The notes beneath the pieces were generated by a model, which saw only the letters and a program-made list of their open reading frames with translations, was not told the origin of the DNA and did no database searches. DNA of 64,000 nucleotides from Couchioplanes caeruleus (GTDB lineage Bacteria; Actinomycetota; Actinomycetes; Mycobacteriales; Micromonosporaceae): the NCBI RefSeq assembly GCF_023499255.1, contig NZ_CP092183.1:2239501-2303500 (forward strand). The letters are read 5' to 3'. Made by a program: the position numbers and the translations under genes. This document shows, piece by piece, positions 1-64,000 of the stretch; the stretch's first letter is position 1, and every line of letters begins with the position of its first letter.

Positions 1-839
1 TTGCCACCGGAGTAGTTGTTGACCCACGGCTGGGGCGTCCAGTTGCTGTTCGTCCGGATCCACGAGTAGTCGTTGCCCGGGAACGAGGAGCCGGCGAAGG
101 TGCCCTGCGAGACGTTGTTGTAGCCGAGCGTCGGGCTGTTCACGCCGCCGCAGTGACCGGCGCTGACGAAGCCGCCCGCGACCGCGAAGCCCACCGAGCA
201 CAGCGTGTTGCCGTTGATGACGTACTGGTCGCCGCCGCGGATGTCGTACATCGGCTTGGGCTGCTCGGCGGCGTCGGCCACCGTCACCGAGCCCGCGCCG
301 CTGGCGGCCGCGAAGGAGCGCGCCTGTGCCGACGCGCCCGGCTTGGCCATCACCACCAGGCTGTTCGAGGCGACGTCGACGTACCAGCCGCGGATCGCCG
401 TACCCTGCGCTTTCGCGGCGTTGCGGTCCAGCCGGGCGCGGGATGCCTCCAGGTCGGCCGCGCTCCGGCCGACGATCTTCGGCACGGCGCCCTCGGCGCG
501 GACCGCGGCGGCCTGGCGCGCGTCGGTGACCGCGACGGTGAGCCGGTCGGCGCCGCGGGGGATCCAGGCGCCGGCGAAGGTCCCGCCCAGCTTCGTGCGC
601 AGGCGCTTCTCCACGACCGGCGCGGCGGCCTCGGTGGCGAGGCGGGCGGCGATCTGATCGTCGCTGAGCCCCAGGTCGCGGCGCATCGCCGCCACCATGC
701 CCGGGGCCATGTCGAACCGGGGCGCCGCGGTGGGTGCGGCAGGCGCCGGTATGGGTGCGGCGAGACTGGGCGCCGGTAGCACGCCGATGGCGGTGAGCGC
801 CGCGGCGCCGAGGCCGAGCGCTTTCAGGGCACGGGACAT
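1..839 (-). CDS. Secreted S1-family (alpha-lytic/streptogrisin type) serine protease, 3' end cut by window
   Basis: The minus-strand frame stays open from the ATG at 839 to the window edge, giving the first 279 residues; the C-terminus and stop lie outside. Residues 1-28 look like a signal peptide (basic start, hydrophobic core, Ala-rich end). Residues about 40-195 resemble the prodomain of alpha-lytic protease relatives, with the mature enzyme starting near YDIRGGDQY (about 198). The His of the triad is visible in SAGHCG (H229) and the Asp in PGNDYSW (D257); the catalytic Ser (GDSGG motif) would be beyond the edge. C214 and C230 match the conserved first disulfide. It is expected to be exported and self-processed. 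A cellulose- or chitin-binding C-terminal module is possible but not visible. Family assignment is sure; substrate is unknown. Confidence 0.9.
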   Translation of the reverse strand, partial: MSRALKALGLGAAALTAIGVLPAPSLAAPIPAPAAPTAAPRFDMAPGMVAAMRRDLGLSDDQIAARLATEAAAPVVEKRLRTKLGGTFAGAWIPRGADRLTVAVTDARQAAAVRAEGAVPKIVGRSAADLEASRARLDRNAAKAQGTAIRGWYVDVASNSLVVMAKPGASAQARSFAAASGAGSVTVADAAEQPKPMYDIRGGDQYVINGNTLCSVGFAVAGGFVSAGHCGGVNSPTLGYNNVSQGTFAGSSFPGNDYSWIRTNSNWTPQPWVNNYSGG

Positions 840-877
840 GGGGGAAGTCCTTCGCTGATCTGGGGGAATCGAGGAAG

Positions 878-889
878 GAGAGCGCTCTC
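878..889. promoter_or_regulatory. GAGAGCGCTCTC operator-like palindrome upstream of the protease
   Basis: A perfect 12-base palindrome lies about 40 bases upstream of the protease ATG. The AGCGCT core and length resemble the CebR-type LacI-family operator of streptomycetes (TGGGAGCGCTCCCA), which controls cellulose-related genes. Palindrome is seen directly; regulator identity is inference. Confidence 0.5.
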
Positions 890-1046
890 TAGCATCGGAG
901 TTTGTCGATAGTTAACGGATCTGTCAAGAAAGTTGAGAGATTTCGACGGTGGTGACGCGTGGTAATGTTGCCGGGTCGCGGTTCCGACTTCGTATATTTG
1001 CCAGCGCCTGGTGGGTATCTGATCCCACCGGGCGTTTGTCGTCTCC

Positions 1047-1082
1047 GTCCCGGTTCGGGCCGGAGGCTGTCCCGGTTCGGGC
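1047..1082 (+). repeat. 14-base direct repeat in csp leader
   Basis: The sequence gtcccggttcgggc occurs at 1047-1060 and again at 1069-1082, 22 bases apart start to start, inside the presumed 5' leader of the cold-shock gene. Each copy contains a small inverted element (cccg/cggg) and could form a hairpin. Confidence 0.6.
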
Positions 1083-1143
1083 GGGGTCGGAGCGGCGCGG
1101 CGGGGCTCGCGCGGTGCGCGCCCCCATGGTGAAGGAGTGCGGC

Positions 1144-1347
1144 ATGGCTGTCGGCACGGTGAAATGGTTCAACGCGGACAAGGGCTTCGGCTTCATCACC
1201 CAGGACGGTGGGCAGCCCGACGTGTTCGCCCACTTCTCCGCCATCGCGTCGGACGGGTACCGCTCCCTCGAGGAGAACCAGCGCGTGGAGTTCGACGTCA
1301 CCCAGGGCGCCAAGGGCCTGCAGGCCAGCAACATCCGGGTGATCTGA
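1144..1347 (+). CDS. Cold-shock protein (CspA family)
   Basis: A 67-residue single-domain cold-shock protein starting [18 protein letters not shown]. Both nucleic-acid-binding motifs are present: RNP1 (KGFGFI) and RNP2 (VFAHF). Such proteins bind single-stranded RNA/DNA as RNA chaperones in the cytoplasm. The start is set by AGGAG at 1133-1137, six bases before the ATG, and by the family's usual length; the longer open frame upstream is leader. A strong hairpin follows the stop, so it appears to be monocistronic. Confidence 0.95.
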
Positions 1348-1361
1348 CGAGCGTGGCACGA

Positions 1362-1387
1362 CGGCGGGCCGCGACCGCGGCCCGCCG
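1362..1387 (+). terminator. Intrinsic-type terminator hairpin after csp
   Basis: A perfect 12-base-pair GC stem (arms 1362-1373 and 1376-1387) with a tiny loop lies 14 bases after the csp stop. There is no U tract, as is common in actinobacteria. It separates csp from the methyltransferase gene. Confidence 0.7.
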
Positions 1388-1414
1388 GTCCACTCCGTAC
1401 GAGAATCGAGGCGT

Positions 1415-2146
1415 GTGAAGACCTACACAGGTGCTCCCTACCCGGCGGACACGCACAGCCCGCTCCAGCGGCGGCTGCTGCGCAACGCCTCGTCCCCCGC
1501 GCGTGCCCCGCAGAGCGACGCGCTGCGCCTGCAGGCGCCCGCGCTGGTGCCCGAGGTCCACCTGTTCCTCGCCGAGGACGCCGTCCTGCTCTGGGCGCGC
1601 CTCGAGGCCGAGGCCGGTCACCCGCTGCCCGCGCCGTTCTGGGCCACCGCCTGGGCCGGCGGCCAGGGCCTGGCCCGCTACGTGCTCGACCACCCGCAGC
1701 TCGTGGCCGGCCGCCGGGTGCTGGACCTCGCCTCCGGATCGGGTCTGGTCGCCATCGCCGCCGCGCACGCCGGCGCCGCCGAGGTGGTGGCCAACGACAT
1801 CGACCCGTACGCCGTGGCCGCCATGCACGCCAACGCCAACGCCAACGGCGTGTCCGTCCACATCTCGGCCGAGGACCTGACCGGCGGCGACGGCGGCGAG
1901 GTCGATCTCGTCCTGGCCGGTGACTGCCTGTACAGCGGGGACATGGCCGCCCGCATGCTGCCGTTCCTCGGCCGCGCGATGCGCCGCGGCGCGACGGTGC
2001 TGCTCGGCGATCCGCAACGCGGGTATGCGCCCGCCGGCCTGCTGCGCACGCTGGCGACGTACCCGCTGATTCAGCCGAGCGCGGTCGGAGATCAGCAGGA
2101 ATGGGTCAGCGTCATGACCCCCGTGGCCGTCGAGCTGGCCTCCTAG
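1415..2146 (+). CDS. Class I SAM-dependent methyltransferase
   Basis: This 243-residue protein has the Rossmann-type SAM-binding motif I, VLDLASGSGLVAIAA, near residues 102-116, followed by the acidic motif II region (VVANDIDPYAV) and a motif IV-like DLVLAGDCLY. The layout and length fit the small protein-lysine methyltransferase group (ETFB-KMT/METTL-like), often labelled L11-methyltransferase-like in actinobacteria. The substrate cannot be read from sequence. Translation starts at a GTG; the GTG two bases earlier is followed at once by a stop. It lies 97 bases ahead of the NAD kinase operon on the same strand and could be cotranscribed. Confidence 0.75.
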   Translation: MKTYTGAPYPADTHSPLQRRLLRNASSPARAPQSDALRLQAPALVPEVHLFLAEDAVLLWARLEAEAGHPLPAPFWATAWAGGQGLARYVLDHPQLVAGRRVLDLASGSGLVAIAAAHAGAAEVVANDIDPYAVAAMHANANANGVSVHISAEDLTGGDGGEVDLVLAGDCLYSGDMAARMLPFLGRAMRRGATVLLGDPQRGYAPAGLLRTLATYPLIQPSAVGDQQEWVSVMTPVAVELAS

Positions 2147-2243
2147 CTCCAGACCCGCCCGCACGCGCCCTCGCAGTTGCCCGTCGAACGTGTCAGGCTG
2201 AACGCTGACCCGTCGGGGGACGGGTCCGCGAGAGCCGTGGGGT

Positions 2244-3455
2244 GTGGGCATGGGCATGGTCAAAGTCGTCGGGCTGGTCCTGCATCCCCGGCGGGACTGC
2301 GGCTCGGCCATCGAGGCGATCGTGCGATGGGCGGCGTCACGCGACGTGACCGTGCTGGGCCTGCACGACGAGATCACCCGGATCGACTGCGACGCCGTCG
2401 AGGTCTCCGCGGAGGAGATGGTCGAGCGCGCCGGGCTCCTGGTCAGCCTCGGCGGTGACGGCACCATGCTGCGCACGATGCGGCTGGTCGAGGGGCGCAA
2501 GACCCCGGTGCTGGGCGTCAACGTCGGCCGGCTCGGCTTCCTCGCCGAGGTCGACCTGCCCGACCTGCCCGGCGCGCTGTCGGCGATCGACGAGCACAAG
2601 TTCACGGTCGAATCGCGGACGGCGGTGCGCACGGTCCTGCCCGACGGCAGGGAAGTCTCGGCCTTCAACGACATCGCGCTGGTCCGCGTGCCCGGCGACG
2701 GGCTCGCGCACGTCGGCATCACCGTCGAGGGCAGCAACTTCGTCCGGTACGCGGCCGACGCCGTGATCGTCGCCACGCCCACCGGATCGACGGCGTACAG
2801 CTTCTCCGCGGGCGGCCCCATCGTCTCGCCGAACGTGGAGGGCATCCTGGTCAGCGCGTCCGCCGCGCACTCGTCGTTCAACCGCTCGCTGATGCTCTCG
2901 CCCGACGAGCACCTCGAGCTGGAGGTCGCGGCGACCAGCGGCCGGCTCGCCATCGAGGTGGACGGCATCATCCAGGGCCATGCCGGGGCGGGCGACCACC
3001 TCCGGATCATCCCCGTGCCGGCCGCCGCGCAGGTCATCCGCTTCGGCCGGACCTCGTTCTACGAGCGCGCCCGGCGCAAGCTGCGCGTCGAGGGCAGCGC
3101 CCAGGTCGGCGGCGGCGACCCGTCGGACGCCGTGGTGGTGGACAGCTTCGAGCAGTCCCGCTACGAGGTGCTGCTCGGCGGAGAGCTGGCCGGCGTCCTG
3201 CACTACCGGCGGCACGGGCAGCAGGTCGAGCTGGCGCACACCGAGATCGACCAGGCCTTCGAGGGGCGCGGGCTGGCCGGCCGGCTCGCCGCGGGCGCCC
3301 TCGACGACGCCCGCCGGCGCGCCACCCCCGTCGTGGTCACCTGCCCGTTCGTGGCGGGCTGGCTGGACCGTCACCCCGAGTACGCCGACGTGCTCGCCGC
3401 CCCGCCGGACCCTCGTCCCGAGAACTCCATCCACACCGGAGGCAACCTCTCATGA
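2244..3455 (+). CDS. nadK: NAD kinase fused to a C-terminal GNAT-like (PF14542-type) domain
   Basis: Residues about 6-285 are an ATP-NAD kinase, which makes NADP from NAD in the cytosol. Key motifs are GGDGT (70-74), the ND pair in FNDIALVR (142-143) and TPTGSTAYSFSAGGP (178-192). After a short linker, residues about 298-387 form a compact GNAT-type acetyltransferase module with HTEIDQAFEGRGLAGRL and VVVTCPFVAGWLDRHPEY, the signature of the small CG-type GNAT family. NAD kinases are normally about 290-300 residues, so the 403-residue length reflects a genuine in-frame fusion. Starts at 2244 (GTG), 2250 and 2256 (ATG) are all possible; no strong ribosome site decides. Its stop overlaps the next start (ATGA), so the zinc-finger gene is translationally coupled. 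Confidence 0.88.
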   Translation: MGMGMVKVVGLVLHPRRDCGSAIEAIVRWAASRDVTVLGLHDEITRIDCDAVEVSAEEMVERAGLLVSLGGDGTMLRTMRLVEGRKTPVLGVNVGRLGFLAEVDLPDLPGALSAIDEHKFTVESRTAVRTVLPDGREVSAFNDIALVRVPGDGLAHVGITVEGSNFVRYAADAVIVATPTGSTAYSFSAGGPIVSPNVEGILVSASAAHSSFNRSLMLSPDEHLELEVAATSGRLAIEVDGIIQGHAGAGDHLRIIPVPAAAQVIRFGRTSFYERARRKLRVEGSAQVGGGDPSDAVVVDSFEQSRYEVLLGGELAGVLHYRRHGQQVELAHTEIDQAFEGRGLAGRLAAGALDDARRRATPVVVTCPFVAGWLDRHPEYADVLAAPPDPRPENSIHTGGNLS

Positions 3456-3745
3456 GCGAACCCGCCTGCACCCACCTCGACCAGGCGAACGACGTCACAC
3501 CGTCCGGACAGGGCTGCGTGGAGTGCCTGGCGGCCGGCGCCCGCTGGGTGCACCTGCGCGTCTGCATGACGTGCGGGCACGTCGGCTGCTGCGACTCGTC
3601 GCCCGGCAAGCACGCGACCGCGCACTTCCACGGCGAGTCCCACCCGCTCGTGCAGTCGTACGAGCCGGGTGAGGACTGGTGGTGGTGCTACCAGGACGAG
3701 GTGGCCTTCAAGGTCGCCGACGCCCCCACGTTCACCTACGGCTGA
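3452..3745 (+). CDS. UBP-type zinc finger protein
   Basis: A 97-residue protein that is essentially one UBP-type zinc finger. Candidate zinc ligands are C6, H8, C22, C25, C38, C41, C46, H54, H58 and H64, followed by a WWWCY patch (76-80) corresponding to the region that holds peptide C-termini in eukaryotic members. In eukaryotes this fold binds the free Gly-Gly end of ubiquitin; bacteria lack ubiquitin, so the partner here is unknown. Its ATG overlaps the nadK stop and the next gene begins 17 bases after its stop, placing it in the middle of the redox-signalling operon. A role as an adaptor or sensor for that system is inference. Confidence 0.85.
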   Translation: MSEPACTHLDQANDVTPSGQGCVECLAAGARWVHLRVCMTCGHVGCCDSSPGKHATAHFHGESHPLVQSYEPGEDWWWCYQDEVAFKVADAPTFTYG

Positions 3746-3762
3746 GCACGCAGAGGAACTCC

Positions 3763-5421
3763 ATGGGTCACCCCGCCATCCTGACCGTCGACGACGACCC
3801 CTCCGTCTCCCGGGCGATCGCACGGGACCTGCGCCGCCGCTACGGCGAGAACTACCGCATCATCCGGGCCTCCTCGGCGACCGACGCCCTGGAGGCGCTC
3901 AGGGACATCAAGCTGCGTGGCGGCCGGGTCGCCGTCATGCTCGCCGACTACCGGATGCCGCAGATGAACGGCATCGAGTTCCTGGAGCAGGCGATGGACC
4001 TGTTCCCCCACGCGCGGCGGGCGCTGCTGACCGCGTACGCCGACACCGACGCCGCCATCCAGGCCATCAACGTGGTGGACGTCGACCACTACCTGCTCAA
4101 GCCCTGGGACCCGCCGGAGGAGAAGCTCTACCCGGTCATCGACGCGCTCCTCGACGCGTGGCAGGCCACCGGTGACCGCGAAGTCGAGGACATCCGCGTC
4201 GTCGGGCACCGCTGGAGCGAGCCGTCGTACCAGATCCGGGATTTCCTGGCGCGCAACCTCGTGCCGTACAAGTGGCTCGGCGCGGACGACCCGGAGGGGC
4301 GCCGCCTGCTCGAGGCCGCCGGGGTGGGCCCCGAGGCGATCCCGCTGGTGGTGACGGCCGACGGCCGGGCGCTGGCGCAGCCGAGCACCTCCGAGGTGGC
4401 CGAGGCGGCCGGCCTGTCCACCGCGCCCAACCGCGACTTCTACGACCTGATCATCGTGGGCGGCGGACCGGCCGGGCTGGGAGCCGCCGTGTACGGCGCC
4501 TCCGAGGGCCTCAAGACGCTGCTCGTGGAGCGGCAGGCGGTCGGCGGGCAGGCCGGGCAGAGCTCCCGCATCGAGAACTACCTCGGCTTTCCCGACGGCA
4601 TCTCCGGCGCCCAGCTCACCGACCGGGCGCGCCGGCAGGCGGGCAAGTTCGAGGCGGAGGTGCTCAACACCCGCGAGGTCACCGGGCTGCGGCTGGACGG
4701 CTCGGCCCGCACGCTGACCTTCGGCGACGGCGGCGAGGTGTCGGCGCACTCGATCGTGCTGGCCACCGGGGTCGCGTACCGGCCGCTGGTCGCCGACGGC
4801 ATCGCCGAGCTGACCGGCTCGGGCGTCTACTACGGGTCCGCGTCGACCGAGGGCCCGTCGTGCGCCGGCAGCGACGTCTACATCGTCGGCGGGGCGAACT
4901 CGGCCGGGCAGGCGGCGCTCTTCTTCTCCCGGTACGCCCGCAGCGTCACCCTGCTGGTGCGCGGCGACTCGCTCGAGGCGTCCATGTCGTACTACCTGAT
5001 CCAGCAGCTCAACAAGATCGACAACGTGCACGTCCGGACCCGCTGCGAGGTGGTCGGCGCGCAGGGCGACGGGCACCTGCAGGCGATCACGATCTGCGAC
5101 AGCAAGAACGGCCGCAGCACGACGGTCGAGTGCGGCTACCTGTTCGTCTTCATCGGCGCCGAGCCGCGGACGGACTGGTTGAGCGACGCGGTGGCCCGCG
5201 ACGAGAAGGGTTTCGTCTACACCGGGCCGGACCTGTTGACGAACGGCACACGCCCGGCGGGATGGGATCGCGACCGCGATCCGTTCTACCTGGAGTGCAG
5301 TGTTCCCGGCATCTTCGCCGCCGGCGACGTCCGGGCCAACTCGGTGAAACGGGTGGCCTCGGCGGTCGGCGAGGGCGCGATGGCCGTCACGCTGGTCCAT
5401 CGTTACCTGGAGGCACAGTGA
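3763..5421 (+). CDS. Response regulator fused to thioredoxin-reductase-like flavoprotein
   Basis: This 552-residue protein has three parts. Residues 1-135 are a receiver domain with acidic D10-D12, phospho-acceptor D62 in LADYRMPQMNG and K113. Residues about 142-220 look like a thioredoxin/glutaredoxin fold without a CxxC (HRWSEPSYQIRDFL where the redox motif would sit). Residues about 225-552 are a FAD/NADPH reductase with GGGPAG (233-238), a second dinucleotide motif GGANSAGQ (376-383) and the C-terminal FAD motif GIFAAGDVR. The redox CxxC of true thioredoxin reductases is reduced to one cysteine (C367), so disulfide reduction of thioredoxin is unlikely. The ATG at 3763 has AGAGGA upstream. 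The kinase gene overlaps its stop (GTGA), so the pair is a two-component system with a redox or NADPH-dependent output. Confidence 0.9.
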   Translation: MGHPAILTVDDDPSVSRAIARDLRRRYGENYRIIRASSATDALEALRDIKLRGGRVAVMLADYRMPQMNGIEFLEQAMDLFPHARRALLTAYADTDAAIQAINVVDVDHYLLKPWDPPEEKLYPVIDALLDAWQATGDREVEDIRVVGHRWSEPSYQIRDFLARNLVPYKWLGADDPEGRRLLEAAGVGPEAIPLVVTADGRALAQPSTSEVAEAAGLSTAPNRDFYDLIIVGGGPAGLGAAVYGASEGLKTLLVERQAVGGQAGQSSRIENYLGFPDGISGAQLTDRARRQAGKFEAEVLNTREVTGLRLDGSARTLTFGDGGEVSAHSIVLATGVAYRPLVADGIAELTGSGVYYGSASTEGPSCAGSDVYIVGGANSAGQAALFFSRYARSVTLLVRGDSLEASMSYYLIQQLNKIDNVHVRTRCEVVGAQGDGHLQAITICDSKNGRSTTVECGYLFVFIGAEPRTDWLSDAVARDEKGFVYTGPDLLTNGTRPAGWDRDRDPFYLECSVPGIFAAGDVRANSVKRVASAVGEGAMAVTLVHRYLEAQ

Positions 5422-6884
5422 GCGACATCGAGGAAATCCAGCTCCAGCCCTGCGAACCCGGCAAGCTCACGATCGCCGAGCTCAAGACGCTGTTCCTGTT
5501 CGAGAAGCTGACCGACGAGCAGCTCACCTGGATCGCCGACCACGGCTGCACCATGCACGCGCCGGCCGGCTCCCTGGTGCTGCGCGAGGGCGACCCGGCG
5601 GAGATCTTCGTGATCCTGCTGAGCGGCACGATCTCGCTCAGCCGCCGGGTCGGCCAGGACGACGTACAGACCTCGCGGACGGAGCAGCGCGGCGTCTACA
5701 TGGGCGCGACCCAGGCGTACATCCGTGACGAGGGTGTGCCCCGTACGTACATGGCGTCGATGCGCGCGCTCGACGACGCCGACTTCTTCGTGCTGTCCGC
5801 CGCCGACTTCGGCTGGATGATGCGCGAGTGGTTCCCCATGGCGATCCACCTGCTGGAGGGGCTCGCGCTCGGCATGCGCAACACCCAGGCGGCGATCAGC
5901 GAGCGGCAACGCCTCGTCGCGCTGGGCGCCCTGTCCGCCGGCCTCATGCACGAGCTCAACAACCCGGCCGCAGCGGCGTCGCGGGCGACCGGCGCGCTGC
6001 GTCAGCGCGTCGCGGGCATGCGCCACAAGCTGGGCATGCTCGCCGCGGGCAAGGTCGACCCGGACCGCCTCGACGCGCTCGTGGAGCTGCAGGAGGAGGT
6101 CATCGAGCGGGCCGCCAAGGCGCCCGAGCTGACCGCCATGCAGGCCGCCGACCGGGAGGACGAGCTCGGCGACTGGATGGAGCGGCGCAACGTCACCGGC
6201 GGGTGGGACCTCGCCCCGGTCTTCGCCCAGGGCGGCCTCGACGTCGCGTGCCTCGACGACATGGAGGCCAAGGTCGGCTCGCCCGAGCTGCTCGACCAGG
6301 CCATCCATTGGATCGGGTACGCGCTGGAGACCGAGCAGCTGATGAGCGACATCGAGGACGCCACCGGCCGGGTCTCCTCCCTGGTGTCGGCGGCCAAGCA
6401 GTACTCGCAGCTCGACCGCGCCGCGCACCAGTGGATCGACGTGCACACCGGCCTGGACAGCACGCTCGTGATGCTCGGCCACAAGGTCGGCAAGGGGATC
6501 AAGGTCGTCAAGGAGTACGACCGCGGCCTGCCCCAGGTGCCGGCCCACCCCGCCGAGCTCAACCAGGTCTGGACCAACATCATCGACAACGCGGTTCAGG
6601 CCATGGCCGGCGCGGGCACGCTGACGCTGCGTACGTACGGCGAGGACGGCCACGTCGTGGTCTCGATCGGCGACACCGGCCCCGGCGTCCCGGAGGAGTT
6701 GCGCAAGCGGGTCTTCGAGCCGTTCTTCACCACGAAGCCGGTGGGCGAGGGGACGGGCCTGGGCCTGGACATCTCGTACCGCATCGTGGTGAACGGCCAC
6801 GGTGGCGACATCGTGCTGCAGTCGAAGCCGGGGGACACCCGCTTCCTGGTGAAGCTGCCGCTCGCGGAGCCGTCCTCCCGCTGA
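5418..6884 (+). CDS. Cyclic-nucleotide-domain sensor histidine kinase
   Basis: A 488-residue soluble histidine kinase; no membrane segment is evident, so it should sense in the cytoplasm. Residues about 25-145 form a cNMP-binding-type beta-barrel (LVLREGDPAEIFVILLSGTISLS). The dimerisation/phospho-acceptor region holds the H-box LMHELNNPAAA with H179. The ATPase domain (about 350-480) has the N-box NQVWTNIIDNAVQA, G-box GDTGPGVP and EPFFTTKPVGEGTGLGL. The GTG start overlaps the stop of the response regulator-reductase gene by GTGA, strongly suggesting they are cognate partners. Whether the sensor domain binds cAMP or another ligand, or none, is unknown. Confidence 0.9.
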   Translation: MSDIEEIQLQPCEPGKLTIAELKTLFLFEKLTDEQLTWIADHGCTMHAPAGSLVLREGDPAEIFVILLSGTISLSRRVGQDDVQTSRTEQRGVYMGATQAYIRDEGVPRTYMASMRALDDADFFVLSAADFGWMMREWFPMAIHLLEGLALGMRNTQAAISERQRLVALGALSAGLMHELNNPAAAASRATGALRQRVAGMRHKLGMLAAGKVDPDRLDALVELQEEVIERAAKAPELTAMQAADREDELGDWMERRNVTGGWDLAPVFAQGGLDVACLDDMEAKVGSPELLDQAIHWIGYALETEQLMSDIEDATGRVSSLVSAAKQYSQLDRAAHQWIDVHTGLDSTLVMLGHKVGKGIKVVKEYDRGLPQVPAHPAELNQVWTNIIDNAVQAMAGAGTLTLRTYGEDGHVVVSIGDTGPGVPEELRKRVFEPFFTTKPVGEGTGLGLDISYRIVVNGHGGDIVLQSKPGDTRFLVKLPLAEPSSR

Positions 6885-6891
6885 CCGGCGC

Positions 6892-6920
6892 GGCGGGTGG
6901 TGGCGGTCACCGCCCCCGCC
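6892..6920 (+). terminator. Probable terminator hairpin after the redox operon
   Basis: Inner arms 6902-6907 and 6909-6914 pair perfectly, and the flanking GGCGGG (6892-6897) can pair with CCCGCC (6915-6920) across a small bulge. It starts 7 bases after the histidine-kinase stop and has no U tract. Confidence 0.4.
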
Positions 6921-6952
6921 CTGCCCCCGGGGTCGCTCGATGGAAAGCGTCC

Positions 6953-6982
6953 TTGACATGTGCGGCGGTGGTCGGGCATGGT
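6953..6982 (+). promoter_or_regulatory. Promoter candidate for the membrane protein/HTH pair
   Basis: A perfect TTGACA at 6953-6958 is followed after 18 bases by CATGGT (6977-6982), a weak -10. The start codon at 6989 is so close that the transcript would be nearly leaderless, which agrees with the lack of a clear ribosome-binding site. Confidence 0.4.
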
Positions 6983-6988
6983 CGACCC

Positions 6989-7402
6989 ATGACAAGCGAG
7001 CTTGACACGAGCGTGCCGAGCCGCAGGGATCGTGCCCGCGCCGTCGCCTACATCCGCGACCTGGCTCCCGCCATGGCCGCCTACGTCGTCGCCATTGTCG
7101 TCGTCGTCGCGTGGGGACACCTCGACGGCGAGAGTCCGTGGCGCTTCGTCTGGGCGTTGCTGCCCGTGCTGCCCGTCCTCGGCGTGGTGCGGGCCGTGGT
7201 GCGCGGTCTCCGTCGCTCCGATGAGTACGCGCAGCTGATCCAGCTCCGCGGCCTCGCCGTCGGCTTCGCCGTCGCCATGGTCGCTTACGTCGTCCTGGGC
7301 ATGCTGACGATCGCGGGCCTGAGTACGCCCGCCGGTCCCTGGATCGCCTTCGGCGCCGGGATGGTTTCCTGGGCGGCGGCCACCGCCATCGCCGCGCGGT
7401 GA
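6989..7402 (+). CDS. Small four-helix membrane protein paired with an HTH regulator
   Basis: A 137-residue protein with a basic N-terminus and four hydrophobic stretches (roughly residues 27-44, 52-68, 88-108 and 114-134), so it is an integral membrane protein. No known catalytic motif is visible. The next gene, 10 bases downstream, is a 73-residue Xre-type regulator of the YozG kind; small membrane protein plus YozG-like regulator is a recurrent gene pair in bacteria and archaea. The function is unknown. The ATG at 6989 is chosen because the longer upstream frame has no hydrophobic or conserved content. Confidence 0.7.
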   Translation: MTSELDTSVPSRRDRARAVAYIRDLAPAMAAYVVAIVVVVAWGHLDGESPWRFVWALLPVLPVLGVVRAVVRGLRRSDEYAQLIQLRGLAVGFAVAMVAYVVLGMLTIAGLSTPAGPWIAFGAGMVSWAAATAIAAR

Positions 7403-7412
7403 CCGGGCAGCA

Positions 7413-7634
7413 GTGAAGAACCGCATCCGGCAGCTGCGCACCGATCGTGGATGGACCCAGGCCGCCCTGGCAGACCTTCTGGACGTTTCCCGCCAGACCG
7501 TCAACGCCCTGGAGACCGGTCGCTACGACCCGAGCCTGCCGCTGGCGTTCCGGCTGGCCCGGATTTTCGGCCGGCCCCTCGAAGCGATCTTCGACCCGGA
7601 GGACGACCAGCACGCCGTCCCACCGGCGCGCTGA
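7413..7634 (+). CDS. Small Xre-family HTH regulator (YozG-like)
   Basis: A 73-residue protein that is almost only a helix-turn-helix: MKNRIRQLRTDRGWTQ, then ALADLLDVSRQTVNALETG with the recognition helix, then PSLPLAFRLARIFGRPLEAIF. It has no ligand domain, so it is probably a dimeric DNA-binding repressor. It begins with GTG 10 bases after the membrane protein gene and is most likely co-transcribed; autoregulation of the pair is a reasonable inference. Confidence 0.88.
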   Translation: MKNRIRQLRTDRGWTQAALADLLDVSRQTVNALETGRYDPSLPLAFRLARIFGRPLEAIFDPEDDQHAVPPAR

Positions 7635-7750
7635 CAAGTTCGGTAGGACGGCCGGAGCGGTCGGAGTCCCCGCCGGTCGGGTGAGGCCTGTCGGGGACAG
7701 CGCCGGGGGTCGCGCGGCTGGGAGTGTGCGCAACACGCGTGGCGTGACGA

Positions 7751-7796
7751 CTGCGGCGCCCCGGCACCCCGGGGTGGGAGTGCGGGAGCGCCGCAG
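7751..7796. terminator. Nested stem-loop between convergent genes
   Basis: Outer arms 7751-7759 and 7788-7796 (ctgcggcgc/gcgccgcag) enclose an inner hairpin with arms 7759-7764 and 7769-7774. It lies between the convergent HTH gene and DinB-like gene and could end transcription from either side. The rest of the 187-base gap (7635-7821) holds nothing recognisable. Confidence 0.55.
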
Positions 7797-7821
7797 GCGT
7801 GGGCCTCTGCTGTGGGCGTAC

Positions 7822-8322
7822 TTAAAGAAGGCCTCGCGCATACGCGGCCTGGCCGGCGTGCTGGACGTCGTCGTCCAGGATGCTCATCAGGCGGACGCCC
7901 AGGGTGACCGGCGGGTCCCAGGCCTCGTCCACGACGCGGTCCAGGTCGCCGGGCTTGAGGCCCTCGAGGTACGCCAGCGTGCGCGCGTGCACCGCGTCGT
8001 AGTAGTCGAGCAGCGCCCGGGTGTTCTCCGGGCGGACCGCCGCGACGTCCTTCGCCGAGTGGCCGTAGCCGGTGTCGCTCGGGTCGGTCTCGCGGCCGAA
8101 GCGGGGCGCCCAGTCGCCGGTGGCGTAGAGCTGGTCCTCGCCGAGCAGGTCGGCGATGTGGCTGTCCTGCACCCGGGTGAGGTGCCAGACCAGCCAGCCG
8201 ACGGTGTTGGCGCCCTCGGCCGGCGCGGTGCGCAGCTGCTCCGGGGTGAGGCCGTCGACCGCGCCCCGGACGAGGTCGGGCAGGCGGCCGTACGCCTCGG
8301 TGAGCAGATCGTTCACGTTCAC
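7822..8322 (-). CDS. DinB/DUF664-like four-helix protein
   Basis: A 166-residue all-helical protein of the DinB superfamily, which includes mycothiol- and bacillithiol-dependent metal enzymes. Candidate metal ligands are H47 in WLVWHLTRVQD and the His in DDDVQHAGQAAYARG near the C-terminus, plus a His in the middle helix region (DAVHARTLAY). The specific reaction is not known. The GTG start at 8322 has AGGAGG at a good distance, which itself lies next to the stop of the upstream membrane-protein gene, 11 bases away, so the two are probably one operon. Confidence 0.75.
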   Translation of the reverse strand: MNVNDLLTEAYGRLPDLVRGAVDGLTPEQLRTAPAEGANTVGWLVWHLTRVQDSHIADLLGEDQLYATGDWAPRFGRETDPSDTGYGHSAKDVAAVRPENTRALLDYYDAVHARTLAYLEGLKPGDLDRVVDEAWDPPVTLGVRLMSILDDDVQHAGQAAYARGLL

Positions 8323-8333
8323 GGTGGCGCCTC

Positions 8334-9071
8334 CTATTCGGTGGGCGGGTCCTGCTGCTGTTGCTGCTCCTGCTGGTCGAACTGCTGGTTGCCCGGGTCG
8401 GCCGGGTCCGTCTGCTGCGGGGCCTCGGTGGTGGGCTCCGCCGGGGCCGTGGTGGTCTCGGTGGGCTCCGGCGTGCTGGTGGTGGCGCTCGGCTCCGGCG
8501 ACTCGGTGGTGGAGGTGCCGGGTGCGGAGGACTCCTCAGGTGCCGGGCTCTCCGACGGCGACGGCGACGGCGACTTTTTCTCGTCGCTGGAGAACACACT
8601 CGTCAGTGTGCTGCCACCGCGGGTGTCGTGACCCGTCGTCATGGAGCTCAGCGAGCGGTCGGCCATCGCTTCGACAGCGAATATCGCACCCATGGCCACG
8701 ATGAAGACGGTGGCCGCTCCGACGAGGACCGGCTTCCACCGGATCGCGAAGCGTCCCGGCTCCTGCGGCACGGTGTGCGACGGCTTCTCCTCCTCCGTGG
8801 CGGCGGCGACGGGTGGGGTGCCCACCGCGGCCGGCGCCTTGACGAACGCGGGCGCGACCGTCTGCAGCCGCTGGGTGCCGCGCTTGAGGGAGTTGTCGAA
8901 GAGCTGCGTCCCCACGGAGCCCACCACGCTGGCCAGCGCGGCGCCGGCGAGGGTGCCGGCCACTCCGAGGAAGGAGCCCAGCACTGCGGCGGCCACCGCC
9001 GCGAGGGTGCCGGCGACAACCTTGCTGATCTGGATGCCGGACCACAACCGGTCCGGTGACTGCTCGCTCAT
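8334..9071 (-). CDS. Membrane protein with Ser/Thr/Pro- and Gln-rich extracytoplasmic tail
   Basis: This 245-residue protein has an N-terminal glycine/alanine-rich hydrophobic region (about residues 15-55), a cytoplasmic-type linker, a single clear membrane span (VLVGAATVFIVAMGAIFAV, about 114-132) and a low-complexity tail rich in SPSPSE, TTTAP and a run of glutamines. The tail would be outside the membrane if the last span is N-in. No enzymatic motif is seen. GAGGAGG precedes the ATG at 9071. It is followed by the DinB-like gene in the same direction. Similar hypothetical membrane proteins occur in actinobacteria; the function is unknown. Confidence 0.65.
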   Translation of the reverse strand: MSEQSPDRLWSGIQISKVVAGTLAAVAAAVLGSFLGVAGTLAGAALASVVGSVGTQLFDNSLKRGTQRLQTVAPAFVKAPAAVGTPPVAAATEEEKPSHTVPQEPGRFAIRWKPVLVGAATVFIVAMGAIFAVEAMADRSLSSMTTGHDTRGGSTLTSVFSSDEKKSPSPSPSESPAPEESSAPGTSTTESPEPSATTSTPEPTETTTAPAEPTTEAPQQTDPADPGNQQFDQQEQQQQQDPPTE

Positions 9072-9135
9072 GTCCTCCTCTTATCGAGGCTCTGCCCGAG
9101 CCTGCTCACGACGCGTCCGGGTGCGGACGCGAAAC

Positions 9136-10458
9136 TCAGCCTTTACCGAGGCGCTGGGCGCTAAACCAGCCTCTTTCGGCCAGAACTTCGCGCAGCGGCC
9201 GGACGTGGACGCCCTCGGCCGCCAGTCGTTGCCGGGCCAGCCTGCGGGTCCGCAGGATGCCGAGCACGCCGAGCACGCCGATCGCGTACTGCACCGACAT
9301 GGCGACCTTGAAGTCGGCGATGTCGTAGCCGGCGCGGCCGCCCGTGCGGGCGTCCAGGATCAGCCCGACGAGCAGGATCGTGGTCAGCGACGCCACGAAC
9401 CCGCCCACGTTGACGATGCCGGTGGCCGTGCCGAGCCGGTTCGGCGGGTTGAACGTCCGCGCGAACTCGAACCCGATCATCGAGCCCGGGCCGCCGAGAC
9501 CGAGCGCCACCACGAGCAGCAGCAGCACGGCCAGCGGCGCGCGTCCCGGCCACGCGATCACCAGCGCCCAGCCGAGCGCGTTCATGGCGATCACGCCCAG
9601 CACCAGCCACGAGCGGCGCAACGGGTGGCGCTGCACCAGCACGCCGAGCAGCGGGCCGCCGATCATGCCGACGAGCACGAACAGCGTCAGCATCGTGCTG
9701 GCGGTGCCGCGCGACAGGCCCTCGCCCGCCACCAGGAACGGATAACCCCACATCAGCGCGAACACCGTGCCGGGGAACTGGGTGGTGAAGTGGGTCCACA
9801 GCCCCAACCGGGTGCCGGGATGCCGCCACGCGGTGGCGAGGTCCGAGCCGAGCCGGCGCGCGGTGACCGCCTCGCCGGTGTTGATCCGCCGCTCCGGGCT
9901 GTCGTGCAGCGCCACCATCGCCACGACGGCGACGAACACCCCGGCCGCGGACGCGGAGATGAAGGCGGTGGTCCAGCCGGCGCCGGACAGCAGGGCGGCC
10001 AACGGTACGGCGCTGAGCACCTGACCGACCTGCCCCACGATGCCGGTGAGCTGGGTGACCACCGGCACCCGCCGGGCCGGGAACCACTGGGGCACCAGCC
10101 GCAGCACGCTGATGAACGTCATCGCGTCACCCGCGCCGACGAGCACCCGGGCGGCGACGGCCCCGCCGACACCGTCGGAGAACGCCATCAGCGCCTGCCC
10201 GGCGGCCATCACCAGCGCGCCGCCGACCACCAGCCGCAACGAACCGAAGCGGTCGAGCAGCACGCCGACCGGCACCTGCAGGCCCGCGTAGACGAGGAGC
10301 TGCAGCACGGCGAAGGACGCCAGCGCGCTCGCGCCGATGCCGAACCGCGCCTGCGCGTCGAGCCCCGCGACCCCGAGGGACGTGCGGTGCAGCACAGCCA
10401 CCACGTACGCGGAGAGGCCGACGGCCCATACCGCCCAGGAGCGGGCACCGCCTCGCAT
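9136..10458 (-). CDS. MFS transporter
   Basis: About 440 residues with twelve predicted membrane helices and the MFS loop motif between helices 2 and 3 (GVLLDRFGSLRLVVGGAL). Substrate and direction are not readable. The start at 10458 (MRGGARSWAVWAV) is chosen because a GAGGTGGGG ribosome site precedes it and the first helix follows directly; the frame extends 25 codons further upstream without sequence support. It is the last gene of a same-strand series: ligase fusion, amidotransferase, S9 peptidase, then this transporter 118 bases on, so export or import of the product of those enzymes is a fair inference. Confidence 0.85.
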   Translation of the reverse strand: MRGGARSWAVWAVGLSAYVVAVLHRTSLGVAGLDAQARFGIGASALASFAVLQLLVYAGLQVPVGVLLDRFGSLRLVVGGALVMAAGQALMAFSDGVGGAVAARVLVGAGDAMTFISVLRLVPQWFPARRVPVVTQLTGIVGQVGQVLSAVPLAALLSGAGWTTAFISASAAGVFVAVVAMVALHDSPERRINTGEAVTARRLGSDLATAWRHPGTRLGLWTHFTTQFPGTVFALMWGYPFLVAGEGLSRGTASTMLTLFVLVGMIGGPLLGVLVQRHPLRRSWLVLGVIAMNALGWALVIAWPGRAPLAVLLLLVVALGLGGPGSMIGFEFARTFNPPNRLGTATGIVNVGGFVASLTTILLVGLILDARTGGRAGYDIADFKVAMSVQYAIGVLGVLGILRTRRLARQRLAAEGVHVRPLREVLAERGWFSAQRLGKG

Positions 10459-10576
10459 GAAAAACCCCACCTCGTCCGCTCGCGTGCCTCCACCCTTTCG
10501 CGGACGGGCGGGATCGCCAACGGCGAGCGTCACAATTCGGGCGTGTGCCCGGTCACGGGGTATCGAATGGGGGACG

Positions 10577-12337
10577 TCAGCCCAGCAGCGACGGGACGCG
10601 CAGGTGCCGGGTCAGCCAGCCGACCGTCTCGCGTAGATACTCCGCTCGCGACGACCGGTGCAGCAGCTCGTGCCCCTCGCCCGGGAACAGCAGGTACTTG
10701 TGCTCCGCCCCGCGTGCCGCGAGCGCCGCGACGACCTGCTCCGCCTCGATCACCGGGACGTTGCTGTCGTTCTCGCCGTGCACCACCATCAGCGGTGCGC
10801 GCAGGCGGTCGATGCGGGTGATCGGGGAGAGCTCGCGCAGCAGCTCCGCGTCGTGCACCGGGTCGCCGTACTTGGACACGGCCGCCGCCGCGATCCACGG
10901 CTCGGTGTGCTCGTAGAACGTGGCGAAGTTCGACATGCCGCAGACGTCGATGCCCACCGCGAACAGCTCCGGGTACGTGGTCAGCGCGGCCAGCGTCAGG
11001 TAACCGCCGTACGAGCGCCCCATGCACCCCACCCGGGCGGGGTCCGCCACGCCGGTGCGCACGAGGTGGTCCACGCAGGCGGCGACGTCGGCGATGGCCG
11101 CGCGGCGCAGCGCCCCGTTGTCGGCGTTGACGAAACTGCGGCCGAAGCCCGACGAGCCGCGCACGTTGGCGGCGAACACGGCGATGCCACGGTCCACCAG
11201 GGACTGGAAGAGCGGGCCGTGGCCGGGGCGTTCCTGGGCCTCCGGGCCGCCGTGCAGCCACAGCACGGCCGGGTGGGGACCGGGCGTCGCCGGCTCGAAC
11301 AGCCAGCCGCTGATCTCGAGGCCGTCGTGGGAGGCGAAACGGCGCAGGGTGGGGCGTACGGCTCCGGGGGCGGGCGGCTCGACGGAGACCGGGTGCAGCT
11401 CGCCGTCCCAGGTCCACACGCCGTGCGGCTGGCCGGGCGCCTCCGCGGTGAAGGCGAGCGTGCTGCCGTTGGCGCTCCAGGCGAGTCCGGAGACCACTGT
11501 GCCGGGCAGCTCGACGTCCCGGGAGCCGACGGTCAGCCGGGACAGGCCACCGCCGGCGTTCCACAGCACGGCGACGCGCGAGCCGTCCGGGGTCAGCGCG
11601 AACGACTCCACCTCGGCGTCCGGCGCCTCGGCGAGGATCTCGGCGGCGCCCCCGGTCGTCCGCAGCAGGACCGGGCGCTCGCCGGCGTCGCTGCGCGCCC
11701 ACACCGAGCCGTCCGGGCCGAAGCAGGCCTGCTCGCCGCTGGTGACGTACTCCTCGACGCCGGTCCGGAGGTCGCGGACGACGACGTACCGGCTGCTGCG
11801 TGCGCCGTGTCGCAGCAGGGCGCGGCGGCGGTCGGGCGAGACGTCGAAGAGCGACACGAGCTCGCCCTCCGCGATCACCTCCCGGGTGCCGTGCTCGGCG
11901 TCCACCAGCAGCGTGGTGGTCAGGTTCTCGGTGACCGCGAGCAGCGGGCGGCCGGGCAGCCAGCGGACGTTCTCCGCGGTGTCCGCGCCGAAGCCGGCGA
12001 CCTGGTGCAGCGCGGAGCCGTCCGGCCGGACCAGCCACACCTCGGTACGCGGGGCGCCGCCGGGCGCGATCACACATGCCAGCCAGCCGCCGCCGGTGGA
12101 CCAGTGCACCGACTGCACCGGCTCCTCACCGGTGTCGACCAGGAACGTCAGGTCGCTGCCGACCGGCTGCACCCACACCTTCGGGGTGCCGCTGCGGTCC
12201 GACACGTACGCGGCGTGCCGGCCGTCCGGCGACAGTGCCGGCGACCAGCTGCCGCTGACCTCCGACGGGTAGGACCCCGGCGTCTGCCACCCGGCGGGCA
12301 GCACGGTGACATCGACCCGGTTGAGCTGACCGGTCAT
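10577..12337 (-). CDS. S9-family prolyl oligopeptidase-like peptidase
   Basis: A 586-residue peptidase with an N-terminal beta-propeller (WD40-like PD repeats such as PALSPDGRHAAYVSD, up to about residue 330) and a C-terminal alpha/beta-hydrolase domain. The catalytic triad is visible: Ser in GRSYGG, Asp in HGENDSNVP and His in GEGHELL. There is no signal peptide, so it acts in the cytoplasm on short peptides, most like acylaminoacyl-peptidases. The ATG at 12337 has AAGGAGGA upstream. Only 20 bases separate it from the amidotransferase gene, suggesting it processes or degrades the peptide-like product of that pathway. Confidence 0.92.
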   Translation of the reverse strand: MTGQLNRVDVTVLPAGWQTPGSYPSEVSGSWSPALSPDGRHAAYVSDRSGTPKVWVQPVGSDLTFLVDTGEEPVQSVHWSTGGGWLACVIAPGGAPRTEVWLVRPDGSALHQVAGFGADTAENVRWLPGRPLLAVTENLTTTLLVDAEHGTREVIAEGELVSLFDVSPDRRRALLRHGARSSRYVVVRDLRTGVEEYVTSGEQACFGPDGSVWARSDAGERPVLLRTTGGAAEILAEAPDAEVESFALTPDGSRVAVLWNAGGGLSRLTVGSRDVELPGTVVSGLAWSANGSTLAFTAEAPGQPHGVWTWDGELHPVSVEPPAPGAVRPTLRRFASHDGLEISGWLFEPATPGPHPAVLWLHGGPEAQERPGHGPLFQSLVDRGIAVFAANVRGSSGFGRSFVNADNGALRRAAIADVAACVDHLVRTGVADPARVGCMGRSYGGYLTLAALTTYPELFAVGIDVCGMSNFATFYEHTEPWIAAAAVSKYGDPVHDAELLRELSPITRIDRLRAPLMVVHGENDSNVPVIEAEQVVAALAARGAEHKYLLFPGEGHELLHRSSRAEYLRETVGWLTRHLRVPSLLG

Positions 12338-12357
12338 GGGGTCCTCCTTCGGCTTGG

Positions 12358-14133
12358 CTAGATTCCCTTGTCCTGCAACCACATCTCGAGCAGTGCGAGC
12401 TGCCACAGCTGGTTCGCCCCGAGGGTCGTACGGGCAGTGTTCGGGTCGGCCAGCAGCGCGTCAACGTACTCCTTGCGGAACAGCCCCCGCGCGCGGGCCG
12501 CCGGTGCGTGCAGAGCGTCGCGGACGAGCTCCAGCATCGGTCCTTCGAGGTGCCGGATCCCGGGAACCGGGAAGTAGCCCTTGGTCCGGTCGATCACCTC
12601 GTCGGGCACGACCCCGCGAGCCGCGTCCTTGAGCACTCCCTTGCCGCCCTGGGCCAGCTTCAGCTCCGGTGGGCAGGCCGCCGCGAGCTCGACGAGCTCG
12701 TGGTCCAGGAACGGTACGCGCGCCTCCAGCCCCCACGCCATCGTCATGTTGTCCACTCGTTTGACGGGATCGTCGACGAGCATCACCTGTGAGTCCAGCC
12801 GCAACGCCGCGTCGACCGCGGTGGTCGCCGCGGGCCGGCCGAAGCTCGCCGCGACGACGTCGCGGCTGACGTCCTCGTCCAGGAACCACTCCGGGTTCAG
12901 CTGGCGGGCCAGGTCACTGTGCGGGCGGTCGAAGAACTCTTTCGCGTACGCGTCGACGGCCTGCTCGCGAGGCACGTCCGCGAGCGGCGGGTACCAGCTG
13001 TAGCCGGCCAGGATCTCGTCGGCGCCCTGGCCCGACTGCACGACCGTGACCTGCTTCGAGACGTCCTCGCTGAGCAGGTTGAACGCGATGCAGTCGTGGC
13101 TGACCATCGGCTCGCTCATCGCCGCCACCGTGCGCGCCACCGCGGGCAGGAACCGGTCTTTGCCGATGCGGATCTGGTGGTGCCGGGTGTCGAACTGTTT
13201 GGCGATGATGTCGGAGTACGCGAACTCGTCGCCGCTCTCGCCGGCCGCGGACTCGAAGCCGATGGAGAAGGTGGTCAGCCCGCGCTGCCCCCGCTCGGCC
13301 AGGAGCGCCACGATGTACGACGAGTCCAGGCCGCCGGAGAGCAGCACCCCGACCGGCACGTCGGCGACCATCCGGCGCTCCACGGCCGTACGCAGCCCGG
13401 CGTGGATCGCCTCGGCCCACTCCTCGCGGCTCGACGGGGTGTCGGTGCGGGTGTGCGAGGCCTCCCAGTAGACCGTCGAGGTGCTGGTGCCGTCGGGGCG
13501 GATGACGCGTACGGTCGCCGGCGGCAGCTTGCGGACACCGGAGACGATCGTGCGCGGCGCCGGCACCACCGAGTGGAACGTCATGTAGTGCTGCAGCGCG
13601 ACCTTGTCGATCGAGGTGTCGACGTCGCCCGCGGCGAGCAGCGCGGGCAGCGTCGACGCGAAGCGCAGGCGGCCGGGCGTCTCGGCGAGGTACATCGGCT
13701 TGATGCCCAGCCGGTCGCGCGCGAGCATGACCGTGCCGGTGGCGTGCTCGGTGATCGCGAAGGCGAACATGCCGAGGAAGTGCTGCACGCAGTCGGCGCC
13801 CCACCGGTGGTACGCCTTGAGGATCACCTCGGTGTCGGAGTTCGAGAAGAACGTGTAGCCGTGGCCCTGCAGTTCCTCGCGCAGCTGCTTGTAGTTGTAG
13901 ATGCAGCCGTTGAAGACCAGCGTGAGGCCCAGCTGCTCGTCGGTCATCGGCTGCGCGCCGGCCTCGGAGAGGTCGATGATCTTGAGTCGGCGATGGCCGA
14001 ACGCGACTCCGCCGCGGTGCCACAGGCCCTCACCGTCGGGGCCGCGCGACTCCAGGGACGGCAGCATCCGCCGGACCGCCTCGGGATCGGCAGCCCGGTC
14101 GTCGAACCTGAGCTCGCCGGCGATTCCGCACAT
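12358..14133 (-). CDS. AsnO-like amidotransferase (N-acetylglutaminylglutamine amidotransferase family)
   Basis: A 591-residue glutamine-dependent amidotransferase of the asparagine-synthase superfamily. The N-terminal class II glutaminase uses C2 (MCGIAGE), and the synthetase part has the pyrophosphate-binding SGGLDSS and the QGADEILAGY motif. Sequence style and length (591 against about 600-650 for AsnB) fit the AsnO/TIGR03104 group, which amidates a dipeptide in making the osmolyte N-acetylglutaminylglutamine amide. The usual partner, a GNAT/ATP-grasp ligase, is missing; in its place a GCS2/ATP-grasp fusion lies 55 bases upstream. The product may therefore be a related small peptide amide. 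Family placement is from motif memory, without a search. Confidence 0.8.
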   Translation of the reverse strand: MCGIAGELRFDDRAADPEAVRRMLPSLESRGPDGEGLWHRGGVAFGHRRLKIIDLSEAGAQPMTDEQLGLTLVFNGCIYNYKQLREELQGHGYTFFSNSDTEVILKAYHRWGADCVQHFLGMFAFAITEHATGTVMLARDRLGIKPMYLAETPGRLRFASTLPALLAAGDVDTSIDKVALQHYMTFHSVVPAPRTIVSGVRKLPPATVRVIRPDGTSTSTVYWEASHTRTDTPSSREEWAEAIHAGLRTAVERRMVADVPVGVLLSGGLDSSYIVALLAERGQRGLTTFSIGFESAAGESGDEFAYSDIIAKQFDTRHHQIRIGKDRFLPAVARTVAAMSEPMVSHDCIAFNLLSEDVSKQVTVVQSGQGADEILAGYSWYPPLADVPREQAVDAYAKEFFDRPHSDLARQLNPEWFLDEDVSRDVVAASFGRPAATTAVDAALRLDSQVMLVDDPVKRVDNMTMAWGLEARVPFLDHELVELAAACPPELKLAQGGKGVLKDAARGVVPDEVIDRTKGYFPVPGIRHLEGPMLELVRDALHAPAARARGLFRKEYVDALLADPNTARTTLGANQLWQLALLEMWLQDKGI

Positions 14134-14188
14134 GATTGATCAACCTCCACGGTTCCCGTTTCGGGTGGATTTCCAGGCAGTAAAGGGC

Positions 14189-16771
14189 TTAGCTGAGCAG
14201 CCACGTGTCCTTGGAGCCGCCGCCGCGGGAGGAGTTCACGATCATGCTCCCGGCGGGGGCGACCCGGGTCAGGGCCGCGGGGGCGACCACCGACTCGCGG
14301 CCGGTGAAGACGAAGGCGCGCAGGTCGACGTGGCGCGGCGCCAGCTGGTGGCCGTCGAACACGGGGGCGGTCGACAGGTCCACCACCTCCTGGGCCACCC
14401 AGCGGTGCGGGGCCGTACGGATCTGGCGGCGTACCGCGGCGAGGTCCTCGGGGCCGGCGTGCGGTCCGATGACGATGCGGTCGCCGCCGTAGCCGTCCAC
14501 CGGCTTGCAGACCAGCTCGTCGAGCCGGTCCAGCACCTCCGCGCGCTGCTCCGGGATCCCGCACAGGTACGTCGGCACGTCCGCGAGCAGCGGCTTCTCC
14601 CCGAGGTAGTACTCGATGAGCCGGGGGACGTAGGCGTACACGGCCTTGTCGTCGCCGATGCCGTTGCCCAGCGCGTTCGCCAGCACGACGGTGTCGGCGT
14701 GCAGCGCCGCGACGAGGCTCGGGCCCAGCGGCATCCCGTCGGCGCCGGGGGAGTGCACCAGGCTGTCCTCGCCCATGCGCAGGTACACCACGTCGACGCG
14801 GTGCTTGCGGCCGTTGGCGATGCGGTGCAGCACGCCCTCGTCGACGAGCAGGTCGGTGCTGCGCACCAGCGGCACGCCCATCTCCTCGGCCAGCATCCGG
14901 TGCTCGAACCACGCCGAGTCGTCGGGGCCCTGGCTGAGCACCACCAGGCGCGGGTCGTCCCCGGCCGCCGGGCCCGCCGCGTCGAGCAGGGCCTGCTTGA
15001 GCAGCTGCGGCGTGCGCTCCGGGCTCAGCAAACCCGGCGGGTACGGCAGTTCGGGCAGGACCGCCTCGGTGAGGCGGCGGTTCTGCATCGCGTACGCGAT
15101 CCCGGACGGCACCCGCAGGTTGTCCTCCAGCACGCACCAGTTGCCCTCGCCGTCGCGGACGAGGTCGACGCCGGCCACCTGCGCGCGCACGCCGGGGCGG
15201 CTGACCAGGGCACCGCTGGGCCGCAGCTCGGGCGAGCCGTCGATCACCCATTCCGGCACGACGCCGTCGCGGACCACCGTACGGTCGCCGTACACGTCGT
15301 TGACGAACGCGTCGAGCGCGCGGACCCGCTGGATCAGCCCGCCGCGCAGCCGGCCCCAGTCGCCCGCCGGCACGGTCCGCGGGACCAGGTCGAACGGGAA
15401 GAGCCGGGTGGCGGCCTCGCCGGCCACGCTGAACGTGATCCCGCGGGCGCGCTGCTCGTCGTCCTTGGCGTCCTCGCGGCGGCGCAGCCCGGCCGGGCCG
15501 AGCGCGCTCAGCACGTCGAGGATCCCCTGGTACGCCGGCACGACGTCGCCGCCCGGGAACGCCTCGTCACCCTCCGCCGCGTACGGGGTGAGCCCGGCCG
15601 GTACGGTCTGCCCGCCGGGTCCGATGCCGGTGGCGCCGCCCCGGGTGTCGGCCACGACCAGGTCGACCACGTCGGAGATGCGTCCGCGGCGTGCCATGGC
15701 CCGGCGCTGGCGGGCGGCGGAGCTGCCCCGGCTGAGCGTCTGCACCGCCAGGTCGTACACCTGCTCCCAGTCGCCCAGCTCCTCCAGCTGCGGGCGCAGG
15801 TCGCCGACGAGGCGCTCCACGGCTACCGCGGCCGGCACCGGCACCGGCGAGCGGGGCAGGTCGAGCAGGTCGCCCTCCAGGCCGGAGCGCGCGGCCCGCC
15901 ACATCGCGGCGCGGTGCAGCGGCGGGCGGGTCGGTACGAGCGGCTTCCCGGCGCGGTACTCCTGGCGCGCGCGCAGCACCAGGCCGCGGAACAGTCCGGC
16001 GAGGAGCACGACGGTGTCCGCGTCCGGGCTGGAGTCGGTGACCCGCAGCTCCACGGTCGGCAGGTGTGCCGACGGGCGGACGTCGAAGTAGACCATCTTG
16101 GGGTCGCTGATCGTGCCGGAGGCGATGAGGTCGGCGACCAGGGCGTCGTGGTCGGCCGCGCCGGTGACGGCGCCGCTGTCGCCGGCCGTCGGCCAGCGCA
16201 TCCAGACGAGCGAGCGCACGCTGGCGTACCCGCTGTCCTCTCCCATCCAGTACGGCGAGCTGGCCGACAGCGCGAGCAGGACGGGCAGCGCCGGGCTGAC
16301 CCGCTGAGCGATCGACACCGCCTCGTCGCGGTCGGTGATGCCCACGTGCACCTGGGCGCCGCAGATGAGCTGCTCGCGGGCGAGCATCTGGTACTCGTCG
16401 ACCATCCGGCGGTAGCGCGAGGTGGGCGTGACCGGCAGCGAGTCGAGGTCCACGATCGGCACCGTGCCGGCCGCGACCAGGCCCAGCCCCAGGGACTCGG
16501 CGATGCCGATGGCGCGGCGGCGCAACCCGATGACGCCGTCCCGCAGCTCGTCCAGCGAGCCGGCGACCGGCGTGTTCGTCTCCACCACCGACCGGTGCAG
16601 CTCCGCGGAGAAGCTCTCGGGGTCGAGCTGCTCCAGGATCTGCGGCGCCCGCGGCACGAGCTCGCGGGTCCGCAGATCCACGACGTGCAGCTCCTCCTCC
16701 ACGCCGAGCGTGAGCTTCGTGCCGAGGGTGGGTTCGCCGCCGCCCGTGCTGATACTCAATGACTCCGTCAT
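14189..16771 (-). CDS. Carboxylate-amine ligase fused to circularly permuted ATP-grasp protein
   Basis: This 860-residue protein joins two peptide-forming modules. Residues about 15-370 are a glutamate-cysteine-ligase family 2 (YbdK-type) carboxylate-amine ligase, with LGVEEELHVVD, CGAQVHVGI and ELRVTD motifs. Residues about 385-860 are a circularly permuted type 2 ATP-grasp domain (DUF404/DUF407 type), with VPSGIAYAMQNRR, ANALGNGIGDDKAVYAYVP, CKPVDGYGGDRI and SSRGGGSKDTW near the end. Both use ATP to join a carboxylate to an amine; substrates are unknown. It is the first gene of the minus-strand cassette with the amidotransferase, S9 peptidase and MFS transporter. Start ATG at 16771; ends at a TAG-type stop 55 bases before the next gene. 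Confidence 0.88.
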   Translation of the reverse strand: MTESLSISTGGGEPTLGTKLTLGVEEELHVVDLRTRELVPRAPQILEQLDPESFSAELHRSVVETNTPVAGSLDELRDGVIGLRRRAIGIAESLGLGLVAAGTVPIVDLDSLPVTPTSRYRRMVDEYQMLAREQLICGAQVHVGITDRDEAVSIAQRVSPALPVLLALSASSPYWMGEDSGYASVRSLVWMRWPTAGDSGAVTGAADHDALVADLIASGTISDPKMVYFDVRPSAHLPTVELRVTDSSPDADTVVLLAGLFRGLVLRARQEYRAGKPLVPTRPPLHRAAMWRAARSGLEGDLLDLPRSPVPVPAAVAVERLVGDLRPQLEELGDWEQVYDLAVQTLSRGSSAARQRRAMARRGRISDVVDLVVADTRGGATGIGPGGQTVPAGLTPYAAEGDEAFPGGDVVPAYQGILDVLSALGPAGLRRREDAKDDEQRARGITFSVAGEAATRLFPFDLVPRTVPAGDWGRLRGGLIQRVRALDAFVNDVYGDRTVVRDGVVPEWVIDGSPELRPSGALVSRPGVRAQVAGVDLVRDGEGNWCVLEDNLRVPSGIAYAMQNRRLTEAVLPELPYPPGLLSPERTPQLLKQALLDAAGPAAGDDPRLVVLSQGPDDSAWFEHRMLAEEMGVPLVRSTDLLVDEGVLHRIANGRKHRVDVVYLRMGEDSLVHSPGADGMPLGPSLVAALHADTVVLANALGNGIGDDKAVYAYVPRLIEYYLGEKPLLADVPTYLCGIPEQRAEVLDRLDELVCKPVDGYGGDRIVIGPHAGPEDLAAVRRQIRTAPHRWVAQEVVDLSTAPVFDGHQLAPRHVDLRAFVFTGRESVVAPAALTRVAPAGSMIVNSSRGGGSKDTWLLS

Positions 16772-17056
16772 GCAAGACCGCCTATGTCGTCAGCTCTTCC
16801 CCGGAGCCTCGCCAGCCCATGTACCGAACCTGTGACGTGCCCATTTCCGGCGGCGATCAAGCATGACGGGGACGACACCGGGACCCCGCGGGCCGGCGTG
16901 GCGTGCGCACGGCTGCTCGATGTCACGCTCTTCCACGCCGAGCTGCGCGTGGGCTTGTGCAATTCTTCACGAACGCTAGGGCGCCCGGTGGCGCCGCCCC
17001 TAGCCTCCGGGACACCATTAACGAGCGTTAGCTCGGATGGAAATGGGAGGCGCAGG
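16772..17056. promoter_or_regulatory. Divergent promoter region with inverted repeats (ligase cassette / ppdK)
   Basis: The 285-base gap between divergent genes holds an inverted repeat gctaggg (16975-16981) / ccctagc (16998-17004) with a 16-base spacer, and nearer the ppdK start a small hairpin CGAGC-GTTA-GCTCG at 17022-17035. GGGAGG precedes the ppdK ATG at a good distance. No consensus -10/-35 pair stood out, and no coding frame is convincing here. Confidence 0.4.
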
Positions 17057-19747
<2,691 letters not shown>

Positions 19748-20875
19748 CCGGTCCACATGGCGATGACGCCGTGGGGCGCGTCGTCGGCGAACATCAGCCG
19801 GTAGTCGGCGCCCTCCGCGGCTGCCGCCGCCGCACGCGGGAACAGGCCGTGCTCGTATCCGGCGAGCGCGGCCTCCGCGTCGCCGGGGTGTGCGGCGATG
19901 GCGCGGCCGAGCTCGGCACCGTCGAGCATCGCCACGTTCGCGCCTTCGCCGTTGGGCGGTGCCAGGTGGGCGGCGTCGCCGAGCAGGGTCACCCCGGGCA
20001 CCCGCTGCCAGTGATGGTCGGCGGGCAGCGCGTGGATCGGGCGCGGCACCAGGGGAGTGTCGCCCTCGGTGATGAGGGCGGTGAGCTCGGGTGCCCAGCC
20101 GGCGAACTCCTCGGCGACGCGTGCCGCCGCGGCCTCGCGATCGGTGAAGTCGATGCCGGCGAGCCAGCCCTCCGGCTTCAGCAGCTGGCCGTAGACGTGC
20201 AGGGTGCCGCCGCGCTCCCGGTGGGCCAGGATCCCCCGGCCGGGCGCGAGCGCCATCAACGACCCGTCGCCCACCAGCGCGGCCGCGGCGGGGTGGCGGG
20301 TGTCGCTGTCGAGCAGGAACGTCTCGACCGTGGAGACGCCGGCGTACGCGGGGGTGGCGCCGGACAGCAGCGGCCGGACCCGGGACCAGGCGCCGTCCGC
20401 ACCCACCAGGAGGCTGGTGGCGACCGTGGTGCCGTCGGCGAAGACCACCTCGTGCCGGCCCGCGCCCAGCGGCCGTACGGCGACGACCTTGTGTCCCCAG
20501 CGCACGGTGCCCTCGGGGAGCGAGTCGAGCAGGATTCGGCGCAGCTCGCCGCGGGGCACCTCGGGCCGCTCGCCGGTGCCGTCGTCGGGCAGGTCGAGCC
20601 AGACGGTGCCGTCGCGGTCGAGGATCCGGTACGACTCGCGCCCCGGCAGCACGAGGGCGCGGAACTCCTCGAGCAGGCCGGCTGCCTCGAGCGCCGGCCG
20701 GCCGTTCCAAGGGTGGATGTCGAGCAGGCCGCCCTGGGTGCGCGCGGCCGGCGAGGGCTCCGCCTCGTAGACCGTGGCCGGGATGCCGTGCACGCGCAGG
20801 ACCCGGGCCAGGACCAGGCCGCCGAGGCCGGCGCCGACGATCGTCACGGGTGTCATGGGGCGCTCGCTTCCGTCG

Positions 20876-20894
20876 TTTGGATTGACGCTCCAAA
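20876..20894. promoter_or_regulatory. TetR operator O1
   Basis: TTTGGA-N7-TCCAAA palindrome, 18 bases upstream of the monooxygenase start. With O2 it forms one larger inverted repeat, as O1 and O2 are reverse complements except at the centre. Centre-to-centre distance to O2 is 30 bases, about three helical turns. Confidence 0.75.
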
Positions 20895-20905
20895 ACTAGC
20901 ACACG

Positions 20906-20924
20906 TTTGGAGCGACAATCCAAA
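20906..20924. promoter_or_regulatory. TetR operator O2
   Basis: Second TTTGGA-N7-TCCAAA site, 26 bases upstream of the TetR start codon. The two sites fill the 94-base divergent promoter region, as expected for a regulator controlling both its own gene and the monooxygenase. Confidence 0.75.
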
Positions 20925-20950
20925 AGTGTGATCCGTGCCAGACTGGGCGC

Positions 20951-21619
20951 ATGGTGACCAGGACTCGGCGTACGGACGCGCTGTCGAGAGAAGTGATCGT
21001 CGAGGCCGCCACGCAGATCCTCGACGCCGACGGCGAGGACGCGCTGACTCTGCGCGCGCTGACCGTCCGCCTGAACACCGGGTACGGGGCGCTGTACCAC
21101 CACGTCGAGAACAAGAGCGACCTGCTCGCCGCCGCCGCCGAGGACGTCATCGCCCGCGCCGTGGCCGGTGCAGCGGCGGAACCGGAGCCGCGGGAGACGC
21201 TGCGGGCGGTCGCCCTCAGCCTGTTCGACGCGATCACCGCGCACCCGTGGGCGGGCGCCCAGCTCGGGCGTGAGCCGTGGCGGCCCGCGCTGCTGGACGT
21301 CTACGAGAGCATCGGGGCGCACCTCGAGGCGCTCGGCGTCCCGGAGCCGGCGTTGTTCGACTCGGCGGGCGCCCTGGTGAACTACATCCTCGGCGTGGCC
21401 GGCCAGAACGCGGCGACCGCCCGGGCCGGTGCGCACCGGACGGCTTCCCTCGCGGCGGTCGCGGCGCAGTGGGAGCGGCTCGACCCCGCCCGATACCCAC
21501 GCCTGCACAAGGCCGCGGCACAGCTGCACGAGCACGACGACCGCGAGCAGTTCCTGGCCGGCGTGGACCTGTTCCTCGCCGGCATCGAGGCCGTCCACGG
21601 GCGGGGCGGGAGCCGCTGA
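20951..21619 (+). CDS. TetR/AcrR-family repressor
   Basis: A 222-residue regulator with the N-terminal TetR helix-turn-helix (ALTLRALTVRLNTGYGALYHHVENKSDLL, quoted here only in part: the recognition helix is around GYGALYHHV) and a helical ligand-binding domain of the TetR_C type. It is divergent from the FAD monooxygenase; the shared promoter holds two identical palindromic sites. It most likely represses both genes and is released by a small hydrophobic ligand, possibly the enzyme's substrate. The ATG at 20951 is the only sensible start. Confidence 0.92.
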   Translation: MVTRTRRTDALSREVIVEAATQILDADGEDALTLRALTVRLNTGYGALYHHVENKSDLLAAAAEDVIARAVAGAAAEPEPRETLRAVALSLFDAITAHPWAGAQLGREPWRPALLDVYESIGAHLEALGVPEPALFDSAGALVNYILGVAGQNAATARAGAHRTASLAAVAAQWERLDPARYPRLHKAAAQLHEHDDREQFLAGVDLFLAGIEAVHGRGGSR

Positions 21620-21649
21620 CTTGCTCCTCCCGCCGGGGGAGGAGGCAGG

Positions 21650-22573
21650 GTGAGGCGCATGGACTTCGCAATCGGCGAGCTGGCCCGGCGTACGGGCCTG
21701 ACGGTGAAGACGATCCGGTTCTACTCCGACCGGGGCCTCGTGCCGCCCTCCCGCCGTGACTCCGCGGGCCGCCGCCGCTACGACCACGACGCCGTGGCGC
21801 GCCTCACGCTGGTCCGTACGCTGCGCGAGCTGGGCCTGGACCTGGCCGCGATCACCCGCGTCGTACGCGGCGACGCGCAGCTCACCGAGGTCGCCGCCGC
21901 CCACGCCGCCGCCGTCGACGTGCAGATGCGGGTCCTGCGGCTGCGCCGGGCGGTCCTGTCGCGCGTCGCCACGGGTGCTTCGCCGGATCGCGTACGGCTG
22001 CTGCTCGACCTGGTGGCGGGCGAGCGGGAACGGCTGGTGGACGACTTCCTCGACGCCGCGTTCGCCGGGTGCCCACCGGCGTACGCGGGAATCCGCCGCT
22101 CGCTGACCCCGGAGCTGCCGGAGGATCCCACCGCCGAGCAGTGGGACGCCTGGATCGAGCTGATGTCGCTCGTGGAGGACGCGGGTTTCCGCGACAGCCT
22201 GAGCGCCCTGGTCGCCGCGCACCTGACCGGCCACGACCCGGATGCGCCGCCGCGTCGGGACCCCGTGGCGGCCGCCCGCGAGCTCGCCCGGCCGGCGCTC
22301 GCCGGCGGCGTGCAGCCGGAGTCGCCCCGGGCCGCCGCGGCCGTCGCCGCACTGGCCGCCGAGTTCGACGGTCCGGTGCTCGACACGTTGCGCACGGCCG
22401 GCGACGAGCGGTGGGACCGGTACAACGCTCTGCTGTCGGTCGTGAACGGCTGGGAGCCGACCGAACCCACGAAGCCCGCGGTCGACTGGTTCGTCCGCGC
22501 CCTGACGGCCCGGCCGGACGAGTGCCATATCCGTGCGGGCGATTGCCGGGCGCGCCCCGACGGAACAGGGTGA
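21650..22573 (+). CDS. MerR-family regulator
   Basis: A 307-residue regulator beginning with a typical MerR winged helix: AIGELARRTGLTVKTIRFYS, GLVPPSRRDSAGRRRYD and LRELGLDLAAITRVV. The C-terminal part (about 110-300) is an unusually long helical domain without metal-binding cysteines, so it probably responds to an organic ligand or stress rather than a metal. A GGGGGAGGAGG ribosome site fits the GTG at 21650; an ATG three codons later is the alternative. It lies 30 bases after the TetR gene in the same direction. Target genes are not evident. Confidence 0.88.
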   Translation: MRRMDFAIGELARRTGLTVKTIRFYSDRGLVPPSRRDSAGRRRYDHDAVARLTLVRTLRELGLDLAAITRVVRGDAQLTEVAAAHAAAVDVQMRVLRLRRAVLSRVATGASPDRVRLLLDLVAGERERLVDDFLDAAFAGCPPAYAGIRRSLTPELPEDPTAEQWDAWIELMSLVEDAGFRDSLSALVAAHLTGHDPDAPPRRDPVAAARELARPALAGGVQPESPRAAAAVAALAAEFDGPVLDTLRTAGDERWDRYNALLSVVNGWEPTEPTKPAVDWFVRALTARPDECHIRAGDCRARPDGTG

Positions 22574-22620
22574 AGCTGGGCCGGTGAGTTCCGGCCTGCG
22601 CGGCCGGAGGTGCCTGAGCC

Positions 22621-22890
22621 ATGACCGAGGGCGGACCACCCGTGAGCCCCGGAGACGTGGTGCTCGTGGGACGGGCCGCCAGCGTGCAGTTCACCGGCCG
22701 GTCCGGCTTCGCGTTCCGCATCATCGCCGTGGACGCGCGGCCCACGTACGCCGGCTGGGTCTGGCTGGACGGGTACCAGTTGGACGGCCGCGGGCAGGCC
22801 GTGGCCCGGCGGCGGATCTTCGTCCGGGCGGCCGGCCTGCGCCGCGTCGGCACGCCCGGCCCGTCCCTGCGGCCGGACCGCCGGTCCTGA
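22621..22890 (+). CDS. Hypothetical 89-residue protein
   Basis: A small protein with a short beta-rich core (GDVVLVGRAASVQFTG, FRIIAVDARPTYAGWVWLDGYQLD) and a basic tail. No known motif. GGAGG stands upstream of the ATG and codon-position GC bias fits a real gene. It resembles small uncharacterised actinobacterial proteins, but I do not recognise a family. It lies 47 bases after the MerR gene. The following 168 bases (22891-23058) hold nothing clear. Confidence 0.55.
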   Translation: MTEGGPPVSPGDVVLVGRAASVQFTGRSGFAFRIIAVDARPTYAGWVWLDGYQLDGRGQAVARRRIFVRAAGLRRVGTPGPSLRPDRRS

Positions 22891-23058
22891 CGCCGGGAAA
22901 AGTTTTTCGGTACGGGCGGCAACCCCGCCGGCGACGGTGGCGTGTACCCGGATGTGAGCGGCTGCCGGGCCCGGCGGCACTCACGGCGCAGGCGGATACC
23001 GGTGAAGCAGGCGCGGACGTGCTCGTCTTCCACACCTACCGATGAAGAGGTCTCTCCC

Positions 23059-23604
23059 ATGCGCTTGCGCACCCTCGTCCCGGGCGTCGTCGCCGGTGCC
23101 GCCCTGCTCGTCCTGACCGGTTGCGGCGACCAGGAGCTGGTCGCCCCCGCGGCGGGCTCGGCGCCGTCGTCCACGGCGGCCGCCGGCCCGGCCGGATCCG
23201 CGACGGAACCGGCTCCCACCGCGACGGCCGAGCCGACCGCCACCCAGGCGCCCCGGCCGACGGCCACTCGAGGGCCCCGGCCGACGGCCACTCAGGCGCC
23301 CCGGCCGACGGCCACCCGGCTGGCGGCGGGAACCGACGGCTGCCCGGTGCAGGCCGCGACCCTGCAGCGGGCGGCCCACCTGAGCGCGGGATATCGCATC
23401 AAGGCCGCCGACGTCCGCTGCTCCCAGGGCTGGGCCACGGCCGGGGTCACCGCACCGACCCCCGAGCAGCAGGGCGACGGCGTCATCCTGTTCAAGTACA
23501 CGGCCGGCTCGAAGACGTGGAAGAAGATGGGCGAGGGCAGCTCGCTCGACTGCGCGGACTACGGCATCCCGAAGAGCACCGGCTTCTGCTCGGCCCGGGA
23601 CTGA
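23059..23604 (+). CDS. Lipoprotein with PT-rich linker and C-terminal four-Cys domain
   Basis: A 181-residue lipoprotein. The start at 23059 gives an ideal signal peptide ending in the lipobox LTGC (lipidated Cys 22). Residues about 30-90 are a Pro/Thr/Ala linker with three near-identical PRPTAT repeats. Residues about 95-178 are a compact domain with four cysteines (DGCPV, VRCSQGWATAGVTAP, DCADYG, STGFC). The same domain, about 66 of 84 positions identical by hand count, is the extracytoplasmic end of the anti-sigma candidate encoded two genes downstream. It is therefore anchored outside the membrane next to a related sensor. Function unknown; a decoy, co-sensor or target of the sigma factor are possibilities. 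Confidence 0.8.
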   Translation: MRLRTLVPGVVAGAALLVLTGCGDQELVAPAAGSAPSSTAAAGPAGSATEPAPTATAEPTATQAPRPTATRGPRPTATQAPRPTATRLAAGTDGCPVQAATLQRAAHLSAGYRIKAADVRCSQGWATAGVTAPTPEQQGDGVILFKYTAGSKTWKKMGEGSSLDCADYGIPKSTGFCSARD

Positions 23605-23668
23605 CGCGGTACAGTGCCGCCTCGAAGTGATCCGGGTTGACCGGCAGTGACACGGGGGTGGAGCCGGC

Positions 23669-24196
23669 GTGGACGGTCCGATCGCGGCCGACTTCAGCGA
23701 GTTCGTGCGGGCGCGCACGCCGGCCCTCCTGCGCACCGCGTTCCTGCTGACCGGCGACCGGCATCTGGCCGAGGACCTCGTGCAGGACGCGCTCGCCCGC
23801 ACCCACCGGGCGTTGCGCAAGCTCGCTGACGAGGGTCACTTCGAGGCGTACACCCGTACCGCGATGTACCACCTGCACGTCAGCCGGTGGCGACGCCGGC
23901 GGTTCGCCGAGTCCCTGGACAGCGATCTGCTCGACCGGGCCGACCCGGTACGCGACCACAGCGCCCGGGTCGACCTGCAGGTCAGCCTGCACCAGGCGCT
24001 CGCCCGGCTGACCCCGCGGCAGCGCACCGTCCTGGTGCTGCGCTACTTCGAGGACCGCACGGAGGCCGAGGCCGCCGCCCAGCTGTCCTGCTCGATCGGC
24101 ACCGTCAAGAGCCAGACCAGCAAGGCCCTGTCCCGTCTGCGGGCCATCGCCCCGGACCTGATCGGGTCCTCGGCGGCCGAAGGAGCAGCCCGATGA
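23669..24196 (+). CDS. SigE-family ECF RNA polymerase sigma factor
   Basis: A 175-residue ECF sigma factor of the actinobacterial SigE-like group. Region 2 is visible in LLRTAFLLTGDRHLAEDLVQDALART and WRRRRFAES, and region 4 in LTPRQRTVLVLRYFED and CSIGTVKSQTSKALSRLR. GTG start at 23669. Its stop overlaps the ATG of the next gene (ATGA), the usual arrangement for a sigma factor and its membrane-bound regulator. It would direct transcription of genes responding to an extracytoplasmic signal; target promoters are not identified here. Confidence 0.93.
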   Translation: MDGPIAADFSEFVRARTPALLRTAFLLTGDRHLAEDLVQDALARTHRALRKLADEGHFEAYTRTAMYHLHVSRWRRRRFAESLDSDLLDRADPVRDHSARVDLQVSLHQALARLTPRQRTVLVLRYFEDRTEAEAAAQLSCSIGTVKSQTSKALSRLRAIAPDLIGSSAAEGAAR

Positions 24197-24837
24197 GCGA
24201 CGACGACCTGCCCGTGCTGCGCCGGGCCATGGCCGGGCTCGCCGAGCACGGTGGCAGCACCGACCTCTACGACCGGACCCTGCGCACCTCCCGCCGGCTC
24301 GCCCGCCGCCGCGCGATCGCATCCGGTGGCGCGGTCGCCGCGGCCGTTCTCGCCATCGGTGTCCCCGTCGCGCTCGCGCAACGGCAGCAGTCGCCGGTGC
24401 TGCCGCCGGCCACCGTGCCCAGCGCCGACCCCAGCGTCAGCGCCGAACCGAGCACGCCGGCCACGACCGCGACCCCCCGCAGGACCGTCACGCCCGCCGG
24501 GACGACGCCCACCCGCCGGGAGACGACCCACCGACCGTCGTCGCCGAGGACCTCCTCGTCGAGCCGGCCGCCGGACACCGGCTGCCCGGTGAGCGCGGCG
24601 ACCCTCGAGGACGCCGCGGGGCTGCCCGCCGGATACCGGATCAAGCCGGCCGACATCCGGTGCTCGCAGGGCTGGGCCACCGCCGGCGTCACCGCGCCGA
24701 GCCCGGAGCAGCAGGGCGACGGCGTCATCATCTTCAAGTACACGCGCAGCACCAAGACGTGGAAGAAGGCCGGCGAGGGCAGCGACGTCCAGTGCGCGGA
24801 CTACGGCATGCCGAAGAGCACCGGCCTCTGCTACTGA
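24193..24837 (+). CDS. Membrane-anchored anti-sigma candidate with four-Cys sensor domain
   Basis: A 214-residue protein translationally coupled to the sigma factor. Residues 1-38 are a charged cytoplasmic segment that would bind sigma; there is no HxxxCxxC zinc motif. One membrane helix (about 40-60) is followed by a long Ser/Thr/Pro-rich stalk and a C-terminal domain (about 130-214) with cysteines in TGCPV, IRCSQGWATAGVTAP, QCADYG and STGLCY. That domain is almost the same as in the lipoprotein upstream. Anti-sigma function is inferred from position and topology, not from a known family motif. Confidence 0.75.
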   Translation: MSDDDLPVLRRAMAGLAEHGGSTDLYDRTLRTSRRLARRRAIASGGAVAAAVLAIGVPVALAQRQQSPVLPPATVPSADPSVSAEPSTPATTATPRRTVTPAGTTPTRRETTHRPSSPRTSSSSRPPDTGCPVSAATLEDAAGLPAGYRIKPADIRCSQGWATAGVTAPSPEQQGDGVIIFKYTRSTKTWKKAGEGSDVQCADYGMPKSTGLCY

Positions 24838-24844
24838 CACGGCA

Positions 24845-24879
24845 AAGCGCGCGACCCGCAGGCAGCGGGCCGCGCGCTT
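24845..24879. terminator. Bidirectional terminator hairpin
   Basis: Arms aagcgcgcg (24845-24853) and cgcgcgctt (24871-24879) pair fully, with a second paired block cccgc/gcggg inside and a five-base loop. It sits between the convergent anti-sigma gene and the GH87 gene and starts with A and ends with T pairs on either strand, as expected for a two-way terminator. Confidence 0.75.
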
Positions 24880-24894
24880 GAGGAGCCGCAGCGG

Positions 24895-27800
24895 TCAGTT
24901 ACGGACGATGGTGAACGTGGACGTGGTGTTCTCGATGTCGCGCCAGTTGTTGGTCAGGCGCAGGTTGGTGAACGTGGCCGAGCCGACCGCCGGGCCCTGG
25001 TTGGCCTCCGGCATCGGGTTGGCCCAGATACCGAAGCCGGACTTGGCGTCGAACTCGTCGCCGCTCTTCTGCGCCCCGCTGATCGACACGTTGGTGAAGA
25101 CCGTGTCCTTGATCGGGTTCTGCGGGCTGCCGGGCGCGGTGTAGTTGGTCTGGAACATGATGCCCGAGTACGTGGGGTCGACGATGTCGACGTTGCTGAC
25201 CCGGATGCCCTGGAACACCTTCGACGCGGAGAACACCCAGATCGCCGGGAACGTCTGCGCGCCCCAGAAGTGGCCGCCGGCGCGGACGATCGAGATGTTG
25301 TCGAACACGGTCGGCGGGTTCGCGCCGAAGCCGTTCATCGGGTAGCCGAAGTCCAGCGAGCTGATCGTGATGCCCGAGTAGACCAGGGTGTCCGCGATGT
25401 AGATGTTCTTGAACGTGTTGGCGTACCCGCCGTAGACCGCGATGCCCGCGGCGCGCCAGGTGAGCGTGGTGGACAGGTTGGAGTAGACGTTGTTGATCTC
25501 GTCGGAGCCGCCCGCGTCGATCGCCGAGAACAGCGCGAAGCTGTCGTCGCCGGTGGCCCGGGCGTCGTTGTTGTCGACCAGGTTGTCGGTGCTGCCGTTG
25601 GTCATGTTGACGCCGTCGGCGAACAGGTTCCGGATGCGCGAGTTCCTGATGACCATGTGGTCGGTGTTCGCGCCCCAGTAGAGGCAGACCGTGTGCTCGG
25701 CCCAGATGTTGTCGATCGTCACGTTGGCGACGTTGGCGAAGTCGAACACCTTGCCCGGGCCGTCCTGGCGGATCGTGTAGTTGCCGAAGAACGCGAAGTT
25801 CTTGAACGTGGAGCCGTTCGCCGTCGAGTCGGCCCGGAAGCCCGCGTCGGTCTCCGACTGGTTCTGCGGCGTGAAGAACCTCGTGTACCAGGGGCCGGCG
25901 CCGACGACCTGGGTCGCCTTGCCGTACACCTGGAACTTGTTCGAGGTCTGGTAGTCGCCCGGCGGGAGGTAGACGCCGACCTTGCTGGTGTCCATCCGGG
26001 CCGCGTCCAGCGCCGCCTGCACGGACTGCTGGTCGAAGCCGGTGGGCACCACGTACGTGGCCGGGTTGGGGTTGGCGACGGGCGCGACCTGCTCGGTGTT
26101 GATGAAGTCGATCGCGATGTTCCCCCCGTTGCCGGAGTCCTTCTGCAGCTTGATCGTGCTGCCGGCCGGGTACGAGCCGGAGAGCATGATGTTCGCCTCG
26201 TCGTAGATGTGCCGCGGGCCGGTGCCCGAGTTCTGCGGCGCGGTCTCGTTGCCGTACAGCCACGCGTAGCGCGAGGTCAGCGGCAGCGTCTTGTTGAGCG
26301 ACCCGTTGACGTACACGTTGATCGAGCTGGTCGTGTTGTCGGGGATGGAGAAGCGCGCCACGAGCGTGTTGGTCGCTGCCCGCGTCGTCCACTGCACGTA
26401 CGCGCCGGTGGCGTTCAGCGTGACCGCCTTGCGCCCGGACGCCTCGCCGGCCACGTCGCCGACCTTGCGGTTGGGGCCGACCACCTGGGCACCGCCGCCG
26501 ACGGTGCCGTCCTCGGCCTCGTACATGTCATACGGCATGTTGGCGCCGCGGCCGACGAAGAACGGCTTCTCGCTGGTGTTGTTGCCCTGCTTGACCGGCA
26601 GCTCGTTGGTGTCGTTCGCCAGCACCGTGCGGACCGTGTACTTGCCGTTGACCGCGGTCCACGTGCCGAGGTTGATCGCCGGCGACGACGCGCCCGGCGC
26701 GAGCGTGCCGGACCACGAGCCGGTCAGGGTCTTCACGACCGAGCCGTTGTCGCCGAGGACCGTCACGGTGACGCCGTGCGACCCGCCGGCCGAGGCGGCG
26801 GTGCCCTGGTTGCGGATGGTGACGCTGAAGGTGACCGTCTGGCCCGCCGACGGGTTCGACGGCGACCAGCTGACCACCGAGGCGACGAGGTCGGAGCTGG
26901 AGACTGGCGCGACCACGAGGTCGCCCGGATTCGTGTACGCGTTGTTCGCGTCGTTCTGCTCGATGACCGCGTCGGCCTCGTCCACCTTGGCGCTCAGGGT
27001 GTACGTGCCCGCGTCGCGGGCGCCGATGTTCGCGGTGACCGTGGTGGACGCCCCGGCCGCCAGCGCGCCGACGTTCGCGGTGCCCACCTTGGTGCTGCCG
27101 AGGTAGAAGTTCACCGTCGTGGCGGGGCTACCGGCGTTCCCGGCGTTGCGGACGGTGGCGATGAGCGTGACGGCGTCGGTCTCGACCGGCGCGGACGGCG
27201 AGAACGACATGCCGCTGATGGTGAGGTCGGGGTTCGGCGCGGGCACGCCGATGACCTGGAACTCCGCGACCTGGCCGCTGGGCGCGCCGCTGTTGGCGGT
27301 GAAGCTCAGCCGGACGTCCGCGGCGGTCGCGCTGACCGGGATGGTCACCGTGTTGCCGCTGCCCGGGTTGAACGTGTACGTCGCCGAGTTCACGAGCGTG
27401 GTGAACGCGCTCGCACTCTGCTCCCGCCCGAGAACGGAGAACGTCTGGGTCCGCGTACCCCACTCGGTCGACGGGTTGAGCTTGACCACGACGGAGCTGG
27501 TGGTGGCATTGGCGCCGAGCGAGACGGTCAGGTTCGCCGGGTACGCGCTGCCCTCCCAGTACGTGGCCGTGTCGTTGTCGTTCGCGTTCGTGGCGACGAA
27601 CGTGAAGACGGTCGACGAGGCGGTGATGGGCTTGCCCACGGCGAGGTTGGTCCCGCCGGTGACGGTGCCGGTCCGGGTGACCGTGTTGCTCGCCGCGGAG
27701 ACGTTCCCGGCGGCGTCGCGGGCCTTGACGTAGTACGCCACGGTCGCGCTCGCCGGCTGGTTGTCGGTGTACGTGAGCACGTTGCCGGCCACCGTCGTCT

Positions 27801-28740
27801 TGAGCGAGCCGTTGGCGTACACCTCGTAGCCGGTGACGCCCACGTTGTCGGACGACGCGCCCCACTCGAGGCGGACCTGCCCGGCCGCCGGCTGGGTGTA
27901 CGACAGCGTGCCCGGCGTGGTGGGCGCGACGGTGTCACCGGAGGTGCCCGTACGCGTCACCGTGTTGCTGTTCGCCGAGGCGTTGCCGGCGGCGTCGCGA
28001 GCCCGCACGTAGTACTGCACCGTCGCGCTGTCGGGCTGGTTGTCCAGGTACGTCAGCACGTTGCCGGCGACCGTGGTGCGCAGCGAACCGTTGGCGTAGA
28101 CCTCGTAGCCGGTGACGCCGACGTTGTCCGTGGACGCGGTCCACGTCAGCCGGATCTGGCCGCTCGCCGGCTGGCTGTACGCGAGCCCGCCCGGCGCGCT
28201 CGGTGCCTGGGTGTCGCCGGTGGCCGGGCCGTACACCTCCAGCTCGGAGATCTGCCCGGCCGGCCAGCCGGTGTTGCCGGTGACCGAGATGCGCACGTAG
28301 CGGGTGGTGGCCGCGCCGAAGTCGATGGTGACGGTGTTGCCGGTGGCCGGGTTGAACGTGTAACCGGCGCTCGCCTTGAGGTCGGAGAAGTTGGAGCCGG
28401 TGGTGCTGCCCTGCACGGCGAGGGTCTGCGTGCGCGTCTGCCAGGCGGTGGCCGGCGGCAGCTTGAGGACGGTCTGGTTGACGCTGACGGCCTGGCCGAG
28501 GTCGACCTGCAGCCACTGCGGGAAGGCGTTGTTGGCGCTCTCCCAGTACGTGTTCGCGTTGCCGTCGCCGGCGTTGCCGGCGCCGTACACGTCGGCGAAG
28601 CTGCTGGCGCTGAAGGTCTTGCCGGCGGCGAGGTTGGGTCCGGCCGCGGCGGCGGGTGCGGTGGGGGAGACGACCTGGAGGACGGCGGTGGTGAGGGAGG
28701 CGGCGGCAAGAGCCACCATAATTCGTCGCAATCTGGACAT
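24895..28740 (-). CDS. Multidomain secreted GH87 alpha-1,3-glucanase (mycodextranase type)
   Basis: A 1,281-residue secreted enzyme. Order: signal peptide (1-34), discoidin-type carbohydrate-binding domain (36-171), two nearly identical fibronectin III domains (178-266, 270-360), a second discoidin-type domain (365-497), two CARDB-like domains (503-612, 616-730), a CBM6/35-like domain (736-885) and a beta-helix catalytic domain (890-1281). Three aspartates, D1042 (ADGVN) and D1065-D1066 (TGDDS), have the 23/24-residue spacing known for GH87 alpha-1,3-glucanases. It should cut alpha-1,3-glucan or nigeran, as found in fungal cell walls. It is the last gene of the glucan-utilisation operon, preceded by a hairpin. 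Confidence 0.85.
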   Translation of the reverse strand: MSRLRRIMVALAAASLTTAVLQVVSPTAPAAAAGPNLAAGKTFSASSFADVYGAGNAGDGNANTYWESANNAFPQWLQVDLGQAVSVNQTVLKLPPATAWQTRTQTLAVQGSTTGSNFSDLKASAGYTFNPATGNTVTIDFGAATTRYVRISVTGNTGWPAGQISELEVYGPATGDTQAPSAPGGLAYSQPASGQIRLTWTASTDNVGVTGYEVYANGSLRTTVAGNVLTYLDNQPDSATVQYYVRARDAAGNASANSNTVTRTGTSGDTVAPTTPGTLSYTQPAAGQVRLEWGASSDNVGVTGYEVYANGSLKTTVAGNVLTYTDNQPASATVAYYVKARDAAGNVSAASNTVTRTGTVTGGTNLAVGKPITASSTVFTFVATNANDNDTATYWEGSAYPANLTVSLGANATTSSVVVKLNPSTEWGTRTQTFSVLGREQSASAFTTLVNSATYTFNPGSGNTVTIPVSATAADVRLSFTANSGAPSGQVAEFQVIGVPAPNPDLTISGMSFSPSAPVETDAVTLIATVRNAGNAGSPATTVNFYLGSTKVGTANVGALAAGASTTVTANIGARDAGTYTLSAKVDEADAVIEQNDANNAYTNPGDLVVAPVSSSDLVASVVSWSPSNPSAGQTVTFSVTIRNQGTAASAGGSHGVTVTVLGDNGSVVKTLTGSWSGTLAPGASSPAINLGTWTAVNGKYTVRTVLANDTNELPVKQGNNTSEKPFFVGRGANMPYDMYEAEDGTVGGGAQVVGPNRKVGDVAGEASGRKAVTLNATGAYVQWTTRAATNTLVARFSIPDNTTSSINVYVNGSLNKTLPLTSRYAWLYGNETAPQNSGTGPRHIYDEANIMLSGSYPAGSTIKLQKDSGNGGNIAIDFINTEQVAPVANPNPATYVVPTGFDQQSVQAALDAARMDTSKVGVYLPPGDYQTSNKFQVYGKATQVVGAGPWYTRFFTPQNQSETDAGFRADSTANGSTFKNFAFFGNYTIRQDGPGKVFDFANVANVTIDNIWAEHTVCLYWGANTDHMVIRNSRIRNLFADGVNMTNGSTDNLVDNNDARATGDDSFALFSAIDAGGSDEINNVYSNLSTTLTWRAAGIAVYGGYANTFKNIYIADTLVYSGITISSLDFGYPMNGFGANPPTVFDNISIVRAGGHFWGAQTFPAIWVFSASKVFQGIRVSNVDIVDPTYSGIMFQTNYTAPGSPQNPIKDTVFTNVSISGAQKSGDEFDAKSGFGIWANPMPEANQGPAVGSATFTNLRLTNNWRDIENTTSTFTIVRN

Positions 28741-28781
28741 GCTGGCGCGCGCCTTCTTCCGTACGGGAGCGGGGGCGGGGC

Positions 28782-28819
28782 GGGGAGGGCGGCGGATCGG
28801 TGGGTTCGCCGCCCTCCCC
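28782..28819 (-). terminator. Strong hairpin between the two GH87 genes
   Basis: A perfect 13-base-pair GC stem (28782-28794 with 28807-28819) and 12-base loop follow the stop of the upstream GH87 gene. It can end or attenuate transcription before the second GH87 gene, or protect the upstream mRNA 3' end. Confidence 0.7.
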
Positions 28820-28826
28820 GGGTACA

Positions 28827-28874
28827 GCTACGAGGCGTAGACCTCGAACTGCTACGAGGCGTAGACCTCGAACT
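28827..28874 (-). repeat. 24-base perfect tandem duplication spanning a stop codon
   Basis: The 24 bases at 28851-28874 encode the last residues (EFEVYAS) and stop of the upstream GH87 protein and are repeated exactly at 28827-28850, after the stop. The extra copy is untranslated and looks like a recent slippage duplication. Confidence 0.9.
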
Positions 28875-31632
28875 CGGAGAGCTGACCCGCGGGCCAGCCG
28901 GTGTTGCCGGTGAACGTCAGCCGCAGGTAGCGCTGCGTCGTCGCCGCGAAGGTGACGGTCGCGGTGTTACCCGAGGAGGGGTTGAAGGTGTAGCCGGCCG
29001 AACCCTTGACGGTGCCGTACGACGAGCCGTCGGTGGAGCCCAGTACGGACAATGTCTCGGTGCGCGTGGCCCAGGCGGCCGCGGGCGGCAGCTTGAGCAC
29101 GACCCGGGAGACCGAGCGGTTCTGCCCCAGGTCCACGGTCAGCGACTGCGGGAAGGCGTTGTTGGCGCTCTCCCAGTACGTGTTCGCGTTGCCGTCGACC
29201 GTGTTCGCCGGGGTGTAGACATCCGCCTGGCTGGTCGCGGTGACGGTGTGCCCGGCGGCCAGGTTCCCGGTGGGCGGCGGCGTGGTCGGTGGCGTGGTCG
29301 GGGGCGGGGTGGTGCTGCCGCCGTCGGCGTACGCCTCGAGCTCCGCGAGCTGACCCGCCGGCCACCCCGTGTTGGCCGAGAAGGTCAGGCGGACGTAGCG
29401 GCGGTTGCCGGTGGGCAGGGTGACCGTCGCGGCGTTCCCGTTCGCCGGGTTGAACGTGTACGCCTGCGCGCCCACGAGCGACGAGTACGACGAGCCGTCG
29501 GCCGACCCGGAGACCGCGATGGTCTGCGAGCGCGTCTCCCAGCCGGACGGGAGCTTCAGCACCAGCCGCCCGACGTTCTGCGAGGAGCCGAGGTCCACGG
29601 TGAACGTCTGCGGGAAGGAACCGTTGGCGCTCTCCCAGTACGTGGCCGCGTTGCCGTCCACCGCGTTCGTGCCGGTGTACGGCCCGGACACGCTGGACGT
29701 GGTGACGGCCTTGCCCTGAGCGAGGTTCCCGTTGGCGGGCGGCGTCGTGGGCGGCGTGGTGGGCGGGGTGGTCGGGTCCGACGGGGGTGGGGTGGTCGAG
29801 CCGTTGGTCCACTGCGGCGCGGGCCACGGTCCGCAGTCCGGGGTGTCGGTGTACCAGCCGGTGTTCGTGCCGGTCCGGGTGATCTGGAAGCCGGAACCGA
29901 CGCAGTTGTGGATCGGCTTGGGCTGGGCGATGCCGCTGGCCCGCACGTTGTCGAAGGTGACCTGGCTGGGGGCCTGGACCTGCAGGGCGTACGTCCCGGC
30001 GCCGACGATGTTGACGTTGCTCAGCCGGATGCCGCTGGACTGGCCCTCGATCCAGTGCAGGGCCGCGTACGAGCTGTCCAGGATGTCTGTGTCGGTGATG
30101 TTGATCGCCGCGCCGGTGAGCGGGGCGTTGAGCCCGTCGAACCAGATCGCGCCGACGCCGAAGTTCCAGTTGTAGTCGGAGTTCCCGGCCCGGATCAGTG
30201 TGTTGCGGGCCAGCGTCCACGTGCCCGCCACGGCGGTGGGCCCGTTGACGCCCGGGTACCGGTTCGCGACGTGGATGCCGCCGCCGTTGGTGACCGTGTC
30301 GGACACGACGTTGTCGGTCATCACGATGTCCCGGCCGCCGTAGCTGACGAGGTTGTTCGCCAGGATCGGCGCCACGACGGTGTTGTGGGTGAACGAGTTG
30401 TTCACGTTGGGCGTGTCCTGAGCCCACATCGCCAGGCCGTCGTCGCCGGTGTTGCGGACGAACGTGTTGGTGACCGTCGAGTTGGTGACGCCGATGTGGA
30501 AGTTCACCCCGTCGGCGGTCTGGTCGAGGATCCGGCTGTTCTTGATGGTGAACCGGTCCATCGGCCCGTCCATCCACGCGCCGACCTTGGTGTGCTGCAT
30601 CCAGACGTTGTCGATGGTCGAGTTGCTCATCGCGCCGCCGAACGCGTTGACCTGGTCGTCGTCGACCCGCTCGCGGATGTCGCCGATGACCGCGAGGTCG
30701 CGGACCGTGACGTTCTGGCTGGGGCCGCCGTCGGCGACGTACTTGCCGTAGATGCCGGCGGCCTGGTTGCGCTGGGTCGGGTGCCGGCCGCCGAGCACGG
30801 TGTACCAGGGCCCGGCCCCGGCCAGCGTCACCCGGTCGACGATGACATGGCTGTAGAGCGTGTAGTTGCCGCGCGGCACGTAGACTGTGCGGCCGGACGA
30901 GGACCCGGCGTTGACCGCGGCCTGGAACTTGGCCGTCGAGTCCGTGGCGCCGGTCGGGTCGGCGCCGTAGTCGGCGACCACGTCGATCGCACCGGACGGC
31001 TTGCCGATCTCGCCGGGCACGTTCTCGAAGTCGGCCAGGTCGATGGTGAAGGTGGGGGACTGCGCGGTCGAGGAGACCTGGATGCGGATCTTCGTGCCGG
31101 CCGCGTACGTCGTGCCGAACATCGTCCGGGCCTCGTCGTAGAAGTGGTGCGGGTTCGAGTCGCCCGGGTTGTTGTTGAACGGGTATCCGCCGTAGAACCA
31201 GCTGTACTTCGAGGTGACCGGTACGGACTTCACGACCGAGCCGTTGGCCCGTACGTCCAGCGACGCGTCACGGCCCGCGCCGTTGTTGCCGTCCGGGATG
31301 CTGTACCGGAACGTCATCGCGTTGGCGGGCTTGGTGAGGGTGAACTCGACGTACTCGCCGGCCGCGTCGAGGGTGACGGCCTCGCGGCCGGACGCCTCCG
31401 ACGACAGCTGGCCGTAATAGCGGCTGGTGCCGGTCTTCGTGCCGTTGGTGGCCGCACCCTCCGCCTCCTGCTCGACGAACGGCACGGTGGCGCCGCGTCC
31501 GGGGACGTCGAAGGGGGAGAGCCCGGCGGCCTGCGCCGGGGCTCCGGTCCAGGTGACGATCGCGGTGGCGGCCGAGGCCACCACCGCGGTGGCGGCCAGG
31601 GCGGCCAGGGTTCGGGGGACGGTGCGGGCCAT
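28852..31632 (-). CDS. Secreted GH87 alpha-1,3-glucanase with two discoidin-type domains
   Basis: A 926-residue secreted glucanase. Order: signal peptide (1-36), CBM6/35-like domain (about 45-205), GH87 beta-helix catalytic domain (about 212-605), Pro/Thr linker, discoidin-type domain (about 635-765), second Pro/Thr linker, discoidin-type domain (about 795-926). The acidic residues D374 (TADGVNFH) and D397-D398 (NTGDDG) show the same 23/24 spacing as the neighbour and known GH87 enzymes. The ATG at 31632 follows GAAAGG; the frame is open further upstream but the signal peptide fixes the start. It begins 16 bases after the GH13 gene, in the same operon. The module order differs from its partner, suggesting complementary roles on insoluble glucan. 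Confidence 0.9.
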   Translation of the reverse strand: MARTVPRTLAALAATAVVASAATAIVTWTGAPAQAAGLSPFDVPGRGATVPFVEQEAEGAATNGTKTGTSRYYGQLSSEASGREAVTLDAAGEYVEFTLTKPANAMTFRYSIPDGNNGAGRDASLDVRANGSVVKSVPVTSKYSWFYGGYPFNNNPGDSNPHHFYDEARTMFGTTYAAGTKIRIQVSSTAQSPTFTIDLADFENVPGEIGKPSGAIDVVADYGADPTGATDSTAKFQAAVNAGSSSGRTVYVPRGNYTLYSHVIVDRVTLAGAGPWYTVLGGRHPTQRNQAAGIYGKYVADGGPSQNVTVRDLAVIGDIRERVDDDQVNAFGGAMSNSTIDNVWMQHTKVGAWMDGPMDRFTIKNSRILDQTADGVNFHIGVTNSTVTNTFVRNTGDDGLAMWAQDTPNVNNSFTHNTVVAPILANNLVSYGGRDIVMTDNVVSDTVTNGGGIHVANRYPGVNGPTAVAGTWTLARNTLIRAGNSDYNWNFGVGAIWFDGLNAPLTGAAINITDTDILDSSYAALHWIEGQSSGIRLSNVNIVGAGTYALQVQAPSQVTFDNVRASGIAQPKPIHNCVGSGFQITRTGTNTGWYTDTPDCGPWPAPQWTNGSTTPPPSDPTTPPTTPPTTPPANGNLAQGKAVTTSSVSGPYTGTNAVDGNAATYWESANGSFPQTFTVDLGSSQNVGRLVLKLPSGWETRSQTIAVSGSADGSSYSSLVGAQAYTFNPANGNAATVTLPTGNRRYVRLTFSANTGWPAGQLAELEAYADGGSTTPPPTTPPTTPPPTGNLAAGHTVTATSQADVYTPANTVDGNANTYWESANNAFPQSLTVDLGQNRSVSRVVLKLPPAAAWATRTETLSVLGSTDGSSYGTVKGSAGYTFNPSSGNTATVTFAATTQRYLRLTFTGNTGWPAGQLSEFEVYAS

Positions 31633-31648
31633 GGGGATGCCTTTCGAC

Positions 31649-33250
31649 TCAGGTGGCCAGGCGCAGCCAGACTGCGGAGTCCGGGGGAAGGAGGGTGCCT
31701 TCGAGCTGGCTGCTGGGGAGCAGGACGGATTGGTGCGCCGGAAGCTCGACGGCTTCCGGGGACAGGTTGAGGACGCACGCGAACTGCGGCCCTCTGCGGT
31801 ACGCGAGCACGCCGGCCCCGGCGTCCAGCCACGCGAAGTCCGGGCCGTGCAGCCCGGGCTCCGCCTTGCGGGCGGCGATCGCCGAGCGGTACAGCTCAAG
31901 CATCGAGCTGGGGTCGCCGGTCTGGGCCTGGACCGTACGGTCCTTCCACTCGGGCGGCTGGGGGAGCCACGGTTGCGTGGTGGAGAAGCCGAACGGCGGT
32001 TCGTCGCCGCTCCACGGCAGCGGGACGCGGCAGCCGTCGCGGCTGTGCCCGCGGCGGGCGTACATCGGGTCCTGCATGCGTTCGACGGGGATGTTCTCGT
32101 TCTCCCAGAGCCCGAGCTCCTCGCCCTGGTAGACGTACGTGGCCCCGGGCAGCGACAGCGAGAGCAGCGCGGCGGCGCGGGCGCGGCGGGTGCCCAGCTC
32201 CAGGTCGACCGGCGTGCCGTCGAGGTTGTTCTCGAAGCTGAACGTCGTGGTGGTGCGGCCGTACCGGGTGACGTGCCGGGTGACGTCGTGGTTGGACAGC
32301 ACCCAGGTGGCGGGCGCGCCGACCGCGCGGTGGGCGTCGAGCGTACGGTCGATGCACGCGCGCATCAGCGCAGCGTCCCAGGCACAGCCGAGGAAGTCGA
32401 AGTTGAACGCGGCGTGCAGCTCGTCGGGGCGCAGATAGTTGGCGAAGCGCTCGACCTCCGGCATCCACACCTCGCCGATGAGCGCCCGGTCGGGGTATCC
32501 CTCCGACACCCGGCGCCACGCGCGGTAGACCTCGTGCACCTCGTCGAGGTCGTGGAACGGATGCCGCTCGCCCTCGACCACCGGCGGCAGTGCCCGGTCC
32601 TTGAACAGCAGCGCGGCGGAGTCGATCCGGATGCCGTCGACGCCGCGGTCGAACCAGAACCGCAGGATGTCCTCGAACTCGGCGCGGACGCGGGGATGGT
32701 CCCAGTTCAGGTCGGGCTGCTCCGGGGTGAACAGGTGCAGGTACCAGTCACCCGGGGTGCCGTCCGGGTTCGTCGTGCGGGTCCACGTCGTGCCGCCGAA
32801 CTCGCCGACCCAGTCGGTGGGCATCTCGTCGCCGTTCTCGCCGCGCCCCGGGTGGAACCAGAACAGTTCCCGCTCGGGCGCCCGCGGGTCGGCGAGCGCC
32901 TTCTTGAACCACACGTGCTCGCTGGAGACGTGGTTGGGCACGATGTCGACGATCGTGCGGATGCCGGCCGCGTGCGCCTCGGCGATCAGCGCCTCGGCCT
33001 TGGCCAGGGTGCCGAAGGCGGGATCGATGTCGCGGAAGTCGGCGACGTCGTACCCGGCGTCGGCCATGGGGGACGGGTACCAGGGGCTCATCCAGATCGC
33101 GTCGACGCCGAGGGCGGACAGGTGGCCGAGGCGCGCGCGGATCCCGTCGATGTCGCCGACGCCGTCGCCGTCCGAGTCGGCGAAGCTGCGCGGGTACACC
33201 TGGTAGATGACCGCGTCGCGCCACCAGGAGCCGGGCCGGGGATCGGTCAC
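31649..33250 (-). CDS. GH13 alpha-glucosidase
   Basis: A 533-residue cytoplasmic GH13 enzyme without signal peptide. The (beta/alpha)8 barrel shows WWRDAVIYQVYPRSFAD, DIVPNHVS, the nucleophile Asp in GIRIDSAAL, the acid/base Glu in LIGEVWMP and the third Asp in LSNHDVTRH. It should hydrolyse imported alpha-glucosides, here probably nigero-oligosaccharides released by the GH87 enzymes; linkage preference cannot be read. The GTG at 33250 gives the standard N-terminus; the much longer open frame upstream runs antisense-like through the permease genes. It lies 35 bases after the permease gene. Confidence 0.92.
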   Translation of the reverse strand: MTDPRPGSWWRDAVIYQVYPRSFADSDGDGVGDIDGIRARLGHLSALGVDAIWMSPWYPSPMADAGYDVADFRDIDPAFGTLAKAEALIAEAHAAGIRTIVDIVPNHVSSEHVWFKKALADPRAPERELFWFHPGRGENGDEMPTDWVGEFGGTTWTRTTNPDGTPGDWYLHLFTPEQPDLNWDHPRVRAEFEDILRFWFDRGVDGIRIDSAALLFKDRALPPVVEGERHPFHDLDEVHEVYRAWRRVSEGYPDRALIGEVWMPEVERFANYLRPDELHAAFNFDFLGCAWDAALMRACIDRTLDAHRAVGAPATWVLSNHDVTRHVTRYGRTTTTFSFENNLDGTPVDLELGTRRARAAALLSLSLPGATYVYQGEELGLWENENIPVERMQDPMYARRGHSRDGCRVPLPWSGDEPPFGFSTTQPWLPQPPEWKDRTVQAQTGDPSSMLELYRSAIAARKAEPGLHGPDFAWLDAGAGVLAYRRGPQFACVLNLSPEAVELPAHQSVLLPSSQLEGTLLPPDSAVWLRLAT

Positions 33251-33285
33251 TGTGACCTGCTTTCTGTTCGGAAAGGGGGGCTCGG

Positions 33286-34254
33286 TCAGCCCTTCAACGA
33301 GCCCGCGGAGAGTCCGCCGATGATGCTGCGCTGGAAGATCAGGAAGACGACGATCATGGGTACGCTCGCGATGGCCAGCCCCGCCATGAGCTCGGTCGGC
33401 GGCACCTGACTGGTGTTGGCGAGCCGGGCCAGCGCGACGCTCAGCGTCTGCGACTCCGGGTCCTGCAGCACCAGCAGCGGCCAGAGGAAGTCCTTCCACA
33501 TCGCGACGATGATGAAGATCGAGGTGACCCCCAGCACCGGTCGCGACAGCGGCAGGACGATCGACCACAGCTGGCGCAGCCGGCCCGCGCCGTCGATGGC
33601 CGCCGCGTCCAGCAGGTCGTTCGGGATCTGGTCGAAGAAGCGCTTGAGCACGTAGACGTTGAACGCGTTGGCGGCGGCCGGCAGCCACAGCGCCCACGGC
33701 GTGTTGAGCAGGTTGACGTGGAACAGCGGCACGTCCACGACCGTCTTGTACGCCGGGACCAGCAGCGCGGCGGCCGGCAGCATCAGGCTGGCCAGCATCG
33801 CGCCGAGCACCACCCGGCCGAACACCGGCTTGAGCTTGCTGAGCGCGTACGCCACGCCGACGTCGACGATCAGCGAGATGAGCCAGCCGCCGACCGCGTA
33901 GAACACCGTGTTGGTGAAGTACTTGGCGATCCGCATGTTCGTCCACGCCGTCGCGTACGTCTCCGGGTGCCAGGACTCGGGGATGAAGGTGGGGGTGCTC
34001 TGGGCGTACTCGGCGGGCGACTTCACCGCGCTGGTGACCATCCAGTACAGCGGGAAGAGGAACACCAGCGTGAACACCAGCAGGGTGGCGCCCAGCGCGA
34101 GGAAGTAGAGCGTGCGGTGCCGTTGCAGGTCGACGGCGGAGATGAGCGTCCGGCTCGCCGTACCGGTGGTGCCGACCGGCCGCTTCCGGCGGGGCGGCGC
34201 GGGCGCCGGCGGCACCGGGCCGGCCGGGGTCTGCGTCGGGGCGGTGAGGGTCAT
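33286..34254 (-). CDS. ABC sugar transporter permease, MalG type
   Basis: A 322-residue inner membrane permease of the carbohydrate CUT1 family. Six hydrophobic helices follow a Pro-rich N-terminal tail. The ATPase-contact loop is visible as DAAAIDGAGRLRQLWSIVLPLSRP (EAA-type motif, in part). It starts 9 bases after the stop of the MalF-type permease and heads into the GH13 gene. Together with the binding protein and MalF-type partner it imports an alpha-glucan-derived oligosaccharide. No ATPase gene lies in the operon; a shared MsmK-type ATPase elsewhere is usual in actinobacteria. Confidence 0.94.
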   Translation of the reverse strand: MTLTAPTQTPAGPVPPAPAPPRRKRPVGTTGTASRTLISAVDLQRHRTLYFLALGATLLVFTLVFLFPLYWMVTSAVKSPAEYAQSTPTFIPESWHPETYATAWTNMRIAKYFTNTVFYAVGGWLISLIVDVGVAYALSKLKPVFGRVVLGAMLASLMLPAAALLVPAYKTVVDVPLFHVNLLNTPWALWLPAAANAFNVYVLKRFFDQIPNDLLDAAAIDGAGRLRQLWSIVLPLSRPVLGVTSIFIIVAMWKDFLWPLLVLQDPESQTLSVALARLANTSQVPPTELMAGLAIASVPMIVVFLIFQRSIIGGLSAGSLKG

Positions 34255-34263
34255 CGTGGTCTC

Positions 34264-35184
34264 CTAGTCCCCGCTGCTGCGGGTCAGCCGCAGGTACAGC
34301 GCGGAGAACGCGCCGAGCACGACGAACAGCAGCACGCTCATCGCGGCGGCGAGGCCGAAGTCGTTGTTGACGGTGAAGGCGTAGCGGTAGACCAGGACCA
34401 TCACCGTGATCGTGTCCGGGTTGGACGTGCCGGTCAGGGCGTACGGCTCGATGAACACCTGCATGGTCGCGATGATCTGCAGCAGCAGCAGGACCAGCAT
34501 GATGAACCGCATCTGCGGGAACGTGACGTGCCGCAGCCGCTGCCAGATGCTCGCGCCGTCCAGCTCGGCGGCCTCGTACAGCTCGCCGGGGATGCCCTGC
34601 AGCGCGGCCAGGTACATCAGCGTCGCGCCGCCGAGGTTCGCCCAGGTCGACACGAGGACCAGCGAGATCATGGCGGTGTTCGACGATTGGGTCCACTGCG
34701 ACTCGGGCAGGCCGACGCCACGCAGCAGCGTGTTGAACAGGCCGGCGCCGGGGTCGTAGAAGTAGCGCCACAGCAGCACCGCGACGATCGGCGGCAGCAT
34801 GACGGGCAGGTAGACCAGCACCCGGAAGTAGCCGCTGAAGTGGCGGAACTCGTTGAGCAGCACCGCGATGAAGAACGGCAGGGCGAACCCGAAGACCAGG
34901 GCGAGCCCGGTGAAGAAGAGCGTGTTCTTCCAGGCCGTCCAGAACAGCGGGTCGTCGAAGAGCGCGCGGTAGTTGTCGAGCCCCACCCAGTACGGCGGGA
35001 CCACGAAGTTGTCCTGCTGGAAGCTGAGGATCACGCCCTTGACGAGCGGGTACCACGAGAAGAAGGCGAAGCACGCCAGGCCCGCGGCCATGAAGGCGTA
35101 CGCCAGCAGGTTGTCGGAGGCTTTGCGGCGCAGGTGGCCCGCGCGCGCAGCGCGTGCGCGGGCCACCGGGGGAAGAGCACTCAC
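34264..35184 (-). CDS. ABC sugar transporter permease, MalF type
   Basis: A 306-residue permease with about six membrane helices and the EAA loop (ELYEAAELDGASIWQRLRHVTFP, quoted in part as EAAELDGA). It pairs with the MalG-type permease. The start chosen is the GTG at 35184, which overlaps the stop of the binding-protein gene as GTGA; the open frame extends further upstream but overlaps the binding-protein gene and lacks any helix. It belongs to the CUT1 oligosaccharide importer of the glucan operon. Confidence 0.93.
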   Translation of the reverse strand: MSALPPVARARAARAGHLRRKASDNLLAYAFMAAGLACFAFFSWYPLVKGVILSFQQDNFVVPPYWVGLDNYRALFDDPLFWTAWKNTLFFTGLALVFGFALPFFIAVLLNEFRHFSGYFRVLVYLPVMLPPIVAVLLWRYFYDPGAGLFNTLLRGVGLPESQWTQSSNTAMISLVLVSTWANLGGATLMYLAALQGIPGELYEAAELDGASIWQRLRHVTFPQMRFIMLVLLLLQIIATMQVFIEPYALTGTSNPDTITVMVLVYRYAFTVNNDFGLAAAMSVLLFVVLGAFSALYLRLTRSSGD

Positions 35185-36539
35185 TTGACGGTGGCCAGGA
35201 TCTGGTTGACCTGGGTCTCGGCGTCGGCCAGCAACTGGTCGACGTTCGCGTTCCGGTCGGTGAGGACCTTCTGCATCGCCACGTCGAGCGTCGCGTAGAT
35301 CTGCTGCGCGTTCGGCGGCTCGAGCTTGACCGGGATCGAGCCCATGCTCGCCACGAACGGGGCGTAGTTCTGCTGCGGGACGTTGGCGTACTTCTTGTCG
35401 GCCGTGGCCTGGGTCTGCGCCGCGGCGCCGGTGAAGATGGCCGGCTCGGGCAGGCCCACGGGCTGCTTGGTCTCGCTCGACCACTTGTTCTCGGCCTCGT
35501 AGCGGTCCGCCGAGGTGAACCAGAACGTCAGCCACTTGAGGCCGGCCTGGATCTTCTCGGGGCTCAGGCCCGCCTTGAACATGTAACCCTCACCGCCGCC
35601 CAGCGTGCCCTTGCCGTCCGGGATCGGGCCCAGGCCGTACGTCTCGTACTTGCCCTTGTACTGGTTGACGATCGTGGGGATGTTGTCGGCGGTGGCCAGG
35701 TACATGCCGAGCTTGCCGGAGCCCATCTGCTGCAGCAGGTCCGCCCACTCGAGCAGCTGCTTCTGGCCCATCGAGTTGTCGGTCCAGCGCATGTCCTTGA
35801 GCTGCTGCAGGACCTGCTTGCCCTGGGGGCTGTTGAACGCCGCCTTCCAGGTGCCGCCCTGGTTCACCGCGACCTCGCCGCCGAGCGAGTACAGCTCCGT
35901 GGTGAAGTGCCAGCCGCCGGTGTTGCTCTTGCTGTAGTCGCCGTACCCGACGGTGCCGTTGCCGAGGCCGGCGATCTTCTTGGCCGCGGTCCGGACATCG
36001 GCCCACGTCTTGGGCGGGTTGTCCGGGTCCAGCCCGGCCTTGGTGAACAGGTCGCGGTTGTAGAGCAGCCCCATCGAGTAGTTCTTGTACGGCAGCCCGT
36101 ACGTCTTGTTGTTGTCGTCCTGGAAGACCCGCAGCACCTCGGGCTTGATCTGCGAGACGACCGGATAGTCCTTGACGTACTTGCTGATGTCGGAGACCTG
36201 CCGCTTGGCGATCAGGTTGGCCGGGTCGGTGAAGTAGACGTAGAAGACGTCCTCGAGCTGACCACCGGCGAGCTTCGCGGGGAAGGTCTGCGGGTCCATC
36301 TTGCCCTCGCGGGCGTCGATCTTGATGTTCGGGTTGGCCTTCTCGAACTCGGCGACGTTGGCGAGGAAACGGTCGTGGGTGGCCTTCTCGGTGGCCGGCG
36401 GAAGGCCGTTGATCACGAGCGTGACCTTGCCGTCCTTCGCCGCGCCTCCGTCGTCGTCGCTGCCGCACGCCGCGGCCGACATGGCGACCCCGGCGACGAG
36501 CAGCAGCCCGAGGGCACTGCGCAACCTGCTGGTGAACAT
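35181..36539 (-). CDS. Extracellular sugar-binding lipoprotein (family 1)
   Basis: A 452-residue solute-binding protein. A signal peptide ends in the lipobox SAAAC with lipidated Cys 25. The mature part has the family 1 (MalE-like) pattern: [18 protein letters not shown] start, [27 protein letters not shown] and the WTFW-type C-terminal helix KWLTFWFTS. It captures the oligosaccharide and delivers it to the two permeases. It is the first gene of the operon, with AGGAAGGGG before the ATG and a promoter candidate about 90 bases upstream; a LacI regulator gene follows on its 5' side. Confidence 0.94.
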
Positions 36540-36628
36540 GGGGAATTACGCCCCTTCCTGGATGGGGTGCGCGCCTATGGGTGGATCGAAATGTGACGTG
36601 GCTCTCGCTGTCAGGTTTCGTGGCGATG

Positions 36629-36657
36629 ACGATACAAAGTCAAACGAGGTCCCGCAA
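36629..36657 (-). promoter_or_regulatory. Promoter candidate for the glucan operon
   Basis: Read on the minus strand: TTGCGG (36657-36652), 17-base spacer, TATCGT (36634-36629). It points at the binding-protein gene, with a leader of about 80 bases. A CGCAA...TTGCG inverted pair spans 36654-36684 and could be part of a LacI-type site; this is weak. Confidence 0.4.
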
Positions 36658-36710
36658 GAACTCGACGGTAAGTAGAAAATTTGCGACTCTGCCGGATCGG
36701 GGCACGAAGA

Positions 36711-36735
36711 AGGGCGGGCCCGCCGGGCCCGCCCT
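36711..36735 (-). terminator. Terminator hairpin after the LacI gene
   Basis: A 25-base perfect palindrome (arms 36711-36722 and 36724-36735) lies 35 bases beyond the stop of the lacI-type gene and should separate it from the glucan operon promoter. Confidence 0.75.
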
Positions 36736-36769
36736 GGTGATGGTGATGAATGTGCTGGTCAGCCGCCCG

Positions 36770-37780
36770 TCACGAGCGCGACGGCGCCGGAGCGGTGGAG
36801 CCGCGCACCACGAGCTCCGGCTCGAACAGCAGCTCGTCGGTGGACGCCGCGGCGCCCTCGATCTGCTTCACGAGCACGTCGACGGCCGCCTGGCCCATCA
36901 GCTCGATCGGCTGGCGCACGGTGGTCAGCGGCGGGTCCGTGCACGTCATCAGCGCGCTGTCGTCGAAGCCGACGACGGACACGTCGGCGGGCACGTCGAG
37001 CCCCAGCCGCCGGGCGGCCCGGATCGAGCCCAGGGCCAGCACGTCGCTCGCGCAGATCAGCGCGGTGATCCCGCGCTGGATCAACCGGGTGGCCGCCAGG
37101 CGGGCGCTCTCCATCGAGAACGTCGTCCGCTCCACCGGCCACTGCTCCACCGGGTCCGTCCAGCCCCCGGCCTCGGCGATCGCGGCGAGCTTGCGGCGCG
37201 ACGGCACGTGGTCCTCGGGCCCCAGCACCATGCCGATCCGCTCGTGGCCGAGCGAGCGCAGATGGCCGTACGCCTGCTCCACCGCGACCGCGTCGTCGGT
37301 GGAGATGTGCGGGAAGCCGAGGTCGTCGACGCCGCCGTTGACCATCACCACGGGCATCCGCCGGTCGAGCAGCTGCTTGTAGTGGCCGTGCTCGGCGTCG
37401 GCCAGCGCGTACGACCCGCCGGCGAAGACGACTCCCGACACCTGGTGGTCGAGCAGCATCTCGATGTAGTCGCGCTCCGGCACACCGCCGATCGTGCGGG
37501 CGCACAGCGCCGGGGTGAACCCGCGCTGGGCGAGCGAGGCGGTCACCACCTCGGCGAGCGCCGGGAAGATCGGGTTCTGCAGCTCGGGCAGGACCAGGCC
37601 GACGAGCCGCCCCCGCTCCCCGCGCAGCTTCGTCGGGCGCTCGTAGCCGAGCACGTCGAGCGCGGTGAGCACGGACGCGCGGGTCGCCTCGGAGACCCCG
37701 CTGCGCCCGTTGAGCACCCGGCTGACGGTCGCCTCGCTGACACCCGCCTTCTTGGCCACCTCGGCCAGACGTTTGGTCAC
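36770..37780 (-). CDS. LacI-family repressor of the glucan operon
   Basis: A 336-residue regulator with the N-terminal LacI helix-turn-helix and hinge ([20 protein letters not shown]) and a periplasmic-binding-protein-like sugar-sensing domain ([20 protein letters not shown] to [20 protein letters not shown]). It is placed directly upstream of the binding-protein gene on the same strand and most likely represses the operon in the absence of an alpha-glucan oligosaccharide. It starts with GTG and has no ribosome-binding site; a good -10 lies 7 bases before the start, so it may be leaderless. No clear palindromic operator was found by eye. Confidence 0.92.
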
Positions 37781-37786
37781 GACGGA

Positions 37787-37792
37787 ATCTTA
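37787..37792 (-). promoter_or_regulatory. -10 element of a leaderless lacI transcript
   Basis: TAAGAT on the minus strand ends 7 bases upstream of the GTG start, placing the transcription start at about the first coding base. TTCAAG 18 bases further upstream is a weak -35. No ribosome-binding site is present, in line with leaderless translation. Confidence 0.4.
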
Positions 37793-37942
37793 CGTCAGCG
37801 CCGTGAAAATCTTGAACCGAGTCTTGCAGCGCCGGACGAATCGATGACCGAACTTGCGAACTCCACCAGTCCAGGGAAACCGGCCCGCACCACCGCGACG
37901 AGATGGGATGTTGGTGCGGAGACGAGTGATGGGTGGTGCGCG

Positions 37943-38449
37943 ATGAGTGAATGGGATGCCGCCGGCGACTGGACCGGCGAGAACCCGCAGGACACCGGTC
38001 ACCACGGGACCGCGGCGGGCGACTCGGTGCACCGGCTCGCCGACGTCAGCAGCGACATGGCCACGGCCACGCGGTCCGCCGTACGCGCCGCGGAGACGGC
38101 GGTCGCCGTCATCCAGCGGCTCGACGCCAGCAGTACGGAGATCGGCAAGGTCGTCCAGCTCATCGCGACGATCGCCAAGCAGACGAACCTGCTCGCCCTC
38201 AACGCCACGATCGAGGCCGCCCGCGCCGGGGAGGCGGGCCGCGGCTTCGCCGTCGTGGCCAGCGAGGTCAAGGACCTGGCGAACGAGACGGCCACCGCGA
38301 CCAACGAGATCGGCGGCCAGGTCGGCGGCATCCGCGCCGACACCCAGAACGCGGTCTCGGCGATCGAGGAGATGCAGGCCCTCATCGAGGAACTCGACCG
38401 CTGCCAGAAGGTGATCAGCGGGATCGTGGCGGAGCAGCAGGCCGGCTGA
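37943..38449 (+). CDS. Soluble mini methyl-accepting chemotaxis protein
   Basis: A 168-residue protein (start ATG 37943; an in-frame ATG at 37844 would add 33 residues). It consists almost only of the chemoreceptor cytoplasmic tip: [21 protein letters not shown] and [20 protein letters not shown], the highly conserved hairpin that contacts CheA and CheW. There is no membrane helix, no sensor domain and the coiled coil is much shorter than in full receptors. It is therefore either a cytoplasmic adaptor receptor or a remnant. Such receptors imply a chemotaxis system, which in this phylum fits motile spore formers. The 162-base gap to lacI holds both promoters. Confidence 0.8.
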
Positions 38450-38493
38450 CCGCGCCCCCACGGCGGCGCCCGCCCGGGGCAGAATCACCGGGT

Positions 38494-38607
38494 ATGCCGA
38501 CCTACACGCCCGGCCGCCGCATCGACGAACTCCTCCTCCAGCGCGCCCAGATCCGGGAGAAGATCGGCTACTACCGCTCGGTCGAGGTGCCGGCCGGGGA
38601 ACAATAG
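38494..38607 (+). CDS. Possible 37-residue small protein
   Basis: Starts MPTYTPGRRIDELLLQRAQI and contains one amphipathic basic helix reminiscent of the first helix of chorismate-mutase-like AroQ domains (DELLLQRAQIREKI). It lies 4 bases before the YchJ-like gene, with only a weak ribosome site. It may be a real small protein, a translational leader, or nothing. Confidence 0.35.
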   Translation: MPTYTPGRRIDELLLQRAQIREKIGYYRSVEVPAGEQ

Positions 38608-38611
38608 GCGG

Positions 38612-39061
38612 ATGGGCAAACGTGCGACGCGGCGCCGGGCGGCGGGTGTGGGTGGGTTCGAGGAGGGCCGGGCCTGTCCTTGCGGCCTGGGGCAGGCGTA
38701 CGGGGAGTGTTGCGGTCCCGCCCATCAGGGGCGGGCGCCCACGACGGCCGAGGCCCTGATGCGCTCGCGGTACGCCGCTTTCGTGCTCGATGACGCCGCG
38801 TACGTGCTGGCCTCGTGGCACCCGCAGACCCGGCCGGCGTCCGTCGAGCCGGACGCGCAGCTGCGCTGGACCGGGCTGGACGTGCTCGAGTCCAGCGGCG
38901 GGGGGATGTTCGACGCCGAGGGTGTGGTGGAGTTCCGGGCGCACTACCGCGACGGCGGCCGCCCCGGGGAGATGCGGGAGCGCAGCCGGTTCGTGCGGCA
39001 CGACGGTCAGTGGGTGTACTGGGGTCCGATCCTTACCGACGGGGCCCTCGCCAACATCTGA
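38612..39061 (+). CDS. YchJ-like SEC-C motif protein
   Basis: A 149-residue protein of the UPF0225/YchJ family. The N-terminal SEC-C zinc motif is CPCGLGQAYGECCGP (about residues 22-36, CxC...CC), followed by the conserved TAEALMRSRYAAFVLDDAAYVL and a cystatin/NTF2-like fold ending in FVRHDGQWVYWGP. The family's role is unknown; SEC-C zinc fingers mediate protein contacts, as in SecA. It sits just ahead of the kynurenine operon, but 43 bases and a strong new ribosome site suggest independent translation. Confidence 0.88.
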   Translation: MGKRATRRRAAGVGGFEEGRACPCGLGQAYGECCGPAHQGRAPTTAEALMRSRYAAFVLDDAAYVLASWHPQTRPASVEPDAQLRWTGLDVLESSGGGMFDAEGVVEFRAHYRDGGRPGEMRERSRFVRHDGQWVYWGPILTDGALANI

Positions 39062-39104
39062 CCTCGTGTGATCTGCTGCAAGGGATCATTCGAGGAGGAG
39101 CATC

Positions 39105-39962
39105 GTGGCGCCGAATCAGCGGCCCTTGGAGTCCGGGATCGTCCGCGACTTCCGGGTCAATCTGTCGTACGGGAAGTATCTGCATCTCGACGAGATCCTG
39201 TCCGCGCAGCACCCGGTCAGCGTGCCGGAGCACCACGACGAGCTGCTGTTCATCCTGCAGCACCAGACGTCGGAGCTGTGGCTCAAGCTGGTGCTGCACG
39301 AGCTGCGGGAGGTCCGGCGCCGGCTCGCCGCCGACGAGCTGCGCCCGGCGCTCAAGGGGATGGCCCGGGTCAAGCACATCCAGCGCTGCCTCACCGAGCA
39401 GTGGTCCGTGCTGGCCACACTCACGCCGAGCGAGTACGCCGAGTTCCGCAGCTTCCTGGGCACGTCGTCGGGCTTCCAGTCGTACCAGTACCGGGCGGTC
39501 GAGTTCACGCTCGGCAACAAGGACCGGCGGATGCTGAAGATCTTCGACGATGACCCGGCCGCGCTCGCGATGCTCACCGAGGCGCTGGAGACGCCCAGCG
39601 TCTACGACGAGTTCCTGCGCTTGCTCGCCCGCGAGGGCCACGGCGTGCCGCGCGCCCTGCTGGACCGCGACGTGACCCAGCCGTGGACGATGAACGCCGA
39701 CCTCGTGCCGGTCTTCCAGGCGATCTACGAGCACAAGGACAAGTACTGGGAGGCGTACGAGGCCTGCGAGGAGCTCGTGGACCTCGAGGAGAACTTCCAG
39801 CTGTGGCGGTTCCGGCACCTCAAGACGGTGGAGCGCACGATCGGCTTCAAGCGCGGCACCGGCGGCTCCAGCGGCGTGAACTTCCTGCGCCAGGCGCTGG
39901 ACATCGAGTTCTTCCCGGAGCTGTACGCGGTCCGTACCGAGATCGGGGAGCCGGCCCAGTGA
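39105..39962 (+). CDS. kynA: Tryptophan 2,3-dioxygenase
   Basis: A 285-residue heme enzyme that opens the indole ring of tryptophan to give N-formylkynurenine in the cytoplasm. Characteristic motifs are LSYGKYLHLDEILSAQ, the HDELLFILQHQTSELWLK block with the active-site His and the RGTGGSSGVNFL segment near the C-terminus. The length matches bacterial enzymes (about 280). GTG start at 39105 after a strong GAGGAGGAG. The stop overlaps the kynureninase start (GTGA), marking the first gene of a tryptophan-catabolic operon. Confidence 0.96.
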   Translation: MAPNQRPLESGIVRDFRVNLSYGKYLHLDEILSAQHPVSVPEHHDELLFILQHQTSELWLKLVLHELREVRRRLAADELRPALKGMARVKHIQRCLTEQWSVLATLTPSEYAEFRSFLGTSSGFQSYQYRAVEFTLGNKDRRMLKIFDDDPAALAMLTEALETPSVYDEFLRLLAREGHGVPRALLDRDVTQPWTMNADLVPVFQAIYEHKDKYWEAYEACEELVDLEENFQLWRFRHLKTVERTIGFKRGTGGSSGVNFLRQALDIEFFPELYAVRTEIGEPAQ

Positions 39963-41188
39963 CCGACGACCTGCTGGAACGCGCCGGGGCCCTGGACGCC
40001 GCCGATCCGCTTGCGCCGATGCGGGAGCAGTTCCTCGCGCCGGACGACTTCGACGTCATCTCGTACCTGGACGGCAATTCGCTGGGCCGGCCGTTGCGGG
40101 CGACCGCCCAGTTGATGGAGGAGTTCATCCGCGAGCAGTGGGCGGGCCGGCTGATCCGCGGCTGGACCGACGGCTGGCTGGAGTGGCCGGAGCGGCTCGG
40201 CGACCGGCTGGGCGCGGTGGCGCTGGGCGCGGCGGCCGGGCAGACCGTCATCGCCGACTCCACCACGGTGCTGCTCTACAAGCTGGTCCGCGCGGCGGTG
40301 GACGCCCGGCCGGGGCGCCGCACGATCGTGCTCGACACCGACAACTTCCCGACCGACCGGTACGTCTGCGAGGCGGTCGCCGCCGAGCGCGGCGTGGAGC
40401 TGGTGTGGATCGAGACCGACCCGGCGGCCGGCATCACCGCCGAGCAGGTCGCCGAGGTGGTCGGCGAGGACACCGCGCTGGTGCTGTTCAGCCATGTCGC
40501 GTACCGGTCGGGCTGGGTTGCCGACATGGCGGAGATCAACCGGGTGGCGCACGCCGCCGGGGCGCTGACCCTGTGGGATCTGAGCCACTCGGTGGGCTCG
40601 GTGCCGGTCGAGCTGGACGCGTGGGGCGCGGACCTGGCCGTCGGGTGCACGTACAAGTACCTCAACGGGGGCCCGGGGGCGCCGGCGTTCGGGTACCTGC
40701 GCGCGGACCTGCGGGACGAGGTGCGGCAGCCGATCTGGGGCTGGATGGGCCATCGGGCGTCGTTCGAGATGGGTCCGGGGCACGAGCCCGCGCCGGGTGC
40801 CCGGGCGCTGCTCAGCGGCACCCCGCCGATCCTGGCCATGGTGCCGCTGCACGCCAACCTGGACCTGCTCGCGGAGGCGGGCATCGAGGCGGTACGGGAG
40901 AAGTCGCTGCTGCTGACCGGCTACGTGCTCGACGTGGCGGACCGGTGGCTGGCGCCGCTGGGCGTGACGGTGGCGGGCCCGCGGGACCCCGAGCGTCGCG
41001 GCGGCCACGTGACGTTGCGGCGTGCCGGGTTCCAGCAGCTGCTCGAGCCGCTGTGGGACAGCGGGGTCATCCCCGACTACCGGCGCCCCGACGGGCTGCG
41101 GATCGGCCCGGCGCCGCTGAGCACCAGCTTCGCCGAGGTCCACCGCGGGCTGGAGGTCCTGCGCGAGCTGGTCGAGAAGCAGCCGTGA
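39959..41188 (+). CDS. kynU: Kynureninase
   Basis: A 409-residue PLP-dependent hydrolase that splits kynurenine to anthranilate and alanine. The PLP lysine lies in GCTYKYLNGGPGAPAF, with the upstream Asp/His pair in WDLSHSVGSVPVELD and YLDGNSLGRP at the N-terminus. GTG start overlaps the kynA stop, and its own stop overlaps the next GTG, so the three genes are translationally coupled. The operon makes anthranilate from tryptophan; no anthranilate-using or antibiotic-assembly genes are next to it. Confidence 0.95.
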   Translation: MTDDLLERAGALDAADPLAPMREQFLAPDDFDVISYLDGNSLGRPLRATAQLMEEFIREQWAGRLIRGWTDGWLEWPERLGDRLGAVALGAAAGQTVIADSTTVLLYKLVRAAVDARPGRRTIVLDTDNFPTDRYVCEAVAAERGVELVWIETDPAAGITAEQVAEVVGEDTALVLFSHVAYRSGWVADMAEINRVAHAAGALTLWDLSHSVGSVPVELDAWGADLAVGCTYKYLNGGPGAPAFGYLRADLRDEVRQPIWGWMGHRASFEMGPGHEPAPGARALLSGTPPILAMVPLHANLDLLAEAGIEAVREKSLLLTGYVLDVADRWLAPLGVTVAGPRDPERRGGHVTLRRAGFQQLLEPLWDSGVIPDYRRPDGLRIGPAPLSTSFAEVHRGLEVLRELVEKQP

Positions 41189-42174
41189 CCTGGCTCGTCC
41201 CCGATTCGCTCTGGTGGGACGGGCGGCTGCGGACGGGCGTGGCGCTGCGGGACGGCCGGGTCGTGCCGGTCGCCGACGTGCCGCCCGGCGAGGAGCGGCT
41301 GCGGCTGCCCGGCACGGTGCTGCCCGGGCTCGGCGACGCGCACGTGCACTCGGCGCTCGTCGACGTGCCGACCCTGCGCGCCGGCGGGCTCGCGTACGTG
41401 TGGGATCTCGGCGGGGTGCCGGAGAAGGTCGCGGCGCTGGCGGCCCGCCATCCCTGGGTCCGCTATGCGGGCCCGTTCCTGACCGCTCCCGGCGGCTACC
41501 CGACGGACCGGGCGTGGGCGCCCGCCGGCAGCTGCCGCGAGATCCGCTCGGCCGCCGACGCGGGCGACGCCGTCGGCGAGGCACACGCCGCGGGCGCGAC
41601 ACTCATCAAGGTCACCGCGCACGCCGGCGGGCCGGTGCTGCCGCCGGTCACGCTGGCGGCCGTGGTCACCGCGGCGCACGCGCTGGGGCTGCCGGTGGTG
41701 GTGCACGCCGAGGGCCCGGGGACGGTGGCCGCCGCCTGCGCCGCCGGCGCCGACCTGCTCGCGCACACGCCGTGGACCGAGGAGCTCGACGACGCGCTGC
41801 TGCGTGACTGTGCCGCCCGCATGACGTGGATCAGCACGCTCGACATCCACGGGTGGGGCACCCCCACCCCGGCGCGGGGCACGGCGATCGCCAACCTCCG
41901 GCTTTTCCTCGGGTACGGCGGAAAGCTCCGGTACGGCACCGACCTGGGCAACGGGCCGCTGCCGCCCGCGATCAACCCCCGGGAGCTGCGGGCCCTGCAG
42001 GAGGCGGGGCTGACACCGCCGGACGTCCTCGCCGCGATGACCGAGCCGGGCCGGCCGGAGCTCAGCTGGCTCCCCGCCGGGCTGGACCTCGACCCGGGCA
42101 CGTTCGCCGGCTCGCTCGCGACCGCCCGGGTCCTGGGCCCCGAGGTCCGCCCCCGGCATATCGTCGGACAGTGA
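41185..42174 (+). CDS. Amidohydrolase-superfamily protein, candidate formylkynurenine hydrolase
   Basis: A 329-residue metal-dependent hydrolase of the amidohydrolase superfamily (imidazolonepropionase-like). Metal-binding elements are visible: HVH in GLGDAHVHS, His in IKVTAHAGG, His in PVVVHAEGPG, AHTPWTEE and the final Asp in RYGTDLGNG. It is coupled to kynU by a GTGA overlap. The pathway step between kynA and kynU, removal of formyl from N-formylkynurenine, has no KynB-type gene here, so this enzyme may do it; that is inference from position. Other ring or amide hydrolysis remains possible. Confidence 0.75.
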   Translation: MTWLVPDSLWWDGRLRTGVALRDGRVVPVADVPPGEERLRLPGTVLPGLGDAHVHSALVDVPTLRAGGLAYVWDLGGVPEKVAALAARHPWVRYAGPFLTAPGGYPTDRAWAPAGSCREIRSAADAGDAVGEAHAAGATLIKVTAHAGGPVLPPVTLAAVVTAAHALGLPVVVHAEGPGTVAAACAAGADLLAHTPWTEELDDALLRDCAARMTWISTLDIHGWGTPTPARGTAIANLRLFLGYGGKLRYGTDLGNGPLPPAINPRELRALQEAGLTPPDVLAAMTEPGRPELSWLPAGLDLDPGTFAGSLATARVLGPEVRPRHIVGQ

Positions 42175-42184
42175 ACCTTTTCAA
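42172..42184. promoter_or_regulatory. Operator-like motif copy 1 (TGAACC..TTCAA)
   Basis: tgaaccttttcaa straddles the amidohydrolase stop. Its reverse complement closely matches the motif at 42249-42263, so the two copies form an inverted pair around the 88-base intergenic region. Confidence 0.4.
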
Positions 42185-42248
42185 CCTGGCATCGAGCCCG
42201 ACGCTGCCGCGCCGTCGACATCTTGCGGCGACTGCCGACCTCGCCACG

Positions 42249-42263
42249 TTGAAAAAAGTTCAA
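42249..42263. promoter_or_regulatory. Operator-like motif copy 2 (TTGAA-N5-TTCAA)
   Basis: ttgaaaaaagttcaa is an imperfect palindrome ending on the first base of the next gene's start codon, where a ribosome site would normally lie. It may be a repressor site; the downstream gene lacks any Shine-Dalgarno sequence. Confidence 0.45.
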
Positions 42264-43069
42264 TGACGACGATGATCGCGGTCAGCGGGGCCACCGGCCG
42301 GCTGGGCCGCCGGGTCGCGGCCCGCCTCGATCGGCCCCAGCGCCTCCTCGTCCGCGACCCCGCCCGGGCGCCCCAGGTCCCCGGCGCGGAGGTGGCCCGC
42401 GCCGAGTACGCGGACTTCGCCGCCGTCCGCGCCGCGCTCGAGGGCGTCACGACGGCGCTCATGGTGTCGGCGTCCGAGACGCCCGACCGGGCCGAGCGGC
42501 ACCGCACCTTCGTCGACGCCGCCGCGGCCGCCGGCGTACGCCACGTCGTCTACACCTCGTTCGTCGGCGCGGCCCCCGACGCCACCTTCACGCTCGCCCG
42601 CGACCACTGGGCGACCGAGGAGCACATCCGTGCCTCGGGGCTCGGCTTCACGTTCCTGCGGGACAACCTCTACGCCGACTTCGTGCCGCTGATGGTGGGC
42701 GACGACGGCGTGATCCGCGGTCCCGGCGGTGCGGGCCGGGCGGCGGTGGTCGCCCAGGACGACATCGCCGACGCGATCGTCGCGGTGCTGCGCGACCCGG
42801 CAGCGCACGCCGGGCGGACGTACGACCTCACCGGGCCGCAGGCGCTCACGTTCGCCGAGATGGCCGAGGTGGTCGGCGCCCGCTTCCACCACGAGACGCT
42901 CGAGGAGGCGTACGCGTCCCGCGCCCGCTACGGCGCGCCGGGCTGGCAGGTCGACGCGTGGGTGAGCACGTACACGGCGGTGGCGGCGGGCGAGATGTCC
43001 ACCGTGGACCCCGCGATCGAGCAGCTCACCGGTCGGCCGGCCCGGACACTCGCGGAAGTGGTCGGTTAG
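42263..43069 (+). CDS. NmrA-like NAD(P)-binding oxidoreductase/sensor
   Basis: A 268-residue atypical short-chain dehydrogenase with the N-terminal dinucleotide motif AVSGATGRLGRRVAARL and the NmrA/QOR2-like pattern HVVYTSFVGAAPDATFTLARDH and LRDNLYADF. Members reduce quinones or sense NADP(H). The ATG at 42263 (or 42272) has no ribosome-binding site, suggesting a leaderless message, and overlaps an AT-rich palindrome. A typical divergent HxlR regulator is absent. The serine hydrolase gene follows 9 bases on. Confidence 0.85.
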   Translation: MTTMIAVSGATGRLGRRVAARLDRPQRLLVRDPARAPQVPGAEVARAEYADFAAVRAALEGVTTALMVSASETPDRAERHRTFVDAAAAAGVRHVVYTSFVGAAPDATFTLARDHWATEEHIRASGLGFTFLRDNLYADFVPLMVGDDGVIRGPGGAGRAAVVAQDDIADAIVAVLRDPAAHAGRTYDLTGPQALTFAEMAEVVGARFHHETLEEAYASRARYGAPGWQVDAWVSTYTAVAAGEMSTVDPAIEQLTGRPARTLAEVVG

Positions 43070-43078
43070 GGTCGGCCC

Positions 43079-43963
43079 ATGATGCACGGGGGCATGGTGC
43101 TGCTCAAGCGCGGCAACGAGGTCGTGATCGGGCAGGAGTCGCCGCTTCGCTACCAGCTGGCCTCGGTGAGCAAGCAGTTCACCGCCACCGCCGTGCTCCT
43201 GCTCGCCCAGGACGGCCTGCTGCACCTCGACGACCCGCTCGACCGGTGGATCCCCGGGTGGCCCGGCGTCACACTGCACCACCTGCTCAACCACACCTCC
43301 GGCATCGGCCACTGGCGCGACTACCCGATGATCGACCTGGGCGCGCGGATGGAGCCCGGCGAGCTGCTCGAGACGTTCCGCTCGGTGCCGCCGCTGTTCG
43401 CCCCCGGGGCGCGGTGGGCGTACAGCAGCCCCGCATACGTGCTCGCCGCGCACGTCGTGGAGCGGGTCGCCGGCACGCCGTACCGGGAATTCCTGGACCG
43501 CCGGATCTTCGTGCCGGCCGGGCTGGCCGGCACCTTCGCCGGGTCGCCGGGCGACCGGCCCGACATCGCCCCCGGGCACGACGCGCAGGGCGCCCCGATG
43601 CCGTCCTGGGACCTGGACGTCGTCGGGATGGGCGCCGGCGACGTCTGGTCGACGACCACCGACATGATCCACTGGATGGACCTGCTGCGCGCCGGTGCCC
43701 TGCTGGGCGAGCCGTGGCGCACGCTGATGCTCACCGAGCGGGCCGTCGCCGATCCGGCCGACGGGCGTTCGCACGGCTACGGATACGGCTGGTTCGTCGG
43801 CGCGTACGACGGCGAGCCGTGGTTCCACCACGACGGCCAGAACGCGGGCTACAAGACGTTCGCGGCGTGCCTGCCCGAGTCCGACCGGCGCCTCGTCGTG
43901 CTCGTCAACACCGACGCCATGGAGGCCTCCTCGCTGCGCCATCTGTGGCAGACGCTGCTCTAG
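43079..43963 (+). CDS. Class C beta-lactamase-related serine hydrolase
   Basis: A 294-residue serine hydrolase of the beta-lactamase/penicillin-binding superfamily. The nucleophile motif SxxK is SVSK in YQLASVSKQFTATA, the second motif YSS/N is in WAYSSPAYVLAAH and the third is HHDGQNAG. There is no signal peptide, so it is probably a cytoplasmic esterase or peptidase rather than a resistance enzyme. The N-terminus is about 20 residues short of many relatives. The 3' end overlaps the convergent regulator remnant. Confidence 0.88.
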   Translation: MMHGGMVLLKRGNEVVIGQESPLRYQLASVSKQFTATAVLLLAQDGLLHLDDPLDRWIPGWPGVTLHHLLNHTSGIGHWRDYPMIDLGARMEPGELLETFRSVPPLFAPGARWAYSSPAYVLAAHVVERVAGTPYREFLDRRIFVPAGLAGTFAGSPGDRPDIAPGHDAQGAPMPSWDLDVVGMGAGDVWSTTTDMIHWMDLLRAGALLGEPWRTLMLTERAVADPADGRSHGYGYGWFVGAYDGEPWFHHDGQNAGYKTFAACLPESDRRLVVLVNTDAMEASSLRHLWQTLL

Positions 43964-44505
43964 GCAGGGCCGTCTCGGCGCTCCACTGAGCCAGCAGCCG
44001 CAGCGCGGTGTGCGCGGGCGTGCCGCTCGCAGCCGTGTAGACGAACAGGGTCTGGTCGGCGTCGTCCGGCAGGGTCAGTGCCTGGTAGGTGAGCGTCAGA
44101 TCGCCGACGACGGGGTGGTGATAGCGCTTGGTGCCGTTGCTGCGCGCGAGCACCCGGTGGTCGGCCCACCAGCGCCGGAAGTCCTCGTCCCGCACCGACA
44201 GCTCGCCGACCAGGGCGCCGAGGGCCGGGTCGTCCGGGTGCCGGCCGGCATCGAGACGCAGCGTGGCGACCGTGTCGGCGGCGACGGCGGCCCAGTCGGG
44301 GTGCAGGTCGCGGGCGGCGGCGTCGAGGAACACGAAGCGGGCGTAGTTGCGCTCGCGGGCCGGCAGCGCGACGAAGTCGCCGACGAGGGCGCGGGCGGTC
44401 CGGTTGATCGTCAGCACGTCCAGGCGCCGGCCGAGCACCAGCGCCGGGCTGAACGCCTCGTCCAGGGTCTCCAGCAGCTGGTAGGTGGCCGGCTTCGAGA
44501 CGGTG
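43905..44505 (-). pseudogene. C-terminal remnant of a MmyB-type HTH regulator
   Basis: The minus-strand frame from about 44505 to the stop at 43905 encodes the ligand-binding domain of MmyB-like regulators (LLETLDEAFSPALVLGRRLDVL, INRTARALV, RDEDFRRWWADHRV, KRYHHPVVGDLTLTYQALTL and a LFVYTAASGTPA end). The N-terminal helix-turn-helix that must precede it is missing; upstream sequence is instead the antisense of an alcohol dehydrogenase fragment. The frame stays open to 44636 and could give a chimeric protein, but without DNA-binding domain. The last codons overlap the serine hydrolase gene. Confidence 0.75.
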
Positions 44506-44724
44506 GTCGTGGCGCGGGTGAGCCCGTTCCAGCTGATCTCCACGAGCCGGTCGGTGCACGGGCACCCGTCGGGCACCGCCCGTGAGGTCGAGGAGACCCT
44601 CGCGTTCGCCGCGCTGACCGGCATCCGGCCGATCACGCAGACCCGGCCGCTGGCCGAGGCCGGCGCCGCGTACGACCAGATGCTCGCCGGCGAGGCGCGC
44701 TACCGGGTGGTGCTCACGCCCTGA
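44506..44724 (+). pseudogene. C-terminal remnant of a zinc-type alcohol dehydrogenase
   Basis: The plus strand encodes about 70 residues (SPFQLISTSRSVHGHPSG, AREVEETLAFAALTGIRP, PLAEAGAAYDQMLAGEARYR) and a stop, exactly the C-terminal end of AdhP-like medium-chain dehydrogenases. The other 270 or so residues, including zinc and NAD sites, are absent. It stands back to back with the MmyB remnant, as if the middle of a divergent gene pair had been deleted. Confidence 0.7.
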
Positions 44725-45752
44725 GAGGGCCGGCCGAGGTCCACGGTCTCGCCGGTGGTGGCGCTCATCCGGGCCGCGTCGAGCACGTCCATGGCGCGTA
44801 CCGAGTCCCACGGGTCGACCGGCAGCGGGCCCTTGCCGCGGACCGCCGCCGCGAAAGCCGGGTAGAAGCTGTCCCAGCGGCCGCGCTCGCTGCGTACGGG
44901 GGCGCCCGTCTTGCCGCGGTAGAGGCGTCCCCAGGCGTGCTCGGGCTCCACACCCCAGCGCTCACCGAGGGCGGCCGGCGACCGTCCCGCCTTCAGCATC
45001 GCCTCCTGGCCGTCGATGCCGTCGACGATGTACGTGCCCGTGGTGCCGCTGACCCGGAACCGCGGGCCGGGCGCCGCCTGCCGGATGCTGCCCCACAGGT
45101 GCGACTCGACGCCGCCGGCGTGGTGCAGCGCCACGAAGACGTCGCTGTCCAGTTCGCCGTCGGTACGCATCTCCGCGTACACCCGGGAGACCGGGCCGAA
45201 CAGCACGTGCGCCTGGTCGACGAGGTGGGCGCCGAAGTCCAGCAGCGTGCCGCCGCCCGCCGCCTTGGGCTGGCGGTCCGGGTCCCAGCGTTCGAACCGG
45301 GACTCGAAGCGGCGCACCTCGCCGAGCGCGCCCTCGTCGATCAGCCGCCGTACGGTCAGGAAGTCGGCGTCGTAGCGGCGGTTCTGGTACACGGTCAGCG
45401 CGACGCCCGCCTCCTCGGCCAGCGTGACCACCTCCCGGGCGGCCTCCGCGTCGAGGGCGAACGGCTTGTCCACCACCACGGCCAGGCCCAGTCCGATCGC
45501 CTCCCGGGCCAGATCGGCGTGCGTGGCGGCCGGCGTGGAGATGACGACCGCCTCGGCGCCGGCCGCCGCCAGGTCCGCGATCGAGTCGTACGCCGGCACG
45601 TCCGGATGCCCCTTCGCCAGCTCCGCGCGGCGCTCGGGGGAGCGGGTGACCACCCCCGTGAAATCGACGTCCCCGGCCGCCGCGAGCAGGGGAGCGTGGA
45701 AGATGCGCCCGCCCGAGCCGTACCCTGCCAGACCGATCCGTGTTGCCGTCAT
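44700..45752 (-). CDS. Gfo/Idh/MocA-family oxidoreductase
   Basis: A 350-residue NAD(P)-dependent dehydrogenase. The Rossmann domain starts RIGLAGYGSGGRIFHAPLL, followed by the conserved VISTPAATHADLA and the catalytic EKP-like motif VVVDKPFALD (Lys-Pro). The C-terminal domain has GGGTLLDFGAHLVDQAHVLFG. Substrates are usually sugars or inositols; here it is unknown. The ATG at 45752 is preferred; the open frame runs seven codons further. Its 3' end overlaps the alcohol dehydrogenase remnant by 25 bases. Divergent from the methyltransferase gene at 45882. Confidence 0.92.
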   Translation of the reverse strand: MTATRIGLAGYGSGGRIFHAPLLAAAGDVDFTGVVTRSPERRAELAKGHPDVPAYDSIADLAAAGAEAVVISTPAATHADLAREAIGLGLAVVVDKPFALDAEAAREVVTLAEEAGVALTVYQNRRYDADFLTVRRLIDEGALGEVRRFESRFERWDPDRQPKAAGGGTLLDFGAHLVDQAHVLFGPVSRVYAEMRTDGELDSDVFVALHHAGGVESHLWGSIRQAAPGPRFRVSGTTGTYIVDGIDGQEAMLKAGRSPAALGERWGVEPEHAWGRLYRGKTGAPVRSERGRWDSFYPAFAAAVRGKGPLPVDPWDSVRAMDVLDAARMSATTGETVDLGRPSQGVSTTR

Positions 45753-45881
45753 GTTTCGGATCTTACAAACCACGGTCGGCAGCGGTAGGGGGCGGCGGCT
45801 GTGACCACGTAAGGTGAACGGCTCGTGTCGGAAGGTTGACGAGCGCCCACAGCCGCGGGATCAGCAAGCCACCATTGCGCC

Positions 45882-46721
45882 ATGGAACCCGCACAGCTCG
45901 ACCGCACCCCGTTCGCGGATCTCGACCGGATGCCGCCCGACATGCTCGCGCTGATCGTCGGCGCGCTCGAGGCGATGTCCCGCCACCCCGAGATCCAGCG
46001 GGTCCGGCACACCGCCTGGCAGGCCCTGCGCCCCGCGCCCGGCCAGCGGCTGCTGGACGCCGGATGCGGCGCGGGCGACGTGGCCCGCGAGCTCGCCGCG
46101 GCGGTCGCCCCCGACGGCGAGGTCGTGGCGCTCGACTACTCCACCGCGACGCTCGCGGCTGCCCGGGAACGCCACACCGGCGGCAACATCCGGTACGTCA
46201 CCGGCGACGTGGCGGCCCTCGACTTCGACGACGAGACCTTCGACGGTGTCTGGTGCGAACGCGTCCTGCAGCACGTCGACGACGCGGACGCCGCGATCGG
46301 CGAGCTCGTCCGGGTGACCCGTGACGGCGGCCGGATCTGCCTGCTCGACACCGACTGGTCGTCGCTGGCCTTCGACGGCGTCGACGGCGCCCTGGCCGGC
46401 ACGGTGATCGGCCATATGCACGGCCGGCTCACCCCGAAACAGCTCGACATGGGCCGCACCCTGCGCCGCCGGCTCCTCGACCGCGGCCTGCACGACGTCT
46501 CGGCGACCCCGGTCACCTGCTTCTTCGGCGACCCCGCCTCGGCCGCCGTGGTGCTGCCGATGGTCAACCCGCAGGTGCCGGAGGAGACCTGGATGACCCC
46601 GCCCGGCCTGCGCGACGAATGGCTGGGCCAGGTCGGCACGGCGGGCGACCGCGGCGACTTCCTCGCCGTCCTCACCATCTGGGTGGCGTCCGCCACCGTC
46701 TGGCGTCCTGCTGTGCATTGA
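45882..46721 (+). CDS. SAM-dependent methyltransferase (UbiE/MenG-like fold)
   Basis: A 279-residue class I methyltransferase with motif I RLLDAGCGAGDVARELA, motif II VVALDYSTATLAAARE and motif IV-like FDGVWCERVLQHVDD. It most resembles small-molecule C- or O-methyltransferases of secondary metabolism. The substrate is unknown. The 129-base divergent region to the oxidoreductase contains a short inverted repeat (45821-45844). Confidence 0.85.
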   Translation: MEPAQLDRTPFADLDRMPPDMLALIVGALEAMSRHPEIQRVRHTAWQALRPAPGQRLLDAGCGAGDVARELAAAVAPDGEVVALDYSTATLAAARERHTGGNIRYVTGDVAALDFDDETFDGVWCERVLQHVDDADAAIGELVRVTRDGGRICLLDTDWSSLAFDGVDGALAGTVIGHMHGRLTPKQLDMGRTLRRRLLDRGLHDVSATPVTCFFGDPASAAVVLPMVNPQVPEETWMTPPGLRDEWLGQVGTAGDRGDFLAVLTIWVASATVWRPAVH

Positions 46722-46723
46722 CC

Positions 46724-46858
46724 ATGGCGGGCCGACGGGTCGCTGCGGCGGTGGACTCCCTGCAGCGTTATTGGCGCGACATCGCGGTCGGGAGCCGGTA
46801 CGCGCACCTGCGGTCGTACACCGCGGTGGAGCTACGGCGCCGCCCTGGCCGGTCCTGT
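46724..46858 (+). pseudogene. Possible remnant of an acyl-CoA-dehydrogenase-like monooxygenase C-terminus
   Basis: A 40-codon stretch reads RRVAAAVDSLQRYWRDI and AVGSRYAHLRSYT, similar in style to the last helix of acyl-CoA-dehydrogenase-type flavin monooxygenases (LQR.WRD...A..HA.L). There is no stop in the expected place and nothing upstream of the same family. Weak; it may be chance. Confidence 0.3.
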
Positions 46859-47524
46859 CTAGGGCGCCTGGCGGAAGAACTGCCGCCGCTTCTCGTCGCG
46901 CAGGACGAAGCCGAGCCGGGCGAGCTCCTGCCGGAGCTGTCGGGCGTCGTCGGTGTCGCGGCCGGTGAGGGCCTTCTGCCGGGCGGTCAGCAGCGCCTCG
47001 GCCTCGGCGGGCACGTCCGGCAGGCCGGGCACCCAGCGCCGATAGGAGGTCGCGTACGGGTCCTGCGCGGTCCAGGCAGGACCGAAGAGCTCCGCGAGCC
47101 GCCGTCCCCCGACGAGCAGCGGTTCGCGGGCCAGCTCGCGTCCGGTCCGGCCCAGCAGCACGAGGTCGTCGCGTTCGCGGTAGGCCACGGCGACGTCGGC
47201 GCGCGGCACGGTCCGGCGTACGCCGGGGTGGATCAGCACCACGTCGGTGCCGGTGATGCGTACGGTCAGCGACTCCTTGTCCACCAGCCAGGCGAGGGCC
47301 AGCCCGAGGAGCGTGCCTGCCGCGACGGTGACGACGGTCGACGCCGGCTCGGGCAGGCCGGCGGCGAACCGGAGCGGGCCGCGCATCGGCGTGAACGGGA
47401 TGCGCAGGATCCATCCGGGCAGCTCGTGCACCACCCAGCCGAGCCCGCCGCCGATCGCCGCCAGGCCCAGCCACACCGCCACCCGCAGCCCCACCGGGGT
47501 CGCCACCGTCCGCTCGTCGATCAC
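46859..47524 (-). CDS. YqeB-like membrane protein
   Basis: About 221 residues from the GTG at 47524. Two membrane helices (VWLGLAAIGGGLGWVV and VTVAAGTLLGLALAWLV) flank a loop with PGWILRIPFTPMRGPLRF, and a soluble C-terminal part resembles a PH-like domain (LTVRITGTDVVLIHPG) ending in a charged helix. It matches my memory of actinobacterial YqeB-type proteins of unknown role. Start choice: upstream codons to 47686 are Arg-rich and lack conservation. Followed by 80 bases without features before the lactonase gene (upstream side). Confidence 0.7.
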   Translation of the reverse strand: MIDERTVATPVGLRVAVWLGLAAIGGGLGWVVHELPGWILRIPFTPMRGPLRFAAGLPEPASTVVTVAAGTLLGLALAWLVDKESLTVRITGTDVVLIHPGVRRTVPRADVAVAYRERDDLVLLGRTGRELAREPLLVGGRRLAELFGPAWTAQDPYATSYRRWVPGLPDVPAEAEALLTARQKALTGRDTDDARQLRQELARLGFVLRDEKRRQFFRQAP

Positions 47525-47604
47525 CGTCCGAGCATCGCGGTGGCGGCCCCGGCGGCGATACGGCCGAGGGTCGCGGGCGGCGCGACCAAAGTCGATACCG
47601 GGTG

Positions 47605-48723
47605 TCAGAGGAGGATCTGCGCCACCCCGGGGACGGTGATCGAGCCGGCGACGGCACCGGGCACGCCGCCGGTGACCGGCAGCCACGTGACGGTGCCCGA
47701 GCGCTGGTTGGCCACGTACAGCCGCCGGCCGGAGGCGTCGAGGGCGAGGTGCCGGGGCCAGACGCCGCCGCAGGCGGGCGCCGCGACCCGCTTCAGCTTC
47801 GCGCCGTCGCGGCCGATGGTGAAGACCCCCACGGTGTCGGTGCCGCGGTTGCTGACGTACACGTGGGTGCCGTCGGGGGAGACCGCGATCTCACCCGGGT
47901 AGTTGCGCACGCCGGTGGCGGGGGCGGCCGCGACGACCTGGCCCGGGGTCAGCTTGCCGTCGGCCCACGCGCACACGGTGATCGTCGAGTCGAGCTCGCC
48001 GGCCACGTACGCGAAGCCGCCGCCGGGGTGGAAGGCGAGGTGCCGCGGGCCGCTGCCGGGTGCCAGCGCGGTCCGGCCCACCTCGCTCAGTACGCCCGCC
48101 TGCGCGTCCAGCGTGTACGTGAACACCGTGTCGCGTCCCAGGTCGACCGCCAGCACGTACGCGCCGAGCGGATCGACGACGACCTGGTGGGCGTGCGACT
48201 GCTGGTCCTCGGTGCCCTGGCGGCGCATGTCCGTGGCCGCGCCGACGGTGCCGTCCGCGCGGATCGGGTGGGTGACGACCGCGCCGCCGCCGTAGAGCGA
48301 GACAAACAGGAAGCTGCCGCTGGGGTGGACCGCGACGTGCGCGGGCCCGGCGCCGGTGGGCACGGTGTTGAGCACGGCCAGGTCCGGCGTGAGCGCGCTG
48401 ACCGTGCCGTCGTCCCGCTCGCTGACCGCGTAGAGGATGCTGCCGGCGGGGCTCGGGGCCAGCCACGACGGGTCCGGAAGCGCCGCCGTGGCGGCGTCCA
48501 CGGTGAGCGCGCCGGTCGCCGGGTCGAGGTGGCCGCGGGCGAGCCCGGGGCCACCCGCCGAGGTGTACGACCCGAGGTGGAAACGGGCCGGTGGCGCCTC
48601 GTCGTCGGCGACGGCCGGTAGTGCGGTGACCGCGCCGGCCCCGGCGGCGGCGGTGACCGCGGTGACGCCGCCCAGCTTGAGCAGCCCACGGCGAGAGATC
48701 GTGGTTCCATCCATGGTGCTCAA
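47605..48723 (-). CDS. Tat-exported lactonase-family beta-propeller
   Basis: A 372-residue protein with a twin-arginine signal (TTISRRGLLKLGGV) and Ala-rich cleavage region, followed by a seven-bladed beta-propeller of the 6-phosphogluconolactonase (YkgB/Pgl) family, with repeated PDG and PSG turns (HPSGSFLFVSLYGGG, SPDGTHVYVSNRGTD). It is therefore exported folded, which argues against a role in the pentose phosphate pathway; an extracellular lactone or ester substrate is more likely. The ATG at 48723 or 48714 may be used. Confidence 0.88.
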   Translation of the reverse strand: MSTMDGTTISRRGLLKLGGVTAVTAAAGAGAVTALPAVADDEAPPARFHLGSYTSAGGPGLARGHLDPATGALTVDAATAALPDPSWLAPSPAGSILYAVSERDDGTVSALTPDLAVLNTVPTGAGPAHVAVHPSGSFLFVSLYGGGAVVTHPIRADGTVGAATDMRRQGTEDQQSHAHQVVVDPLGAYVLAVDLGRDTVFTYTLDAQAGVLSEVGRTALAPGSGPRHLAFHPGGGFAYVAGELDSTITVCAWADGKLTPGQVVAAAPATGVRNYPGEIAVSPDGTHVYVSNRGTDTVGVFTIGRDGAKLKRVAAPACGGVWPRHLALDASGRRLYVANQRSGTVTWLPVTGGVPGAVAGSITVPGVAQILL

Positions 48724-48756
48724 TGTAGACGACCGAAATGTACGGTGTCGCGCGGG

Positions 48757-50259
48757 TCAGGGTACGACGATCATCGCGTCCAGGAGGCGGTCCATCGAGA
48801 TGCTGGCGAAGCCCACGCGGACGTCGCTGGCGCCGTACGGGAGCCAGAACCGCCCGTCGTGCACGAGCCCGCCGCAGGAGTAGACCACGTTGGGCACGTA
48901 CCCCTCGCGCTCCTCCTCGTCGGGCTCCAGCAGGCCGTGCGGCAGGTCGGCGAGCACCCGCTCGGGGTGTTCGAGGTCGAGCAGCATCGCGCCGATCGCG
49001 TACCGGCGCATCGGGCCGACCCCGTGGGTGAGCACGAGCCAGCCGGCCTCGGTCTCCACCGGGGAGCCGCAGTTGCCCACCTGGATCAGGTCCCAGCCGC
49101 GGTGCGGCACGAGCAGCGGTACGGCCTCCTGCCACCGGTTGTTCTCGTCGCGCTCGCTGAGCCCCAGGGTCTCGCCGTCCGAGCGGCACAGCGCCAGGCA
49201 CCGGCCGTTCACGGGCCGCGGGAACAGGGCCATGCCCTTGTTGCGTGCCGCCGGGCCGCGCAGCGCCGTCACCTCGAAGTGCCGCAGGTCGCGGGTGTGC
49301 AGCATGCGGCCGGCGATGTGCCGTCCGTCGTACGCGGTGTAGGTCGCCTGGTACGCGGTCCGCCCGTCTGCCTCGACGACCTGCACGAACCGGGCGTCCT
49401 CCATGCCGTTGCTCTCGGCCGGCGAGGCGGGCCACAGCACCCGCTGGTGCAGCGGCACGGCGGCGGGGAAGGTCACGGCGTAGTCCGCGGCCACGATCTC
49501 CCGCAGCACCGCCAGCGTCTCGCCGGTCGTGGGCCGGGCCAGCAGCTCGCCCGGCATGTGGCCGAGGACGTCCTCGAACTCCTCATCGGAGTAGCGCTCC
49601 GGCAGCGAGGCCAGCGTGGCGGCGGACAGCTCGTTGTCGACCTCCAGCTCGGCGAGACCGGCGGCGAGCGCGTCACGGTAGTGCCGGGCCCCGGTGCGTT
49701 CGCCGATCATCAGCGGCCCGTCGCGGTCCTCGAGCCGGATGGTATCGCCCGGGCCGAGCACCGCCGAGCAGAAGCCGATCGACGAGATGTGGCCCTCGCC
49801 GATCTGCCGCAGGCTGATCGCCACCCGCAGCTCGCCGGCCTCCAGGCCGCTCTGGTCCGGGTGCGCCACCATCGACGGGTTGCACAGCGCCGCGGCCTCG
49901 ACCGAGAACTCGTGGCTGAAGTACGCGCCGATCAGCGACCGCGCGTTCGCCGACAGCTCCAGGTCGGGCGGCACCCGGTGCGACACCAGCTCGTAGTGGT
50001 GGTGGAAGACGCCGAGCAGGTCGTGGTGGCGGCCGGCGAACCGGCTCAGCACCTCGTCGAGCAGCCGGGCGATCTCGTCCTCGTCGAGCTGCAGGATGCG
50101 CTCGATGAGGCTGGACGCGCGGTTCTGCACCAGCTGCGCGTCCTCGCCGGGCACGAACAACTTGATCACCACGCGCCGCCCGTCCGGCTGCATCGTCAGC
50201 GGGTGGCGTACGGCGAGGGAGGAGGTGGACCGGGCTTGCGGGTCGAGAGTTGCGGTCAC
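48757..50259 (-). CDS. GH130-family mannoside phosphorylase-like protein
   Basis: A 500-residue member of glycoside hydrolase family 130, which phosphorolyse or hydrolyse beta-mannosides. The five-bladed propeller signature is seen in NGMEDARFVQV, GPAARNKGMALFPR, LIQVGNCGSPVETEAGWLVLTHG and VVYSCGGLVHDGRFWLPYG. The long N-terminal helical segment (about 1-180) is an extension relative to short GH130 enzymes. It is the last gene of a coupled trio (GTGA overlaps) with an (alpha/alpha)-barrel protein and a glycosyltransferase, so it may handle a mannose-containing glycan built nearby. Confidence 0.88.
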   Translation of the reverse strand: MTATLDPQARSTSSLAVRHPLTMQPDGRRVVIKLFVPGEDAQLVQNRASSLIERILQLDEDEIARLLDEVLSRFAGRHHDLLGVFHHHYELVSHRVPPDLELSANARSLIGAYFSHEFSVEAAALCNPSMVAHPDQSGLEAGELRVAISLRQIGEGHISSIGFCSAVLGPGDTIRLEDRDGPLMIGERTGARHYRDALAAGLAELEVDNELSAATLASLPERYSDEEFEDVLGHMPGELLARPTTGETLAVLREIVAADYAVTFPAAVPLHQRVLWPASPAESNGMEDARFVQVVEADGRTAYQATYTAYDGRHIAGRMLHTRDLRHFEVTALRGPAARNKGMALFPRPVNGRCLALCRSDGETLGLSERDENNRWQEAVPLLVPHRGWDLIQVGNCGSPVETEAGWLVLTHGVGPMRRYAIGAMLLDLEHPERVLADLPHGLLEPDEEEREGYVPNVVYSCGGLVHDGRFWLPYGASDVRVGFASISMDRLLDAMIVVP

Positions 50260-51338
50260 GCTAGGCCGCCTGACGGTCGGGTCGCGCTCCGGCCTGCCAA
50301 CGCGCGGGCGTGCTGCAACGTGGAGAGGAGCGCGAGAGTGGATTCGGCACCTTGGTTCAGATTAGGGCCATCCGGCGTCAATCCGTCATAACCTCCACCC
50401 GTCAGGGGGTCGTACATGACGGATCCGGTGTCGTTGTCGCCCAGGAACCAGGCGATCGACCGCAGCAGCGGCGCCTCCCAGGCGTCGTCGCCGGTGACCG
50501 CCGCGGCGGTGGCGCAGGCGTCGGCGGTCGCGGCCACCTCGATCGGCTGCTGGTCGAAGCGGTGCCGCTCGGTCCCGGGCCGCCAGCCGCCCACCGGCAC
50601 CACCGACAGGTGCCCGTCGTGCCCCTGCATCCGGCACAGCCACCCCAGCATCCGCAACCCGTCGGCCAGCAGCGGCTCGTCGCCGAGCAGGTCGCCGGCC
50701 TGGATGAGGACCTCGGGCAGGGCCGGGTTGGCGTACGTCAGCTCGCGCTCGGGCCACACCCACTGCGGGTCGCCGCCGGGCAGCCCGATCACCGTCGCCG
50801 CGTCCGCGAGCAGTTGCGCCGCCTCGCCGGCCCGCGGGTCGGCGCGCAGCACCTCGGCGGCGCCCAGCCCGGCGAACGCCATCGCCCGCGGCCACGGCGA
50901 ACGCTGCCGCGCCACGATCGAGAACGCCGCCCGGGCCTCCTTGCGGATCCACCCGACGGTGCTGCGGCCGGCGGCCGTGCCGAGCCCCCACACGGCACGG
51001 CCCCACCAGTCCCCGGTGCTCGGCTCGTCCAGCCAGCGGCGGTCGTACGCCAGCCGGTTGCGTACCCGGCCGTCGGGCGCCGTTGCGTGGGTGAGGAACG
51101 CCAGGTACCGCTCGGCCAGCCCGACGACCAGCGCGGTCGGCTGCGGTTCCCGGGCGGCGACGAGCAGCCCGCGGGCCACGTCGTCGACGCAGTAGCCGTG
51201 CTCCCGGCGTACGATCGCGTTGCGGGCGTGCTCGAGCAGGCCGGTGTCGTCGGAGAGCCGGGCGATGTGCGACCAGTTCGGTTCCGGCGCGTCGAGCATG
51301 GACAGCGGGGGCGGCACCAGCCGCAGGGTCACGCTCAC
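50256..51338 (-). CDS. (alpha/alpha)6-barrel glycan-related protein
   Basis: About 360 residues from the GTG at 51338. The sequence is all-helical, with paired aromatic/acidic motifs typical of (alpha/alpha)6 barrels acting on or binding sugars (EHGYCVDDVARGLLVA, DWWGRAVWGLGTAAGR, YANPALPEVLIQAG, YDPLTGGGYDGLTPDGPNLN). No signal peptide. It overlaps the GT4 gene upstream and the GH130 gene downstream by four bases each. Such proteins recur beside GT4 and GH130 genes in actinobacteria, but their reaction is not established. Confidence 0.75.
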   Translation of the reverse strand: MSVTLRLVPPPLSMLDAPEPNWSHIARLSDDTGLLEHARNAIVRREHGYCVDDVARGLLVAAREPQPTALVVGLAERYLAFLTHATAPDGRVRNRLAYDRRWLDEPSTGDWWGRAVWGLGTAAGRSTVGWIRKEARAAFSIVARQRSPWPRAMAFAGLGAAEVLRADPRAGEAAQLLADAATVIGLPGGDPQWVWPERELTYANPALPEVLIQAGDLLGDEPLLADGLRMLGWLCRMQGHDGHLSVVPVGGWRPGTERHRFDQQPIEVAATADACATAAAVTGDDAWEAPLLRSIAWFLGDNDTGSVMYDPLTGGGYDGLTPDGPNLNQGAESTLALLSTLQHARALAGRSATRPSGGLA

Positions 51339-52486
51339 GCCGGGACGGAGGTGGCTACGGGCGTACGGCCGGCGACGAGCCGCTGCGCGAGGTTGTGGTA
51401 GCGGGAGGCCACCGCCGGCCAGCGCAGCGTGGGTCCGCCGGTGAGCCCGGCGAGCCGGGTGGCCGTGCGGGGCCGTTGCAGCAGGTGCCGGATCGCCGTG
51501 GCCATGGCCTGCGGGTCCTGGTGGGGCACGAGCAGGCCGGGCCCGTCGGCCAGCAGCTCGACGGCGTGCGGGAACTCGGTGGCGACCACGGGCACGCCGG
51601 CGCCGACCGCCTCGATGAGCACGCCCGAGGTGACCTGCTCGGTGGAGTCGTACGGCAGCACCACCACGTCGGCCGAGCGGATCAGCCGGCTCAGCGCGGC
51701 CTGGTCGAGGTAGACGTCCTCCCACCGGACCTGGTTCTCGATGCCGAGCTCGGCGGCCAGCTTCTGCAGGGATTCCCGGTAGACGTCGCCGTGCTGCTCG
51801 AGCACCTTGGGATGGGTCCGGCCGGCCACCGTGTACGCGGGCAGCGGGTCCAGGTCCTCGAGCTCGGCCAGCGCCCGCAGCGCCCACTCGATGCCCTTGC
51901 CGGGGCCCAGCAGCCCCCAGGTCAGCAGGTGCGGCACGTCCCCGGTCTCGCGCGGCGCGCTGGAGTGGCTGCCCGCCCCGTGCGGGATGACGGTCACCTT
52001 GCGGGGGTCGACCCGGTAGCCGGAGGTCAGCCGCTTGCGGGCGGTATCGGTCATGGTGACCACCGCGTCGGCCGTGGCGGCGATGCGTTCCAGCACCGAG
52101 CGCTGGGTCGGCGACGGCGTGCTGAGCACGGTGTGCAGCACCACGATGGTCGGCACCTTCAGCGCGCGCAGCAGCGGCAGCACCTCGTCGCCGTCGACGC
52201 CGGGGTAGATGCCGTACTCGTGCTGGACGATCGCGACGTCGAAGCGGTTGAGCGCGGTGGCGGCGGCGGTCCAGCCGCCGGGCGCGTCGGTGTGCCACGT
52301 GTGCACCACCCGCGGCGCCGTGTGGTCGACCTCCAGGCCGCCGCCGGCCGCGTCCGCGGAGAGCAGCCGGACCACCCCGCTGCCGGGTGCGCCCCCGGTG
52401 AGGTGCGCGGCGAGGGCCGCATTGAAAGTGGCCAAACCGCATTGGGTCGGGGGATAGGTGCTGAGAAAGCCGTACGTGGCAGGCAT
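51335..52486 (-). CDS. Glycosyltransferase family 4 protein (GT-B)
   Basis: A 383-residue retaining GT-B glycosyltransferase. The N-terminal acceptor half starts with YGFLSTYPPTQCGLATF, and the C-terminal nucleotide-sugar half shows TWGLLGPGKGIEWALRAL and the GT4 Glu motif in SGVLIEAVGAGVPVVATEFP. Start ATG at 52486. First gene of the coupled trio ending in GH130. The donor is probably GDP-mannose or another NDP-sugar; acceptor unknown. The 148 bases upstream (52487-52634) show no feature beyond a possible promoter. Confidence 0.92.
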   Translation of the reverse strand: MPATYGFLSTYPPTQCGLATFNAALAAHLTGGAPGSGVVRLLSADAAGGGLEVDHTAPRVVHTWHTDAPGGWTAAATALNRFDVAIVQHEYGIYPGVDGDEVLPLLRALKVPTIVVLHTVLSTPSPTQRSVLERIAATADAVVTMTDTARKRLTSGYRVDPRKVTVIPHGAGSHSSAPRETGDVPHLLTWGLLGPGKGIEWALRALAELEDLDPLPAYTVAGRTHPKVLEQHGDVYRESLQKLAAELGIENQVRWEDVYLDQAALSRLIRSADVVVLPYDSTEQVTSGVLIEAVGAGVPVVATEFPHAVELLADGPGLLVPHQDPQAMATAIRHLLQRPRTATRLAGLTGGPTLRWPAVASRYHNLAQRLVAGRTPVATSVPA

Positions 52487-52634
52487 GACAGGCCTTTCTG
52501 CTCAGGCGGCTGCCTCCCCGCAGCGCGGACCGGCGCGCGCGGACGCGGAGCGTGTGCGCACGCTTCAGCTATTCTGCGGCGAATCCGGAAGAATGCCGCA
52601 ATTCGGTAATGGGACATTAACAAGGAAGCTGATT

Positions 52635-53636
52635 TCAGCCGAGCAGTTCGCGGTAAATCCCCAGGTAGTCCTCGACCATGCGGTCCGCGCCGAAGCGGCT
52701 GCGGGCCCGGGCCCGGCACGCCGCCCGGTCGAGCCGGCCGATCCCCTCGACCGCGGCCACGGCCTGCTCGACGCCGTCGACGAGGCGGCCGGTGACGCCC
52801 TCGTCGACCACCTCCGGCATCGAGCCCTTCCGGTACGCGACCACGGGCGTCCCGCAGATCATCGACTCCACGACCGACAGCCCGAACGGCTCCGCGAACC
52901 GGATCGGGTGCAGCAGCGCCGCGCTGCCGCCCAGGACGCGCGCGCGATCCCCGGGCCCGACGGAGCCGAGATAGGTGACGCGGTCCCCGTCGATGTGCGG
53001 CTCGACCCGCTCGCGGAAGTACGCCTCGTCCTGCACGATCCCGCACAGGGTCAGCCGCCGGCCGGCCCGCCGGGCGATCTCGATCGCCGCGTGCGTGCCC
53101 TTGTCCGGGTGGATGCGCCCGAAGCAGACCAGGTCCTCGCCGCCGGCGGCGGAGAACGGCAGGTCCTCGACGTCCACGCCGTGGTAGACGGTCGCGACGT
53201 AGTCCAGGTCCGGGCACCGGTCGGCGTCCGAGATCGACACGAACGCCGAGCGGGCCCGCCGGTACGCCGGCAGGATGGTCGCCCCCGAGAACCCGTGCAC
53301 CGTGGTCAGCATGGGTGCCCGGCAGTGGCCCGAGAACGCGAGCGGGAGCCAGTCGAGGTGGTTGTGGACGAGGTCGAACTCCCCGGAGCGCTCCAGCGCG
53401 TACGCGACGTGCAGCGCCTCCCACACCCGGCCGTCGATCTCCGGGTCCTCCTCGTAGCCGCGGGCGACGACGCCGTCCAGGGTGGCCTTGGTGACCGAGT
53501 CGAGCGTGGCGAACAGCGTCACGTCCACGCCCCGCGCGGTCAGCCCCTCGGCGAGCAGGCTGGTGATCAGCTCCCACGGGCCGTAGTGGACGGGCGGCGT
53601 ACGCCAAGCGACCGGTCCGAGCAGCGCCACCTTCAT
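52635..53636 (-). CDS. Glycosyltransferase family 4 protein
   Basis: A 333-residue GT4 enzyme. It starts MKVALLGPVAWRTPPVHYGPWE (a typical GT4 opening with GG/PWE), has VVHNHLDWLPLAF-like acceptor region, CFGRIHPDKGTHAAIEIAR and the donor-binding EPFGLSVVESMICGTPVVAY. It is cytoplasmic. The direction and proximity link it to the GT4/barrel/GH130 trio. Donor and acceptor are not known. Confidence 0.92.
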   Translation of the reverse strand: MKVALLGPVAWRTPPVHYGPWELITSLLAEGLTARGVDVTLFATLDSVTKATLDGVVARGYEEDPEIDGRVWEALHVAYALERSGEFDLVHNHLDWLPLAFSGHCRAPMLTTVHGFSGATILPAYRRARSAFVSISDADRCPDLDYVATVYHGVDVEDLPFSAAGGEDLVCFGRIHPDKGTHAAIEIARRAGRRLTLCGIVQDEAYFRERVEPHIDGDRVTYLGSVGPGDRARVLGGSAALLHPIRFAEPFGLSVVESMICGTPVVAYRKGSMPEVVDEGVTGRLVDGVEQAVAAVEGIGRLDRAACRARARSRFGADRMVEDYLGIYRELLG

Positions 53637-53696
53637 GATCCTCAGTATGGGTCGTTACCCGTGTTTCGTCCGGGGTTCGCGTGTTAAAGAGGGACC

Positions 53697-55397
53697 ATGG
53701 AGAACCCCTGGTGGCATCGGGCCGTCGTCTATCAGATCTATCCGCGCAGCTTCGCCGACGCCGACGGGGACGGCATGGGCGACCTGCGGGGCATCATCGA
53801 CCACCTCGACCACATCGCGGGCCTCGGCGCGGACGTGATCTGGCTGTCGCCGATCTACCGGTCCCCGCAGGACGACAACGGCTACGACATCAGCGACTAC
53901 CGGGACGTCGACCCGGCCTTCGGCACGCTCGCCGACTTCGACGAGCTGCTCGCCGGCGTCCACGAGCGGGGCATGAAGCTCGTGATGGACCTGGTCGTGA
54001 ACCACTCCTCCGACGAGCACCCCTGGTTCGCCGAGAGCCGGTCCGGCACGGACAGCGCGAAGCGCGACTGGTACTGGTGGCGGCCGGCCCGCGACGGCAT
54101 GGAGCCGGGCACCCCGGGCGCGGAGCCGAACAACTGGGGCTCGGTCTTCGGCGGGTCCGCGTGGGAGTACGACCCCGGCACGCGCGAGTACTACCTGCAC
54201 CTGTTCAGCCGCAAGCAGCCCGACCTGAACTGGGAGAACCCCGAGGTCCGTGAGGCCGTGTACGCGATGATGAACTGGTGGCTCGACCGGGGCGTGGACG
54301 GCTTCCGGATGGACGTCATCAACTTCATCTCCAAGGACCCGGCGTTGCCCGACGGCGCGGTACGGGCCGGCTCTCCGTACGGTGACGGCGGCCCGCACTT
54401 CATCGACGGGCCGCGTACGCACGAGTTCCTGCACGAGATGCACGAGCGCGTCTTCGCCGGGCGGGACAAGATGCTGACCGTCGGCGAGATGCCCGGCGTC
54501 ACGGTGGCGGAGGCCGTCCGCTACACCGATCCGGCGCGGGGCGAGGTCGACATGGTCTTCGCGTTCGAGCACGTCGACGTCGACCGCGGCCCCGATCCGT
54601 GGACGCTCTACCCGCTGCAGCTCACCAAGCTCAAGGGGATCTTCGCGCGCTGGCAGGCGGGTCTGGCGGAGGTCGGCTGGAACAGCCTCTACTGGAACAA
54701 CCACGACCAGCCGCGGGTGGTCTCCCGCTTCGGCGACGACTCGCCGCAGTGGCGGGAGCGCTCGGCCAAGATGCTCGGCGCCGTGCTGCACCTGCACCGC
54801 GGGACGCCGTACGTCTATCAGGGCGAGGAGCTGGGCATGACCAACGCCCCGTTCGCGTCCATCGCCGACTTCCGTGACATCGAGGCGCTCGGGCACTACG
54901 CCCAGGCCGTCGAGCACGAGGGGCGCTCGCCCGAGGACGTGCTGACCGTGCTGCGCGCCCGGGGGCGGGACAACGCGCGTACGCCGATGCAGTGGGACGC
55001 CTCGCCGCACGCGGGCTTCACCACCGGCACGCCCTGGCTGGCGGTGAACCCCAACCACACGGAGATCAACGCCGACGCGGCGGCGAAGGACCCGGACAGC
55101 GTGTACCACTTCTACCGCCGGCTGATCGAGCTGCGGCACGACGACCCGGTCGTGGTGTACGGCGACTTCACCATGCTGCTGCCCGACGACGAGCGCCTCT
55201 ACGCCTTCACCCGCCGCCACGGCGACGCCGAGCTGCTGGTGATCGGGAACTTCTCCGGTGAGCCGGCGCGGGCGGAGATCGACGACGCCGGGGCGTGGTC
55301 GTCGGCGGAACTGGTGCTGACGAACGCCCCGGCGCCGGCCGGTCTCGAGCTGGAGCCGTGGCAGGTGGTGGTCTACCGCCGCACGCTCACGCGGTGA
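53697..55397 (+). CDS. GH13 oligo-alpha-glucosidase
   Basis: A 566-residue cytoplasmic GH13 enzyme. Barrel motifs: WWHRAVVYQIYPRSFADADG, DLVVNHSSDEH, the nucleophile Asp in GVDGFRMDVINF, acid/base Glu in LTVGEMPGV and transition-state Asp in WNNHDQPR. Length and the QPDLNWENPEVR and RTPMQWD motifs place it with oligo-1,6-glucosidase/alpha-glucosidase (GH13 subfamily 31-like). It would act on maltose- or isomaltose-type sugars. A second GH13 gene is in the glucan operon 20 kb away and is not closely similar. ATG at 53697; 3' end overlaps the small membrane-protein gene by 11 bases. Confidence 0.93.
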   Translation: MENPWWHRAVVYQIYPRSFADADGDGMGDLRGIIDHLDHIAGLGADVIWLSPIYRSPQDDNGYDISDYRDVDPAFGTLADFDELLAGVHERGMKLVMDLVVNHSSDEHPWFAESRSGTDSAKRDWYWWRPARDGMEPGTPGAEPNNWGSVFGGSAWEYDPGTREYYLHLFSRKQPDLNWENPEVREAVYAMMNWWLDRGVDGFRMDVINFISKDPALPDGAVRAGSPYGDGGPHFIDGPRTHEFLHEMHERVFAGRDKMLTVGEMPGVTVAEAVRYTDPARGEVDMVFAFEHVDVDRGPDPWTLYPLQLTKLKGIFARWQAGLAEVGWNSLYWNNHDQPRVVSRFGDDSPQWRERSAKMLGAVLHLHRGTPYVYQGEELGMTNAPFASIADFRDIEALGHYAQAVEHEGRSPEDVLTVLRARGRDNARTPMQWDASPHAGFTTGTPWLAVNPNHTEINADAAAKDPDSVYHFYRRLIELRHDDPVVVYGDFTMLLPDDERLYAFTRRHGDAELLVIGNFSGEPARAEIDDAGAWSSAELVLTNAPAPAGLELEPWQVVVYRRTLTR

Positions 55398-55533
55398 TGG
55401 TGTCCCACGAGTAGGCGAGCAGGGCGAACGCGGCGCCGAGCAGCGCCAGCGAGACGCCCCGCGTCCCGATCGGCAGCGCGGCCAGCACGAGCAGGATGAC
55501 GGCGACGATGTAGAAGAACGCCTGGATCGACAT
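55387..55533 (-). CDS. Small two-helix membrane protein (48 residues)
   Basis: MSIQAFFYIVAVILLVLAAL followed by a second hydrophobic stretch (VSLALLGAAFALLAYSW). GAGG lies upstream of the ATG at 55533. It is convergent with and overlaps the GH13 gene. No known family; the size and membrane character resemble the many small conserved membrane proteins of actinobacteria. Confidence 0.6.
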   Translation of the reverse strand: MSIQAFFYIVAVILLVLAALPIGTRGVSLALLGAAFALLAYSWDTITA

Positions 55534-55595
55534 GGGAGAGCCTCGAATCTGTGGGGGATGTGGCGGCGCCGCATGTACCCCTGAATCGAGATCTT

Positions 55596-57206
55596 TCAAA
55601 CCACCGGCAGCGTGAGGGCGGACGGATGGGCCGGGCCGTGGTGCACGGTCGTCGTCGTGGCGACCAGGCGCGTGGCGGTGGCCAGGGGCTCACCCGTGCC
55701 GTAGTTGCGGGCGAAGCGGGGATGCGCGCCGCCGCTGACCTGCAGCCGGATCCGGTGGCCGGCGGCGAAGCGGTGCCCGGCCGCGCCGAGGGGGATGTGC
55801 ACGACGTCCTCGTCGGCGTGGTCGGGCGTGAGCCGCGTGAAGCCGTCGCACACGTTCACCGAGCGGCCCTGCGGGTCCACGTCGCACAGGCGCACGAACA
55901 GGTCGAAGTGGCCGGTGCTGCCCGCCGCGTACAGGTCGGCTGTGGGCGTACCCATGATCTCCAGGGCCTCGGGCAACGACCCGGTGGTGAAGGTCCGCAC
56001 GTCCGGGCGCGCCTCCAGGCGCCGGTTGTCGCGCGCGCCGGCCGTGCGCGACTGCAGCTGCCCGGCGAACGACGGCGTCGGGTCGCGCGGGTCGTAGCGG
56101 AAGCTGGTCGCGCCGGCGGCGAGCTCCCCGAGGCCGCCGCCGGGGCGCAGATGGAACCGGGCCGGGGTGCTGGGCGGCGGCCATTCCGGCAGCTCCCGCC
56201 ACTCGCCCCCGATGTGGACCCGCACCTTCCTGGACCGCTCGCCCCGGCCGAGAAGGTGCACCCGCAGGTGGTCCAGCGCGTCGGCCGTCACCTCGGCCCG
56301 GCCCCGGTCGAACATGGACGTATGGGTCCAGGGGCCGATCATCAGCGTGGGTTCCCGGCCGGCGCGGCGCAGCCGGGCGTACTGCCGCAGGGTCTGGCCG
56401 AGCGCCAGGTCGTGCCAGCCGGTGACCAGGCTGACGGGCGCGGTCATCCGGTCCGCCGCCGGCCCGGCGTCGGCGCCGGCCCAGATCAGATCGTCCGGGT
56501 ACGGGTGGCTCACCCAGTCCTCGAACTCCTGCCGCCGCCCGCCGAGCGCGCGCCGGTAGGAAGCGAGCAGCGGCACCCCGCGGACGGCGTGCCGCAGGTG
56601 CCGGGCCAGCCGCAGGAGCGCGCGCAGGTACGCCCCCTGCCCGCCCGCCTGGTGGAAGAACGCCGTCCCGCTGATCAGGGCCAGTTCGAGCCGGAACGTG
56701 CAGTGCCCGTCGGGGTGCATGGCGTCGTAGAAGTCGTGCGCCGGCCCCTGCATGACCGCGGCGCGCCACTCCGGCGGCGGGTCCAGCCCGAGCGCCCACT
56801 GCACGTAGCTCAGGTAGCTGGGGCCGATCGTCGCGAACGCGCCCGGGAACCACTCCTGCTTGCGCATCCACTCGACGGTCGCCTGCCCGTCGGCGGCCTC
56901 GTTGCGCCACAGGTGGAACCGGCCGCCGGACCCGCCCGTGCCGCGGGTGCTCTGGATCAGCACCCGGAACCCCTGTCCGGCGAAGGCCGTGCCGAACAGC
57001 GAGTTCCACGGGAAGCCGCGGCCGTACGCGCTGCGCACCAGCAGCACGGGGCATTCCGCGTCGGTGACCGGTGCGTAGTGGTCGGTGACGAGCACAGTCC
57101 CGTCGGCGGCGGGCACCTCGAGGCCGGGCTCCCACTCGACGTCGTAGGGAGCGGACGCCCGGGTGCGCCGGCGCATCGTCCGCAGGAAAAATGGCAGTCG
57201 CTCCAT
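55596..57206 (-). CDS. CocE/NonD-family hydrolase (X-Pro dipeptidyl-peptidase fold)
   Basis: A 536-residue alpha/beta-hydrolase of the CocE/S15 family. The N-terminal domain has VLLVRSAYGRGFPWN and STRGTGGSGG; the nucleophile Ser is in TIGPSYLSYVQW; Asp/His are in the VTGWHDLALGQTLR and GPWTHTSM regions; the C-terminal jelly-roll domain has LFVRLCDVDPQGRSVNV. It hydrolyses esters or amides of small molecules. No signal peptide is evident. It is divergent from a TetR regulator with a palindromic site in the 53-base gap, so it is likely induced by its substrate. Confidence 0.88.
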   Translation of the reverse strand: MERLPFFLRTMRRRTRASAPYDVEWEPGLEVPAADGTVLVTDHYAPVTDAECPVLLVRSAYGRGFPWNSLFGTAFAGQGFRVLIQSTRGTGGSGGRFHLWRNEAADGQATVEWMRKQEWFPGAFATIGPSYLSYVQWALGLDPPPEWRAAVMQGPAHDFYDAMHPDGHCTFRLELALISGTAFFHQAGGQGAYLRALLRLARHLRHAVRGVPLLASYRRALGGRRQEFEDWVSHPYPDDLIWAGADAGPAADRMTAPVSLVTGWHDLALGQTLRQYARLRRAGREPTLMIGPWTHTSMFDRGRAEVTADALDHLRVHLLGRGERSRKVRVHIGGEWRELPEWPPPSTPARFHLRPGGGLGELAAGATSFRYDPRDPTPSFAGQLQSRTAGARDNRRLEARPDVRTFTTGSLPEALEIMGTPTADLYAAGSTGHFDLFVRLCDVDPQGRSVNVCDGFTRLTPDHADEDVVHIPLGAAGHRFAAGHRIRLQVSGGAHPRFARNYGTGEPLATATRLVATTTTVHHGPAHPSALTLPVV

Positions 57207-57223
57207 CACCGCGCCCCTTTCCC

Positions 57224-57234
57224 GTACGTTGTAC
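57224..57234. promoter_or_regulatory. GTAC-N3-GTAC operator between CocE and TetR genes
   Basis: gtacgttgtac lies 18 bases upstream of the CocE start and 25 bases upstream of the TetR start. The arrangement fits a TetR-family site controlling both genes. Confidence 0.5.
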
Positions 57235-57259
57235 TGAAAATAGCATCCCGGAGGTGCCC

Positions 57260-57883
57260 GTGCCCAGAGGCCGCCCGCCCGCGCGTACCCGGCCACAGGT
57301 CGTCGCGGCCGCGATCGCCGTGGCCGACGCGGAGGGTCTGGAGGCGCTGACCATGCGCCGGCTGGCCGCCGAGCTGGGGGCCGGGCCGATGTCGCTGTAC
57401 ACGTACGTGCGCGACAAGGAGGAGCTGGTCGACCTGATGGTCGACCAGGTCAGCGAGTTCGACCCGGCGCTGGGCGAGCCGGACCTGCTCGGCCTGCTCG
57501 GCTGGCAACGCGACCTGATGCTGCGGCACCCCTGGCTGCCCTCCACCCTGCCCGACCGCCGCCTCGGCGGACCGAACCTGCTGGGCTACCTGGAACGCGG
57601 CCTGACCGCGCTGGAGCCGACGGGCCTGCCGGGCGCGGCGAAGATGGAGATCCTCGCGCTGCTGACCGGCTTCGTCGCCGGCTACGTGACCAACGAACTC
57701 GCCCGGGCCCGCGCCGGGGTGACCGACGCCGAACGGGTGCAGGAGCACGTCACCGCGCTGCGGGAGGCGGTGGCCGGCGGCGCGTACCCCCGGCTCGCCG
57801 CGGTGCTCGCCGAGGGCGGACCGGTGACCCCGCCGGCCTTCGAGGACGTCGCCCGGCGCATGATCGCGGGCCTCGTCGGGTAG
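57260..57883 (+). CDS. TetR-family regulator
   Basis: A 207-residue regulator with the N-terminal helix-turn-helix GLEALTMRRLAAELGAGP plus MSLYTYVRDKEEL and a TetR_C_11-like ligand domain (MLRHPWLPS). GGAGG at 57250-57254 favours the GTG at 57260 over one six bases earlier. Divergent from the CocE-type hydrolase; the gap holds a short palindrome. It probably represses that gene and itself. Confidence 0.92.
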   Translation: MPRGRPPARTRPQVVAAAIAVADAEGLEALTMRRLAAELGAGPMSLYTYVRDKEELVDLMVDQVSEFDPALGEPDLLGLLGWQRDLMLRHPWLPSTLPDRRLGGPNLLGYLERGLTALEPTGLPGAAKMEILALLTGFVAGYVTNELARARAGVTDAERVQEHVTALREAVAGGAYPRLAAVLAEGGPVTPPAFEDVARRMIAGLVG

Positions 57884-57892
57884 CCCTGGGGC

Positions 57893-58384
57893 ATGAGCAG
57901 CCACGTCGCGTACCGGCACAGTCCCTCGCACCGCTCCTGGTGGGGGCTCGTCCCGTTCGGGCTCGCGGTCGCCGCGGCGGCGCTGATCGGCGGCCTCGGC
58001 GTGGCCGGCACGGCCGGCGAGTACCAGAGCCTCGACCGCCCGTCGTGGGCGCCGCCGTCGTGGCTGTTCGGCCCGGTGTGGACCATCCTGTACGCGATGA
58101 TCGCGGTGGCCGGCTGGCTGGTCTGGCGCCGGGCCGGCTGGACCACGGCGCTCACCGTCTACGCGGTCCAGCTCGTGCTCAACGCGGTCTGGACGCCCAT
58201 CTTCTTCGGCTTCGGCCGGTACGGACTCGCGCTGCTGGACATCGCGGTGCTGTGGGTGCTGATCGGGGCCACCGTGCTGCTGTTCCGCCCGGTGTCGCGC
58301 GCCGCCGCGTGGCTGCTGGTGCCGTACTGGGCGTGGGTCACCTACGCGATGGCGCTCAACGCGGCGATCTGGCACGCCAACTGA
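57893..58384 (+). CDS. tspO: TspO/MBR-family tryptophan-rich sensory protein
   Basis: A 163-residue five-helix membrane protein with the typical tryptophans and motifs: PSWAPPSWLFGPVWTILYAM, LVLNAVWTPIFFG and WVTYAMALNAAIW. TspO proteins bind porphyrins and sterol-like ligands and affect stress responses in bacteria. It starts 9 bases after the TetR gene and is probably co-transcribed with it. Confidence 0.95.
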   Translation: MSSHVAYRHSPSHRSWWGLVPFGLAVAAAALIGGLGVAGTAGEYQSLDRPSWAPPSWLFGPVWTILYAMIAVAGWLVWRRAGWTTALTVYAVQLVLNAVWTPIFFGFGRYGLALLDIAVLWVLIGATVLLFRPVSRAAAWLLVPYWAWVTYAMALNAAIWHAN

Positions 58385-58440
58385 CCCCCGATTCATGCGC
58401 GCCATCCTCGGCGCCCCATGCTGAGAGCCCGCTGAGGCTC

Positions 58441-58989
58441 CTACCGCGCTGCGGTGGCGGTCTTGGCGAGGAACCGGCCGAGGTGCGGGTCGAACCGGGC
58501 CGGATCGGCGGCCGCGAGTTCCGCCCGCGTCCACCAGCGGACCGCGGCGAACTCGCCCTCGTCCGCCCTCAACGGTTCGTCGCGGCCGACGGTGGCCACG
58601 TACCAGAGGCTGACGTCGGTGTGGCCGGCGTCCACGCCGACCGTCCGCGTCACCGTGAGGAAGACCGGCTCGGAGGCGGCGCCGGTCACGCCGAGCTCCT
58701 CGAGGAGCTCGCGGCGGGCCGTCGCGGCGGGGTCCTCGCCCGGTTCGACGTGCCCGCCCGGCGGCAGCCAGAGCCGCGCGTTGCGGTGGTCGACCAGCAG
58801 CACATCGCCGGTGCCCGGATCGACCGGGACCACGTACGACACCAGGTGACGCGGGGGAGTGGCCGGCTTGACCCGGCGGCGGACGTCGTCCGTGCCGGCC
58901 AGCCAGGCCAGGGTGTCCGCCCGGTGCGCCGCCTCGAGCTCGTCGTACGGCCGCAGGGCGGACACCAGGTCGTGCAGCGCGGGAATCAT
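58441..58989 (-). CDS. NUDIX hydrolase
   Basis: A 182-residue NUDIX protein. The catalytic box is GGHVEPGEDPAATARRELLE plus ELGV (GX5EX7REUXEEXGU), at about residues 78-101. An N-terminal helical segment of about 45 residues precedes it. It hydrolyses a nucleoside-diphosphate-linked compound; the substrate is unknown. ATG at 58989. The next 152 bases (58990-59141) hold no clear gene. Confidence 0.92.
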   Translation of the reverse strand: MIPALHDLVSALRPYDELEAAHRADTLAWLAGTDDVRRRVKPATPPRHLVSYVVPVDPGTGDVLLVDHRNARLWLPPGGHVEPGEDPAATARRELLEELGVTGAASEPVFLTVTRTVGVDAGHTDVSLWYVATVGRDEPLRADEGEFAAVRWWTRAELAAADPARFDPHLGRFLAKTATAAR

Positions 58990-59141
58990 CCGGCGATGAT
59001 GCCTCAGCCGGCGTCCCGGACGGTGCAGCCGCCCTCGGTGACTGCGAAGAAGGCGGCCGGGGCGAGGCAGCGCCCGGTCCGTTGTGGACCGGCTGAGGAA
59101 CCCCGTGGATCTGTCGCAGGTCTCGCGTCCGGCCGGCGTGG

Positions 59142-59507
59142 TCAGGAACGCAGGCAGATGTCGAACGGGTGGCCCTCCGGGTCGAGCAGCACCCGCCAGC
59201 GCTCCGGCTGCGGCTGCTCGCCCGGCTTGGTTGCGCCCAGGGCGAGCGCCTCCTGCTCGGCCTCGTCCAGGTCGTCGACGTAGAAGTCGAGGTGGTAGCG
59301 CTTCGGTGCGGTCTCCTGCGGCCAGCCGGGGCCCGAGTAGCCGGGCACCTGGCCGAAGCCGATGCTGGTCGAGCCGTCGCCGATCATGGCGTACTCGGCC
59401 TGGCTGTGCTGGACGTCCCAGCCGAGGACGCCGGAGTAGAAGGCCGCCTGCGCCGCCGGGTCGGTGGCATCCAGGTTGATCATGGCCAGAGAGGCGAATC
59501 CGGGCAT
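59142..59507 (-). CDS. VOC-family (glyoxalase-like) protein
   Basis: A 121-residue single VOC module starting with INLDATDPAAQAAFYSGVLGWDV and ending PERWRVLLDPEGHPFDICL, with metal-site candidates H at position ~71 (RYHLDFYV) and the terminal GHPFD. Related proteins bind drugs or catalyse small-molecule rearrangements; the role is unknown. ATG at 59507. Confidence 0.9.
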   Translation of the reverse strand: MPGFASLAMINLDATDPAAQAAFYSGVLGWDVQHSQAEYAMIGDGSTSIGFGQVPGYSGPGWPQETAPKRYHLDFYVDDLDEAEQEALALGATKPGEQPQPERWRVLLDPEGHPFDICLRS

Positions 59508-59566
59508 TGTGCTGCCTTTCCGTGTGGGTACGCCACCATCCTCGCGCCAGAAGCTGACACCTTCTG

Positions 59567-60700
59567 TCAGGTACGCGTGGCCGGGAACGCCACCTCGACG
59601 ACGAGCCCGCCACGGGGACGCGGCCGTGCGGTGAGTGTCGCCTCGTGGGCCCGGGCGATCGCGCGCACAATCGACAAGCCCAGGCCGTGATGCCCGGCGT
59701 CGGCCGTACGGTGCAGCCGCTGGAACGGCTCGAACAGCCGGTCCACCTCGCCGACCGGGATGATCTCGCCGTCGTTGGCCACCGAGAGCACCACGCCCCC
59801 GGCATCGCGTCGGACCCCGACCTCGACCGTGCCGCCGGGGGTGTTGTGGTGGATCGCGTTGTCGCAGAGGTTGACCAGCAAGCGGCCCAGCAGCATCTGG
59901 TCACCCGGCACCCGGGCCGGCCGCAGCGAGGTCTGCAGGCGCAGCCCGTACCGCTCGACCTCGGGAGCGCGCTCCCGCAGCGTCAGCTCCGCCAGGGCGG
60001 CGAGGTCGACCACCTCGTCGGCGACCGGGCCGTGCTCGCTGGTGGCCAGGGTCAGCAGCGACTCCAGCAGGTGGCCGCGCTGGTCGCTGATGGCCAGGAG
60101 CCGCTCGAAGTTCGAGCGGAACGACTCTAGCCCGGCGTCCGGGTCGATCAGCGGTTCCTCCAGCAGCGCCCGTTCGACGGTCAGGGGCGTACGCATCTCG
60201 TGCGCGGCGTTGGCGACGAACCGCTTGTGCGCGTCGAGCGCGTCCGCCAGGCGGGCGAGGAGCCCGTCGACGGTGTCGGCGAGGTCCTTCAGTTCGGTGC
60301 GGGGCCCGGGCAGGGCCAGCCGCTCGTGCACGTTGCGATCGGAGATGCGGCGCAGCCGCCCGGTCATGGTCAGCACCGGGCGCAGCACGCGACCGGCGAT
60401 GAACCAGCCCAGCAGCAGCGACAGCACGGCCATGATGGCCAGCGCGATCAAGGGCTCCACCAGCCGTTCGGCCGTCGGGCCGCCGCCGGGCAGCGGTGCC
60501 ACGGGCGGCGGGGGAAGAGGCGGCCGCCCGCCGGGCGGCACGGGCAGCCGCGGCACCGGTGGCGGAGCCGGTGGCGCACCGCGATCGAGGCCGCGGGCCA
60601 GGGCCCACATGATGATCAGCAGAACCGTGCTCGACGCCACCGAGACCAGGCAGTAGAGCACCGTGAGCCGGAGCCGCAGGGGATGCTGCCGCAGTCGCAT
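59567..60700 (-). CDS. Sensor histidine kinase
   Basis: A 377-residue membrane kinase. Helix 1 (about 12-34), a Pro-rich extracytoplasmic loop (PPAPPPVPRLPVPPGG region), helix 2 (about 82-104), HAMP domain, H-box NAAHEMRTPL, N-box LVNLCDNAIHHN and the G boxes NDGEIIP and HHGLGLSIV. The very Pro-rich sensor loop lacks a known fold. It starts two bases after the response regulator's stop, so the two form one operon, divergent from an ABC exporter that is the likely target. Confidence 0.94.
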   Translation of the reverse strand: MRLRQHPLRLRLTVLYCLVSVASSTVLLIIMWALARGLDRGAPPAPPPVPRLPVPPGGRPPLPPPPVAPLPGGGPTAERLVEPLIALAIMAVLSLLLGWFIAGRVLRPVLTMTGRLRRISDRNVHERLALPGPRTELKDLADTVDGLLARLADALDAHKRFVANAAHEMRTPLTVERALLEEPLIDPDAGLESFRSNFERLLAISDQRGHLLESLLTLATSEHGPVADEVVDLAALAELTLRERAPEVERYGLRLQTSLRPARVPGDQMLLGRLLVNLCDNAIHHNTPGGTVEVGVRRDAGGVVLSVANDGEIIPVGEVDRLFEPFQRLHRTADAGHHGLGLSIVRAIARAHEATLTARPRPRGGLVVEVAFPATRT

Positions 60701-60702
60701 GG

Positions 60703-61359
60703 TCAGATCCGGTATCCGGCCCGTGGCACGGTCTCGATGACCGGCGGCTCACCGAGCTTGGCCCGCAACCGGTTCACCGTGGCCTTCACCGTGGTGGTGA
60801 ACGGGTCCGCGGCCTCGTCCCAGACACGGTCGAGCAGTTCCTCCGCCGACACCACCCGGCTGCCGCAGCCCATCAGGTACTCCAGGACGGCGAACTCCTT
60901 GGGGCTCAGCGGGAGGCGCGCCCCGGCCCGGGTCGCGGTCCGCTGTGCCGGATCGAGGCGGAGATCGCCGTGGACCAGGACGGGCGGTGTCGCAGGCTGT
61001 GAGCGCCGGGCCACCGCGCGGATCCGCGCGACCAGTTCGGCATACGCGAACGGCTTGGCCAGGTAGTCGTCGGCGCCCAGGCCGAGCCCTTCCACCCGGT
61101 GCGCGACGGTGCCCGAGGCGGTCAGCATGAGCACCCGGCTCGGTGACCCGCGGCCGACCAGCTCGCGGCACACGTCGTCGCCGTGCACCACGGGCAGGTC
61201 CCGGTCGAGGACGACGACGTCGTACTCCACCACGGTCGCCCGCTCGAGCGCCGCTCCGCCGTCGTACGCGACGTCGACAGCCATGCCCTCGCGCCGCAGC
61301 ACCCGGGCCACGGAGTCGGCGAGGTCCGGCTGGTCCTCGACCACGAGTACGCGCATCAC
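60703..61359 (-). CDS. OmpR-family response regulator
   Basis: A 218-residue regulator: receiver domain (acidic ED at 8-9, phospho-acceptor Asp in VVLDRDLPV, Lys in YLAKPFAY) and a winged-helix output domain (LPLSPKEFAVLEYLMG, KATVNRLRAKLGEP, ETVPRAGYRI). Start is GTG 61359 or ATG 61356; a GAAGAGGGGG site fits the ATG. Upstream, three copies of GTCACAGC with 11-base spacing and an inverted copy lie between this gene and the ABC exporter: likely its own binding site. Confidence 0.95.
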   Translation of the reverse strand: MMRVLVVEDQPDLADSVARVLRREGMAVDVAYDGGAALERATVVEYDVVVLDRDLPVVHGDDVCRELVGRGSPSRVLMLTASGTVAHRVEGLGLGADDYLAKPFAYAELVARIRAVARRSQPATPPVLVHGDLRLDPAQRTATRAGARLPLSPKEFAVLEYLMGCGSRVVSAEELLDRVWDEAADPFTTTVKATVNRLRAKLGEPPVIETVPRAGYRI

Positions 61360-61395
61360 ACCCCCTCTTCCCGGCCTGAGGCTAGCGGCCGGCCC

Positions 61396-61435
61396 GTCAC
61401 AGCGCGGTCACAGCGACGCGGACGGTGCTGTGACC
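61396..61435. promoter_or_regulatory. GTCACAGC repeat cluster, response-regulator operator
   Basis: GTCACAGCG at 61396-61404 and 61407-61415 are direct repeats with an 11-base period, the usual OmpR/PhoB dimer geometry. GCTGTGACC at 61427-61435 is the inverted copy of GGTCACAGC at 61406-61414. The cluster sits in the 129-base gap between the regulator and the ABC exporter. Confidence 0.7.
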
Positions 61436-61488
61436 GCCCGTTGTCTACAACGTTCTCCGACAGCACATGCCCACGACGTCAGGAGGAC

Positions 61489-62364
61489 ATGATGACGCCG
61501 GCCATCCGTACCGAGGCCCTGACCAAACGCTATCGGCGCCGCCCGGCGCTGGACGACTGCACGATCGCGGTTCCCGCCGGACGCGTCGCCGGGCTGGTCG
61601 GTCCCAACGGTGCCGGCAAGTCGACGCTCCTCGGGCTGGTCTGCGGGATGATCGCGCCGACCGGCGGGAGCATCGAGGTGCTCGGTCACCGGCCGGCCGC
61701 CGACGCCGGTCAGCTGTCCCGGGTCGGGTTCGTCGCGCAGGACGCACCGGTCTACGGGGGGCTGACCGTGGCCGAACACCTGCGGCTCGGCGCCCGGCTG
61801 AACCCGGGATGGGACGCCGGCCTCGCCGAGCGGCGGATCCGGTTGCAAGGGCTCGATCCAGGGCAGAAGGCCGGCTCGCTCTCCGGTGGCGAGCGTGCCC
61901 AGCTGGCTCTCACGGTGGCCGCCGCGAAGCGGGCCGATCTGCTCGTGCTCGACGAGCCGGTGGCGGCTCTGGACCCGCTCGCCCGGCGCGGGTTCCTGCG
62001 GGACCTGCTCGACGTCGTCGACGAGCTCGGCGTCAGCGTCGTGCTCTCCTCGCACCTGCTCGGCGACCTGGAGCAGGTGTGCGATCACCTGATCGTCCTG
62101 GCCGGCGGACGCGTGCAGATCTCCGGCGACGTCGCCGACCTGCTCGCGGCCCACCACCGGATCGCGGGCGGCCTGGAGGACCGGCCGGCCGGGGCCGAGC
62201 TGATCCACGCCGAGCGGACCCCGGGCGCCCTCTCCATGATCGTCCGATCACCCGGGCCGGTCCCCGGCGGCGAGGCGGTCGGCCTCGAGGATCTGACCCT
62301 CGCCTACCTGACCCGGGCCACCACCGCCGGCCCAGCCGTACCCGTGACGGGAGCGTTCCGATGA
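61489..62364 (+). CDS. ABC exporter ATP-binding protein
   Basis: A 291-residue ATPase with Walker A GPNGAGKST, Q-loop VAQDAPVYG, signature LSGGERAQL, Walker B LLVLDEPVAALDP and the H-loop LSSHLLGDL. The C-terminal extension (about 215-291) is typical of drug- or bacitracin-type exporters. GGAGGAC precedes the ATG at 61489. Its stop overlaps the permease start (ATGA). Likely controlled by the divergent two-component system. Confidence 0.94.
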   Translation: MMTPAIRTEALTKRYRRRPALDDCTIAVPAGRVAGLVGPNGAGKSTLLGLVCGMIAPTGGSIEVLGHRPAADAGQLSRVGFVAQDAPVYGGLTVAEHLRLGARLNPGWDAGLAERRIRLQGLDPGQKAGSLSGGERAQLALTVAAAKRADLLVLDEPVAALDPLARRGFLRDLLDVVDELGVSVVLSSHLLGDLEQVCDHLIVLAGGRVQISGDVADLLAAHHRIAGGLEDRPAGAELIHAERTPGALSMIVRSPGPVPGGEAVGLEDLTLAYLTRATTAGPAVPVTGAFR

Positions 62365-63356
62365 TCTGGCTGACCTGGCGGCAGTTCCGCGTGCAGGCCC
62401 TGACGGCGGCCGCCGCGCTGACCCTGCTGGCGCTCTACCTCATCCACCTGGGCGGTGAGATCCGCACCTTCTACGACACGAGAATCGCCGGCTGCGTGGC
62501 CGGCTCCTGTCTCACCGCGCGGCGGGACCTCTACGACAGCTACAGCGACACGGTCATCATCGTCGGGGCTCTCCTCGTCGCCGTACCCGCGCTGATCGGC
62601 ATCTTCTGGGGCGCGCCGCTGGTGACCCGCGAGCTGGAGGCGCGCACCGACCGGCTGGTCTGGAGCCAGAGCGTCACCCGGACCCGGTGGCTGGCGGTCA
62701 AGCTGAGCGTCATCGGTGGATGCAGTGCCCTGGTGACCGGCCTGTCCGCCCTCCTCCTGACGTGGAGCGCCAGCCGGTACGACGAGGTGATCGGCGACCG
62801 GTTCGCCGCGCTGAGCTTCGACTCACGGAACGTCGTCCCGATCGGCTACGGACTGTTCGCCTTCGTCCTGGGCGCCGTCGTGGGCGTGCTCGTCCGGCGC
62901 ACGCTGCCGGCCATGGCGATCACCCTGGTGGCCTTCACGGCGCTGCAACTGCTTATCCCGACGGTCGTCCGTCAGCACCTCGTCGCCCCGGTCACCGAGA
63001 CCATCACCGCCGACGCCTCGGTGCTGAACGCCGGCGTCGGCCTCAGCCTGGGCGACGACGACACGTTCCGGATCCGGGGCTACACCGTCCCGGGCGGGTG
63101 GGCCCTGGAGGATTCGTCCCCGCTGCTCAACCCGGACGGCTCGGCGTACACCGGCAAGGATGCAAGACCGTGCCTCCAACTCGGCGACCCGGAGGCGAGC
63201 ATGGCCTGCACCGCGGCGCAGAACCTGCGCTTCGAGCACACCTACCAGCCGGCGAGCCGCTACTGGGCCTTCCAGTGGATCGAATTCACGGGGTACGTCG
63301 TGCTGTCCGTCCTTGTGGCCGGCTTCGGCCTCTTCCGGCTCCGCCGCCGCATCTAG
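62361..63356 (+). CDS. ABC exporter permease
   Basis: A 331-residue permease with six or so membrane helices, starting MIWLTWRQFRVQALTAAAAL, the familiar opening of this actinobacterial exporter family. A large extracytoplasmic loop (about residues 215-295) with two cysteines lies before the last helix. Partner of the preceding ATPase. Its stop (TAG) overlaps the stop of the convergent LuxR gene in a CTAG palindrome, so the two genes share their last bases. Confidence 0.88.
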   Translation: MIWLTWRQFRVQALTAAAALTLLALYLIHLGGEIRTFYDTRIAGCVAGSCLTARRDLYDSYSDTVIIVGALLVAVPALIGIFWGAPLVTRELEARTDRLVWSQSVTRTRWLAVKLSVIGGCSALVTGLSALLLTWSASRYDEVIGDRFAALSFDSRNVVPIGYGLFAFVLGAVVGVLVRRTLPAMAITLVAFTALQLLIPTVVRQHLVAPVTETITADASVLNAGVGLSLGDDDTFRIRGYTVPGGWALEDSSPLLNPDGSAYTGKDARPCLQLGDPEASMACTAAQNLRFEHTYQPASRYWAFQWIEFTGYVVLSVLVAGFGLFRLRRRI

Positions 63357-64000
63357 CGGCTCTGCGACGCCAGCCAGGCCGCCACCTGGGCGCGGGAGGT
63401 GAAGCCCAGCTTGCTCAGGATGTTCTCGACGTGGCCCTCCGCCGTACGCTGCGCCACCACCAGCCGGGCCGCGATCTCCCGGTTGGTCAGGCCCTCCGCG
63501 ACCAGCGCCGCCACCTCGCGTTCGCGCGGCGTCAGGCCGAGCTCGCCCAGCCGGGCCGGGGCCGCCGGGGGCGGCGCGGGGCGGGGTCCGGGAACCCGTT
63601 CGAGCGCCAGCGCCACGGCCTCGGCCCGGCTCAGCTCGGCGCCGCGGGCGAACGCGGCGTCGAAGGCCCGGTCGCCGAGGCGTTCCCGGAGCTGGGCGAC
63701 GCACTCGTCGTGGAAGTCGTGCAGGGCGTGGAACGACGACAGCGACGCGTGCATCGCCCGCCACATCCGGTCCGAGGCGCCGAGGAGCTGCGCCGCGCGC
63801 TGGTCGCGGTGCTCGGCGGCCGCCACCCAGCCCAGCGACTCCAGCGACAGCCCCACCCCGAACTGCTCGTCCTCGACGATCCTGCCGACCTCGAGGCTCT
63901 CCTTGGCGGCCTGCGCCGCGCCCGTGTTGTCGCCGGCCCGCCAGCGCAGCACGCTCAGCGCCCACATCGCGAACGAGCGCCACCACACCTCACCGGTCGC
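63353..64000 (-). CDS. LuxR-family regulator, C-terminal part, cut by window
   Basis: The frame runs from the right edge to the stop at 63353. The last 60 residues are a LuxR/GerE helix-turn-helix (LTPREREVAALVAEGLTNRE, NILSKLGFTSRAQVAAWL). The preceding part is TPR-like (GAAQAAKESLEVGRIVEDE, SLESLGWVAAAEHRDQRAAQLLG), as in large LAL-type regulators with an N-terminal ATPase outside the window. ATG/GTG codons inside the visible part (63988) are probably internal. It ends convergently with the exporter permease. Confidence 0.85.
   Translation of the reverse strand, partial: ATGEVWWRSFAMWALSVLRWRAGDNTGAAQAAKESLEVGRIVEDEQFGVGLSLESLGWVAAAEHRDQRAAQLLGASDRMWRAMHASLSSFHALHDFHDECVAQLRERLGDRAFDAAFARGAELSRAEAVALALERVPGPRPAPPPAAPARLGELGLTPREREVAALVAEGLTNREIAARLVVAQRTAEGHVENILSKLGFTSRAQVAAWLASQSR

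Follow-up and report, generated by a model that had tools for sequence, protein, structure and literature searches.

Response regulators act mostly in the control of transcription, and one that governs a redox enzyme directly through its phosphorylation would be unusual. The combination of a receiver with a thioredoxin reductase (TrxR) has already been named in print as the REC-TrxR architecture (PMC5847659). A flavoprotein encoded in the stretch of DNA analysed here (64,000 nucleotides of Couchioplanes caeruleus, contig NZ_CP092183.1, positions 2,239,501 to 2,303,500, called the window below) has the same layout, a receiver followed by a TrxR-fold module, and belongs to that architecture; the accessible portion of PMC5847659 is silent on missing cysteines, a glutaredoxin-like domain, a kinase with a cyclic-nucleotide-binding (CNB) domain, a zinc finger and the exchange of the receiver for a CNB domain. 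One database record bears the name 'Fused response regulator/thioredoxin-disu...'. In the literature searched we found no paper on the function of the gene set: the available part of PMC8945050 contains nothing on the receiver-flavoprotein family, and PMC6599016, in its available part, reports a thioredoxin reductase under EcfG whose membership of this family is not established there.

The four genes at 2244..6884 (+ strand) are genuine, and their coordinates, order and spacing were reproduced as given in a preliminary description of the locus. The gene for a fused NAD kinase and acetyltransferase (NADK-GNAT, 2244-3455) and that for a zf-UBP zinc finger (3452-3745) share an ATGA overlap, a spacer of 17 bases follows (3746..3762), and the receiver-flavoprotein gene (3763-5421) and the kinase gene (5418-6884) share a GTGA overlap. 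Pfam agrees, with all matches above curated cut-offs, with the four domain labels proposed earlier: NAD_kinase, NAD_kinase_C and Acetyltransf_CG (PF14542) for gene 1, zf-UBP for gene 2, Response_reg and Pyr_redox_2 for gene 3, cNMP_binding and HATPase_c for gene 4. The label 'TrxR', however, is true of gene 3 for fold and homology only, the CATC cysteines being gone. The output of the kinase appears to be a flavin enzyme rather than a gene switch. Three features had been missed in the preliminary description, namely the glutaredoxin-like domain, the loss of cysteines and the replacement of the receiver by a CNB domain in relatives.

The flavoprotein module (residues 225-552; 4435..5418, +) has the TrxR fold and the FAD dinucleotide motif, as judged from Pfam, an HMMER alignment and an AF2 model. 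In the HMMER alignment to 2a87, the site of the absent CATC redox pair (4837..4848, +) reads S-A-S-T and is followed by E363 where TrxR has an Asp. Column counts refer to 165 sequences (L096, L162, L185 and L206 were excluded): 164 of them lack both catalytic cysteines, the acidic residue beside the lost pair is E in 138 and D in 11, and the nucleotide motif is near-invariant (N 163, S 162, G 163, Q 163). Compared with L. lactis TrxR, the AF2 model agrees better with the FR (hydride-transfer) form (rmsd 1.7) than with the FO form (rmsd 7.5); all structure matches cover residues 223-552, so that this comparison concerns the flavin module and the receiver and glutaredoxin-like part lie outside it. 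The modelled fit to the FR form speaks for a hydride-transfer arrangement and is no proof of catalysis. At the HRRxxxR site the window protein reads VRGDSLE; the first Arg is kept in 162 of the 165 sequences, the second in 19 and the third in 7. The earlier designation as an NADPH-type flavoprotein is thus not upheld: with only the first of the three 2'-phosphate arginines retained, NADH is predicted to be as likely a substrate as NADPH. By its residues the flavoprotein is no thioredoxin reductase, and a true thioredoxin reductase or AhpF was ruled out on the missing cysteines. The family has at least 8,000 matching candidates, ordinary relatives included, and many of its members are named thioredoxin reductase; since those examined lack the catalytic cysteines, this name is probably wrong for many proteins.

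Between the receiver and the flavoprotein module lies a glutaredoxin-like domain without active-site cysteines (about residues 143-215; 4189..4407, +), recognised from Pfam matches of relatives, a profile and the model. PF00462 scored above its cut-off in relatives L130 and L165 and gave no match in the window protein; in a first set of five proteins, two were matched, one of them above the cut-off and neither being the window protein. The profile A3 found the putative glutaredoxin Rv3198.1 (E 3e-7), and the topology of the domain in the model is b-a-b-a-b-b-a. The glutaredoxin active site reads WSEPSYQ in the window protein, and a Cys is present at position 152 in 4/165 sequences and at position 155 in 8/165.

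The receiver domain (residues 1-118; 3763..4116, +; Pfam Response_reg, 53 bits) is complete in the window protein, with its acidic pair, D62, Thr and Lys. D62 (codon 3946..3948, +), the predicted phospho-acceptor, is confirmed from the sequence as the receiver aspartate that it had been taken for. In intact loci the five receiver residues are DDDTK (75), DEDTK (5) or EDDTK (1). Within 4 kb of the flavoprotein, a kinase match above 100 bits is found in 77 of 81 intact-receiver loci versus 0 of 27 degenerate-receiver loci, three of the 111 receiver-type loci (L055, L103, L162) having been excluded for gaps. The receiver motif used in the scan enriches intact receivers, and the counts are therefore also given by source: for loci drawn without the motif filter, they are 33/37 and 0/22, respectively. 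Among the four intact-receiver loci without a kinase, L064 and L073 break off at the end of the contig within an incomplete kinase match; the other two exceptions are L086 and L087. For domain classing, the N-terminal part was defined as the 330 residues preceding the last 330, and an N-terminal domain was recognised in all but 11 of the 168 loci.

The flavoprotein–kinase pair occurs in loci of eight phyla (Actinomycetota, Cyanobacteriota, Pseudomonadota, Deinococcota, Bacteroidota, Acidobacteriota, Gemmatimonadota and Thermomicrobiota) with varying gene order, kinase matches being downstream of the flavoprotein in 78 cases and upstream in 14. Such recurrence across phyla and in altered order goes far beyond what chance clustering of genes 3 and 4 would give, and the receiver-flavoprotein is, as previously proposed, the conserved partner of the kinase. 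The correlation between receiver and kinase rests on few independent events: on the tree, four pairs fall on supported branches, of which two go in the same direction, none in the opposite one and two show no difference. Wide neighbourhoods covered 75 of 88 places outside the window genome, plus 13 of the 50 records listed of 102 matched. Glycogen genes that are neighbours in three cyanobacterial records look lineage-bound, as does a gene set common to Streptomyces-type loci near the system.

The CNB-histidine kinase (488 aa; 5418..6884, +) has the hallmarks of a histidine kinase, an H-box His, an N-box Asn and a HATPase_c domain (residues 378-483; 6549..6866, +; Pfam, 84.8 bits). Its H178 (codon 5949..5951, +) is the predicted phospho-donor, a His being found at this position in 85/85 aligned related kinases (those above 220 bits). 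The sensor domain (residues 22-152; 5481..5873, +) has a CNB fold (cNMP_binding, 33.2 bits for a cut-off of 27.5). Cyclic-nucleotide domains carry a phosphate-binding cassette with a GE.. to RS/RA pattern. This consensus was not found in the CNB domain of the window kinase, and it occurs in 9 of 86 kinases (window counted), in the wrong domain for two of the nine, and in 6 of 46 one-component CNB proteins; as a control, three of the six other CNB loci of the window genome match it. A minority of kinase relatives, such as L071, L054 and L075, have a cassette-like pattern. Canonical cAMP/cGMP sensing by the window kinase was ruled out, since the cassette is missing.

In 46 loci a CNB domain akin to that of the kinase replaces the receiver, and this kinase is within 4 kb in none of them. 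The CNB-type loci were classed with a profile made from the kinases' own CNB domains, with which Pfam concurs in 6/6 tested. In one of them, L188, the opposite strand carries a different kinase-like gene, with a match of 54.5 bits confined to the ATPase part. Two relatives, L165 and L128, have the flavin module without any recognised input domain, and on the tree two changes between receiver and CNB are needed. According to these domain assignments the input is swapped and the flavin module retained, and this swap offers a clean test of the function of the shared module.

The zf-UBP protein (97 aa; 3452..3745, +; domain 3515-3703, Pfam 44.4 bits) has conserved ligands: C22, C25, C38, C41, C46 and H54 are present in 47/47 aligned domains, H58 and H64 in 46/47. 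D48 is near-invariant (45/47) and lies at what we take to be the position of the carboxylate-binding Arg of eukaryotic zf-UBP domains, which leaves a ubiquitin-C-terminus-type pocket, as implied by the fold named in the preliminary description, unsupported. The suggested link of the zinc finger with the kinase and the flavoprotein stands, as it recurs with both and, in L071, forms one protein with the kinase. The joint recurrence of the last three genes is nevertheless partial: the kinase–flavoprotein pair is found in 77/81 intact-receiver loci, whereas the zinc finger is near 28 and absent from 53; it is also within 4 kb of 13/46 CNB-type loci.

We propose, at about even probability, that the product of the operon is a flavin oxidoreductase that is gated by a signal and works without thiols. 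In this model the soluble kinase would read a cytoplasmic cue with its CNB-fold domain, in which the cyclic-nucleotide cassette is mostly lost, autophosphorylate on H178 and transfer its phosphoryl group to D62. Once phosphorylated, the receiver would alter, via the cysteine-less glutaredoxin-like linker, the access or the activity of the TrxR-fold module, which would bind FAD and take a hydride from NAD(P)H; because there is no dithiol in the module, electrons would go directly from the flavin to an acceptor other than a disulfide (a quinone, ferredoxin or flavodoxin, or oxygen). In the one-component relatives, the CNB domain placed directly on the module would stand in for both kinase and receiver. 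For the zinc finger the likeliest role is that of an adaptor in the kinase–flavoprotein complex, and the extra NAD kinase of the window genome's bacterial family might supply NADP to the system. If true, phosphorylation would act straight on a redox enzyme, an unusual output for a two-component system.

The flavoprotein could alternatively be a sensor, in which FAD and NAD(P)H occupancy sets the gain or loss of phosphate by the receiver, as a redox input to the kinase or as a phosphate sink. Loss of the cysteines with conservation of nucleotide and flavin motifs would suit a sensor, as would the presence of three consecutive kinases for one flavoprotein in L059, L060, L063 and L066 and the fact that only the kinase and the zinc finger were recognised as neighbours that recur in more than one lineage. 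However, in loci that lack the kinase the same module is joined to CNB domains or degenerate receivers, or stands without a recognised partner domain; this speaks for an effector taking different inputs, and we regard a sensory role as unlikely. That nearly all members have lost the TrxR pair as well as the glutaredoxin cysteines, and that a zinc finger is near about a third of the intact-receiver loci (28/81), could also be explained if the module were a pseudo-enzyme, a receiver-switched scaffold or chaperone-like dimer for which the zinc finger is a client-binding adaptor; the near-invariant nucleotide motif, the acidic residue adjoining the lost pair and the extra NAD kinase of the family argue against this proposal, which seems to us quite improbable. 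That a two-component system here controls an ordinary thioredoxin reductase or AhpF whose working cysteines lie elsewhere is scarcely credible, as neither catalytic position is a Cys in 164/165 sequences and the window genome has two TrxB proteins, both with CATC.

The place of the first gene in the oxidoreductase model is a separate matter. Its NAD kinase part (residues 1-290 of 403; 2244..3113, +), identified by NAD_kinase, NAD_kinase_C and the GGDGT and TPTGST motifs, is fused to a small GNAT domain (PF14542, residues 306-383; 3159..3392, +), and its closest solved chain is 1u0r, an inorganic polyphosphate/ATP-NAD kinase (E 3e-36). It scores below all NCBIfam NAD kinase cut-offs listed (best 174.9 of 299 bits) and by that measure is a divergent paralogue; the window genome has three NAD_kinase matches, of 67.3 bits (G000:C1:2984067), 55.2 (the window's) and 26.9 (1362350). 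NADK and GNAT form a single frame in 15 further loci (L212-L225 and L233), and GNAT is a separate match behind NADK in L228-L231. L078 and L123 have a standalone PF14542 domain close to the system, but this may be due to chance and was kept out of the evidence. It is a serious possibility, only a little short of even, that NADK-GNAT is a lineage-specific neighbour without any role in the kinase–flavoprotein system: it was seen only in the window genome's bacterial family, the remaining 295 genomes of the phylum sample gave no match to the paralogue at E 1e-72, and in 15 of 43 NADK loci (neighbourhoods from 43 of the 63 counted genomes) zinc finger, flavoprotein and kinase are all absent from the surrounding 5 kb or so. 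In contrast, the cluster is retained in 15/15 further Actinoplanes-type loci, one genus (g241) has the same partners in another order and another (g220) has a zinc finger-NADK-GNAT cluster in 4/4 loci. In addition, the flavoprotein is present in 60/63 family genomes with the paralogue versus 39/87 without it (by genus 12/14 versus 14/30, p 0.02), 8 of 71 NADK matches having been excluded as canonical-like (about 40% identity). The tie between NAD kinase and flavoprotein proposed earlier is thus supported inside one family only. Generalizing the oxidoreductase model, we suggest tentatively, and with rather less than even confidence, that these proteins represent a widespread two-component class whose direct output is flavin redox chemistry rather than transcription. 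In it a phospho-switched, thiol-free TrxR-fold oxidoreductase would have interchangeable inputs (either a CNB-kinase acting on a receiver or a CNB domain in cis) and would be accompanied by a zf-UBP adaptor and, in one family, by an NAD kinase of its own; the phosphorelay would thereby move the cell's pyridine-nucleotide balance directly.

Among known proteins, those with the product name 'Cyclic nucleotide-binding domain-containing thioredoxin-disulfide reductase' have the same glutaredoxin-like and TrxR-fold module with the same cysteines missing, but a CNB domain in cis in lieu of receiver and kinase; a zinc finger is within 4 kb in 13/46 of these loci. The closest solved chain to the zinc finger, 2ida (E 8e-36), presumably a bacterial protein, is of the same small zinc-finger family and its record is entitled 'Hypothetical protein'. 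AhpF likewise has a thioredoxin-fold part followed by a TrxR module, and the window protein scores 196 bits with an AhpF homologue model, but this is far under the AhpF model cut-offs, and the window protein lacks a cysteine pair in either part and has an added receiver. The TrxR-type ferredoxin/flavodoxin-NADP+ oxidoreductases (Bacillus FNR) have the TrxR fold and no CxxC, a definition that the window flavoprotein fits, although by sequence it is nearer to TrxR (best E 1e-42) than to FNR (best 1.6e-19). With the low-Mr thioredoxin reductase TrxB it shares the fold, the FAD motif and, in the model, an FR-like arrangement, but it is without CxxC and has largely lost HRRxxxR.

The four genes of the operon (2244..6884, forward strand) lie where the preliminary description placed them, with the ATGA overlap, the 17-base gap and the GTGA overlap all present, and Pfam found again every domain that it had named. 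They encode a NADK-GNAT protein (2244–3455), a zf-UBP zinc finger (3452–3745), a flavoprotein (3763–5421) and a histidine kinase with a CNB-fold sensor domain (CNB-kinase, 5418–6884). The genome, a single contig of 8.42 Mb, comes from the Actinoplanes group of Micromonosporaceae. Its flavoprotein shares 99% identity with a Nucisporomicrobium flavum protein and lies nearest to the Paractinoplanes tereljensis row in the tree. Cold-shock protein and methyltransferase genes lie upstream of the operon (1144–2146), and this pair was found in 4 of 23 NADK loci tested, the window's own included.

A flavoprotein relative was found at E 1e-80 in 61 of the 296 genomes of the phylum sample. The 168 loci compared (75 from the phylum-genome sample, 13 from plasmid records, fetched out of 102 matching records, and 80 from genome contigs) comprise 111 receiver-type, 46 CNB-type and 11 loci without a recognised N-terminal domain. 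Among the 108 receivers readable at all five key positions (acidic pair, Asp, Thr, Lys), 81 are intact and 27 degenerate; a CNB-kinase lies within 4 kb of 77 intact receivers and of no degenerate one. Two of the four exceptions stop at a contig end (L064 and L073) and two do not (L086 and L087). In the phylum-genome sample alone, the kinase is near 33/37 intact versus 0/22 degenerate receivers. Judged from the tree, only a small number of independent events underlie this correlation, which calls for caution. According to record titles, the pair occurs in Actinomycetota, Cyanobacteriota, Pseudomonadota, Deinococcota, Bacteroidota, Acidobacteriota, Gemmatimonadota and Thermomicrobiota. Most kinases lie downstream of the flavoprotein, but the six found in Bacteroidota loci are all upstream; the remaining Bacteroidota locus (L156) lacks the kinase, and its receiver is degenerate. 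The predicted phospho-donor histidine is kept in all 85 aligned kinases. Most of the loci L079–L102 have a degenerate but recognisable receiver and lack the kinase neighbour. Four other loci (L059, L060, L063 and L066) carry one receiver-flavoprotein followed by three CNB-histidine kinases in a row, as if one output took several signals.

In the 46 CNB-type loci, assigned with a profile built from the CNB domains of the kinases (scores of 38–91 bits), a CNB domain takes the place of the receiver; Pfam cNMP_binding matches all six proteins tested, five of them above the cut-off. No kinase scoring above 100 bits lies within 4 kb in any of the 46; a lower-scoring kinase-like gene is present in L188, on the opposite strand. 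In two further loci, L165 and L128, the flavin module stands without a recognised input domain. All this is most simply read as an effector role for the flavin module, regulated by a receiver, a CNB domain or nothing; that it is instead the sensor, and not the output, we consider less likely. On the L128 Gloeocapsa plasmid (4775–7311), the input-less module adjoins thioredoxin-domain and DsbA-family genes, with a heavy-metal P-type ATPase about 4 kb away. On a Streptomyces angustmyceticus plasmid (L129, 1–7299), dnaK, grpE, dnaJ-type and clpB precede the genes for thioredoxin, zf-UBP and a CNB-type flavoprotein, forming an island of chaperone and redox functions on the plasmid.

The cyclic-nucleotide cassette pattern is matched by 9 of 86 kinases (two of the nine in the wrong domain) and by 6 of the 46 one-component, CNB-type proteins; as a control, it was found in three of the six CNB loci that lie elsewhere in the same genome as the window. 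As the cassette is missing from most CNB domains, the ligand is probably neither cAMP nor cGMP in most members, the window's kinase included.

With the flavin module as effector, phosphate would pass from H178 of the kinase to D62 of the receiver and alter the state of the module, and this route is most likely how the system works. Because the module has no dithiol, it would hand electrons from the flavin straight to a non-disulfide acceptor. The predicted model of the window flavoprotein lies at an rmsd of 1.7 Å from the FR form of Lactococcus lactis TrxR and 7.5 Å from its FO form, suggesting that the module adopts the FR arrangement, in which nicotinamide could reach the flavin. Leaving the FR state, obligatory for a dithiol enzyme, would be needless for an enzyme without one.

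The preliminary description gave zinc finger, flavoprotein and kinase as recurring together, which holds for the last two; the zinc finger accompanies them in part. A zf-UBP gene lies within 4 kb in 28/81 intact-receiver loci, 13/46 CNB-type loci, 2/30 loci with degenerate or unreadable receivers and 1/11 other loci. With just two zf-UBP genes in the whole genome of the window, co-location by chance would be far rarer. In L071 the zf-UBP is joined to the C-terminus of the CNB-kinase; in L195 (7485–8990) it precedes a shorter flavoprotein, seemingly without the full glutaredoxin-like domain. The Cys/His set is kept. A ubiquitin-like role for the finger finds no support, because the near-invariant D48 occupies what we take to be the site of the ubiquitin-tail-binding Arg of eukaryotic domains.

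The window NADK is a divergent extra copy, a higher-scoring one being present elsewhere in the same genome. Matches to the paralogue were confined to a single bacterial family, in 63 of 150 family genomes (71 matches less 8 canonical-like), and in the phylum sample only in the window's own genome (1/296). In all 15 further Actinoplanes-type loci (14 from the window's genus, one from genus g226), NADK-GNAT, flavoprotein and kinase point in one direction; six include the zinc finger. One Actinoplanes-type locus (L282, 2642–3697) has a 478-codon open frame in which the NADK match is split by a gap of about 60 codons, so that its NADK seems to contain additional residues. In genus g241 a zinc-finger gene in reverse orientation lies no more than 2.5 kb from NADK in 7/7 loci, with the flavoprotein seen in six of these and the kinase in all four fetched wide enough; in g220, zinc finger, NADK and GNAT are together in 4/4, with the flavoprotein on a different contig. 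Among the 43 genomes whose NADK neighbourhoods were examined (one locus ends at a contig edge), 15 have no zinc finger, flavoprotein or kinase within about 5 kb; these include g216, where NADK and flavoprotein are 22–26 kb apart in five of six genomes. The flavoprotein is present in 60/63 family genomes with the paralogue versus 39/87 without it, and by genus in 12/14 versus 14/30 (p 0.02).

Among the papers listed by our literature search there was no functional study of this gene set. The receiver–TrxR fusion is already named in print, in a passage of PMC5847659, and also appears in database protein names. What appears to be new is the near-universal cysteine loss and the glutaredoxin-like domain of the flavoprotein, its steady CNB-kinase partner, the exchange of receiver for CNB domain with the same zinc finger, and a NAD kinase specific to one bacterial family.
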